Shown here: piece by piece, positions 1 to 39,251 of the stretch
How the letters are laid out: each line of letters starts with the position of its first letter
Numbering within the stretch: position 1 is the stretch's first letter
Assembly: GCA_023252155.1 (NCBI GenBank)
Contig: JAHEXJ010000012.1
Coordinates: forward strand, 1 to 39,251
Reading direction: 5' to 3'
From: Actinomycetes bacterium
GTDB lineage: Bacteria; Actinomycetota; Actinomycetes; Nanopelagicales; Nanopelagicaceae
Length of the DNA: 39,251 nucleotides
Translations under genes and position numbers: made by a program
Notes under the pieces: model-generated
The model's database searches: none
Told to the model about the DNA's origin: nothing
The model's input: the letters and a program-made list of their open reading frames with translations, nothing else

Positions 1-69
1 CCACGAAGAATGCCGCAGCGGTGAGGACCTTAACTTCGCGGGGAAACCCCGAAAGTACTTTGAGTCGAT

Positions 70-1686
70 TCAACCAATAGCCTCGCCCGCCGCTTCCTCG
101 CGCGCTTCGGCATAGTCATGTGAGGTTCGAAGTGGCAACTCACGGAGACCGAGCGCGATGAGGAATCCAATTGCGGTAATCGGTGCCGCAGTGAAGAAGA
201 CGATATGGAACGCGTTGACGTACGCGTCCATAGCGGTGTTGTGAACGATGAGGGGAACGCTCTTCGGATTTGCGATCATGTTGGTAAGGCCCGCAGGAGT
301 TATGTTGACCCCAGCCATGACAGTCGGATCCTTTTGTGCGAGATTGGTGAAGCCGCTCGCCATGTAGTGGGTGAGACGATTATTGAGAACAGCACCAAAG
401 ATCGCCGATCCAAATACGCTACCAAGTGAACGGAAGAACGTATTCGCGCTCGTGGCAACTCCCATATCGCGAAAGTCCACCGAATTCTGAAGCGCGATGA
501 CGATGGTCTGCATTGAGAGTCCGAGACCAGCGCCAACGATGATTGCGAAGATCGAAAGTCGCCAATAGGGCGTCGTACGTACCAATGTAGTCATCATTAA
601 TAGGCCAATAGTGATGATTCCGGTACCAATGACAGGGAATCGCTTGTACTTTCCGTGCTTTGTAATCTGCTTGCCACTGAAGATCGACATCGTGACGATA
701 CCCATCATCAGTGGTATCAATTTAAGACCAGCAGATGTGGCCGAGTTGCCCTTTACGATCTGCAGATACAGCGGCAACATGATGACCGCGCCGAATAAAC
801 CAGCGCCGATGACTGCCCCAAGTGCTGAAGTCAGGGTGAATGTGTGGTTCTTGAAAAGGCGCATCGGCAGGATTGGCTCTTTTGCCTTTTCTTCCCAGAT
901 CACGAAGACGACTGCAAGAATCAAGCCGACGACTAGGTAAATAATGGTGCGTTTATCAGTCCATCCGTCTTCAGGTCCATAGACCGCAATTGCGAGAAGG
1001 AGTGATGTAACGCCAACTACCAAGAGCAGAGCACCTAGGTAGTCAATGGAATGCTCGCGCTTCACCTTCGGTATGTGAAGAACTGCGGATGTAATAACAA
1101 GGGCGAGAATTCCGAACGGCAAATTTATATAGAAGATCCAACGCCATCCAGTGACTCCGAGAATCGTGTGGTGGTCGGAGAAGAATCCGCCAAGCAGCGG
1201 TCCAGCAACTGACGACAGGCCCCAAACTGCTCCGAAATAACCTTGATATCTTCCGCGATCGCGAGGGGGAATGATGTCGCCGATGATGACGAATGTAAGT
1301 GACATCAAGCCACCAGCGCCGAGACCTTGAAGAGCGCGGGTCGCGATGAGTTCGACCATGTTCTGCGAAAGTCCGGCAAGTAAAGATCCGAGCAAGAATG
1401 TGACGATAGCGAATTGAAAAACTATTCGTCGTCCGTACAAGTCGGAAATCTTTCCGTACAGCGGCGTGGATGCAGTAGAAGTCAGAAGGTATGCAGTAAC
1501 AACCCAGGTGTATTCCTTGAGTCCGTGCAGATCGATGACAATGGTCTTCAGCGCTGTTGAGACGATGGTCTGATCCAGGGCCGCAAGCAGCAAGCCAGTC
1601 ATGAGACCGCTCAAGATAATCATGATTTCTCGATGAGTGAATGCCTTTGCGGGCGCACCGCCAGCTTGTACGGTTTCTTCAGACAT
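70..1686 (-). CDS. MFS drug exporter, DHA2 (EmrB/QacA-like) 14-TM family
   Basis: A 538-residue multi-pass inner-membrane protein that probably exports drugs or other toxic compounds by proton antiport. The sequence shows LDQTIV in the first membrane segment, the loop 2-3 signature DLYGRR, a run ALQGLGAGG, and the antiporter motif C-like stretch WGLSSVAGPLLGG near residue 155-170. Length and about 14 hydrophobic segments fit the DHA2 group rather than the 12-TM DHA1 group. The start ATG (1684-1686) has a GAAAGG ribosome site just upstream. It diverges from the ABC exporter at 1760, so the two efflux systems share a 73-bp control region. The substrate cannot be read from sequence. About 70 bp beyond its stop hold no recognisable gene before the window edge. 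Confidence 0.9.
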   Translation of the reverse strand: MSEETVQAGGAPAKAFTHREIMIILSGLMTGLLLAALDQTIVSTALKTIVIDLHGLKEYTWVVTAYLLTSTASTPLYGKISDLYGRRIVFQFAIVTFLLGSLLAGLSQNMVELIATRALQGLGAGGLMSLTFVIIGDIIPPRDRGRYQGYFGAVWGLSSVAGPLLGGFFSDHHTILGVTGWRWIFYINLPFGILALVITSAVLHIPKVKREHSIDYLGALLLVVGVTSLLLAIAVYGPEDGWTDKRTIIYLVVGLILAVVFVIWEEKAKEPILPMRLFKNHTFTLTSALGAVIGAGLFGAVIMLPLYLQIVKGNSATSAGLKLIPLMMGIVTMSIFSGKQITKHGKYKRFPVIGTGIITIGLLMMTTLVRTTPYWRLSIFAIIVGAGLGLSMQTIVIALQNSVDFRDMGVATSANTFFRSLGSVFGSAIFGAVLNNRLTHYMASGFTNLAQKDPTVMAGVNITPAGLTNMIANPKSVPLIVHNTAMDAYVNAFHIVFFTAAPITAIGFLIALGLRELPLRTSHDYAEAREEAAGEAIG

Positions 1687-1724
1687 AATCGACCTTTCGC
1701 CAAATTTGGGCGGAAAATATTCAC

Positions 1725-1759
1725 TTTCCAGTGTCAGTCAAGACGGGTAACTTTACTCT
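1725..1759 (+). promoter_or_regulatory. Putative leaderless promoter of the ABC exporter
   Basis: TAACTT (1748-1753) is a TANNNT -10 element followed by exactly 6 nt and then the GTG start at 1760, so transcription would begin at or next to the start codon. TTTCCA (1725-1730) is a weak -35 candidate at 17-nt spacing. No ribosome-binding site is present before this GTG, which supports a leaderless mRNA. Confidence 0.5.
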
Positions 1760-2749
1760 GTGAAATCAGTCCTCGCAGAGCATTTGATTAAAACATACAG
1801 AAAAGGACACGTTCGTGCCCTTGATGATCTCAGTCTAGACGTAGAAGAAGGCACTGTTCTTAGCGTTTTAGGACCTAACGGCGCTGGCAAGACCACGGTG
1901 GTGCGCATACTTGCAACTCTCCTTGCACCTGATAGCGGGCATGCAACGGTGGGCGGTATTAATGTTATTGAGCATCCTGAAAAAGTGCGCGAGATTATTG
2001 GACTATCGGGCCAGTACGCCGCCGTCGATGAGACTCTCACCGGGTGGGACAACTTGGTCATGTTCGGCCGTCTTTATCATTTGAATCAGAAACAAGCAGT
2101 TACGCGCGCTAATGAATTGCTCGAGCGCTTTTCACTTACCGATAGCGCGCGAAGGCCGATAAAAACTTACTCGGGTGGAATGCGTCGCCGCCTAGATCTT
2201 GCGGCTTCATTAATTGTGAAGCCGAAAATTCTCTTTCTTGACGAACCAACAACCGGCCTCGACCCCCGCGGTCGACAAGAAATGTGGGAAGTCATCGAAG
2301 AATTAGTGAAGGGCGGGGTAACGCTTCTTCTTACTACTCAATATTTGGAAGAGGCAGATCAGTTAGCCGACGACATCGTTGTTATCGATCGCGGAAAAGT
2401 GATTGCACGCGGAACATCAGATGCTTTGAAACGACAAGTGGGCGGTGAACAACTAGAGGTTGTAGTCGATCAACACAATATTCAAGCGACAGTAGAGATC
2501 GTGGCGCGGGTAAGTGGAGCCAAACCCTCAATTGACGAGGGCTTGCGACAAATATCAGCTCCTGTAAGTTCAGGGGCCGCTGCACTCATCGAAGTTCTGC
2601 GTTCAATGGATAGTGCAGGGATCCATCCATTGGATATCGCCTTGAAGCGTCCGTCCTTGGACGATGTATTCATGTCGCTGACAGGGCACGTCGCTGAATC
2701 CGGACCGGAAGTCGAAGAGCCCAAGAAGCGCGGGGGGAGAAAATCATGA
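1760..2749 (+). CDS. ABC exporter ATP-binding protein, DrrA-like
   Basis: A 329-residue cytoplasmic ATPase that powers an ABC-2 type exporter. Walker A is GPNGAGKTT (about residue 38), the ABC signature is YSGGMRRRLDLA (about 137), and Walker B is ILFLDEPTTGLD. The C-terminal 100 residues match the extra domain of the daunorubicin-resistance DrrA group (DALKRQVGG onward), and the end is basic (PKKRGGRKS). The start is GTG, and the upstream -10 element implies a leaderless transcript. Its stop overlaps the permease start by 4 bases (ATGA), so the two are translationally coupled. DrrA relatives export anthracyclines, other antibiotics or lipids; the substrate here is unknown. Confidence 0.92.
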   Translation: MKSVLAEHLIKTYRKGHVRALDDLSLDVEEGTVLSVLGPNGAGKTTVVRILATLLAPDSGHATVGGINVIEHPEKVREIIGLSGQYAAVDETLTGWDNLVMFGRLYHLNQKQAVTRANELLERFSLTDSARRPIKTYSGGMRRRLDLAASLIVKPKILFLDEPTTGLDPRGRQEMWEVIEELVKGGVTLLLTTQYLEEADQLADDIVVIDRGKVIARGTSDALKRQVGGEQLEVVVDQHNIQATVEIVARVSGAKPSIDEGLRQISAPVSSGAAALIEVLRSMDSAGIHPLDIALKRPSLDDVFMSLTGHVAESGPEVEEPKKRGGRKS

Positions 2750-3546
2750 AATATGCGATTTCTGACGCTCTAATCATCACGAAAAGGCAACTCATGCTCC
2801 TTGTGCGAGTGCCTGAAGTTCTCATTTTCTCGACCATCCAACCCGTCATGTTCGTCCTTCTCTTTCGATACGTATTTGGCGGATCAATTACTTCTGGTCA
2901 ACCTGGCGGCTACGTTCAGTTTCTGATGCCCGGCATTTTCGTTCAGACGGTGGCATTCACCTTGGCGGGAACCGCCTCTGGTGTGGCCGAGGATATGACC
3001 AAGGGTTTGATAGATAGGTATCGCTCTCTCCCAATCGCTCGGTCGGCTCTGGTATTCGGCAAGACACTCGGAGACTCCGCGCTCAATATTGTGGTTCTGC
3101 TTGTGATGGGCCTTGCAGGATTTATTGTCGGCTGGCGCCCACACTCAGGATTCCTCAAACTGCTTTTTGCTTTCATCTTCCTGCTGGCATTTGGGTATTC
3201 ACTTTCCTGGATTGGAATCTTTGTTGGTCTAACCGCAAGGGATGCAAGGGTCGTTCAGAACGTAAGTTTCTTGGTCACTTTCCCGCTCACCTTCTTATCA
3301 AATGCTTTTGCGCCAACAACGGGGATGCCAAGGCCGCTTCAGTATTTCGCCGAGTGGAATCCGGTTTCCACGATGGTGGCAGCAACTCGGCAACTATTCG
3401 GCCTCACCAACAAGTTCGGGGTTACGGCAGGTTCTTACCCAAGCCAACATCCGATGGTTATGTCATTGGTGTACATGGTTGTTGTTATGGCGATCTTCGT
3501 CCCGCTGAGCGTTCGTACCTACAACAATTCAGCGAAGAAGAAATAA
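2746..3546 (+). CDS. ABC-2 type exporter permease, DrrB-like
   Basis: A 266-residue membrane protein with about six hydrophobic segments, forming the channel partner of the ATPase encoded just upstream (4-base overlap). It has the ABC-2 pattern: a cytoplasmic N-terminus with the sequence LIITKRQLMLLVRVPEVL, a first TM segment including QPVMFVLLFRYVFGG, and the conserved loop around FLSNAFAPTTGMPRPLQYFAEWNPVS near residue 190. This matches DrrB and related drug or lipid exporters. It ends one base before the convergent greA stop, so there is no room for a dedicated terminator between them. Confidence 0.9.
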   Translation: MKYAISDALIITKRQLMLLVRVPEVLIFSTIQPVMFVLLFRYVFGGSITSGQPGGYVQFLMPGIFVQTVAFTLAGTASGVAEDMTKGLIDRYRSLPIARSALVFGKTLGDSALNIVVLLVMGLAGFIVGWRPHSGFLKLLFAFIFLLAFGYSLSWIGIFVGLTARDARVVQNVSFLVTFPLTFLSNAFAPTTGMPRPLQYFAEWNPVSTMVAATRQLFGLTNKFGVTAGSYPSQHPMVMSLVYMVVVMAIFVPLSVRTYNNSAKKK

Positions 3547-3547
3547 A

Positions 3548-4024
3548 TTAGATGTAGAACTCGGCTTCCAAAATGGAGACCGTGATCTCGCGCTTGTTGG
3601 GCGCAATGTACGACACCGTTTCGCCGATTTTCCGGCCGAGTACGGCCGCACCGAGTGGTGAATTTTCGCTATAGACATCGAGGTCGCCACTTGCGATCTC
3701 TCGTGAGCCAAGAAGGAACTTCATCGCCTCACCGGAAATCTCAACGGTGATAACCATTCCGGCGCCGACCGTTCCAGATTCTCCAGCAGGGGGAGCCCCG
3801 ATGTGGGCGTGCTCGAGCATGTGCTTGAGCTGGCGGATTCGCGCTTCCATCTTGCCTTGCTCTTCGCGAGCGGCGTGGTAGCCACCATTCTCCTTGAGAT
3901 CGCCTTCAGAGCGGGCGGTCTCAATTTTCTTGATGATTTCAACGCGCCCGGTCGTCTCGAGAAATTCGAGCTCGGCCCGTAGGCGGTCGGCGGCCTCTTG
4001 CGTCAGCCAAGTTTGAGCACTCAT
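3548..4024 (-). CDS. greA: Transcription elongation factor GreA
   Basis: GreA rescues backtracked RNA polymerase by stimulating transcript cleavage. The N-terminal coiled-coil carries the tip motif GDLKENGGYHAAREEQ, whose acidic D and E residues coordinate the catalytic metal in the polymerase channel. The C-terminal FKBP-like domain includes SPLGAAVLGRKIGE. I place the start at the ATG at 4024 (MSAQTWLTQEAA), which matches actinobacterial GreA proteins and gives 158 residues. An in-frame ATG three codons upstream (4033) is the alternative. A TAATCT hexamer ends directly before that upstream ATG and 9 nt before the preferred one, so a leaderless or very short leader is likely. The greA plus DUF4307 pairing is the usual actinobacterial arrangement. 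Confidence 0.95.
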   Translation of the reverse strand: MSAQTWLTQEAADRLRAELEFLETTGRVEIIKKIETARSEGDLKENGGYHAAREEQGKMEARIRQLKHMLEHAHIGAPPAGESGTVGAGMVITVEISGEAMKFLLGSREIASGDLDVYSENSPLGAAVLGRKIGETVSYIAPNKREITVSILEAEFYI

Positions 4025-4036
4025 AAGTGGCATAGA

Positions 4037-4420
4037 TTACTGTGAACTGACCCTGCAACGCGAGATAGAGGCGCTGACGGCTGCAGAACGAGTGTGAATG
4101 AGCGTGGTTTTGTCTACATGTTCGGCCCCGGCAGGGATTGTGTCGTCAATTTGGCCGACAACGTTCTTATCAAAGTCATGGGCCACGAGAGTGCAGATGA
4201 TCGCCGAATTCGGGTCGCGACGATCAATGGAATAGCGCATACTCACAGTGCTATCTGAGGGAATGGTGAAAGAAACCAGCGTTGACGTTAATTCAGGTCT
4301 TGAATGATGCAGCCCCGCCCATGTCAGCCAAGCACCACCAACCACGAGAAGTACGATCGCCAGCCCTTTCCAGCGCATGGGCCGCTGGCCGTAGCGGTCG
4401 GAAAAGTCGAGTTCGGACAT
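4037..4420 (-). CDS. DUF4307 membrane protein
   Basis: A 127-residue protein with a short polar N-terminus (SDRYGQRPMRWK), one transmembrane helix at about residues 18-36 (LAIVLLVVGGAWLTWAGL) and an extracytoplasmic domain with two Cys residues (CTLVAHD and SRCRV). This is the DUF4307 pattern, a family of unknown function found beside greA in actinobacteria (Rv1081c in M. tuberculosis). It lies 12 bp upstream of greA on the same strand and is probably co-transcribed with it. It diverges from the small membrane peptide at 4452. Confidence 0.85.
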   Translation of the reverse strand: MSELDFSDRYGQRPMRWKGLAIVLLVVGGAWLTWAGLHHSRPELTSTLVSFTIPSDSTVSMRYSIDRRDPNSAIICTLVAHDFDKNVVGQIDDTIPAGAEHVDKTTLIHTRSAAVSASISRCRVSSQ

Positions 4421-4451
4421 GGGATGATTGTTTCAGAGAAACGGAGTCCCC

Positions 4452-4595
4452 ATGTCACAGAACGTTGAAATGAGCACGTCAGGTTCGATCACTGTGGGAC
4501 TCCTGACAATCGCGGTGGCGTTCTTGCTCCGCAGTTTCTACAAGCGCTACACCCGCATGCAGAAGCGCGAGGATGATGATTCGAAGCAGTCTTAA
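4452..4595 (+). CDS. Small single-TM protein, 47 aa
   Basis: A short gene encoding a peptide with one hydrophobic helix (ITVGLLTIAVAFLLRSFY, residues about 13-30) followed by a basic then acidic tail (RYTRMQKREDDDSKQS). A GGAG ribosome site sits 5 nt before the ATG. Its last 23 bases overlap the start of the SURF1 gene in another frame, which argues for translational coupling. The layout, with a positive-inside tail, suggests an N-out single-pass membrane peptide. In mycobacteria a small protein (Rv1083) occupies a comparable place downstream of mca. I see no recognisable domain and the function is unknown. Coding status is supported by the RBS, TM helix and tight coupling. Confidence 0.7.
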   Translation: MSQNVEMSTSGSITVGLLTIAVAFLLRSFYKRYTRMQKREDDDSKQS

Positions 4596-5274
4596 GCGAG
4601 CTCTCTCAGTTCTAGGGGTTCTAGTCATTGCAGCAAGTTTCGTAGGTCTTGGAATTTGGCAACTGAACCGGGCGAGAGAGAGTCAAGTTCCTGTTGTCGT
4701 GAACGGCACAGTCGTGCCACTTGCTTCCATCACTCAGCCACGAATTGCCCTTCCATTGAAAGCTGCATTGCGCCACGTCCAATTTAGTGGGCGATACATC
4801 GCTGATTATCAAGCCCCTTTTCAAGTCGATGGTCTGGGACAGACCGACACCTGGGAAGTTGGTCTCCTCGAAACCGATTCGCATTCTGCGATATTGGTCG
4901 TGCGAGGACTGTGGGCTGACCACAATAACTTGATCTTGAACTCAACGAACGTTGTCACAGTTACGGGCAAACTGATGCCGCATCAAAATGACGATCTCAC
5001 TCAGTCCCATAAGACGGTGCTATCGCGAATAGATAGCGCCCTCGTCGTGAATCAGACTTCGCTTGATTTGTATGACGGATTCGTCATTGCCGATAGCGAG
5101 GCACTTGCGGGCACAAATATCGTACGCATGCGCATCACCCCTCCAGCTCCGAAGTCCGCCGTGCCGGGGTTCTACTGGCAGCACCTCTCATACGTGGTGA
5201 TCTGGTGGTTTATGGCTGGAGTCGTGCTGTACCTGCCGTTTTATCAACGTAGAGTTACCCAGCGTGAGATCTAG
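4573..5274 (+). CDS. SURF1 family cytochrome oxidase assembly protein
   Basis: A 233-residue membrane protein of the SURF1/Shy1 family, which assists heme insertion or maturation of cytochrome c oxidase. It shows the diagnostic two-TM layout: a TM helix near residues 11-28 ending in GLGIWQLNRARE (the family motif G.WQL.R), a central extracytoplasmic domain containing RHVQFSGRYI and VVRGLW, and a second TM near residues 205-225 (HLSYVVIWWFMAGVVLYLPFY). Two in-frame ATGs (4573 and 4576) are possible starts behind GAGG. It overlaps the small membrane peptide and is 17 bp ahead of a DUF3817 gene, a common actinobacterial grouping. This implies aerobic respiration with an aa3-type oxidase. Confidence 0.88.
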   Translation: MMIRSSLKRALSVLGVLVIAASFVGLGIWQLNRARESQVPVVVNGTVVPLASITQPRIALPLKAALRHVQFSGRYIADYQAPFQVDGLGQTDTWEVGLLETDSHSAILVVRGLWADHNNLILNSTNVVTVTGKLMPHQNDDLTQSHKTVLSRIDSALVVNQTSLDLYDGFVIADSEALAGTNIVRMRITPPAPKSAVPGFYWQHLSYVVIWWFMAGVVLYLPFYQRRVTQREI

Positions 5275-5291
5275 GAATCAAAGGAGAACAT

Positions 5292-5618
5292 ATGGCGCGC
5301 ACTAGCGATGGCACCGTTCAGCGGTATCGAGTAATGGCAATTGCCACAGGCATCATGGCATTGCCATTGTGGTTCGTGGATGTACCAATCACGCTCTGGG
5401 CCCACAATCCGTCACTACATGACAAGGTTTCGTGGATCGGCGCCGTCCACGGCACGTTCTTCATCCTTTATGTATTAACGACGATGCAGTTGGCGCTAAA
5501 AGCAAGATGGAATGTGAAGAGGGCAATTCTCTACATGCTCGCCGGAATGGTTCCGTTCGCCTCATTTATTGCCGAGCGCCGAGTTGTCGCAATGTTCTTA
5601 CCGAAGAAGAATTCGTAA
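5292..5618 (+). CDS. DUF3817 integral membrane protein
   Basis: A 108-residue protein with three predicted TM helices (MAIATGIMALPLWF, AVHGTFFILYVLTTMQLAL and ILYMLAGMVPFASFI). The HG in the second helix and the end PFASFIAERRV are typical of DUF3817, a small membrane family of unknown function often next to SURF1 or cytochrome-related genes in actinobacteria. AAAGGAG lies 5 nt before the ATG. It is probably in one operon with SURF1 and the prenyl transferase, whose start lies 7 bp downstream. Confidence 0.85.
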   Translation: MARTSDGTVQRYRVMAIATGIMALPLWFVDVPITLWAHNPSLHDKVSWIGAVHGTFFILYVLTTMQLALKARWNVKRAILYMLAGMVPFASFIAERRVVAMFLPKKNS

Positions 5619-5625
5619 ACGAATA

Positions 5626-6423
5626 ATGAAACGTTGGGGTGTTCTTTTTCGGCGAGCGGTCAAAGCGTTGCTTTATCCACTTTATGAGCAACGTTTAGTC
5701 CGATCATTGGATTTCACCCAAACACCTCACCACGTCGGCGTAATTCTCGACGGAAACCGTAGATGGGCGAAGGAGAATCCAGATGAACATGGTCGGACAA
5801 CTGCCGCCCATGGTCATCGAGCAGGAGCTCAGAAGATCATCGAATTCCTCGGTTGGTGCGAAGAGGCTCAAGTAAAGATCGTCACCATTTGGTTGCTCTC
5901 AACTGAGAATTTCAAACGTTCTGAAGAGGAACTCACAGCGCTATTGGTCATCATTGGTGAAACGATCGATAGCCTTAAGGCAACAGGACGTTGGAACATC
6001 AAGCCTGTTGGTTCCCTCGAACTCTTGCCCGAGTGGCTGCAGAGTAAGTTGAGCGAATCGCGCTCTTCCAATCCCAATGCGATCGAAGTAAACGTCGCGG
6101 TTAGTTATGGCGGTCGGCGCGAGATTGTGGACGCGGTAAAGGGTTACCTAGAAGATGCTGCAGAGCATGGATTGTCCGTGCACGCCGCCGCTGAAAAACT
6201 TAGCGCCGATGAAATTTCAAACTTTCTTTATACAGCCGGTCAACCTGACCCCGAATTATTGATACGAACATCTGGAGAGCAAAGACTGGGCGGCTTCTTG
6301 CTTTGGCAAAGCGCGCAATCTGAATTCTATTTCTGCGAAGCCTATTGGCCAGATTTCCGCCGCGTTGATTTCTTGCGTGCCCTCCGCGCCTATTCACTGC
6401 GCCACCGCCGTTTCGGCGCGTAA
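5626..6423 (+). CDS. uppS: Cis-prenyl transferase (UppS/Rv1086-like isoprenyl diphosphate synthase)
   Basis: A 265-residue soluble enzyme that condenses isopentenyl diphosphate with an allylic diphosphate in cis to make the polyprenyl carrier or its precursor. Motifs: GVILDGNRRWAKEN (diphosphate-binding Asp at the DGNRRW signature), WLLSTENFKRSEEEL, VAVSYGGRREI, and the C-terminal IRTSGEQRLGGFLLWQ plus the FYFCEAYWPDF segment. The FLGWC and TIWLLSTENF pattern resembles the short-chain Z-farnesyl-type branch (Rv1086 of M. tuberculosis) more than the long-chain decaprenyl enzyme, so product length is uncertain. I chose ATG 5626 rather than an upstream in-frame ATG (5569), because the latter would overlap DUF3817 and add an unrelated extension. 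Confidence 0.92.
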   Translation: MKRWGVLFRRAVKALLYPLYEQRLVRSLDFTQTPHHVGVILDGNRRWAKENPDEHGRTTAAHGHRAGAQKIIEFLGWCEEAQVKIVTIWLLSTENFKRSEEELTALLVIIGETIDSLKATGRWNIKPVGSLELLPEWLQSKLSESRSSNPNAIEVNVAVSYGGRREIVDAVKGYLEDAAEHGLSVHAAAEKLSADEISNFLYTAGQPDPELLIRTSGEQRLGGFLLWQSAQSEFYFCEAYWPDFRRVDFLRALRAYSLRHRRFGA

Positions 6424-6442
6424 TCGTTCAAACAATTTCTGA

Positions 6443-7303
6443 ATGTCAAGAAATAGCATTGCCTGGCGACTTCAAAGTCAGGTTTGGCTCCTAGTTCTTT
6501 CGTTACTGGGACTCATGGTGAATTCGCCGTCAGCGCTCGCACTAACCAGATCGTCGGTTCAACCCAAACTGGCTTGGCACCCCAAGGTTGGCGATAGTTT
6601 TCAAATTCAATTGAACGGCAAGCTAGACACGACGGTTTTGGCCAATGTTTATGACATTGATCTGTTCGACTCGACTGCAGCACAGATTGGCTTCCTTAAG
6701 AAGTCGAACCGCAAAGTGGTCTGTTATTTCTCCGCCGGCAGTGGCGAGAATTGGCGCCCAGATTTCTCAAATTTCTTGCCGAAAGACATGGGCAAGCCCC
6801 TGCAAGGTTGGCAAGGTGAGAATTGGTTGGACATTCGGTCTAGCACGGTCCGCAGGGTCATGCGAGTACGCATGGACCTGGCAGTAAGGAAAGGATGCGA
6901 CGGAATCGATCCAGACAACGTTGACGGCTATTCCAATTCCACCGGTTTCGCTCTAACTGCCAAGGAGCAACTTAATTACAACCTTTTTCTCGCCCACCAG
7001 GCTCATGCGCGTGGGCTCGCAATTGGCCTAAAGAATGACATCGCTCAAGTCGGCGTCCTGGCACCAAGCTTCGAATTTGCAGTCAATGAGCAGTGCCACG
7101 AATTCAATGAATGCGCTGGGTATCGAGCGTTCACGACACTTGGTAAGCCAGTTCTCAATATTGAATATCAAGACCGCTATGTGAAAAACACAGATGGTGC
7201 CTTTGTTCAACTGTGCAATGAATCCCACCAAGAGCAGATGTACACCCTTGTGCTCCCTTTATCGCTAGCGGGCACATCGCGGCTTAGTTGTGTCGGAAAG
7301 TGA
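6443..7303 (+). CDS. Secreted GH114-like glycosidase (endo-alpha-1,4-polygalactosaminidase family)
   Basis: A 286-residue exported protein with a signal peptide (hydrophobic stretch at about residues 13-33, cleavage near ALA-LT). The mature part matches the GH114 TIM-barrel family: WHPKVGDSFQIQLNGKLD, VYDIDLFD, VVCYFSAGSGENWRPDF, GENWLDIRS, and the acidic GCDGIDPDNVDGY that ends a barrel strand, then GLAIGLKND. Known members hydrolyse alpha-1,4-galactosamine polymers in exopolysaccharides. Four Cys residues near the C-terminal half (QCHEFNECAGY, QLCNE, RLSCVGK) suggest disulfides. It follows uppS by 19 bp and may be co-transcribed. Activity on a real substrate is inferred from family only. 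Confidence 0.82.
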   Translation: MSRNSIAWRLQSQVWLLVLSLLGLMVNSPSALALTRSSVQPKLAWHPKVGDSFQIQLNGKLDTTVLANVYDIDLFDSTAAQIGFLKKSNRKVVCYFSAGSGENWRPDFSNFLPKDMGKPLQGWQGENWLDIRSSTVRRVMRVRMDLAVRKGCDGIDPDNVDGYSNSTGFALTAKEQLNYNLFLAHQAHARGLAIGLKNDIAQVGVLAPSFEFAVNEQCHEFNECAGYRAFTTLGKPVLNIEYQDRYVKNTDGAFVQLCNESHQEQMYTLVLPLSLAGTSRLSCVGK

Positions 7304-7329
7304 GAGAGAACAATTTTTTTGAATTTCCG

Positions 7330-8097
7330 CTAAAGATGACCTTGTTCTTCTTGGAGGGAATTTCCACCGTCAACAACTATTAATTGCCCGGTTATGTATG
7401 AAGCGCCGGGTGAACATAGCCATGCAATAGCGCTTGCAACCTCTTCAGGCGTACCAGATCGTTCCATCGGCGTAGCGTCCCCATGTTTGATTTCGAATTT
7501 CGTTTGGGAATCAGTGCCAATCCAACCGGGAGCCACGGCGTTTACAGTGATGTTGTTTTTCGCTTCATCAAGTGCCAAAGCGCGCACGAGTCCAACTAGC
7601 CCGGCCTTCGCCGATGCATAGGCAACATTGTTGTGAATCGCAGAGATGGTGCCAGTCGTGCTCGATACCATCACAATCCTTCCTTCTGATTGCATCCTCA
7701 AAAAAGGAAGTGCGGATTGGGTGACCAAGAATGCCGAATCTAGGTTTCTTGCAAAGGATTTCCTCCACTGATCAAGTGAGGTTTCATCGATTGAATTGAA
7801 TTCGGAATTGCCGTCGTCATCGACACTGGTCATTCCGGCATTGTTGACAATTCCGTCGAGCCCTCCGAGTTTCGCCACTGCAAATGAGATCAATTCCTTT
7901 ACCTGACCAGGATCGGTCAAGTCAGCGCTAGCGCCAAAGGCTTGGATCTCGTCCGCTCGGTCGTGCACTCGCGTTGAAAGTGAGGTGAGGAATACGGACG
8001 CTCCACCTTCGGCCAGTGCGCGGGCTGCAGCGAAGCCAATACCTCGAGAAGAGCCAGCCCCCGTGACGAGGAAGCGTTTTCCTGTGAAATCGAGCAT
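7330..8097 (-). CDS. SDR family NAD(P)-dependent oxidoreductase
   Basis: A 255-residue classical short-chain dehydrogenase. The nucleotide loop is [10 protein letters not shown] (the longer TGxxxxxGIG variant), followed by NNAG at about residue 87, a catalytic Ser in MVSSTTGTI, the Tyr and Lys in [10 protein letters not shown] (YxxxK), and [12 protein letters not shown]. The end [13 protein letters not shown] is typical of FabG-like enzymes. It is monocistronic and diverges from the lipoprotein gene. A TAGAGT hexamer 7 nt before the ATG suggests a leaderless transcript. The substrate is not predictable; FabG-like ketoacyl reductase or sugar/alcohol dehydrogenase roles are both possible. Confidence 0.88.
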
Positions 8098-8133
8098 GAG
8101 TGTGACTCTACTAAGAGGAGGTAGATTTGCACT
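8098..8133. promoter_or_regulatory. Divergent leaderless promoters between SDR and lipoprotein genes
   Basis: Both directions carry a TANNNT element close to the start codon. On the plus strand TAGATT (8122-8127) is followed by 6 nt and the ATG at 8134. On the minus strand TAGAGT (8110-8105) is followed by 7 nt and the ATG at 8097. An AGGAGG at 8116-8121 could act as a ribosome site for the lipoprotein if the transcript starts further upstream, but its 12-nt spacing is long. Confidence 0.5.
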
Positions 8134-9000
8134 ATGAGGAAGTCAATTATTTCAGCGATATTGGCTGGCTCAACATTATTTGTCTTGGCTGGCTGCAGTT
8201 CTTCGCCAACGCCGACCCCGACGTCTTCGTCTTCGTCGACGCCGACTGCAAGTTCAACACCGACGCCGACTGCAAGTTCAACACCGACCGTAAATACCAA
8301 GGCCTATGCACAGTACTGGGTGGCAGACACGACTAGAGGTTTCCGTTTGTATCGCGAGTATGTTCGAATGCAGGTGACACAAGACCCGATCATCACCTCA
8401 CTTCGTGCGCTTATTGCCGGGTCACCAAAGGACACGGATTATGTTTCTTTGTGGCCGAAGGAGACAAAGATCAACAGCGTTGTAGTCGCGGGGAGTTTGG
8501 CGACCATTGATTTAACGCTCGGCAAGATGAACGTTGGTTCTGAAGCAGAATCAATGGCAATTGCGCAATTGGTTTGGACCGCGACGGCTGCGAATACGGC
8601 TGTTAAGCGAATTCAGCTGACCGTTGACGGAAAGATCGCGGAGTCAATTGCCGGGCATGTGGATGCAACGAAACCATTTACTAGGGGTCTTACCTACGAT
8701 GTATTGGCACCGGTGTGGATTACGTATCCCGAAGAAGGGGCGACGGTTAAGGCTCAAGGTTTCACATTGAGCGGGATGGCATCAACCTTTGAAGCAAATG
8801 TTGCATGGAAGGTTTTCCAGAACGGAAAATTGGTTCAACAGGGTTCGACCCTTGCGTCCGAGGCGGCTCCCGCGTGGAAGCCATGGAGTGTCGCAATAAA
8901 CGGGCTAGCACCCGGTAAGTACATGTTTATTGCCATGGAATTTTCGCCTAAGGATGGATCCCTTGTTGCCCAAGACACGAAGAGCGCCACGTTGAATTGA
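8134..9000 (+). CDS. Lipoprotein with GerMN-like and Gmad2-like domains
   Basis: A 288-residue exported lipoprotein. The signal peptide ends in the lipobox LAGC (Cys about residue 20), followed by a low-complexity Ser/Thr/Pro linker (residues 22-55). The middle (about 57-185) fits a GerMN domain: [27 protein letters not shown], and the pattern [28 protein letters not shown]. The C-terminal 95 residues begin with [11 protein letters not shown] and end in a beta-rich Gmad2 (Ig-like) domain. In non-sporulating actinobacteria such proteins occur as cell-surface lipoproteins, for example near LpqB-type genes; their role is unknown. The linker is encoded by a 24-bp tandem repeat that may vary in copy number. 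Confidence 0.8.
8239..8286 (+). repeat. 24-bp tandem repeat (two copies) in the lipoprotein linker
   Basis: Two identical 24-bp units (8239-8262 and 8263-8286) encode the repeating eight-residue linker TPTASSTP; the next four bases start a third unit. In-frame units mean copy changes would only lengthen or shorten the Pro/Thr/Ser linker. Confidence 0.85.
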
Positions 9001-9040
9001 TTGGTTCTGGCACAAGGATTTCGCAGTAACCTCTCAGTAA

Positions 9041-9083
9041 GGCTGGGCTTGTTTATCTTTTCTTGTTCCTATACCTTCCCGAG
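9041..9083 (+). promoter_or_regulatory. Leaderless promoter of the first CAP-domain gene
   Basis: TACCTT (9072-9077) lies 6 nt before the ATG at 9084. The region from GGCTGGG (9041-9047) to the start is closely matched by the region upstream of the paralogous gene (11342-11384), with identical spacing of the shared blocks. Confidence 0.5.
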
Positions 9084-10241
9084 ATGCGGAGAGCCCTGGG
9101 AGTAGTTCTGTGTCTTCTATTCCTGGTGGTTCTCGGAGCTCCTTCTTACGCTGAGCAAGTTCTTCTCCCAAGTAGCGATGCAAGTTGGTTGGACACACTC
9201 AATTACTATCGCAATTCCTCGGGATTGAATTCTGTCACCGAGGATCCACGATTGTCTGCAAATGTACATTCGCATGTCCTCTATTTGGCGGCGAGCGATC
9301 CTAAGTACTTCACCGGACAATATGTCAGTCGGCATATGGAGAACCCGGCGAGCCCTTATTACTCGGCAGCGGGATCGCATAGCGGACAGGAGATAGCCGC
9401 CACTTTAATTCCAAACCAATTTCAGTCGATGGATATGTGGATGGCATCGCCATTTCATGCCATGGGTTTTCTACGCGAGGGTTTGCGCACGGTCGGATGG
9501 GCCTCGGCTTATAACGCTCGAACAGGGTTCTATGAAACAGGCGCAGATATCTTGTCGGGATTAAAACTTGGACGTACGAAGGTGATTACTTTTCCAGGCA
9601 ATGGCTCGTTTTCACGCGTGGATAGTTATGCCGGCGAGAATCCAGATCCCCGCGAATCTTGCGGGAGAAATTGGCGAAACTTCAAGGGATTGCCAATCTG
9701 GGTTTCGCTATTGAAATCGCCACTTCACCAAATGCACGCCCAAGTGACTGCACCTTCAGGCCAAGTGCTTAATTCTCCTGGCCAACTTTGCGTGGTGAAT
9801 GAATACACGATGAAATCTTCCGACCCCATTTATGGCGCTGCAGGCAAGGCAATTATCAAAGCCGACCACATGGTTCTGATCATTCCAAAGGAACCTCTTG
9901 CGCCTGGATTACAGAAGGTTTCGCTTGTGCAGGGTGCCAAACGCCGAATTTCTTGGTCATTTACAGTCATCGCGCCTCCGCCGGTGCTCAGTTGGACCAC
10001 GACGACAAACCCTGTGGAGATCAGTTGGAGTGCGCCCCCGACCCAGCCAGCAAATCCGACGCTCGGGTACGCCGTCCTTGTCGCCGATTCCACGATGAAG
10101 AAGTTTCAGTCATACAGGACAACTACCACTGCCTTTCCTACTTCAAGCGTTCGCCCTGGTAACTACTGGGTATGCGTGAAGGTCATAGGGAGGTATCGAG
10201 ATAGCGCATGCCCTAACTTCGCCTCGCTTACCGTGAATTAG
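9084..10241 (+). CDS. Secreted CAP/SCP-like domain protein (paralog 1)
   Basis: A 385-residue exported protein. The N-terminus is a signal peptide (MRRALGVVLCLLFLVVLGAPSYAEQ, cut after the AYA-like SYA). Residues about 35-190 resemble a CAP (SCP/PR-1) domain: WLDTLNYYRNSSGL, VTEDPRLSANVHSHVLYLA, SHSGQEIA with the usual Glu, and SPFHAMGFLREGLRTVGW with the second His. The C-terminal third has beta-rich segments ending in an Ig or fibronectin-like domain (ISWSAPPTQPANPTLGYAV...). I prefer the ATG at 9084 because a TANNNT -10 sits 6 nt upstream; a TTG at 9063 is less likely. CAP proteins are extracellular and of varied function. It is about half identical by eye to the protein encoded at 11385. 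Confidence 0.78.
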   Translation: MRRALGVVLCLLFLVVLGAPSYAEQVLLPSSDASWLDTLNYYRNSSGLNSVTEDPRLSANVHSHVLYLAASDPKYFTGQYVSRHMENPASPYYSAAGSHSGQEIAATLIPNQFQSMDMWMASPFHAMGFLREGLRTVGWASAYNARTGFYETGADILSGLKLGRTKVITFPGNGSFSRVDSYAGENPDPRESCGRNWRNFKGLPIWVSLLKSPLHQMHAQVTAPSGQVLNSPGQLCVVNEYTMKSSDPIYGAAGKAIIKADHMVLIIPKEPLAPGLQKVSLVQGAKRRISWSFTVIAPPPVLSWTTTTNPVEISWSAPPTQPANPTLGYAVLVADSTMKKFQSYRTTTTAFPTSSVRPGNYWVCVKVIGRYRDSACPNFASLTVN

Positions 10242-10248
10242 GCAGATC

Positions 10249-11244
10249 CTAGTAAGTACTGCAGTAATCACTTTTTGGATCGCCGTTGGCAATCGGCAAA
10301 CTGGCAGCGATGCTTTGATCACTCGGGGAGAGATAGTTTCCCTGGTACCAGCAAAGCGAATACTTCGAGTATTTCGGTTCAGCGTTGGTTGAGTAATTTG
10401 TGCCGAGTATCGGATTAACATGTCGAAGATCCAGCAATCCAAAATCGATGTAGGCGCCCAAACTATCGGCTGGTGCGGGTGACGGCATTCCCACATCGGT
10501 TGCGATTACATCGCCAGCTTTCACAGTCGCTGGTGGATCGATCTGATACTCGCGTGAATCATTCTCTGCCGCCGCGGGGAGCGCAGACAGAATATTGGCG
10601 AACTGAGTTGAAGGAACGCGCATGTGACCGAGGCGGACCATGATTCCGCAGGAGTTTTCAATGTTGACTCCAAATTGGTAGATCCCACCAACGAGGTATT
10701 GCCACGCCGCCACCACGACTCCGTCAAATGGAACGCTGATCTTTACTCCTGGGGTATAGGTGCTGGGAGCCGACCATCTAAGACCACCGTGCGGCTTGTA
10801 ACTTCCGCCTCGGATCTGACCGGGTTCTATTAACGAGAGGACTTTCGAGAAATCAAGAAGTGCACCATTCGGAATTATGGGAAGCATGCATACAGGCGGC
10901 ATTGCATCGGTGAACCATTTGTTGCCATCCCAATTCCAGATTGCTTGGGAATTACTCGAAGTCGTAGAACTTGGACTAGGTGACGCCGATGGTGTGACTT
11001 CAATAGTTGGAGCTGGAGTTGGCATGGACGTTTTTTTCACCTTAGGAACGAGTACCCAGACCAACTTCTTGCCGGATTTCTTGCAGATGTAGACAACTCC
11101 CTTAGCCGATTGAGTCTGTCCTGCTTTCTTGCAGATCGAACCTGCCTTGGGAGCGGCGGCGCTAGCGGTGCCAACGAGGAAATACGGGGAACTGAGAATG
11201 AGAAAGCTTCCAAGGAGAGCGGTCAACTTCGTCGATCCACGCAT
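10249..11244 (-). CDS. Exported protein with an M23-peptidase-like domain, probably non-catalytic
   Basis: A 331-residue secreted protein. It has a signal peptide (residues 1-30, ending GTASAAAP), then a small two-Cys repeat-like segment (AGSICKKAGQTQSAKGVVYICKKSGKKLVW) common in actinobacterial envelope proteins, a Pro/Ser/Thr linker (about 72-98), and a C-terminal beta-rich domain. That domain resembles the lysostaphin/M23 fold: YKPHGGLRW, ISVPFDGVVVAAW, GIMVRLGHMRVPS and VKAGDVIATDVG. The classical HxxxD and HxH zinc set is not clearly complete (single His in KPHGG and LGHM), so it may bind rather than cut peptidoglycan. It lies convergent to one CAP gene and divergent from the other. Confidence 0.62.
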   Translation of the reverse strand: MRGSTKLTALLGSFLILSSPYFLVGTASAAAPKAGSICKKAGQTQSAKGVVYICKKSGKKLVWVLVPKVKKTSMPTPAPTIEVTPSASPSPSSTTSSNSQAIWNWDGNKWFTDAMPPVCMLPIIPNGALLDFSKVLSLIEPGQIRGGSYKPHGGLRWSAPSTYTPGVKISVPFDGVVVAAWQYLVGGIYQFGVNIENSCGIMVRLGHMRVPSTQFANILSALPAAAENDSREYQIDPPATVKAGDVIATDVGMPSPAPADSLGAYIDFGLLDLRHVNPILGTNYSTNAEPKYSKYSLCWYQGNYLSPSDQSIAASLPIANGDPKSDYCSTY

Positions 11245-11341
11245 GGTCAGACGATAGCCATTTTATTTATCGAATTGAATGCCTGGCGGTCGAAGATTTC
11301 GATTTCACTTCGCACTTAAGCGTGGATCTTCCTAGCATGTG

Positions 11342-11384
11342 GGCTGGGTTAGTTAAACCCAAGCTCGTCCTATACGTTGCAAAG
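11342..11384 (+). promoter_or_regulatory. Leaderless promoter of the second CAP-domain gene
   Basis: TACGTT (11373-11378) is followed by 6 nt and the ATG at 11385. GGCTGGG (11342-11348) is at the same distance from the start region as in the paralog, so the promoter was kept along with the gene after duplication. Confidence 0.5.
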
Positions 11385-12542
11385 ATGAGAAGAATCATTG
11401 GATTGGCTCTAACCGTTGTTTTCATAATTTCCCAAGGCACGCCCTCCTACGCCGGACAAAATCTCTTACCGGGCAGTGATGCGACTTGGCTGGCGACGAT
11501 GAATTACTATCGGGTTTCTTCGGGGTTGAAGCCCGTAACAGAGGATCCCAAGCTATCTGCGAATGTTGCAAAGCACATGACATATGTGACTTTGAGCGAT
11601 CCGAAATACTTCACTGGCAAATATGCCGACTTACATTTTGAAAACCCAGCGAGTCCTTATTACAGCGCCGCCGGTGCACACACGGCGCAGGACATATCGA
11701 CAAGCTCAATTCCCAATCAATTTGAATCAATAGATATGTGGATGGCCGCGCCTTCTCACGCACTTGGATTGATGCGAGAAGGGTTGTACACCGCAGGCTG
11801 GGGTTCGGCTTACAGCGTGCGAACCGCAATCAATTACACGGGTATAGATATTTTTGCGGGCCTTAAGCCGGGCCGCACCAAAGAGATTATGTTTCCGGGC
11901 AACGGTTCCTATTCGCGAATGGATTCTTATACTGGAGAGAGCCCCGATTCTCGCCAAGATTGTGGAAGCAACTGGCGAAGTTATTCGGGCCTTCCCATCT
12001 GGGTTTCACTATTAAAATCGCCACCAACCAAAATGAGTGCCCAACTAACCACGCCATCGGGGAATGTATTGAAATCGCAAAGTCAACTTTGCATCGTTGA
12101 TGAATTCAATTTCAAGTCATCGGACAGGGTTTACGGGAGCACGGGCAAGGCAATCATTAAAGCCGGACATATGGTCCTGTTATTCCCGAAAGCAAAACTG
12201 GAGGCTGGCCTGCAGAATGTCACTCTCCTATTAGGCGGCACACGCAAAATCTCGTGGTCATTTACGGTGATAGCGGCCCCGGCGGCACTGTCTTGGACGT
12301 CTACGACCAATCCAACGCAGATCAATTGGATCGCCCCTCCTGCCACTACAACAAACCCAACGGTTGGCTACGACGTTATGGTTGGGGATTCTCATTTAAA
12401 GAAATTTCAGGATTTCAGCACAACATTGACTGATTTCCCGACAGCAAGTTTGACCCCAGGAAGTTACTTTGTATGCGTAAAGGTGGTCGGAACCTATCGA
12501 GACGGGACGTGTACTAATTTCTATCCGCTTAGCGTGAGTTAA
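11385..12542 (+). CDS. Secreted CAP/SCP-like domain protein (paralog 2)
   Basis: A 385-residue exported protein of the same length and layout as its paralog at 9084: signal peptide MRRIIGLALTVVFIIS...SYA, CAP-like region (WLATMNYYRVSSGLKPVTED, LSANVAKHMTYV, APSHALGLMREGLYTAGW) and a C-terminal Ig-like domain ending YFVCVKVVGTYRDGTC. A striking difference is AHTAQDIS where paralog 1 has SHSGQEIA: the usual CAP Glu is Asp here, so the active-site geometry may have changed. The ATG at 11385 is preferred over the upstream 11322 start because of the TANNNT-N6 promoter. The pair points to gene duplication with divergence. Confidence 0.78.
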   Translation: MRRIIGLALTVVFIISQGTPSYAGQNLLPGSDATWLATMNYYRVSSGLKPVTEDPKLSANVAKHMTYVTLSDPKYFTGKYADLHFENPASPYYSAAGAHTAQDISTSSIPNQFESIDMWMAAPSHALGLMREGLYTAGWGSAYSVRTAINYTGIDIFAGLKPGRTKEIMFPGNGSYSRMDSYTGESPDSRQDCGSNWRSYSGLPIWVSLLKSPPTKMSAQLTTPSGNVLKSQSQLCIVDEFNFKSSDRVYGSTGKAIIKAGHMVLLFPKAKLEAGLQNVTLLLGGTRKISWSFTVIAAPAALSWTSTTNPTQINWIAPPATTTNPTVGYDVMVGDSHLKKFQDFSTTLTDFPTASLTPGSYFVCVKVVGTYRDGTCTNFYPLSVS

Positions 12543-12618
12543 GCCTCCGTCATGATCCTGAGCGATTTAGTCGGTTTTGGGAACATTTAGGTTAATTTTG
12601 TAAGTCGCTAAGCGTGTC

Positions 12619-12673
12619 GCTCGTGGGCAAGGGCACGGGAGTTCTACCGTTTTCTTGTTAGGTCCCTACGAGC
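12619..12673 (+). promoter_or_regulatory. Possible structured 5' leader of the PhoH gene
   Basis: GCTCGTGGG (12619-12627) pairs with CCCTACGAGC (12664-12673), with one bulged T. An inner hairpin pairs ACGG (12635-12638) with CCGT (12647-12650). The stem lies 28 nt before the TTG start. I do not recognise a known riboswitch class in it. Confidence 0.3.
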
Positions 12674-12700
12674 ACAACTACACAGATTGCGAGAGCTGGT

Positions 12701-14011
12701 TTGACTTCTCCGGCAAGCAAAAAGACATTTGTTCTCGATACCAGCGTTTTGCTGGCAGATCCCGGCGCGCTTACGCGCTTTGCCGAACATGAAGTCATCA
12801 TCCCGATAGTTGTCATTGGCGAACTTGAAACCAAACGAGACCATCCCGAACTAGGGTTCTTTGCCCGTGCCGCTCTTCGCGCCCTGGATGACCTTCGCGT
12901 TACTCATGGTCGGCTAGATCAGCCACTTCGAATTACCCCTGAAGGCGGAACCCTTTCCGTCGAACTCAATCACTCCGATCTTTCCTCGCTGCCCCAAGGA
13001 TTTTTGAGGGACGGTAGCAACGATTCTCGGATTTTGGCGATCGCCCGCAATCTCATGGCCGATGGCCGCGACGTTGTTCTAGTCAGCAAAGACCTTCCTT
13101 TGCGAGTCAAGGCATCTTCAGTTGGAGTCGAAGCCCAGGAGTACTTGGCCGAGTTGGCATCCTCTAGTGGGTGGAGTGGGATGGTCGAACTCAATGTCGG
13201 CGCGAGTGTCATCGACGAACTTTATGCATCAGATCGAGCCGACCACGAAATCGCGTTGACCCTTCCTTGCCATACCGGCGTCGTCCTTCATTCGGAGAAG
13301 GGGAGCGCCCTTGCCCGAGTAACTCCGGATAAGCAGTTGCAGCTAGTCCGCGGAGATCGAACTGCCTTTGGTTTGCACGGGCGAAGCGCCGAACAGCGAG
13401 TTGCACTGGATCTTTTACTCGATCCTGAGATCGGCATCATCTCTATGGGAGGTCGTGCGGGAACTGGAAAGAGTGCGCTCGCATTATGCGCCGGACTTGA
13501 AGCGGTCATGGAACGTCGCCAACACAAAAAGGTCGTCGTCTTCCGTCCGCTCTATCCGGTCGGTGGCCAAGAGCTCGGATTCCTTCCCGGAAGCGAGGGC
13601 GAGAAGATGTCGCCGTGGGCCCAAGCGGTTTTTGACACTTTGGGCGCCCTCGTGAGTCAGCCGGTGATCGATGAAATCCTCGATCGGGGGCTCATAGAGG
13701 TCTTGCCGCTCACTCACATTCGCGGCCGCTCGCTTCACGACTCGTATGTGATCGTTGATGAAGCCCAATCCCTCGAACGCGGCGTCCTTCTGACGGTCCT
13801 TTCGAGGATCGGCCAGGGTTCTCGGGTTGTCCTGACACACGATGTTGCCCAACGCGACAACCTTCGGGTTGGTCGTCACGACGGAGTCGTCGCGGTCGTT
13901 GAAACTTTGAAGGGCCACCCACTTTTTGCCCACATCACCCTGACTCGAAGCGAACGTTCGCCGATCGCCGCCCTCGTCACTGAACTTCTCGAAGGGCCGA
14001 TGCCTTCGTAG
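12701..14011 (+). CDS. PIN-PhoH fusion protein (PhoH2-like RNase/helicase)
   Basis: A 436-residue protein of the PhoH2 (YlaK-like) family. The N-terminal PIN nuclease domain begins [12 protein letters not shown] (catalytic Asp in the first strand) with further acidic positions at [11 protein letters not shown] and [10 protein letters not shown]. The C-terminal PhoH ATPase domain carries Walker [14 protein letters not shown] (about residue 250), [13 protein letters not shown], Walker [12 protein letters not shown] and the conserved THDVAQRDN. Such proteins are sequence-selective RNA unwinding and cleaving enzymes; in M. tuberculosis the homolog is Rv1095. The start is TTG behind GAGAG. The gene is followed by 262 bp without coding sequence and then a transglycosylase. 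Confidence 0.92.
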
Positions 14012-14273
14012 GCCCTGCTTGATCAACGGAAAGTCCTCTTGAAAAGGGTCACACTCACATTTCGGACAAAACGGACTTCCCCCTGTGCGACCTGCGTTTT
14101 TAGTTTTCCACAAAGGATGAGATTTCTGGGAGTTTTCCTCGCAAGCGTGTATTGATTTGCGCATATGCGCGCGGCTTGCCAATCTTTATGCATTCCCCCC
14201 TCCCCCTAAAGCCCATTTGGGCTCCTATCGGGTTGGGGCCCGACAGCGATAGATGCACTGAAAGGAGAGGCCG
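14012..14273 (+). promoter_or_regulatory. Intergenic leader upstream of the transglycosylase-like gene
   Basis: This 262-bp stretch holds no gene. It contains a 12-bp palindrome GCGCATATGCGC (14159-14170), a small hairpin AGCCC/GGGCT (14210-14214 with 14219-14223) and a TATCG/CGATA stem (14226-14230 with 14247-14251). It ends in AAAGGAG, the ribosome site of the downstream gene. A structured leader is possible; I see no match to a riboswitch I know, including the c-di-AMP class that often controls cell-wall hydrolases in actinobacteria. Confidence 0.35.
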
Positions 14274-14918
14274 TTGAGTTTGTCGAGTTCCATTGATCAA
14301 TGGGTTACCTCCGCCTCGAAGCGACTTCTTTGTCTCGTCAACAAATCTCTGGCCGCCTGGGCCAGTGTGGCGGTCCTTTTGGTTTTGGCCTCGGTCCAAC
14401 CAGCCGCCTACGGTCTCGAATTTCCGATGACCTCTCGAATCTCTGTTCCCGATGAAGCCACCCCACCTGCTGCCAACTTGTCGGTAGCTCCGGCGCAAAC
14501 ACCGGATGCAACAGTTGCGCTTTTTACGCAGATGCAAACAACTGCGATGGTCTCATCAAATCAATTGGCGATGGTTGCACTTCAAAGTCAACAGATCGAA
14601 ATGGCCCGCACAATCACCGGTGCGCAAATAGTTGCGAAAGAAATCATGGCGCTCGATTACAAATGGGGAGCAAGTCAATTCGGATGTTTGAAAACTCTTT
14701 GGTCAAATGAGAGTCATTGGAATTACAAAGCGCACAATTATTCTTCGGGCGCACACGGAATTGCACAAGCACTTCCTGCAGACAAGATGGATGTCATTGC
14801 AACTGATTGGCGCACAAATCCCGTGACGCAAATTCGTTGGGGACTTCACTACATCGATGTTCGCTACTCAACACCTTGCAAGGCGTTACGAACATTCAAC
14901 TGGCAGGGTTCGTACTAA
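14274..14918 (+). CDS. Exported transglycosylase-like (SLT-type) protein
   Basis: A 214-residue protein. The start TTG has a strong AAAGGAG 6 nt upstream. The N-terminus has a charged stretch and a hydrophobic helix (LAAWASVAVLLVLASVQ, about residues 25-43) acting as a signal or anchor. A spacer of about 90 residues follows. The last 80 residues form a compact lytic-transglycosylase-like domain: FGCLKTLWSNESHWNYKAHN (catalytic Glu in SNES), SSGAHGIAQALPADKM and QIRWGLHYIDVRYSTPCKAL. This is the pattern of aggregation-promoting-factor or resuscitation-type peptidoglycan enzymes in actinobacteria. Two Cys flank the domain. It probably remodels the cell wall. Confidence 0.82.
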   Translation: MSLSSSIDQWVTSASKRLLCLVNKSLAAWASVAVLLVLASVQPAAYGLEFPMTSRISVPDEATPPAANLSVAPAQTPDATVALFTQMQTTAMVSSNQLAMVALQSQQIEMARTITGAQIVAKEIMALDYKWGASQFGCLKTLWSNESHWNYKAHNYSSGAHGIAQALPADKMDVIATDWRTNPVTQIRWGLHYIDVRYSTPCKALRTFNWQGSY

Positions 14919-14947
14919 AACTAATTTGGTAACACTGGTCACTTCAG

Positions 14948-16612
14948 TTAAATTGGTTTTGTACTGATCATCAAAGGCTTTGAAGTTTCTGCGTAGAAGT
15001 CATTTCCCTTGTCGTCTATGACAATAAATGCAGGAAAATCAACCACATCTATCTTCCAGACCGCCTCCATGCCCAATTCTTCGAAGTCGAGAACCTCGAC
15101 TTTTTTGATGCAATCAAGGGCTAAGCGCGCTGCCGGTCCGCCAATTGATCCAAGGTAGAAACCTCCATGGTTCTTGCAGGACTCCGTGACGGCCTTGGAA
15201 CGATTGCCTTTTGCCAACATTACAAATGAGCCGCCACGTGATTGGAAGTATTCGACGTAGGAGTCCATGCGACCTGCGGTCGTTGGACCAAATGAACCTG
15301 AGGCATAACCTGCGGGAGTCTTTGCAGGGCCTGCGTAGTAGACGGGGTAGTCGCGGAGATAATCTGGCATCGGTTTTCCTGCATCCATGTCAGATTTGAT
15401 TCGCGCATGCGCAAGATCGCGGGCAACGATCAATGTTCCAGTCAACGAGAGTCTGGTCTTAAATGGATACTTGCTTAGTTCTGCGCGGACCTTATCCATT
15501 CCTTGATTGAGGTCGATCTTGACGACGTTGTCGTCGCCTTCGATTAAATGGGCCGTCGTCGTGTCAGGAAGGAACTGAGCCGGGTCGAGCTCCAACTCCT
15601 CTAAAAAGATGCCATCAGCAGTGATTTTGGCTTTCGCCTGACGATCAGCCGAGCACGAAACGGCGATGGCGATGGGCAGGGATGCACCGTGACGAGGAAG
15701 TCGGATGACCCTAACGTCATGGCAGAAATACTTTCCACCAAATTGTGCGCCGATTCCCAACGTACGCGTAAGTTTTAGAACTTCTTCTTCCATCTCAAGG
15801 TCGCGGAAACCGTGACCGGTCTGTGCGTCGCCAGAAGTTGGAAGTGAATCGAGATATTTAGTGCTTGCCAACTTAGAAGTCTTCACCGCGTATTCGGCAC
15901 TTGTTCCGCCAATGACAATGGCCAAGTGGTACGGGGGACAGGCCGATGTCCCAAGTGAACGCAATTTCTCATCTAGCCAGGCATAGAAGTTAGTTGGATT
16001 CAAAACTGCTTTAGTCTCCTGGTAGAGGAAAGATTTGTTGGCGCTTCCGCCACCTTTTGCGATGAAAAGAAATGAGTACTCGTCGGGATGATCTGAATCC
16101 GCGTAAATCTCTACTTGGGCAGGCAGATTATTTCCGGTGTTCTTCTCTTCCCACATATTGATAGGCGCCATCTGCGAATATCGCAGATTTAAGCGCGTAT
16201 AGGCATCATAAATGCCTTCAGAGATGGAGGCTTCGTCCTTGCCTTCTGTGAGGACGTGCTGGCCCTTCTTTGCCATCACGAGGGCAGTGCCTGTGTCCTG
16301 GCACATCGGCAAGACTCCACCTGCAGATATGTTGGCATTTTTAAGAAGGTCTAATGCAACGAAGCGATCGTTAGGGGAACTCTCGGGGTCATCCAAAATG
16401 CTAGAGAGTTGGGCCAAGTGCGATGTTCGCAAGTAATGTGAAATGTCGTGATAGGCCGTTTCGCTTAAGCGGGTGATGGCCTCCGGTGAAACGTGGAGAA
16501 ACGTTTTGTCGCCGAGATGAACGGTGGTGACGCCTTCACTTCCAAGGCGACGGTATTGAGTTGTGTCAGCTCCGATTGGAAGAAGATCTGAGTAGCGAAA
16601 TTCTGGACTCAT
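14948..16612 (-). CDS. fumA: Class I fumarate hydratase (4Fe-4S type)
   Basis: A 554-residue cytosolic enzyme interconverting fumarate and malate in the TCA cycle using a labile 4Fe-4S cluster. Family motifs include [12 protein letters not shown] (first cluster Cys), [19 protein letters not shown] (second), [19 protein letters not shown] (third), [17 protein letters not shown], and [19 protein letters not shown]. The true start is probably ATG 16612 (MSPEFRYSD), overlapping the xseB stop by 4 bases (ATGA); a longer reading that begins inside xseB adds a non-homologous tail. Mycobacteria have a class II enzyme at the comparable locus, so this is a class swap with oxygen-sensitivity implications. 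Confidence 0.93.
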
Positions 16613-16815
16613 GATGTTGGCCTGATCGAATCGAGTTTGGCCCGCGCACCGTCTAGCCATTCTTGGCAGATCCCTGCAAGAACTTCGCCGCGTTCCCAGA
16701 GCAAGAGGGATTGTTCTAAAGTGGCGCCACCCGTTTCAAGACTATTAACAACCTGCATTAACTCATCTCGGGCCGCTTCGTAGGAGAGTTTTTCAGTTTT
16801 CTTTTCAGGTGACAT
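16609..16815 (-). CDS. xseB: Exodeoxyribonuclease VII small subunit
   Basis: A 68-residue helical protein. The pattern [54 protein letters not shown] is typical XseB: two amphipathic helices with the conserved LE.G...LE.SL..YERG. It binds the C-terminal coiled coil of XseA to form ExoVII, which degrades single-stranded DNA. It lies 16 bp after xseA and overlaps the fumarase start. A TAGATT hexamer (16828-16823 on the minus strand), 7 nt before its ATG, could be an extra leaderless promoter inside the 3' end of xseA. Confidence 0.93.
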
Positions 16816-16831
16816 GGGCGTAAATCTACTC

Positions 16832-18031
16832 TCAACTGCTCTCTACAACGGCCCCGATTTCTCCTAGAGCAAGTCGCAATCGAAGTCTCTCACCAGGAGA
16901 AAGAAGGCTTGGATCTCGAGCGATACTGCCATCGCTTCGTTGCACGACTGAATATCCCCGATCCAATGTTGACTGAGGTGACAAAGATCGCACTCGTGCA
17001 TAGAGGTGAAGCAGTTCTTCGCGAGCAAGGTCCACTGCGTGCGAAGTGCCGCGATGTGATCTACCCCGCAACCCTTCGATGATTTCCCAGCGGCTCGTGA
17101 CAAGAACCATTGGGTCTTTCAATACCGGCCTCTCGCGAAGAGAGGCGAGGCGGGATGTTTCCAAATCGAGCAGGTTTGTGAGATGTCGGTTGGCTCGTTC
17201 GCGAAGCTGATTGATCATTGCAAATTCTTCTTCAATATCGGGGACTACTTTTTTTGCGGCATCCGTTGGCGTGGATGCACGGACGTCGGCTACTAAATCC
17301 AAAAGTGGTGCATCTTGTTCGTGCCCAATGGCGCTGACTATTGGCGTTTCACATGATGCCGCGAGGCGCACCAATCCTTCATCCGAGAATGGCAAGAGAT
17401 CTTCGAAGGAGCCGCCGCCGCGGGTAATGATGATGACGTCGACTTCGGGGTTTGCCTCTAGTTCGCGAAGTGCCTCAGAGACTTCGATGACTGCTGCTGC
17501 ACCTTGAACGGCGACTTCGCGGATTTCAAATTGAACCGCCGGCCATCGTCGTCTCGCGTTTTCGACGACGTCCTTCTCCGCAGCGCTATTGCGACCGCAG
17601 ATCAAACCCACTCGCCTCGGTAAAAGTGGCAACGGTTTTTTTAGATCAAGGGCGAAGAGACCTTCGGAGGCAAGAAGTTGCTTGAGATGCTCAAGGCGCG
17701 CCAGCAGTTCTCCAATACCAACTTGGCGAATCTCTTTTGCTGAAAGAGAAATGCTGCCGTTCTTTGTGTAGAAGGAAACTTTTGCCAAAATCACCACGCG
17801 GGCATTTTGGGGAAGTGGCGAAACCGCCGCCAATACTGTGCGATGGCACATCACCGAAAGGCTCATATCAACGCTTGTATCGCGCAGGCGAATAAATGCC
17901 ATTCCGGTGCGCTCATTGATCTCAGAGATCTCACCTTCAACCCAGATTGGGCCTAAACGATCTATGTATTCTTTAATATTTTCAGAGATGACTCGTACGG
18001 GCGCTGGAGATTCCGCTGAAGTTTCGAGCAC
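16832..18031 (-). CDS. xseA: Exodeoxyribonuclease VII large subunit
   Basis: A 399-residue catalytic subunit of ExoVII. It has an N-terminal OB-fold (residues about 10-100; WVEGEISEINERTGMAFIRLRD) and the nuclease domain with GLICGRNSAAEKDVVENARRRWP and IITRGGGSFEDLLPFSDE. The VSAIGHEQD motif and the helical C-terminus (about 240-370) for XseB binding follow. The start is GTG, with TAGGAT 6 nt upstream on the minus strand, indicating a leaderless message. It is divergent from ispH with a 25-bp gap, as in M. tuberculosis (Rv1107c/Rv1108c beside Rv1110). Confidence 0.95.
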   Translation of the reverse strand: MLETSAESPAPVRVISENIKEYIDRLGPIWVEGEISEINERTGMAFIRLRDTSVDMSLSVMCHRTVLAAVSPLPQNARVVILAKVSFYTKNGSISLSAKEIRQVGIGELLARLEHLKQLLASEGLFALDLKKPLPLLPRRVGLICGRNSAAEKDVVENARRRWPAVQFEIREVAVQGAAAVIEVSEALRELEANPEVDVIIITRGGGSFEDLLPFSDEGLVRLAASCETPIVSAIGHEQDAPLLDLVADVRASTPTDAAKKVVPDIEEEFAMINQLRERANRHLTNLLDLETSRLASLRERPVLKDPMVLVTSRWEIIEGLRGRSHRGTSHAVDLAREELLHLYARVRSLSPQSTLDRGYSVVQRSDGSIARDPSLLSPGERLRLRLALGEIGAVVESS

Positions 18032-18056
18032 GCATGGATCCTAATAGACTTAACCC
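18032..18056. promoter_or_regulatory. Compact divergent leaderless promoters for xseA and ispH
   Basis: The whole gap between the two start codons is 25 bp. TAGACT (18045-18050) is followed by 6 nt and the ispH ATG. On the minus strand TAGGAT (18043-18038) is followed by 6 nt and the xseA GTG. The two -10 elements are adjacent and back-to-back, and each -35 region would lie in the other gene, so simultaneous transcription from both is likely mutually restrictive. Confidence 0.55.
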
Positions 18057-19031
18057 ATGCCCAAGAAGGTCTTGCTAGCAGCCCCACGTGGATATTGCGC
18101 AGGTGTAGACCGCGCTGTGATCACCGTTGAGAAGGCTCTGGACCTTTACGGGGCGCCGGTATACGTCCGAAAGCAGATCGTGCACAACAAGCACGTTGTA
18201 TCGACCTTAGAAGCGCGCGGAGCCGTTTTCGTAGACGAGACCGATCAAGTTCCTGAAGGCGCGTTTGTCGTTTTCTCGGCCCATGGCGTATCGCCTCAAG
18301 TCCATGATGACGCCGCAAAACGGAATCTTCGAACCATTGATGCAACCTGTCCACTCGTGACGAAGGTGCACCACGAGGCCAAGAGGTTTGCATCCGAGGA
18401 CATTGAAATTTTGTTAATTGGCCACGAGGGCCACGAAGAGGTTGAAGGCACAGCTGGTGAGGCCATTGGAAAAGTCCAATTAGTCGATGGTTTGGATCAT
18501 ATTAAGGACATCAAGGTTAAGGACGAGAACAAGGTCGCCTGGTTGTCGCAAACAACGTTAAGTGTCGACGAAACCCTTGCAACGGTTGCTGCCTTACGAG
18601 AGAGATTCCCCAACATTATTGATCCGCCAAGTGATGACATTTGTTACGCAACTCAGAACCGCCAAGTAGCCATCAAGCAGATCGCACCGCTTTCAGATTT
18701 GGTTCTTGTCGTTGGATCCACAAATTCTTCGAACTCGGTCCGACTCGTCGAAGTTGCAAAGGAATACGGAACTCCCGCCGCTTACTTGATTGATTTTGCC
18801 GCCGAAGTCAAAGACGAATGGCTAGTCGGTGTCGAAACGATCGGCGTTACAAGTGGTGCCTCCGTGCCTGAAATTCTGGTTGAAGACCTTCTTACTTGGC
18901 TAGCAGCGCGCGGATATGGCGAAGTCGAAACCGTAAATGCAAAAGAAGAGTCACTTCTCTTTGCACTTCCACCCGAACTTCGCAAGGACCTTAAAGCAGC
19001 TGGGCAGGACTCAGTCACGCACAAGAAGTAA
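18057..19031 (+). CDS. ispH: 4-hydroxy-3-methylbut-2-enyl diphosphate reductase IspH
   Basis: A 324-residue 4Fe-4S enzyme catalysing the last step of the MEP isoprenoid pathway, giving IPP and DMAPP. The three cluster Cys lie in [12 protein letters not shown] (about 15), [11 protein letters not shown] (about 100) and [11 protein letters not shown] (about 200). Conserved His/Glu motifs include [37 protein letters not shown] and SSNSVRLVE. It supplies precursors used by the cis-prenyl transferase encoded elsewhere in this window. The message is probably leaderless. Convergent with the GNAT gene. Confidence 0.97.
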
Positions 19032-19043
19032 AAGACTTCTTAA

Positions 19044-19760
19044 TTAGATAATGAGGTCGACTGCAAGCTGGTGACCGAGTTTCTGAAATCCCAATTGTTC
19101 GCTGAGGCGATGGGAAGGCTCGTTTCCGATTCGACAGCGCCATTGTGGGACTAGTTCGGAGTCCATTGCGGCTTTACTGGCCGCATGTGCGGCCGCGAAG
19201 GCGAGTCCCGTCCCTCGATATTTTGGTTTCGCAAGGACCCCCATTTGTGCAATTTTGGAATTCCATACTTCGTAACCTGCTAATGCACCGACGTCTCCAT
19301 CCTCCGACTTGGCGCCAAAGAGCATTGGCATTGTTGAGATGCCGCTCTCTTCCTGTTCGTCTCGGGAGCCACTCGATAACACTTCTTCCAATTCCCTTGC
19401 CTGCGCAATATGGACGGGGTGCGAGCTGGAGGTCTTTCTTAATGTCGAAGAGTCCACATAACTGATCGTCGCTACGCCAACCGGCTTCGGTTGAAATTCA
19501 ACGAGCAACCTTAGCAAGACTTCGAGATCCAGCAGATCAGGGTGTGATATCGGAGAGAGAACACGGATGAGAGCGGGAGGACTGACGACTACGACCGAGC
19601 CATGGAGCTCTACGATGACTAGGACTTTTGACGCTTCTTTGGGGACGAAGGTTATTTCCGATTGGTGAAATGCAGAAACTGGTACCGCAAGTCGGTTTGC
19701 CCACCCCGACTCGATTCGTGCAAGGGATTCGTCCCTGAGGGGAGAAGCATTGGCACTCAT
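19044..19760 (-). CDS. GNAT family N-acetyltransferase
   Basis: A 238-residue protein whose C-terminal half carries the GNAT acetyl-CoA fold: ALAGYEVWNSKIAQMGVLAKPKYRGTGLAFAAAHAA with the R/Q-x-x-G-x-G/A-like YRGTGLA loop (about residue 185), followed by the NEPSHRLSEQLGFQKLG motif. The N-terminal half is poorly conserved and may be a second, degenerate GNAT module. The acceptor is unknown. The start ATG at 19760 is AT-rich upstream (no clear SD or TANNNT at the right spacing). It overlaps nothing and is convergent with ispH. Confidence 0.75.
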   Translation of the reverse strand: MSANASPLRDESLARIESGWANRLAVPVSAFHQSEITFVPKEASKVLVIVELHGSVVVVSPPALIRVLSPISHPDLLDLEVLLRLLVEFQPKPVGVATISYVDSSTLRKTSSSHPVHIAQARELEEVLSSGSRDEQEESGISTMPMLFGAKSEDGDVGALAGYEVWNSKIAQMGVLAKPKYRGTGLAFAAAHAASKAAMDSELVPQWRCRIGNEPSHRLSEQLGFQKLGHQLAVDLII

Positions 19761-19837
19761 AAAATCAATTGTGCCTTATTGGTCATTAGATGCAGCAACT
19801 CCTGTGGCCATTACGCCTTTGGAAAGTTTGAGTTTGG

Positions 19838-20608
19838 TCAGCGCCCCAAAACCATTGTGGCTGGTCGACATACCCCGGTGAACCAATCATTTGAATCGTA
19901 GGCGCAGATGATCAGTTTCTTTGTGGTGGGCGCCTGACCCGTAATAGGCGTTCCGGATAATTCGCCTGTTTTGGAGTTCAGGACGATACCGGTGGGAAGG
20001 GAATTGCTGCCTTGTCTCAACCTGAAACTGTAGGGAGGCTTGCCGCCACTTGGATTTCGCCTGGGGTAGTAATAACCGCACGAGATGCCTTTCGGAGGAA
20101 CCGGATCGCAGAAATTGAAACCAGGGTATTTCTTGCCGATTCTCGCTGCGGGCAAAACGGATGGAATGCCAAAGGCAACTTTGTTGCCGTTTGTTGCGGT
20201 GAAGTGTCCGGATATCACGGTGCGAACTGAAGGAAATGAGCCGCTCAATGTTCCGCTGACGGTAATGACACTTGTGGAAGAGTTCTTCGTGAAGTACGAA
20301 GCGAGTGTGAGTTTTCCATATGGCGCAATCACTACTGTAATTTTTGCCTTACCGGTCTTATTGATTACCGATCCCTGCGCCCAGCCAACGATGACGCCTT
20401 TTTTTACTGCCAGTTGGATTGGGACCGTCGATGTCTTCGAAATTTTTTGCGGCGGGTTAGTTGGAACGGTGACAGTTGCAGTGATTACGAACTTGCCCGT
20501 ATACGTCCCATCGAAATCGGTGATCGCCGTAGCCGAATTTGCAATGGGAGTAAGAAGGGAACTAAAAAGCACTAGGAATAGTGAGAAATATGAAACTCTT
20601 CGGGCCAT
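19838..20608 (-). CDS. Secreted protein with a putative Ig domain
   Basis: A 256-residue exported protein. There is a signal peptide (VSYFSLFLVLFSSLLTPIANSATA). Residues about 30-160 are beta-rich with repeated Ser/Thr/Val strands, and the C-terminal 90 residues look like a putative Ig domain (He_PIG type): GGKPPYSFRLRQGSNSLPTGIVLNSKTGELSGTPITGQ, with the hallmark PPYSF... LP.G..L....G.LSGTP. Three Cys near NFCDPVPPKGISCGYYY and IICAYD may form disulfides. The role is unknown; a cell-surface or binding function is inferred. GGAGGCG lies 4 nt before the start. Confidence 0.7.
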   Translation of the reverse strand: MARRVSYFSLFLVLFSSLLTPIANSATAITDFDGTYTGKFVITATVTVPTNPPQKISKTSTVPIQLAVKKGVIVGWAQGSVINKTGKAKITVVIAPYGKLTLASYFTKNSSTSVITVSGTLSGSFPSVRTVISGHFTATNGNKVAFGIPSVLPAARIGKKYPGFNFCDPVPPKGISCGYYYPRRNPSGGKPPYSFRLRQGSNSLPTGIVLNSKTGELSGTPITGQAPTTKKLIICAYDSNDWFTGVCRPATMVLGR

Positions 20609-20692
20609 GGCGACGCCTCCAATGGAAGTTTCGACCTGCCCATCTGCACCGTCAATTCCTTACTTGAGAGTGAGCCCTTACCTGTAGGTGAA

Positions 20693-23600
20693 TTAGACCT
20701 CGTTTGGAATCTGAGGCCTCGGACCAGCGCCGATATTTCCGTAACGATGGTTGGTGATCGAGACACTCTGTTCAAGGAGCCAGCGGGGCAATTCGATATC
20801 TCCTCTTTGCACCACAGGTCTGCGATCCACCGAGATTCCCTTTTCAAGGAATTCAAGTGTCGGCGGTACACCGGATGCGAGCCATCGGATCTTGTCCTTG
20901 TGAGAAATTCGATTAACAAGTTGGGCTTCATTTTCAATAATTGCAGTTGGGCAGTTCTCGATTGTTTCATCGGAGCTGAACTCGATTTTGCTTTTAGTCT
21001 GTTCAATCACCCAAATGATGTAGTCGATCCACTTTGAATTTACCGTGGCGTCCACTCGTACGACAATTCCGCGACGCGAAGGCAAGTAGCGCTGGTAGTT
21101 GCGTTCAACTTTCAGGCCAGCGTGATCGATGGCAAAGTTGCCAGTTGTCACCCACCAATGCGATGAAGACTCCATGGCTTTGAAGCGCGAATTCAAGGTT
21201 TCCCATTCGCGAAGGTTATTTACGTAGTTGGCCCCTCCGGCTTTCGACGTTGGCCCCACGCTGCTGCGTTTCCAACCGCCGAATGGCTGCCGATTAACGA
21301 CGGCGCCCGTGGTACCGCGATTGACGTAAAGGTTTCCGGCCTCGACCTGTGCGATCCATTGCTCGCACTCTTTTTCGTCGAGTGAATGCACTCCAGCAGT
21401 GAGTCCGTATTCAACGGCGTTCTGCCAGCTAATGCCTGTCTCGAAATTGGGCGCGACCATAACTCCTAGTACTGGGCCGAACCATTCATTGCGGTGGCTC
21501 CACGAACCTGGGGAAACGCCTAACTTCACTCCTGGTGTCCAGAGGTGCCCGCTTTCATCCAACTGCCTAGGTTGTACGAGCCAACTCTCTCCTTCATCCA
21601 GTGTTGTGAGGGCACGCAATAGCGAACCAGTCGGTGGATGAATTACGGGTCCGACCGAAGTCGAGTAGTGCCTTCCAGCGCCAACACTGAGACTTTCTAC
21701 TGCGTCCTTTAGCTGAGCCAAGAACGAGGGGTTTTTGTAAACGCTTTCTTCGACGATGGCCAAACTTGCAGCACTACATTTCTGCCCTGCGTGGCCGAAT
21801 GATGACTGCACCAAATCTTTTACTGCGCTATCAATATCTGCGGCGGCGGAGATCAGAATTGCGTTCTTTCCGCTTGTTTCTGCCATAAGGCGAATCTCCG
21901 GTTTCCACGATGTGAACATCGCGGCGGTATCAAAGGATCCAGTCAAGATGACTCCGTCGATGCCGGGATGAGTCACCAGGTGAAGGCCGTCGTCATCATC
22001 TCTAGTGGGGACAAACTGCAATACATGCTGCGGCACGCCCGCATCCCAGAGTTGTCGAACGATCTGCCAGGCAGTTGCGACTGTCTCTGGCGCAGGCTTG
22101 AGGATTACGGCGTTGCCGGCAGCCAACGCGGAGCAGACTCCGCCAACAGGAATGGCGTAAGGAAAATTCCATGGCGGAACGACAAGAACAACTCCGAGAG
22201 GTTTGGAGCCTTCACCTTTCTCGTATGAGGAAAGGGCATAGAAGCGGGCAAAGTCGATTCCTTCGCTTACTTCTGGATCTGCTTCGGCAACAGTTTTTCC
22301 GGCGTCGCGAGACATGATTGCAATCGTCTCGGCTCGCTCATTGTTCATCAGGATCGCGGCGGCACCGAGAATCTTCCCCCGTCCACGTGGTCCCAATGCA
22401 TCCCATTCACCGACATGTGCCCGTGCGGCCGCGACAGCATTATCGATATCTTGCTTGCTCGCAATTGAATAGTCATACCAAGGCGAACCATTGTCACTTG
22501 GATCTGTGCCTGTCTCGCTTTCGGTACGAGTTAGGAATTCCCCCATGATCTGCAAAGGAATCCGTAATTCGTTGCTCGCATAGTGAAGATTGAATGCCGC
22601 GTCGAGTTGTGAACGAAAGACAGGATTGGTCGAATCCGCATCACTTTGATTTTCGAATTTGCCGTCATCGAATGCATTTTGTGCATCATGTCTTTGAAGA
22701 TGATGGCGTCGAGATTCTGTAGAGATGGTGTGTCGTTCGGCGATGGATATTACAAAGCGCCCCTGCTGTTCTTTGAACTTCTCATTGTTCAGTGCCATGT
22801 CAAAGGAGGCACGAAGATAATTTTCCTCAGAGGTGTTCTCATCCAACCGACGAACTAGGTACGCAACTGCTGCCGGAAAGTCTTCATGTCGTGTGACAGG
22901 TGTGTAGAGGAGTACGCGGCCGGTTTGACCGGCAACCGCGAGAGCTTCAGCATTGGCCATTCCCTCGAGCATCTCTATATCGATCTGGTTTTCTACTCCG
23001 CGCGTCTTCGCAACTTCGATCGCCCAGGCAAGGTGGAATAAGTTGTGGCTGGCAATACCAATTCGCACCGCGTCTGCGTGAGCCGGGTCCAATGCCACAT
23101 CGATGAGTCGGGCGTAGCTTGCATCAACATCGGATTTGCTTTCATAAGGGGCTGGAATCCAGCCGTGGAGTTCGGCTTCGGCCTTCTCCATCGCAAGATT
23201 CGCCCCTTTTACGAGGCGGATCTTGATAGTCCCGCCAGTGCGCGCATGGCGAGCTTTTGCCCATGAGACGAGGTCGGCAAATTCGCCGTGGGATTCGGGA
23301 AGGTATGCCTGCAGGACGATGCCTGAATTCATTGCTTCGAATTCAGGTTCATCGAGGAGTTTCTTGAAAACGGCGACCGTTATTTCAAGGTCGCGGAACT
23401 CCTCCATGTCGAGGTTGATGAAAGTTCCAGACTTCAAAGACGCCCGATAGAGAAGTCGTAAGTGGTTTGCGACGCGTTCGATCGAACCGAGATGGTCGAT
23501 GGTTATTAACTGACTAGCAATCGATGAAATTTTGACGGAGGCGTAATTCACTCCGGGCCTTTGAATCATTTCGATGACGGAGTTCAACCTTTGGGCTGCT

Positions 23601-24091
23601 TCTCCTTCACCAAGAACGGCTTCACCAAGGACATTTATGTTGAGCTTGGCTTCTTCGCCGGTACGACGGCTGATGTGCTTTGTCAGAGGATTCTTCTCGG
23701 CGGGAAGAATGATCCCGTTCGCCGCCATACGAACTCTCTGGTGAACCACTCTCATTACCAATGATGGGAAAAGGTGCGAAAGAGCACTGGCTGCTTTGAT
23801 GCCCACGAAATCGAAAACGCCAAGTCCAGAGACACCGGCAGTCTTCGCGGTTCTCCGTAGCGTCTTGGCTGCGTTTCGCTTTGAGCTCATGCGCATGACT
23901 TCATCCGTCAATGACATTGTGAGTGCGACGGCGGAGGGATCTTTTAGGAGTCTGGCGAAACGCTTTCTATTTGCTTCATCGTGGCGCGTTCGAGTTTTAT
24001 CTGATTGCGTCAGGAGGTTTGAAACTAAGGAAATAGTTGGTTCGGTCAGGTGGTCGATATCGTCTTGCGTTGGAAGTGGCGTCGTTGACAC
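20693..24091 (-). CDS. putA: Bifunctional proline dehydrogenase / P5C dehydrogenase PutA
   Basis: A 1132-residue flavo- and NAD-dependent enzyme that oxidises proline to glutamate. The N-terminal half is the FAD-binding proline dehydrogenase barrel (about 60-450), including VKISSIASQ, RLVKGANLAMEKAEAELHGW, MLEGMANAE and YLVRRLDENTSEENYLRASF. The P5C dehydrogenase follows (about 520-1000), with PPWNFPYAIPVGG, the Glu in AETSGKNAI and the catalytic Cys in GHAGQKCSAASL. The final 130 residues are less conserved. There is no N-terminal ribbon-helix-helix domain, so it is not a DNA-binding PutA. Start GTG with AAGGA 6 nt upstream. It begins 38 bp after the membrane gene at 24130 and may end the same operon. 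Confidence 0.95.
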   Translation of the reverse strand: MSTTPLPTQDDIDHLTEPTISLVSNLLTQSDKTRTRHDEANRKRFARLLKDPSAVALTMSLTDEVMRMSSKRNAAKTLRRTAKTAGVSGLGVFDFVGIKAASALSHLFPSLVMRVVHQRVRMAANGIILPAEKNPLTKHISRRTGEEAKLNINVLGEAVLGEGEAAQRLNSVIEMIQRPGVNYASVKISSIASQLITIDHLGSIERVANHLRLLYRASLKSGTFINLDMEEFRDLEITVAVFKKLLDEPEFEAMNSGIVLQAYLPESHGEFADLVSWAKARHARTGGTIKIRLVKGANLAMEKAEAELHGWIPAPYESKSDVDASYARLIDVALDPAHADAVRIGIASHNLFHLAWAIEVAKTRGVENQIDIEMLEGMANAEALAVAGQTGRVLLYTPVTRHEDFPAAVAYLVRRLDENTSEENYLRASFDMALNNEKFKEQQGRFVISIAERHTISTESRRHHLQRHDAQNAFDDGKFENQSDADSTNPVFRSQLDAAFNLHYASNELRIPLQIMGEFLTRTESETGTDPSDNGSPWYDYSIASKQDIDNAVAAARAHVGEWDALGPRGRGKILGAAAILMNNERAETIAIMSRDAGKTVAEADPEVSEGIDFARFYALSSYEKGEGSKPLGVVLVVPPWNFPYAIPVGGVCSALAAGNAVILKPAPETVATAWQIVRQLWDAGVPQHVLQFVPTRDDDDGLHLVTHPGIDGVILTGSFDTAAMFTSWKPEIRLMAETSGKNAILISAAADIDSAVKDLVQSSFGHAGQKCSAASLAIVEESVYKNPSFLAQLKDAVESLSVGAGRHYSTSVGPVIHPPTGSLLRALTTLDEGESWLVQPRQLDESGHLWTPGVKLGVSPGSWSHRNEWFGPVLGVMVAPNFETGISWQNAVEYGLTAGVHSLDEKECEQWIAQVEAGNLYVNRGTTGAVVNRQPFGGWKRSSVGPTSKAGGANYVNNLREWETLNSRFKAMESSSHWWVTTGNFAIDHAGLKVERNYQRYLPSRRGIVVRVDATVNSKWIDYIIWVIEQTKSKIEFSSDETIENCPTAIIENEAQLVNRISHKDKIRWLASGVPPTLEFLEKGISVDRRPVVQRGDIELPRWLLEQSVSITNHRYGNIGAGPRPQIPNEV

Positions 24092-24129
24092 TTTCGTCCT
24101 TTCTTACGTGGCAATACTAGACAGAGTTT

Positions 24130-24804
24130 TCAGAGAACAACCGCCAAGGTCGTCATGATCCCGATCGTGATGGGAAGGGACTGCATCAACCCATGGAGGG
24201 TGGCCACGGTCGAATCTGAGCCGTGACGGCGTTGACTGAAGGCTCCGAGCACGGAAATGATCACGGGGTAGGTGGAAAGGGCGCCGGCGACGCGGGGTCC
24301 GAGGACCGAGGCCAACCCCGTCAAAGTGAGAATAAGAACAACTGTCACCAGCAATCTGGCCGGCAATTCCCACCGTGGGTTATCAGCGGTACGCGGTTGG
24401 GTCACGTACTCAGGCCAAAATTTTGTGGCGAGTAACCACGCGACAATCAGCATCGGCAACAAGACATAAAGGGGAATCTCAAAACTTGTCAGCACCGCTC
24501 CCGTCGCGAGGCAAGCCGCGGTTCCATTTGATAGCGCCCGTGCCCATGAAAATTTCAATGCCGACTTCGCGTAGACCCAAGAGAAAACGATCAGCGCAAC
24601 TTGGCCGACCAGAACTCCGTGTGCAGCTCGAGCCGCGAATGATGAACCATCTTGAATATAGATAATGAAAAGGAAGGGGCCCGTTGTGAGTGGCAGACCG
24701 ATTAGCCGCCCACCGATCCCATCGCCCCATTTACGTTGGATGTAACTAAGTAGTGCTACAAAAAATGGGGCGAGAAAAAGTTTTAGGAGAAGAAGCGAAC
24801 TCAC
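24130..24804 (-). CDS. Multi-pass membrane protein with internal repeat, function unknown
   Basis: A 224-residue protein with about seven hydrophobic segments. No family was recognised with certainty. Two parts resemble each other: residues about 29-76 (DGIGGRLIGLPLTTGPFLF, then AARAAHGVLVGQVAL) and about 172-220 (GPRVAGALSTYPVIISVLG, then VATLHGLMQSLPI). Each has G.R..G.....P, then a hydrophobic stretch, then an Ala/HG motif and a helix. This indicates an ancient duplication with pseudo-symmetry, as in small transporters. It follows the racemase-like gene by one base and precedes putA by 38 bp on the same strand, so an amino-acid-related transport role is an inference. Confidence 0.6.
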   Translation of the reverse strand: MSSLLLLKLFLAPFFVALLSYIQRKWGDGIGGRLIGLPLTTGPFLFIIYIQDGSSFAARAAHGVLVGQVALIVFSWVYAKSALKFSWARALSNGTAACLATGAVLTSFEIPLYVLLPMLIVAWLLATKFWPEYVTQPRTADNPRWELPARLLVTVVLILTLTGLASVLGPRVAGALSTYPVIISVLGAFSQRRHGSDSTVATLHGLMQSLPITIGIMTTLAVVL

Positions 24805-24805
24805 T

Positions 24806-25915
24806 CTATGGCGCCAATATCAATTTCCGCGAAGTTGTTATTTCGTCGATGAAATCAAGATCAATGTCTACGCCGATTCCAGGGCCGCTGGGCACTCGCA
24901 ACTGTCCGTCTTGCATTACAAAAGGTGTGGTGATGTCACGGTGGTAATACCGAGACGATGCGCTTGTGTCGCCGGGCAGAGTAAATCCGGCCAGCGAAGC
25001 CAGAGCGATATTTGCGGCTCGACCAATCCCAGTTTCTAGCATTCCTCCGCACCAGACCGGGATGTCGTTCTCAACGCATAGGTCATGGATCTTGACCGAC
25101 TCGAGGTAGCCGCCAACCCGTCCTGGCTTGATATTGATAATGGTGGTGGCCTTTAACGCCAAAGCATCGCGCGCAGATTCAAGGGATGTAATCGATTCAT
25201 CCAGACAGATTGGCGTCTTAACCACTTTGGCCAGCATCGCATGGCCTAGAACGTCGTGTTCATCAAGGGGCTGTTCGATGAGGAGAAGATTGAATGGATC
25301 GAGTTGCTTGAGATGGTCGGCATCCTCGCGCGAATAAGCCTGATTCGCGTCCACTTGCAACGGCATATCCGGAAAGAGTTCGCGGATAACGCGCACTGGC
25401 TCGATATCCCAGCCCGGCTCGATTTTCAGTTTGATTCGGCGATATCCCTCGTCGACATACTGAGAAACTTCCTGCGCCAGAGCATCGATTGTCGAGGTGA
25501 TTCCAACTGACACTCCGCAATCGATCAACTCTCTTGATGAACCAAGATATGAACCAAAGGAAATGCCTTCGAGTTTTAATTGCGCATCCAGAATCGCGGT
25601 CTCAACGCAGGCCTTCGACATTTGATGACCAAGGAATGGTCGAAGCAGATCGGCGACCTCTTCGGCTCGAATATCCCCCGCTTCAAAAATCTTTGGAAGG
25701 AGAAATCGCTCTATGACGTCTTGCGAGGCGAAGGTGTATTCGGGGGAGTAAAGCGGTTCTGACATTGCAACGCACTCGGCCCAGCCTTCGGAACCATCTT
25801 GAGTAGTGATTTTCATCAGAAGGAGTTCGCGTTCGTACTGCGTCCCAAAGGATGTGCGGAATGGTCGAACCAGCGGCAAATTGATAATGCGCAGATCTAC
25901 TTCCTTAATCCGCAT
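24806..25915 (-). CDS. NSAR/OSBS-family enolase-superfamily enzyme
   Basis: A 369-residue enzyme of the muconate-lactonising-enzyme subgroup, most like the N-succinylamino acid racemase / o-succinylbenzoate synthase family. Visible catalytic residues: KxK in YRRIKLKIEPGWD (about 160), metal ligands at LQVDANQAYS, LLIEQPL and ICLDESI, and the second base Lys in IINIKPGRVGG. The N-terminal capping domain starts IKEVDLRIINLPLVRPFRTSFG. No other menaquinone genes are nearby, and a COG3375-type GNAT gene abuts it upstream; in Geobacillus and relatives this pair converts D- to L-amino acids through N-succinyl forms. Racemase is therefore favoured over MenC, but specificity needs assay. Confidence 0.85.
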   Translation of the reverse strand: MRIKEVDLRIINLPLVRPFRTSFGTQYERELLLMKITTQDGSEGWAECVAMSEPLYSPEYTFASQDVIERFLLPKIFEAGDIRAEEVADLLRPFLGHQMSKACVETAILDAQLKLEGISFGSYLGSSRELIDCGVSVGITSTIDALAQEVSQYVDEGYRRIKLKIEPGWDIEPVRVIRELFPDMPLQVDANQAYSREDADHLKQLDPFNLLLIEQPLDEHDVLGHAMLAKVVKTPICLDESITSLESARDALALKATTIINIKPGRVGGYLESVKIHDLCVENDIPVWCGGMLETGIGRAANIALASLAGFTLPGDTSASSRYYHRDITTPFVMQDGQLRVPSGPGIGVDIDLDFIDEITTSRKLILAP

Positions 25916-26770
25916 TTAGCGCGCCTCTTTACTAATGACATAAGCGCCATCCTTGGTGAGACCTTCTACATGCCATCCCGCCTTCAATCGAGGCTCCAGC
26001 TCGGCTCGTAATGCCATTCGCCATTCCAACGCACTATCGGGATCCGTTGCACGCACATCGATGATGTCGGATGGCAAGTAGGCGAGAACTGTAGAACTTT
26101 TCATATCCACGTTCTGCTTCACTGGCTCCTCATATACATTGCTGAGGACAACAGGGAATGCTTCGTTAGGGATCTCGAGATTGTGGTTTCTTGCTGCACT
26201 GATTACCCGATCGGAAAGCAAAGACCACTTTGCAATGACGCGGTCAGTTGGATCACCGGCATTGAGCGCATCCGGCAAGTCTCCGTAAAAGTCTGAGAAG
26301 TATTCGAAGACTTGGACTCCAAGTTTCACAAGATTGAGTCTGGCGTTGCGCCGGACTAGGGGGTCGAAAGTCCACGTGATCGTCTCGTAGCCATTTTCTA
26401 AAGCCCAAGCTCGTTGGTGCCACTTTAAAGCGCTGCCGATGTTTCGATTTCGATATTTCTCTTTTACTGCGGCCATATGTGAGTGCAGGTGAAGATGTTT
26501 CTGTGAATCTATCCCGGGGAATGCAAAGGCGGCGGCGACAACCTGGCCATCCACGTACACCCCGCTTACATAGGTGCCGTTATGAACCATGGCCTGCAAG
26601 AGGTTGGCGGTGATTTGGGTTCCTTCATCCGTTGGCCACACTTCATCAAAGATCGCTCGCGCGTAGTTTTGCTCGTCAACTGTCGCCAGAATTCTGATCG
26701 TCACTTGCGCGTCATCGCTTCGCTGCTTTGCATCTTTATGCGCCTGGGCTATCGACTCGGGAGTGATCAT
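25916..26770 (-). CDS. COG3375-type GNAT acyltransferase, candidate amino acid N-succinyltransferase
   Basis: A 284-residue GNAT superfamily protein. The core runs from VTIRILATVDEQNYARAIFDEVWP to GVYVDGQVVAAAFAFPG, the HLHSHMAAVKEKYRNRNIGSALKWHQR loop (acyl-CoA binding RNRNIGSAL), and ITWTFDPLVRRNARLNLVKLGVQV. The latter block is characteristic of COG3375. Its stop codon directly abuts the start of the racemase-like gene, so they are co-expressed. In characterised systems such a GNAT N-succinylates D-amino acids, feeding the racemase. TACGCT (26782-26777, minus strand), 6 nt before its ATG, suggests a leaderless promoter for the whole cluster. Confidence 0.8.
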   Translation of the reverse strand: MITPESIAQAHKDAKQRSDDAQVTIRILATVDEQNYARAIFDEVWPTDEGTQITANLLQAMVHNGTYVSGVYVDGQVVAAAFAFPGIDSQKHLHLHSHMAAVKEKYRNRNIGSALKWHQRAWALENGYETITWTFDPLVRRNARLNLVKLGVQVFEYFSDFYGDLPDALNAGDPTDRVIAKWSLLSDRVISAARNHNLEIPNEAFPVVLSNVYEEPVKQNVDMKSSTVLAYLPSDIIDVRATDPDSALEWRMALRAELEPRLKAGWHVEGLTKDGAYVISKEAR

Positions 26771-26841
26771 GGAGCCAGCGTAGAACAGACGTCGTCAATA
26801 TGCTCTAGTCCAACACGGTCGCGTACTTTAGGCTGGGGACT
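26771..26841. promoter_or_regulatory. Divergent leaderless promoters, succinyltransferase cluster and quinone oxidoreductase
   Basis: On the minus strand TACGCT (26782-26777) is 6 nt before the ATG at 26770. On the plus strand TAGGCT (26829-26834) is 7 nt before the ATG at 26842. Confidence 0.5.
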
Positions 26842-27792
26842 ATGAAGGCAATCCAGGTAAATCATTTCGGCGGTCCGGAAGTCATGGAGTATTTGGACGT
26901 TGCCGATCCGGTCCCGACATCGGCCGAGGAACTCATTACCGTGACTTCTATCGGCATCAACTATGCCGACACCCATCAAATTGAGAACGGCTATCTCTCA
27001 CCGCAGACTCTTCCTCTCATTCCTGGTCTAGAAGTTGTTGGCCACACCAATTCAGGTCGACGAGTCCTTGCCGCCGTCGAACATGGCGGGTATGCCCAGA
27101 AGGCGGTTGCGAATAAAGCCTTAGTAATGGATATCCCAGATGGTGTCACCGATGCTCAGGCGCTGTGCATGTTGGTTCAGGGTTCAACTGCCTGGCACAT
27201 TTTGAAAACTGTCGGACATTTGAGTCGAGACGAATCTGTGGTCATCCACGCCGCCGCGGGTGGCGTTGGCACTATTGCTATCCAACTAGCGAAACTCTGG
27301 GGAGCGCGGGTAATCGCCGTTACGTCCTCACCTGAGAAACAAGAATTGGCAAAATCCCTTGGCGCAGATGTCGTTGTCGATGCCAATGTCGAAGATTTGG
27401 GGGCGGCAATGCTCGACGCGAACAACGGGAAGAAAATCGATCTCGTTTTGGAGATGGTCGGTGGCAAGACCTTTGATGCGAGTTTGAATGTGTTGGCCCC
27501 TTTTGGCCGACTCGTCACGTATGGAAATGCTTCGCGAACTGCGCCAAAGGCAGTGCACCCGGGTTCGCTCATTACGGGAACCAAAACGATCACTGGATTC
27601 TGGTTGGCCAACTGCTTTGGTCACAAAGAACTTCTCCAAGACGTGATCGCCGAACTTTTCGCACTTGTGCTTGCCGGAAAGCTCCACCCCGTCACGGGAG
27701 CGAGTTATCCGCTCTCCGCTGCGGTCCAGGCCCATCTCGACATGCTCGGCCGAAAGACGACGGGCAAGGTGACGCTAGATCCAGCAAAATAA
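26842..27792 (+). CDS. NADPH:quinone oxidoreductase-like MDR protein
   Basis: A 316-residue zinc-free medium-chain dehydrogenase/reductase. The N-terminal GroES-like part includes GINYADTHQIENGYL and LIPGLEVVGHTN; the Rossmann domain has VVIHAAAGGVGTIAIQLAKLWGARVIAV (AxxGxxG NADPH loop) and later VLEMVGGKTFDASLNVLAPFGRLVTYGNAS. It lacks the structural-zinc Cys cluster. Such enzymes reduce quinones or other electrophilic enones with NADPH. It is monocistronic; 64 bp separate it from the tRNA-Thr gene. Confidence 0.9.
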   Translation: MKAIQVNHFGGPEVMEYLDVADPVPTSAEELITVTSIGINYADTHQIENGYLSPQTLPLIPGLEVVGHTNSGRRVLAAVEHGGYAQKAVANKALVMDIPDGVTDAQALCMLVQGSTAWHILKTVGHLSRDESVVIHAAAGGVGTIAIQLAKLWGARVIAVTSSPEKQELAKSLGADVVVDANVEDLGAAMLDANNGKKIDLVLEMVGGKTFDASLNVLAPFGRLVTYGNASRTAPKAVHPGSLITGTKTITGFWLANCFGHKELLQDVIAELFALVLAGKLHPVTGASYPLSAAVQAHLDMLGRKTTGKVTLDPAK

Positions 27793-27812
27793 CGCGTGAA
27801 AGGTCGGTGATT

Positions 27813-27841
27813 TTTCGATTACAGGCGTGAACCTGTACGCT
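27813..27841 (+). promoter_or_regulatory. Candidate promoter of the tRNA-Thr/tRNA-Met pair
   Basis: TACGCT (27836-27841) fits TANNNT and ends 15 nt before the tRNA-Thr 5' end. TTTCGA (27813-27818) is a weak -35 at 17-nt spacing. Confidence 0.35.
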
Positions 27842-27856
27842 TCACGAGCATTCAAC

Positions 27857-27929
27857 GCCCCCCTAGCTCAGTCGGTAGAGCGTTTCCATGGTAAGGAAAA
27901 GGTCAACGGTTCGATTCCGTTGGGGGGCT
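27857..27929 (+). tRNA. tRNA-Thr (GGT)
   Basis: A full cloverleaf: acceptor GCCCCCC/GGGGGGC, D-arm with GCTC/GAGC, anticodon stem TTTCC/GGAAA with loop ATGGTAA (anticodon GGT), T-arm AACGG/CCGTT with loop TTCGATT, discriminator T. CCA is not encoded. It sits one base from tRNA-Met, so both are cut from one transcript. Confidence 0.95.
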
Positions 27930-27930
27930 C

Positions 27931-28004
27931 GGCGGGGTAGCTCAGCTTGGTAGAGCAAGCGGCTCATAATCGCTGTGTCGCCGGTTCAAATCCGGCCTCC
28001 GCTA
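27931..28004 (+). tRNA. tRNA-Met (CAT), elongator type
   Basis: Cloverleaf with acceptor GGCGGGG/CTCCGCT (first pair G-U), anticodon stem AGCGG/TCGCT with loop CTCATAA (anticodon CAT), T-arm GCCGG/CCGGC and discriminator A. CCA is not encoded. The G1-U72 pair and the absence of the three G-C pairs next to the anticodon argue for the elongator rather than the initiator. The thrT-metT-rpmG order is the mycobacterial one. CAT can also be an Ile2 tRNA; elongator Met is favoured by synteny. Confidence 0.9.
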
Positions 28005-28016
28005 CGAGTACATGGT

Positions 28017-28043
28017 CGTGGTCATCTTTAATTGATGACCACG
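28017..28043 (+). terminator. Hairpin terminator after the tRNA pair
   Basis: CGTGGTCATC (28017-28026) and GATGACCACG (28034-28043) form a perfect 10-bp stem with loop TTTAATT, 12 nt after tRNA-Met. There is no T-tract after it, as is common for actinobacterial terminators. Confidence 0.55.
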
Positions 28044-28116
28044 CACTACCCGTTAATCCTTGGAAATTCAGGTACGTTCACACTTTCAAATCGCGATTTA
28101 TTGATAGTGGGATTCC

Positions 28117-28572
28117 ATGACTTTCGAAGATACTTCCGTCGATCAAGAGTTGATTGGTCTTGGCGGTTGGCTGGCATTTTACGTTTTCGGACGATTTCTC
28201 AGCGCATTCTCTCTTTCCATAGGGATCCTATTGGCGCTTTCACATAACTTGATCAATGTGTTTCCAGATGCACCGAAGTGGTCAAACGCTTTGGTAGGAA
28301 TTGTCTTTTCGATGTCGCTGATTGCGAACATTTATTTTATAGACCTCTTCTTTCGATATAAGCAGGTAGCCATCAGATACACGAAGATGTACTTGGTCGC
28401 GACCACAGTTCTTATCGTCAGCTTGGATCCCATATTGACTAGTAGCTTCACTTTGACGTCAAGCAGTCATGCCTACCCTTGGCTCGGCACGATCTCGGGC
28501 GTTGCTTTCCGGGTCGCTTGGTACCGGTATTTCCAGAGATCCAAGAGGGTTAATCGCACGCTTGTTCTCTAG
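28117..28572 (+). CDS. DUF2569-like membrane protein
   Basis: A 151-residue protein with four hydrophobic helices. The start LIGLGGWLAFYVFGRFLSAF is the hallmark GLGGWL of DUF2569, a membrane family of unknown function. The second helix is followed by FFRYKQVAIRYTKMYLVATTV and a C-terminal pattern GVAFRVAWYRYFQRSKRVNRTL, typical of the family (WY.Y...S.RV..T). It is inserted between tRNA-Met and rpmG, which are neighbours in mycobacteria. The ATG has no clear ribosome site and no TANNNT at the usual spacing, so the start is less certain. Confidence 0.75.
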   Translation: MTFEDTSVDQELIGLGGWLAFYVFGRFLSAFSLSIGILLALSHNLINVFPDAPKWSNALVGIVFSMSLIANIYFIDLFFRYKQVAIRYTKMYLVATTVLIVSLDPILTSSFTLTSSSHAYPWLGTISGVAFRVAWYRYFQRSKRVNRTLVL

Positions 28573-28588
28573 CGGCCACCTTCGGGTT

Positions 28589-28604
28589 CAAGGGCAGATG
28601 GCTG
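28589..28604 (+). terminator. Possible terminator hairpin upstream of rpmG
   Basis: GGGCAG pairs with CTGCCC around an ATGG loop, shortly after the DUF2569-like stop. There is no T-tract. It probably separates this gene from the rpmG operon. Confidence 0.4.
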
Positions 28605-28638
28605 CCCGATTAGGCTCGGATTTCGCCTCAAGTACCCC

Positions 28639-28666
28639 TGTCGGCTATTCTTACGCCTCTTATATT
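28639..28666 (+). promoter_or_regulatory. Candidate promoter of rpmG-hadA-hadB cluster
   Basis: TATATT (28661-28666) is a good -10 and TGTCGG (28639-28644) a weak -35 at 16-nt spacing. The rpmG ATG at 28695 has a GAAGGAG ribosome site, so this transcript has a leader, unlike many neighbours. Confidence 0.45.
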
Positions 28667-28694
28667 TAGTTCAAACTCGTGAAGGAGCAAGACC

Positions 28695-28865
28695 ATGGCA
28701 AGCAAGAGCGCGGACGTACGTCCAAAGATCACCATGGCCTGCGTTGACTGCAAAGAGCGCAACTACATCACCAAGAAGAACCGCCGTAACGACCCAGACC
28801 GTCTTGAGCTCAAGAAGTTCTGCCCTCGTTGCAAGGCAGCCACACTTCACCGCGAAACTCGTTAA
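28695..28865 (+). CDS. rpmG: 50S ribosomal protein L33
   Basis: A 56-residue ribosomal protein. The zinc-binding CVDC (residues 16-19) and CPRC (43-46) pairs mark the C+ form. [39 protein letters not shown] is the typical L33 core. The ATG follows GAAGGAG. The stop TAA overlaps the hadA-like start (TAATG), coupling translation. It heads the cluster rpmG, hadA, hadB, GT-like protein, murB. Confidence 0.96.
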
Positions 28866-29254
28866 TGCTCAATCCCGATTCCGTCGGGCGCACATTTCAT
28901 AGTGCGAAGTCATTTCCTGTAACAGCCTCTGAGATTGCAGCTTTTGCTGCCGTCATCGGCGAAGACGACCTCACTGTCGCACCTCCCACGTTTTCTATTC
29001 GAATCTCCCTTGAGCAATCTCAAGACGTCCTTTCAGATCCTCAAGTGGGAATCGACTGGTCACGGGTGGTCCACGGAGATCAAAAATTTGAAATCGTCCG
29101 CCCCATCGTGGCCGGAGATGTTTTGACGTGTTCATCAACAATTGAGAACTACAAAGTCCTGGCCGGAAATGAAATCGCCACCGTCCGTTCTGATCTTCAC
29201 TCGAAGGACGGTCTAGTAGTTTCTTCATGGTCCACCTTGGTGGTGCGCGCATGA
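28865..29254 (+). CDS. HadA-like MaoC dehydratase subunit (FAS1-like dehydratase domain)
   Basis: A 129-residue hot-dog fold protein: [33 protein letters not shown], then VAPPTFSIRI and VHGDQKFEIVRPIVAGDVLTCSSTI. This is the UPF0336/HadA pattern, the non-catalytic or substrate-binding partner of a 3-hydroxyacyl-ACP dehydratase. The start ATG overlaps the rpmG stop; longer readings extend into rpmG and are not credible. The stop overlaps the hadB-like start (ATGA). In mycobacteria HadAB dehydrate FAS-II intermediates for mycolic acids; here a generic fatty acid or acyl-CoA role is more likely. Confidence 0.88.
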   Translation: MLNPDSVGRTFHSAKSFPVTASEIAAFAAVIGEDDLTVAPPTFSIRISLEQSQDVLSDPQVGIDWSRVVHGDQKFEIVRPIVAGDVLTCSSTIENYKVLAGNEIATVRSDLHSKDGLVVSSWSTLVVRA

Positions 29255-29649
29255 TCCAAGTCGGAGACGAGATCGCGCAACGCGTTTTTTGGATCGATCG
29301 CAAACTTCTGAAGAAGTATGCCGATGCAAGCGGTGACCAGAATCCCATTCACCAGGATGAAGCCTTTGCCAAATCCGTCGGACTGCCAGATGTTATTGCA
29401 CACGGAATGTTGACGATGGCACTCGTCGGTAAATTCGTTTCAGATTGGGCGGGCGGGTCTTCTGCAGTGAAGGAATATTCGACGCGCTTCGTGAAGCCAG
29501 TGATCGTTCCACTCGGAAAGAAAGTGGATCTCACGGTATCTGCCACAGTTACAGAGGTTGATGGATCCAACGTGCGGCTAAGTGTCACCGCTACATCAGA
29601 CGGGGTAAAAGTTCTAGGTATGACAAAGGCGCTGGTCGTAAAGTCATGA
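29251..29649 (+). CDS. HadB-like MaoC dehydratase, catalytic subunit
   Basis: A 132-residue R-hydratase. The signature YADASGDQNPIHQDEAFAKSVGLPDVIAHGMLT has the catalytic Asp and His (D..P.H) of the hydratase 2 motif. The remainder, TRFVKPVIVPLGKKVDLTVSATVTEV, completes the hot-dog fold. The ATG at 29251 overlaps the hadA-like stop by 4 bases; the upstream in-frame start (29227) would lie within that gene. Together the two proteins should form a heterodimeric hydroxyacyl dehydratase. The stop overlaps the next gene by 4 bases too. Confidence 0.92.
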   Translation: MIQVGDEIAQRVFWIDRKLLKKYADASGDQNPIHQDEAFAKSVGLPDVIAHGMLTMALVGKFVSDWAGGSSAVKEYSTRFVKPVIVPLGKKVDLTVSATVTEVDGSNVRLSVTATSDGVKVLGMTKALVVKS

Positions 29650-30533
29650 CCGCGCCAGATGAGATCTGGAAACTCGGGCAGGAACGGCAGGCGGCCAGGG
29701 CGGCGAAGAATTTTGCGCTCGCCGATCGATTGCGTGATGAGATTGCAGATGCTGGTTGGGATGTAATCGATATCGCAGACACTTTCGAATTGCATAAGCG
29801 GATCAAATACATACTTGCCCCGACTATCCGATCGATGAAACCAGTTCTCGAGGATTGCGAAGTGGCTGTTGCGATCATTGTCTCTGGATTTCAAGATGAC
29901 GCGATTGCCTGCATCAATTCCATCCGTGCGTTTAGCGATGTTCCCATTGTCATTCTCTGTCTTGATGAAGTTGGTCCTCTCGAGGAATACATCGACGAAA
30001 AGACCGTGATCGTCAAGGTGGTCGAGGACTGTGGCTGGGGCCAGGCGGCCAACGCTCTTTTACAAAACGTACAAGCCACTTATTTAGTAATTATGGATCC
30101 GTCGACAAGGTTTATGGGCGATGCAATTTCCCCCGCAGTCTCCGAACTGCGTGAAAACACTTATGCAGCAGTTGGTTGGCGTGGTGGCCTTATCAATGTC
30201 GAAGATGAGTGGCGAAGCGTCGAAGACAAAGGCGTTGGAGAGGTGGATGTCTTATTTAGTTACTTCTTGGCCTTGGACCGGTCAGCGGCAAGTGAAGTCG
30301 GCGGGTTCAATTCGCGCGCGATCTACTATCGCAATGCCGATATTGAATTCTCGCTCAAACTTCGCCACGCCAATGGTCGATTGCTGCAGATGGATCTGCC
30401 CCTAAGTCAGGATCGACATCACGGGTACCACGATGTGGACGAGACTTACAGAGAGATCCAGTCCAAAAAGAATTACGACCGAATCCTTGAACGCTTTCGC
30501 GGCAAGAATGCGATCTTGAGTCCGCGCCGCTAG
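29646..30533 (+). CDS. Fusion of a CysRS C-terminal-like segment and a GT2-like domain
   Basis: A 295-residue protein, translationally coupled (ATGA) to hadB. Residues about 6-48 (LGQERQAARAAKNFALADRLRDEIADAGWDVID) match the C-terminal helical domain of cysteinyl-tRNA synthetase (R..AR..K.FA.AD.LRD.L...G). From about residue 70 comes a Rossmann/GT-A-like domain: VAVAIIVSGFQDDAIACINSIRAFSDVPIVILCLDE, YLVIMDPSTRF in place of a DxD, and VGGFNSRAIYYRNADIEFSLKLRHANGR, the acceptor-side motif of GT2 enzymes. I cannot assign a donor or acceptor. It lies directly before murB, so a cell-envelope sugar transfer is the natural guess. Confidence 0.75.
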   Translation: MTAPDEIWKLGQERQAARAAKNFALADRLRDEIADAGWDVIDIADTFELHKRIKYILAPTIRSMKPVLEDCEVAVAIIVSGFQDDAIACINSIRAFSDVPIVILCLDEVGPLEEYIDEKTVIVKVVEDCGWGQAANALLQNVQATYLVIMDPSTRFMGDAISPAVSELRENTYAAVGWRGGLINVEDEWRSVEDKGVGEVDVLFSYFLALDRSAASEVGGFNSRAIYYRNADIEFSLKLRHANGRLLQMDLPLSQDRHHGYHDVDETYREIQSKKNYDRILERFRGKNAILSPRR

Positions 30534-30543
30534 CCTTTCAACC
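30531..30543 (+). promoter_or_regulatory. Possible leaderless -10 for murB
   Basis: TAGCCT (30531-30536), which includes the stop codon of the upstream gene, lies 7 nt before the murB ATG. There is no ribosome site. The gene may have its own start in addition to read-through. Confidence 0.35.
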
Positions 30544-31569
30544 ATGACCCAACTCTCCGATTACACCAGCTTCCGAGTCGGCGGTCCGGCCCAAGAAATC
30601 GTGAATGCGTCAAATGAAGCAGAAATCATTGCTGCGGTTCAGAAGGCCGATGACGAAGGCAAGCCAATTTTGATCCTTGGCAGCGGAACGAACGTTCTTA
30701 TCAGCGATGCAGGTTTCAATGGCGTTGTTATTCGAGTTGCTAGTACCGAAGTAGAGGCCGAAGTTGATGCATGCAGCGGTGCAACGTTAACAATCGGCGC
30801 CGGTGAAGTGTGGGATTCATTTGTGGAAACGACGATCAAGCGGGGGTATGCAGGACTTGAAACGTTAAGCGGAATTCCTGGCACTGTTGGCGCTGCGCCA
30901 ATTCAAAATATCGGCGCCTATGGTCACGAGGTTTCCGAGTTCATTACTCGAGTGCGAACGTATGACCGCAAAGAGAAACAAATCAAAACTTTCACCAATG
31001 CTGAGTGCGAATTTACTTACCGAAGTTCGAGATTCAAACTCGAACCAGATCGGTACGTGGTGCTCGATGTCGGCTTCCAACTTCGCATTGGTGAGATGAC
31101 CACTCCAATTCACTACGCTGAATTAGCTTGGGCACTTAGCACCGTCGTTGGTGGCAGGGCATCTGTAGTTGCCACTCGCGAGCAAACATTGAAATTGCGG
31201 GCGAGCAAAGGAATGCTGCTCAATTCGAAGGATCATGACGCATGGTCTGCTGGTTCTTTCTTTACCAATCCGATCGTTGCCCCGGAAATTGCAGGCAAGC
31301 TCCCTGAAGATGCGCCTCGCTGGATACAGCCCGATGGACGTGTAAAGATTTCAGCGGCTTGGCTAATTGAGCATGCGGGAGTTCATAAAGGCGACGCTCA
31401 CTCAGGAGCCCGGATTTCATCCAAGCACGTACTCGCGTTAACGAATTCAGGTAACGCCACCGCGGCCGACATCGCCGCCCTTGCAAAAGAGGTCATGGAA
31501 AAAGTCGAAAGCGTTTTTGGGATCACTCTCGAGCCTGAAGTTAACCTTGTGGGAATTACCTTAAATTAA
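30544..31569 (+). CDS. murB: UDP-N-acetylenolpyruvoylglucosamine reductase MurB
   Basis: A 341-residue flavoenzyme reducing UDP-GlcNAc-enolpyruvate to UDP-MurNAc in peptidoglycan synthesis. FAD-binding motifs [29 protein letters not shown] and [24 protein letters not shown] are all present; the catalytic Ser is in [10 protein letters not shown] and the Glu near [36 protein letters not shown] follows the type I pattern. It is at the same place as in Streptomyces, upstream of an aminotransferase and secE. Its last bases overlap the convergent aminotransferase stop by 4 bp. Confidence 0.97.
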
Positions 31570-32771
31570 ACGGATTCAGTAATCAGTTTCTTGATTCGGC
31601 CGATGCCTTCAACGATGTCGTCATCACTTAAGGCATACGAAAAACGCAGATAACCCGAGGGCCCGAATGCTTCTCCGGGAACCACGGCGACCTCGACTTC
31701 TTCCAAGATGATTGCGGCCAATTCTGCAGATGTATGAGGAGTTTTCCCACGGATGGATTTCCCCAAGACGCCTTTTACGGACGGATATGCGTAGAAGGCG
31801 CCTTGGGGCATTGGGCAGTCAAATCCAGGTATTTCGTTAAGGAGACCAACAATGAGTTTGCGTCGGCGATTGAAAGCCTCACCCATTTTGTGCACGGCTG
31901 AAAGATCTCCAGTGAGCGCGGCGATAGCTGCGCGTTGAGAAACGTTCGAAACGTTGCTCGAAAGATGTGACTGAAGATTTGTGGCGGCTTTGATAACGTC
32001 TTTCGGTCCGATCATCCAACCGACACGCCAACCCGTCATTGCATATGTTTTTGCAACACCGTTGAGAACGATCGTGTGATCGGCCATTTCAGGAACGGCA
32101 ACTGGAACACTAGTTGCAACAGCGCCGTCATAAAGCAGGTGCTCGTAGATTTCATCGGTGATGATCCAGATGTTGTTCTTGAGTGCCCACTCGGCAATCG
32201 CTTTGACTTGCTCAGGGGGATAAACCGATCCAGTGGGATTGCTGGGTGAACAGAAAAGTAGGACTTTGGTCTTTTGTGTTCTCGCCGCTTCAAGTTGTTC
32301 GACGCGGACCAGATAGTTCTGATCTTCGCCGGCGAAAACTTCAACGGGAATTCCGCCAGCTAACTTGATGGACTCGGGATAGGTCGTCCAGTAAGGCGCA
32401 GGAAGCAAAACCTCATCGCCGTGATCGACGATCGTGGCGAATGCTTGATACACCGCTTGCTTGCCACCGTTTGTTACAAGAACCTGGTCAGAAGTAATGT
32501 CATAGTTCGAATCGCGCTTGGTCTTGGCAACGATTGCCGCGCGAAGCTCGGGCAATCCAGGAGTCGGCGTGTATCGGTGGTTTGAAGCGACACTTGCCGA
32601 TGCAATTGCAGCCGCAACGATGTAATCAGGCGTTGGAAAATCCGGTTCGCCCGCTCCGAAACCGATAACTGGTCGACCAGCGGCCTTAAGGGCTTTGGCT
32701 TTTGCATCAACGGCAAGAGTGGCGGATTCTGCAATGGCAGCGATGCGAGAGGAGATTCGTTGGGCGCTCAT
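31566..32771 (-). CDS. aspC: Aspartate/class I aminotransferase
   Basis: A 401-residue PLP enzyme of the AspC (aspartate aminotransferase Ib) group. [14 protein letters not shown], the Asp-containing [20 protein letters not shown]-Lys in [16 protein letters not shown] and the terminal Arg in [16 protein letters not shown] are visible. It transfers amino groups between aspartate and 2-oxoglutarate. Convergent overlap with murB (4 bp) means each stop lies in the other gene. The N-terminal methionine lacks a ribosome site; a CAGACT hexamer 6 nt upstream of the ATG hints at another leaderless start. The neighbour set murB, aspC, secE is as in Streptomyces. Confidence 0.93.
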
Positions 32772-32925
32772 GGGGCAAGTCTGCCGTACAGGGAAGGGGT
32801 CCCGTTCCCGGGTCGCCGGAATTTGAGGGGGTCATCTCGGGGAGCCACGCCCGAGTTAGACCCCGACCTATTCCACGCTCTACACTCTGCCCCTGACGAT
32901 TATGGTCTTTTGCCATGCCGTCTGA
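32772..32925 (+). promoter_or_regulatory. aspC-trpT intergenic region with long stem-loop and tRNA-Trp -10
   Basis: TACACT (32881-32886) is a clear -10 hexamer 39 nt before tRNA-Trp; TTAGAC (32856-32861) is a -35 candidate at a long 19-nt spacing. Immediately upstream lies a two-tier hairpin: GGGGTC (32828-32833) with GACCCC (32859-32864), and CTCGGG (32836-32841) with CCCGAG (32850-32855). It overlaps the -35 zone, so it could be a regulator site or part of the 5' leader of the divergent aminotransferase. Confidence 0.45.
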
Positions 32926-33002
32926 AGGGCAGTAGCTCAACTGGCCAGAGTTCCGGTCTCCAAAACCGGCGGTTGGGGGTTCAAGTCCCTCCTGCCCTGC
33001 CA
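32926..33002 (+). tRNA. tRNA-Trp (CCA)
   Basis: Acceptor AGGGCAG/CTGCCCT, anticodon stem CCGGT/ACCGG with loop CTCCAAA (anticodon CCA), T-arm GGGGG/CCCTC with a TTCAAGT loop, discriminator G. Unlike the Thr and Met tRNAs here, the 3' CCA is encoded (33000-33002). It is 40 bp before secE, the classic actinobacterial trpT-secE-nusG order. Confidence 0.96.
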
Positions 33003-33042
33003 TGTTCGAAAGCGTTCGACCCAACGAAAGGAAAGGCCCACG

Positions 33043-33270
33043 ATGACAGATGTGGTTGCTCCACGCGAAGAGAAGAAGCTTGGCCTCTTCGCGCGCATTG
33101 GCCTTTTCTACCGCCAGGTAGTTTCAGAACTACGTAAGGTCGTATGGCCCACGCGTAAGCAGTTGACCACTTACACCGCCGTCGTTCTGGTTTTCGTAAC
33201 CTTCATCATCGCCGTTGTTTCCCTTCTCGATCTGGTTTTAACCAAGATCGTCTTCTTGGTATTTGGATAA
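33043..33270 (+). CDS. secE: Preprotein translocase subunit SecE
   Basis: A 75-residue single-TM protein that clamps SecY in the translocon. It has the amphipathic [20 protein letters not shown] motif (the conserved E..KV.WP) and a TM helix at about 44-70. GAAAGG lies upstream of the ATG. It is 10 bp from nusG, so they are co-transcribed. Confidence 0.97.
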
Positions 33271-33280
33271 GGAAGCGAAA

Positions 33281-34018
33281 ATGTCTGAAGAAAAGAACGA
33301 CGCCTTCGAGGCTGCGCTCGCTGCCGGAACTGCCGAACCAGTTTCAGCTGAAGTTGCTGCTGCCATTGAGGACGAGATTTCTGCTGCAACCCTTGATATA
33401 CAGAACCCTGGTGATTCTGTCCTTGAAGACGAAGATGAGGAAAACGATCCCAACGCCGAGTTCCGCCGTGCACTTCGCACAGCAGCTGGTGATTGGTATG
33501 TCGTCCACTCATACGCAGGTTATGAGAAGAAGGTCAAGGGCAATCTCCAGAACCGTATTCAGTCTTTGAACATGGAAGATTACATTTTCCAGATCGAAGT
33601 TCCTGAAGAAGAAGTCACCGAGATTAAAAACGGCCAGCGAAAGCAGGTCAAGCGCAACATTTACCCAGGTTATGTTCTTGTTCGCCTGGATCTCACCGAC
33701 GAGTCTTGGTCTGCTGTCCGTAACACCCCAGGTGTTACTGGATTCGTTGGCAACGCGCATCACCCAAGCCCGTTGACGTTCGAGGAAGTTGAAAAGATTC
33801 TTGCTCCTCGCCCAGTAAAGAAGTCTGATAAGCCTGAAATTCGTGTCGTTGATTTCCAAGTTGGAGAGTCCGTCACCGTTATGGATGGTCCGTTCGCAAC
33901 TCTTCCAGCGTCGATCAGCGAGATCATGCCTGAGCAAGCAAAGCTCAAGGTTCTGGTGTCGATCTTCGGTCGCGAAACTCCAGTGGAATTGGCTTTCCAC
34001 CAAGTACAAAAGATTTAA
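33281..34018 (+). CDS. nusG: Transcription antitermination factor NusG
   Basis: A 245-residue factor linking RNA polymerase to ribosome and Rho. An acidic N-terminal extension of about 65 residues ([19 protein letters not shown]...) precedes the NGN domain: [22 protein letters not shown], then [15 protein letters not shown] and [10 protein letters not shown]. The KOW motif is in [24 protein letters not shown]. The ATG at 33281 behind GGAAGCG is preferred; an in-frame start 18 bp upstream overlaps secE. The acidic extension is typical of actinobacterial NusG proteins. Confidence 0.96.
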
Positions 34019-34055
34019 TCCCGGAAACTAGATAGAGAAAAAGAGAGAAACAACT

Positions 34056-34487
34056 ATGGCCCCGAAGAAGAAGATCACAGCAATGATCAAGTTGCAGATC
34101 CAAGCTGGCGCTGCAACACCTGCGCCTCCAGTTGGTCCTGCTCTAGGTCAGCACGGCGTGAACATCATGGAATTCGTTAAGCAGTACAACGCTGCGACGG
34201 AATCACAAAAGGGACAGATCATCCCCGTTGAGATCTCCGTGTACGAAGATCGCACGTTCACCTTCGTAACAAAGACCCCACCAGCTTCACGTCTAATCTT
34301 GAAGGCTGCTGGAGTCGACAAGGGATCTGCCGTTCCTCACAAGACCAAGGTCGCATCAATCACCAAGGCCCAGGTTCAAGAGATCGCAAAGACCAAGATG
34401 GAAGACCTCAATGCCAATGACATTGATGCAGCCAGCTTGATCATCGCAGGCACCGCACGCTCGATGGGTATCACCGTCACCGATTAA
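34056..34487 (+). CDS. rplK: 50S ribosomal protein L11
   Basis: A 143-residue ribosomal protein. The N-terminal [44 protein letters not shown] and the C-terminal rRNA-binding part ending [18 protein letters not shown] are standard. Pro-rich PPVGPALGQ is the region contacted by thiopeptides. It lies 37 bp after nusG and is in one operon with it. Confidence 0.98.
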
Positions 34488-34494
34488 TACATTT

Positions 34495-34577
34495 CTTCAT
34501 TCCAAGTCGGAATGAAGATGTGGGAGAACCACGCTGGTTCGTATCACCACAACCGAATGAGAACTGAGAAGCAGTTC
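34495..34577 (+). promoter_or_regulatory. Structured rplK-rplA intergenic RNA element
   Basis: Three hairpins lie in 106 bp: CTTCATTCC/GGAATGAAG (34495-34503 with 34509-34517, 9 bp); an outer GTGG/CCAC (34520-34523 with 34547-34550) enclosing GAACC/GGTTC (34526-34530 with 34536-34540); and GAACTG/CAGTTC (34561-34566 with 34572-34577). The GTGGGAG...CACCAC frame recurs between rplK and rplA in other actinobacteria (from memory), so it may be a processing or regulatory site. Confidence 0.5.
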
Positions 34578-34593
34578 TTGAAAGAGGAGCGAA

Positions 34594-35301
34594 ATGAAGC
34601 GCAGTAAGAAATACACCGCAGCAGCGGAAAAAGTTAAGAAGGATTACCTATACACACCACTTGAGGCCGTAACACTTGCTCGCGAAACCTCAACCACAAA
34701 ATACGATGCAACCGTTGAAGTTGCTCTATTGCTTGGTGTCGATCCTAAGAAAGCCGATCAAGCAATTCGAAGCACAGTTAACTTGCCACACGGAACAGGT
34801 AAGACTGTTCGCGTACTTGTGTTCGCAGGTGGAGCTCGCGCTGACGAAGCTCGCGCCGCTGGTGCCGACATTGTTGGTGCAGACGAATTGATCGATGAAG
34901 TTGCAAAGGGCCGTCTTGATTACGACGCCGTTGTTGCAACACCAGATTTGATGGGAAAGGTTGGTCGTCTTGGAAAGGTTCTCGGACCTCGTGGACTTAT
35001 GCCAAACCCAAAGACCGGCACCGTGACAACCGATGTTGCCAAGGCAGTTACTGATATCAAGGGCGGAAAGATTGAATTCCGCGTTGATAAGAACTCAAAC
35101 CTTCACTTCATCATTGGCAAGACTTCGTTCACCGCGCAACAGTTGGCAGAGAACTACGCCGCTGCACTCGATGAGGTAAACCGCGCGAAGCCATCTTCAT
35201 CAAAGGGCCGTTACATTCGTAAGGCAGTCATCTCAACAACGATGGGACCTGGCATCATGGTCGATCCCAACATCACACGTGAAGCGGTTGCTGCTGAATA
35301 A
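34594..35301 (+). CDS. rplA: 50S ribosomal protein L1
   Basis: A 235-residue L1-stalk protein that also represses its own operon in many bacteria. Typical L1 stretches are present: [89 protein letters not shown] and [20 protein letters not shown] precedes the ATG. A strong terminator follows 8 bp after the stop, so the ribosomal transcript ends here rather than continuing to rplJ. Confidence 0.98.
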
Positions 35302-35308
35302 TCTTTCT

Positions 35309-35392
35309 GAAATAACCCCCTTAATGGGTGGGCTTGAGACTGCTTCGCATTACGTCTCTGCACTCCATCCACTTAAGGGGGTTATTTCTTTT
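35309..35392 (+). terminator. rplA terminator with an internal second hairpin
   Basis: GAAATAACCCCCTTAA (35309-35324) pairs perfectly over 16 bp with TTAAGGGGGTTATTTC (35373-35388). The 48-nt loop is itself structured: TGGGTGG pairs with CCATCCA (one G-U) and GAGAC (35336-35340) with GTCTC (35354-35358). The stem is followed by TTTT. The inverted-repeat element starts at the very next base. Confidence 0.8.
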
Positions 35393-35488
35393 AGCGTTCG
35401 GCGTTTAGTGGACTTTTGAGTTGATTTAGGGCTCTTAGGGGTTGATTTACCGTATTTAGGTAGCGGCGCGCCTCACGTCGCGATGCTG
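35393..35488 (+). repeat. Left 96-bp terminal inverted repeat
   Basis: It matches the reverse complement of 37331-37426 at 93 of 96 positions. Internal structure: GTTGATTTA occurs twice (35420-35428 and 35441-35449), 21 bp apart, about two helical turns, and TTAGG-type words recur at roughly 10-bp steps. That pattern looks like paired protein-binding sites. The inner end is ATGCTG. Confidence 0.9.
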
Positions 35489-35604
35489 ACAAGGACGTGG
35501 CACTCAGTCGCTCGCGCACTCACATACCCAGTCTCGTCAGTCCGAGTGAGAAGGTCGATGATGGTCCAGTGAAGGGATTCCTGGCAGCCGGACATTTACA
35601 TAGT

Positions 35605-36165
35605 ATGAGAGAAACTGAGCAACAGGTACGCGACAAGAGCGCGGAGTTAGCGCGAGTAGTCGCGACGCATCGTCAAGCACTGTTGCGTTATGCGCTTCGT
35701 CGCCTCGACGACCACGGCGCTGCCGAAGACCTCGTAGCTGAGACCTTCGTAGTTCTCTGGCGTCGCTTCGATGAGCTCCCTCCGCGAGACCAAGAGCTGT
35801 TCTGGCTCTACGGCATCGCGGGTCGTGTTCTCTCCAACACTTTGCGTGGTCGTCAGCGCTTGCTGCGTTTGGAGATGCGCCTGGCCTTCGAGCGTGAGCA
35901 CGCCCAGGACGCGCCGCGGTACAGCGAAGAGGACATCAAGCAGTTGATGGAAGCCCTGGCCGAACTACGACCAGAAGAGCGAGAACTGCTCCAACTCACC
36001 TACTGGGAGGACCTGTCGTATCGCGAGATAGGGCTCGTCCTCGGTTGTAGTGAGAAGGCGGCTGGCATTCGCATCTCCCGAGCTCGCCAGCACTTGCGCC
36101 AATTACTCAATGAAACCAGCAGCACCGCCAGCATCACGCCCCTACCGAACCAGGAGACACTCTGA
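35605..36165 (+). CDS. ECF-type RNA polymerase sigma factor
   Basis: A sigma-70 family factor of the extracytoplasmic-function type. Region 2: QALLRYALRRLDDHGAAEDLVAETFVVLWRRFDELP then WLYGIAGRVLSNTLRGRQR; region 4: LAELRPEERELLQLTYWEDLSYREIGLVLGCSEKAAGIRISRARQHLRQLL with the helix-turn-helix. I place the start at ATG 35605 (186 residues), the usual ECF size. An open frame begins at GTG 35497, 9 bp from the repeat, and adds 36 unconserved residues; a GTG at 35569 is another option, and none has a good ribosome site. It is coupled to the next gene by a TGATG overlap. Confidence 0.88.
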   Translation: MRETEQQVRDKSAELARVVATHRQALLRYALRRLDDHGAAEDLVAETFVVLWRRFDELPPRDQELFWLYGIAGRVLSNTLRGRQRLLRLEMRLAFEREHAQDAPRYSEEDIKQLMEALAELRPEERELLQLTYWEDLSYREIGLVLGCSEKAAGIRISRARQHLRQLLNETSSTASITPLPNQETL

Positions 36166-37238
36166 TGAACGAAGACCTACTCTCCATATTGATGACAGAC
36201 ATCGACCCCGTTCGCGATCTCAGCGATAGCGCGCTCGACGAACTCGTGCCCTACGACCACTTGATGACACGGGTGCTGGCTGGCATCGAGCAGCCTGCGA
36301 CCGAAGCCGTTCATGCCCGCACCTCTATCTGGCACCGGACATCGCTACGAGTAAGCGCAGTAGCAGCAGCCGTCGTACTGGTTGCGTATGGAGTCGTTGG
36401 CTTCCTGGGTTCGTCACCCACCACGGTATCTGGGGGCTTCGCACTGGGAGCAGTTCATTCGTCCTGGGTTGAGTACAGCACCAGTGCATCGTCCGAAGCT
36501 ACCTTCGGCACTGCCACTCGGAGTATGGCGGCTGCGCTCGTTAGCAAGGGCCGGATCAGTGCAGTACTGAACCTCGACGGACTGACCATCGCCCCGCCTT
36601 CATCTTCTACCCAGCCACGGGTCTCGGCGACTCAGATGGCGAGCAGGCTTTGGGCAACTACTGCCCTCCAAGGACAGGCGAAGGTCGCCTTCGGTTTTGG
36701 CAACCTCACGCTAAACCTCTCGCAAAACGGAGCACCGAAACTCCACAGTGTGCCCGTCTGGGTGGCTATCGCAACGTCGAAGCCTTGTAGCGCTACGAGC
36801 GTGTGTAGTGCCTCGGCGATAGCTTCGCTACCTCTCACCGTTGTCGTTAGCGGGTTCGGCCTACCCAACAGTGAAGCAACGACTGGTGTCCCGATTGCAT
36901 TCACCTATAAGAACGGCGGAAAGAACTCTACGACCAAGCCACGACTACTTCCCGCTATCGAACAAGTCTCGGTTGTCTGGGTTGATGGTCGAGTCTTGAA
37001 CGGAAGCCTCCACATCACGGCCAGTTCGGTTCCCTGTGGTGCGCTCAACGGCTACAGCCTGACGACTAGCGCCAACGGGACAAGACTGACCGTTAAGGGA
37101 CTAATACCCGAATCCACTATTGGGGACTTCTGCACGGCGTCGATCGCAGTCGATAAGGTCATTCCGCTGCGTGGCGCCAGTGCTGGTGCGACGACGATCC
37201 TTCACGCACCAACAGGACCAATACAAGCGACGAACTAA
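36165..37238 (+). CDS. One-TM partner of the sigma factor, possible anti-sigma or sensor
   Basis: A 357-residue protein overlapping the sigma gene by one base (TGATG), with a GGAGA ribosome site. The cytoplasmic N-terminus (about 1-63; DPVRDLSDSALDELVPYDHLMTRVLAGIE) precedes one TM helix (about 64-85; VSAVAAAVVLVAYGVVGFLG). The remaining 270 residues, Ser/Thr/Gly rich with Cys in CSATSVCS, VPCGALN and GDFCTAS, would be extracytoplasmic. There is no ZAS-type HxxxCxxC zinc motif, so a classical zinc anti-sigma domain is absent. Gene pairing and topology are what suggest sigma control by an outside signal; the signal is unknown. Confidence 0.7.
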   Translation: MNEDLLSILMTDIDPVRDLSDSALDELVPYDHLMTRVLAGIEQPATEAVHARTSIWHRTSLRVSAVAAAVVLVAYGVVGFLGSSPTTVSGGFALGAVHSSWVEYSTSASSEATFGTATRSMAAALVSKGRISAVLNLDGLTIAPPSSSTQPRVSATQMASRLWATTALQGQAKVAFGFGNLTLNLSQNGAPKLHSVPVWVAIATSKPCSATSVCSASAIASLPLTVVVSGFGLPNSEATTGVPIAFTYKNGGKNSTTKPRLLPAIEQVSVVWVDGRVLNGSLHITASSVPCGALNGYSLTTSANGTRLTVKGLIPESTIGDFCTASIAVDKVIPLRGASAGATTILHAPTGPIQATN

Positions 37239-37336
37239 ACGCTGGCTTTGTTCTTCGAGCCCTTCGGTCGTCCACAACCCCCCTTCTTCTCCGGCTTGCC
37301 CCGCATCGCTGGGTTGGTCAGGGGCTGTGCCAGCAT
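37235..37336 (-). CDS. Possible small antisense ORF with AT-hook-like motif
   Basis: A 33-codon open frame on the minus strand starts at an ATG inside the right inverted repeat (37336) and ends in TAG overlapping the stop of the partner gene. A second in-frame ATG (37306) gives 23 residues. The basic tail is rich in Lys and Gly and contains GRPKGSKNK, an AT-hook-like (GRP core) DNA-binding motif. No ribosome site is visible. It might be a truncated end of a former element protein or a small regulator; the expression case is weak. Confidence 0.35.
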   Translation of the reverse strand: MLAQPLTNPAMRGKPEKKGGCGRPKGSKNKASV

Positions 37337-37426
37337 CGCGACGTGAGGCACGCCGCTACCCAAACACGGTAAATCAACCCCTAAGAGCCCTAAATCAACT
37401 CAAAAGTCCACTAAACGCCGAACGCT
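37331..37426 (-). repeat. Right 96-bp terminal inverted repeat
   Basis: Inverted copy of 35393-35488 with three substitutions. From 37239 to 37330 lies a short spacer between the partner gene and this repeat that carries only the possible small antisense ORF. Confidence 0.9.
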
Positions 37427-37446
37427 TCTCTTTTTAGGGCATGTAT

Positions 37447-37492
37447 TTGCCTTGGTACCTTTATTCCAGTATTCTAGGTTTTATTGGAATAA
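37447..37492 (+). promoter_or_regulatory. Promoter and ArsR-type operator of the sulfur operon
   Basis: TTGCCT (37447-37452), 17 nt, TATTCT (37470-37475) is a well-formed sigma-70 promoter. An inverted repeat TTATTCCA (37461-37468) / TGGAATAA (37485-37492), centre-spaced by 16 nt, brackets the -10 element and start point. This is the place where an autorepressing ArsR-family protein would bind. AAGGAG before the ATG is the ribosome site. Confidence 0.65.
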
Positions 37493-37501
37493 GGAGAAAC
37501 A

Positions 37502-38176
37502 ATGAGCAAACGTGAGGCCAAGACAGCCCTATATGAGCAGTTCGCGCGAGTTGGGAAGGGATTATCAAGTCCGAAGCGCTTGGAATTGCTAGACCTGCTC
37601 TCTCAAGGCGAGCGTTCGGTTGAATCGCTGGCAACCGAAGCTGGTCTTGGAGTGTCCTCTGCGTCTATGCATTTGCAAGCGCTCAAAGAGTCGGGTCTGG
37701 TTGCGACTCGCAGAACTGGAACCACAATTCGCTACCGGCTAAAAGGTGAAGATGTTGCTGCACTGTTTGTCATGCTTCGAAACGTCGCGACTTCTAATCT
37801 TGCCGAAGCTGAGCGAGCTACGGATATCTATTTGGGCCAACATGACACAGAGACCGGTGAAGTTGTTGCTCGCGAAAAGTTGCTCAAGTCTGTTCGTGCG
37901 GGTGAAGTGGTTGTGTTGGATGTCAGACCGAAACTTGAATTTGATGCCGGCCATGTTCCAGGTGCTTTATCAGTTCCTCTTTCTCAACTAAGTGAATTTA
38001 TTTCCACGATCAAGAAGGACCTTGACATTGTCGTGTACTGCCGGGGCGCCTACTGCGTTCTTGCATACGACGCTGTGAAAGTGTTTAGCAAAAAAGGACT
38101 TCGGGCTCGCCGGTTACAAGACGGAATGCTCGAGTGGCGACTTGCCGGATTACCAGTCGAAAGGGATGTTGCATGA
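37502..38176 (+). CDS. ArsR-family repressor fused to a rhodanese domain
   Basis: A 224-residue two-domain regulator. The N-terminal winged helix (about 1-90; LSSPKRLELLDLLSQGERSVESLATEAGLGVSSASMHLQALKESGLVATRR) is ArsR-like; it lacks the metal-binding CxC of ArsR. The C-terminal rhodanese (about 115-220; VVVLDVRPKLEFDAGHVPGALSVPL) has the active-site loop CRGAYC with the catalytic Cys. Such proteins respond to sulfane sulfur or persulfides by forming a persulfide on the Cys. Its stop overlaps the DsrE-like start (ATGA), and its promoter carries a matching inverted repeat, so it most likely represses its own operon. Confidence 0.88.
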   Translation: MSKREAKTALYEQFARVGKGLSSPKRLELLDLLSQGERSVESLATEAGLGVSSASMHLQALKESGLVATRRTGTTIRYRLKGEDVAALFVMLRNVATSNLAEAERATDIYLGQHDTETGEVVAREKLLKSVRAGEVVVLDVRPKLEFDAGHVPGALSVPLSQLSEFISTIKKDLDIVVYCRGAYCVLAYDAVKVFSKKGLRARRLQDGMLEWRLAGLPVERDVA

Positions 38177-38523
38177 AAGTTCTTATGATTATTAACGGCT
38201 CGGCTTATGGATTGGATTCGACGTATAACGCGATTCGTCTAGCGGGATCACTTGCCAAACGTGATGGTGTGGAAGTTAACGTTTTCCTGATGGGCGATGG
38301 CGTTACTGCCGCCATGGCAAATCAGAAAACGCCAGATGGTTATTACAAACTTGATCGCATGCTTTCAATTGTTACGCGAGAGGGTGGATCGATCGAGTGT
38401 TGCGGCACTTGCATGGATGCTCGAGGCATATCGGATGCGATGTTAATTGAAGGCGCCACTCGTTCGACTATGGAAGCCCTTACCAACGCCACTCTCGCCG
38501 CTGACAAAGTTCTAGTTTTCTAA
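38173..38523 (+). CDS. DsrE-like sulfur-relay family protein
   Basis: A 116-residue protein of the DsrE/DsrF-like fold: KVLMIINGSAYGLDSTYNAIRLAGSLAKRD, VNVFLMGDGVTAAM, and a conserved Cys cluster ECCGTCMDARG (about residue 78). Members accept or transfer persulfide sulfur. The ATG at 38173 overlaps the repressor stop by 4 bases; the longer reading from 38134 would lie within the repressor. Together with the rhodanese-containing repressor it suggests handling of reactive sulfur. Confidence 0.85.
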   Translation: MKVLMIINGSAYGLDSTYNAIRLAGSLAKRDGVEVNVFLMGDGVTAAMANQKTPDGYYKLDRMLSIVTREGGSIECCGTCMDARGISDAMLIEGATRSTMEALTNATLAADKVLVF

Positions 38524-38556
38524 GTCCGACCCAAACCAACCCATAAGGAGATCCAA

Positions 38557-38943
38557 ATGAATTACGGAATGAGCCGGACGATCAATCGTCCATTCGATGA
38601 GGTAAATGCCGAGATTCGCGCGGCTCTTGCGGAACAGAGTTTTGGCATCGTGAGCGAGATAGACATGCAAGCGACGTTCAAGAACAAGATCAACAAGGAC
38701 ATCGAGCCGATGCTGATTCTGGGCGCCTGCAATCCCAATTACGCTTACCGGGCGCTAGATGCCGAGCCGTCTATCGGATTGCTCCTACCTTGCAACGTGG
38801 TCATCCGAAAGACAGATGCTGGAGTCGTCGTAGAAATCATCAACCCTCAGATGATGGCCCAGATAACAGAAGGCCCTGAGATGGCCAAGATCGCCGATGA
38901 AGTCACCGAGAAGCTCTCGGCCGCGCTTGCCAGCTTGAAATAA
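38557..38943 (+). CDS. DUF302 domain protein
   Basis: A 128-residue protein. MNYGMSRTINRPFDEVNAEIRAALAEQSFGIVSEIDMQATFKNKINKDIEPMLILGACNPNYAYRALDAEPSIGLLLPCNVVI is a standard DUF302 sequence, a fold of unknown function that recurs in operons with rhodanese and DsrE proteins. AAGGAG precedes the ATG. The conserved Cys at GACNP and LPCNV could take part in sulfur chemistry (inference). It ends the operon; a hairpin follows. Confidence 0.87.
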   Translation: MNYGMSRTINRPFDEVNAEIRAALAEQSFGIVSEIDMQATFKNKINKDIEPMLILGACNPNYAYRALDAEPSIGLLLPCNVVIRKTDAGVVVEIINPQMMAQITEGPEMAKIADEVTEKLSAALASLK

Positions 38944-38969
38944 GCCTGGTTTCGGGCTCATTTTGACCA

Positions 38970-38991
38970 GGGTAGGCCTCACCGCCTACCC
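38970..38991 (+). terminator. Terminator hairpin of the sulfur operon
   Basis: GGGTAGGC (38970-38977) and GCCTACCC (38984-38991) form a perfect 8-bp stem with a 6-nt loop, 26 nt after the DUF302 stop. The following bases are only partly T-rich. Confidence 0.6.
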
Positions 38992-39002
38992 TTACGTTCT
39001 CA

Positions 39003-39193
39003 CCAAAGACCGCTGGTGCGGGAACTAAGAGATTAGTGCTCGCTTAAGTGTCAATAGACAGCCCGCGTAGGTTCACACGTTAAACCCGTGCGCATCTACG
39101 CGTATCGGGTTTATTGCATTTTTAGGGCCCTTTGGTTTGAAACGTGCGTTACACGAGTGGCGCAATCTGATCTATGACAGAAAGGTGAACCGA
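39003..39193 (+). promoter_or_regulatory. L10 leader of rplJ with an attenuator-like hairpin
   Basis: The 191-nt region before rplJ is structured and starts with CCAAAGACCGCTGGT, a block recalled from other actinobacterial rplJ leaders. GCGGG (39018-39022) pairs with CCCGC (39062-39066). Further on, AAACCCG (39082-39088) and CGGGTTT (39106-39112) form a hairpin followed by ATTGCATTTTT, an attenuator-like arrangement. L10(L12)4 binding to such leaders gives autoregulation. Confidence 0.55.
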
Positions 39194-39251
39194 ATGGCTC
39201 GCCCAGATAAAGCAGCAGCAGTTGCTGAACTGACGGAAGATTTCCGCACAG
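39194..39251 (+). CDS. rplJ: 50S ribosomal protein L10 (5' end only)
   Basis: The window ends 58 bases into this gene. The first residues MARPDKAAAVAELTEDFRTA match actinobacterial L10 proteins, for example the Streptomyces start MARPDKAAAV. AAAGGTG lies 7 nt before the ATG. The protein runs off the edge, so nothing can be said of its remaining 90 percent. L10 anchors the L7/L12 stalk and binds its own leader RNA. Confidence 0.93.
   Translation, partial: MARPDKAAAVAELTEDFRT

Follow-up and report, generated by a model that had tools for sequence, protein, structure and literature searches.

A probable trans-mobilised cassette carrying an ECF sigma factor gene pair in a Nanopelagicaceae genome

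How a pair of regulatory genes came to be framed by long inverted repeats is the question raised by the locus downstream of rplA in contig JAHEXJ010000012.1 (assembly GCA_023252155.1, Nanopelagicaceae), whose 39,251 nucleotides constitute the window analysed here. A first, sequence-only reading had reported repeats identical at 93 of 96 positions, placed the unit at 35385-37434 and suggested, among other possibilities, a non-autonomous element mobilised in trans. The explanation favored here, with a probability of roughly 0.8, is import across classes: the unit would be a passenger cassette lacking a transposase, mobilised in trans and derived from a transposon family of g177, a genus belonging to a different class of the phylum.

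Anatomy and insertion site of the element

The two arms are inverted with respect to each other and could be extended to 99 nt, of which 95 are identical (Table 1). The four mismatches are found at positions 62, 66, 77 and 97 counted from the outer end, identity being complete over the outer 61 nt, and chance does not account for a match so long. The 16-nt core of the repeat, with up to two mismatches allowed, was found at two places in the window, the ends of the element, against an expected number of 0.08. The 8 nt located just outside each arm match at 7 of 8 positions and represent the target duplication; the earlier bounds correspond to the arms plus these 8 nt on each side. Both the near-identity of the repeats and the limits of the unit were thus borne out.

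The sole cargo consists, as had been recognized, of an ECF sigma factor gene and a gene encoding a protein with one transmembrane segment. The sigma factor displays the expected Pfam domains, and the partner contains a single strong hydrophobic stretch (residues 63-81). The latter has no match in Pfam and a weak one to an anti-sigma profile of NCBIfam (E 9e-4, 19.3 bits for a cut-off of 100); its AlphaFold model, built on a two-row alignment, has a mean pLDDT of 33.2. The claim that transposase, integrase and resolvase are missing from the interior also held: none was recognized by Pfam in the two cargo proteins, and the family transposase and exonuclease described below gave no tblastn match at E<=0.01 to 35385-37434. 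An Rfam scan of 35250-37600 returned no match. The element is composed of passenger genes between two inverted repeats, with no internal transposase. The GC content of the interior reaches 58.8%, against 51.5% in the remaining window, and third-position GC amounts to 0.67 and 0.62 in the sigma and partner genes, compared with 0.45, 0.46 and 0.45 in the host genes rplA, ArsR and dsrE; the value of 0.61 observed in rplK is at odds with this contrast.

Table 1. Coordinates of the features discussed (window numbering, except where a locus handle precedes the positions)
Feature	Position	Strand	Remark
Intrinsic terminator hairpin of rplA	35309..35388 (arms 35309-35324 / 35373-35388)	+	Unbroken by the insertion
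Left copy of the 8-bp target duplication (TTTCTTTT)	35385..35392	+	7/8 against right copy
Left terminal inverted repeat, 99 nt	35393..35491	+	Outer ~40 nt common to the g177 family
Putative autoregulated ECF promoter (TGAAGGGA-N11-CGGACA)	35570..35594	+	Conserved before sigma in 14 loci, the closest of 21
ECF sigma factor gene, 186 aa	35605..36165	+	Sigma70_r2 and r4_2 (Pfam)
One-TM partner gene, 357 aa, putative anti-sigma factor	36165..37238	+	Start codon (ATG) shares one base with the sigma stop
Right terminal inverted repeat, 99 nt	37328..37426	-	95/99 against left
Right copy of the 8-bp target duplication (TCTCTTTT)	37427..37434	+	
Transposase-exonuclease overlap loci	L153:6481-9788; L220:6399-9676; L164:23-3339; L221:1097-4332; L222:2324-5577		

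The left end of the element is situated inside the T-rich tract 3' of the rplA terminator hairpin. To its right lies an ArsR-rhodanese gene that is present in 4 of the 21 genomes of the genus, own assembly included (E<=1e-40). In two congeners, G003 and G076, this gene directly follows rplA, and alignment of the flanks reveals an empty site; both flanks of the element are syntenic with these two genomes. A third genome, G094, harbors about 3.5 kb of different genes in the rplA-ArsR gap (L109:784-4252); judged by eye, they encode a metal ATPase, a regulator of ArsR type and an exporter of cations. The site has therefore received insertions more than once.

The repeat family and its putative transposase

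The own assembly, a draft of metagenome type (114 contigs, 83.8% complete, 4.24% contamination), contains the repeat solely as the two arms, with neither another copy nor a solo repeat. In 200 other genomes of the host family, a single weak match was obtained (G133, E 0.006), located outside the conserved outer end and counted as chance. The sequence-only reading had held that the unit would be a fixed feature if the repeat proved confined to this place and no empty sites or further copies existed. The confinement was indeed observed within the host family, bar the weak G133 match, while the other part did not stand: two congeners display empty sites, and sequences related to the repeat are present in a different class. 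In family f54, which belongs to that class, the outer repeat was matched in 28 of 172 genomes at E<=0.05 (E-values computed per genome, the weakest rows being partly noise), and 27 of these genomes belong to g177; rows matching repeat positions 70-100 alone are probably noise. In g177, 23 of 99 genomes contain the exact core TTCGGCGTTTRGTGGA and none its reversed control pattern. The inner part of the arms (~57 nt) yielded no convincing relative. An inner half common to the family was considered and discarded: of the weak matches to positions 70-100, the two that were read, in L080 and L082, resemble ordinary coding sequence by eye.

A total of 21 elements could be delimited with both ends placed, 20 in g177 and the one in the window. 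Locus L092 (left end missed by the scan), L156 (nested ends), unpartnered ends and the element of G731, divided between two contigs, are left out of this number. With 8 nt compared per side, the target duplication reaches at least 7/8 in 16 of the 21 elements and is perfect in 10, whereas none of 420 left-right cross-pairings used as a control attains 7/8. The elements below this level are L094 (6), L160 (5), L087 (2), L088 (2) and L220 (1), the L088 value being 2/8 with the start 2 nt further out and 5/8 with the start set inward. An intact family transposase is absent from 19 of the 21 elements according to tblastn. Fragments of its gene persist in L087, L091 and L155, so that loss by deletion does occur in the family.

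The cargo of these elements is varied, the Pfam identities given here covering a subset of the element ORFs that was scanned. RhuM-Fic was identified in L090 and L095, with a similar ORF in L115, and AbiEi/AbiEii in L091. AAA-type ATPases are carried by L093 and L155, with a close ORF in L094, and an HTH protein with a DUF6036 nucleotidyltransferase by L112, with similar ORFs in L117. HTH proteins are found in L096, L160 and, weakly, L089, an AadA_C protein in L097 and an NHL-repeat protein in L111. Three short elements (L088, L114 and L116) contain no named gene. Outside the 21, the cargo of L092 is an ATPase with DUF234.

Full-size elements include L153 (G692; 9.16 kb, duplication 8/8) and L220 (G716; 9.6 kb, duplication 1/8). 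In each of the two, the gene for a protein of ~530 aa, hereafter P0001, is accompanied by genes for an RNase_T exonuclease, a DNA methylase and a type III restriction helicase. Searches of Pfam, NCBIfam, PHROGs and the PDB gave no significant match to P0001; DUF659 matches to two of its relatives were too weak for use. Residues D248, D318 and E440 are invariant across seven aligned relatives, as are D313 and others. We read the former three as a DDE triad with a presumed catalytic role, and the N-terminal cysteine pairs as zinc ribbons of this putative transposase. The frame starts 75-77 nt inside the family end in three of the four closest copies; the fourth, in G731, begins at a contig edge, and the flanks located on its contigs C6 and C35 have GTCACCAT in common (8/8). 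No good family end was detected near the more distant relatives L221-L225.

In each of the six loci tested, the transposase gene is followed by one for an exonuclease. The product is assigned to RNase_T by Pfam in L153, L220, L164, L221 and L222; the exonuclease of L219 is a stop-free 52% match, and the frame in G443 runs for 531 codons without a stop. The overlap between the two genes is 1 or 4 nt in the five loci where both ORFs were mapped (Table 1), distant relatives included.

Relatives of P0001 are present in 19 of 99 g177 genomes, some as mere fragments, and its alignment was matched in 6 of 396 genomes sampled phylum-wide. Among the 23 genomes of g177 that carry the exact core, a close (at least 56% identical) and intact transposase was found in just G692 and G731. 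No P0001 relative was found in the own assembly, itself 83.8% complete, and the window copy may for this reason now be stranded. A plasmid or phage carrier was also considered and rejected, since the repeat and P0001 are unmatched in plasmids and phages and the element interior is unmatched in plasmids. Viral contigs yielded no match for P0001 or A1 and no exact 25-mer of the repeat; 27 of them contain the 16-nt core with no good family end around it (at best 22 of 33 positions), which was taken as chance.

The sigma factor pair and its putative promoter

Relatives of the sigma factor were retrieved from 23 of 172 f54 genomes at E<=1e-30, every one of them in g177. In a tree comprising 20 of the 26 f54 sigma places, the window and two outgroups, the g177 rows are the nearest to the window by path, many forks, including those around the window, being open. 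In the 396 genomes sampled phylum-wide, the partner was matched in its own genome, strongly in G443 (g177), weakly in G432 (g177) and weakly in G286, from another family. Genome contigs contained it at two loci, both in g177 genomes. The best relative of the pair is that of G714 (sigma 91% and partner 77% identical), where homology (locus L016) extends from the genes to near both repeats. The genomes of L004 and L005 have the same sigma gene coordinates as G714 and G739 (g177). Plasmid matches to the sigma factor are limited to four records, each below 60% identity, and viral contigs gave none.

No inverted repeats were detected around the sigma pair in the 22 g177 loci examined (with 233 nt available upstream on the G714 contig). 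A degenerate right family end was found 25 nt past the partner match of G443 (L015:6276-6299), in one of 10 loci tested, with a score of 28 against 22 for the best of 60 shuffles; it is perhaps the relic of an earlier cassette. As its closest relatives are found in g177, mostly with no flanking repeats, the pair is most simply regarded, on sequence comparison, as a chromosomal module of g177 that has turned into cargo.

A number of observations concern the relatives themselves. In L005:1352-2956 and L043, an 85% sigma relative is followed by a partner that is alike over its first 61 residues alone; the outer part of ~470 residues is unrelated, the sensor domain having seemingly been swapped. 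The L005 sigma locus is bracketed by a 14-nt direct repeat (L005:627 and L005:3383), perhaps delimiting another mobile unit, and the copy at L005:627 adjoins a partial tRNA-like sequence. Upstream of the G714 pair, at the contig edge, L016:61-115 contains repeated TTTTCGAGCG motifs, similar by eye to an end of IS21 type.

The repeats had been proposed to act as the promoters of the sigma factor itself. This proposal was not upheld: a putative promoter lies between the left repeat and the sigma gene, and its motif is present in neither repeat. Of 21 loci, the 14 closest share the form GAAGGGA-N-GGAC immediately before their sigma gene, and the seven more distant ones lack it. A strict pattern, TGAAGGGA-N(10-14)-CGGACA, was scanned in 29 chosen genomes and is present in 13 of them: 11 of the 13 with a sigma relative (G443 and G731 have the gene and lack the pattern) and 2 of the 16 without one (G713 and G412). 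In the sigma-bearing genomes, all strict matches but G685:C34 are located just before a sigma copy. The own assembly (G000) has a single strict match, before its own sigma gene, and six congeners have none. Given this conserved promoter inside the element and outside the repeats, the switch seems to carry its own putative promoter.

Explanations of the locus and known systems

The preferred reading rests on what is observed here: family ends, a near-perfect 8-bp duplication, an empty site in congeners and closest relatives of the sigma pair in g177. The earlier suggestion of mobilisation in trans gains support from the duplication, the empty sites of two congeners and the presence of these ends on numerous other elements, of which a few have a transposase-like gene. 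That the ends are shared, that targets are duplicated and that the site is empty in congeners leads us to infer transposition in trans by an enzyme of P0001 type. Full-size elements, in which the exonuclease gene stands beside, would produce a DDE-like transposase of this type, which would act in trans on DNA bounded by two family ends. The sigma/partner cassette would have moved in this manner into the T-rich tract past the terminator of rplA, with 8 bp duplicated and the hairpin spared. The partner would then hold the sigma factor at the membrane as a closed switch, until a signal releases it to transcribe its own operon through the conserved putative promoter within the element.

A decayed autonomous element would offer another route to the same structure, a full-size transposon with the sigma pair as cargo having been stripped of transposase and exonuclease by an internal deletion once it had arrived. 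The fragments in L087, L091 and L155 demonstrate that deletion takes place in the family, but no such fragment was found in the window element, and the G714 homology, which reaches near both repeats, leaves scant room for a lost module; we consider this course unlikely. The driver in trans might also have been an ISL3-type transposase instead of P0001. PF01610 matches are present in 42 of 99 g177 genomes, TTCGG and a comparable spacing are common to both kinds of end by eye, and a weak profile alignment links P0001 to ISL3 (P 0.0084, probability 4.7%). However, the ISL3 ends of g177 loci are of the GGCTCTTCGG... or GGCTCTCCTG... types and revealed no family end, whereas the family end stands before genes of P0001 type, which renders an ISL3 driver very unlikely. 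An assembly or binning artefact joining g177 DNA to the contig would be compatible with the foreign cargo and with a draft metagenome-type assembly of the stated completeness and contamination. Both flanks are nevertheless syntenic with G003 and G076, and the element stops exactly at family ends bracketed by the 7/8 duplication, making such an origin extremely improbable.

Import of a trans-mobilised cassette being thus preferred, a broader proposition stands at even odds: that the family, previously undescribed, serves as a shared shuttle, in which a two-gene machine (a zinc-ribbon DDE transposase and an RNase_T/DEDDh exonuclease, their genes overlapping or adjoining) and its ends would package exchangeable cargo into trans-moving cassettes, themselves devoid of a transposase, that crossed a class boundary. 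The cargo range in this broader proposition comprises restriction, abortive-infection, toxin-antitoxin-type, ATPase and sigma/anti-sigma modules. Many otherwise unlinked accessory genes of g177 would be joined as cargo of one shuttle, powered by a putative transposase family that the searched libraries lack and that is regularly accompanied by an exonuclease. If these readings are true, regulatory switches, beyond resistance and defence genes, spread as minimal cassettes among distant bacteria, and a sigma switch with its own promoter could function at once in a foreign host.

In its anatomy the element fits a known kind, the mobile insertion cassette, and its ends, putative transposase and cargo match no known family in the searches performed. 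A partial literature search, covering titles and the beginnings of abstracts, retrieved no account of this transposon family or of a comparable mobile ECF pair. The mobile insertion cassettes MIC231 (with IS231A) and the qnrD mic also have inverted repeats around passengers, a target duplication and no transposase, and mobilisation in trans is reported for MIC231A1 (PMC3913671). With regard to sharing the ends of an autonomous element, as such cassettes do, the outer ~40 nt match the P0001 elements and the inner part does not. Compared with those cassettes, the present element differs by its ends, putative transposase and sigma/partner cargo, its movement in trans is deduced, and its family also carries defence-type and toxin-antitoxin-type cargo. 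The TIMEs of the Tn3 family resemble it by long inverted repeats, varied cargo, non-autonomy and a proposed movement in trans; they have 38-bp Tn3-type repeats and 5-6-bp duplications (PMC4133298), and the 8 bp observed here set the two apart.

Tn7-like transposons likewise carry many defence systems as cargo, but most units delimited here are small and devoid of the family transposase, and the searches performed revealed no Tn7-type protein. ISL3 elements generate 8-bp target duplications, a feature shared with the present family together with TTCGG ends as judged by eye; in contrast to them, P0001 has neither PF01610 nor any other significant Pfam match, and the ISL3 ends found in g177 are different. 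An ORF resembling an IS1595-type transposase by eye was also noticed at L156:3331-4305, amid several nested family ends.
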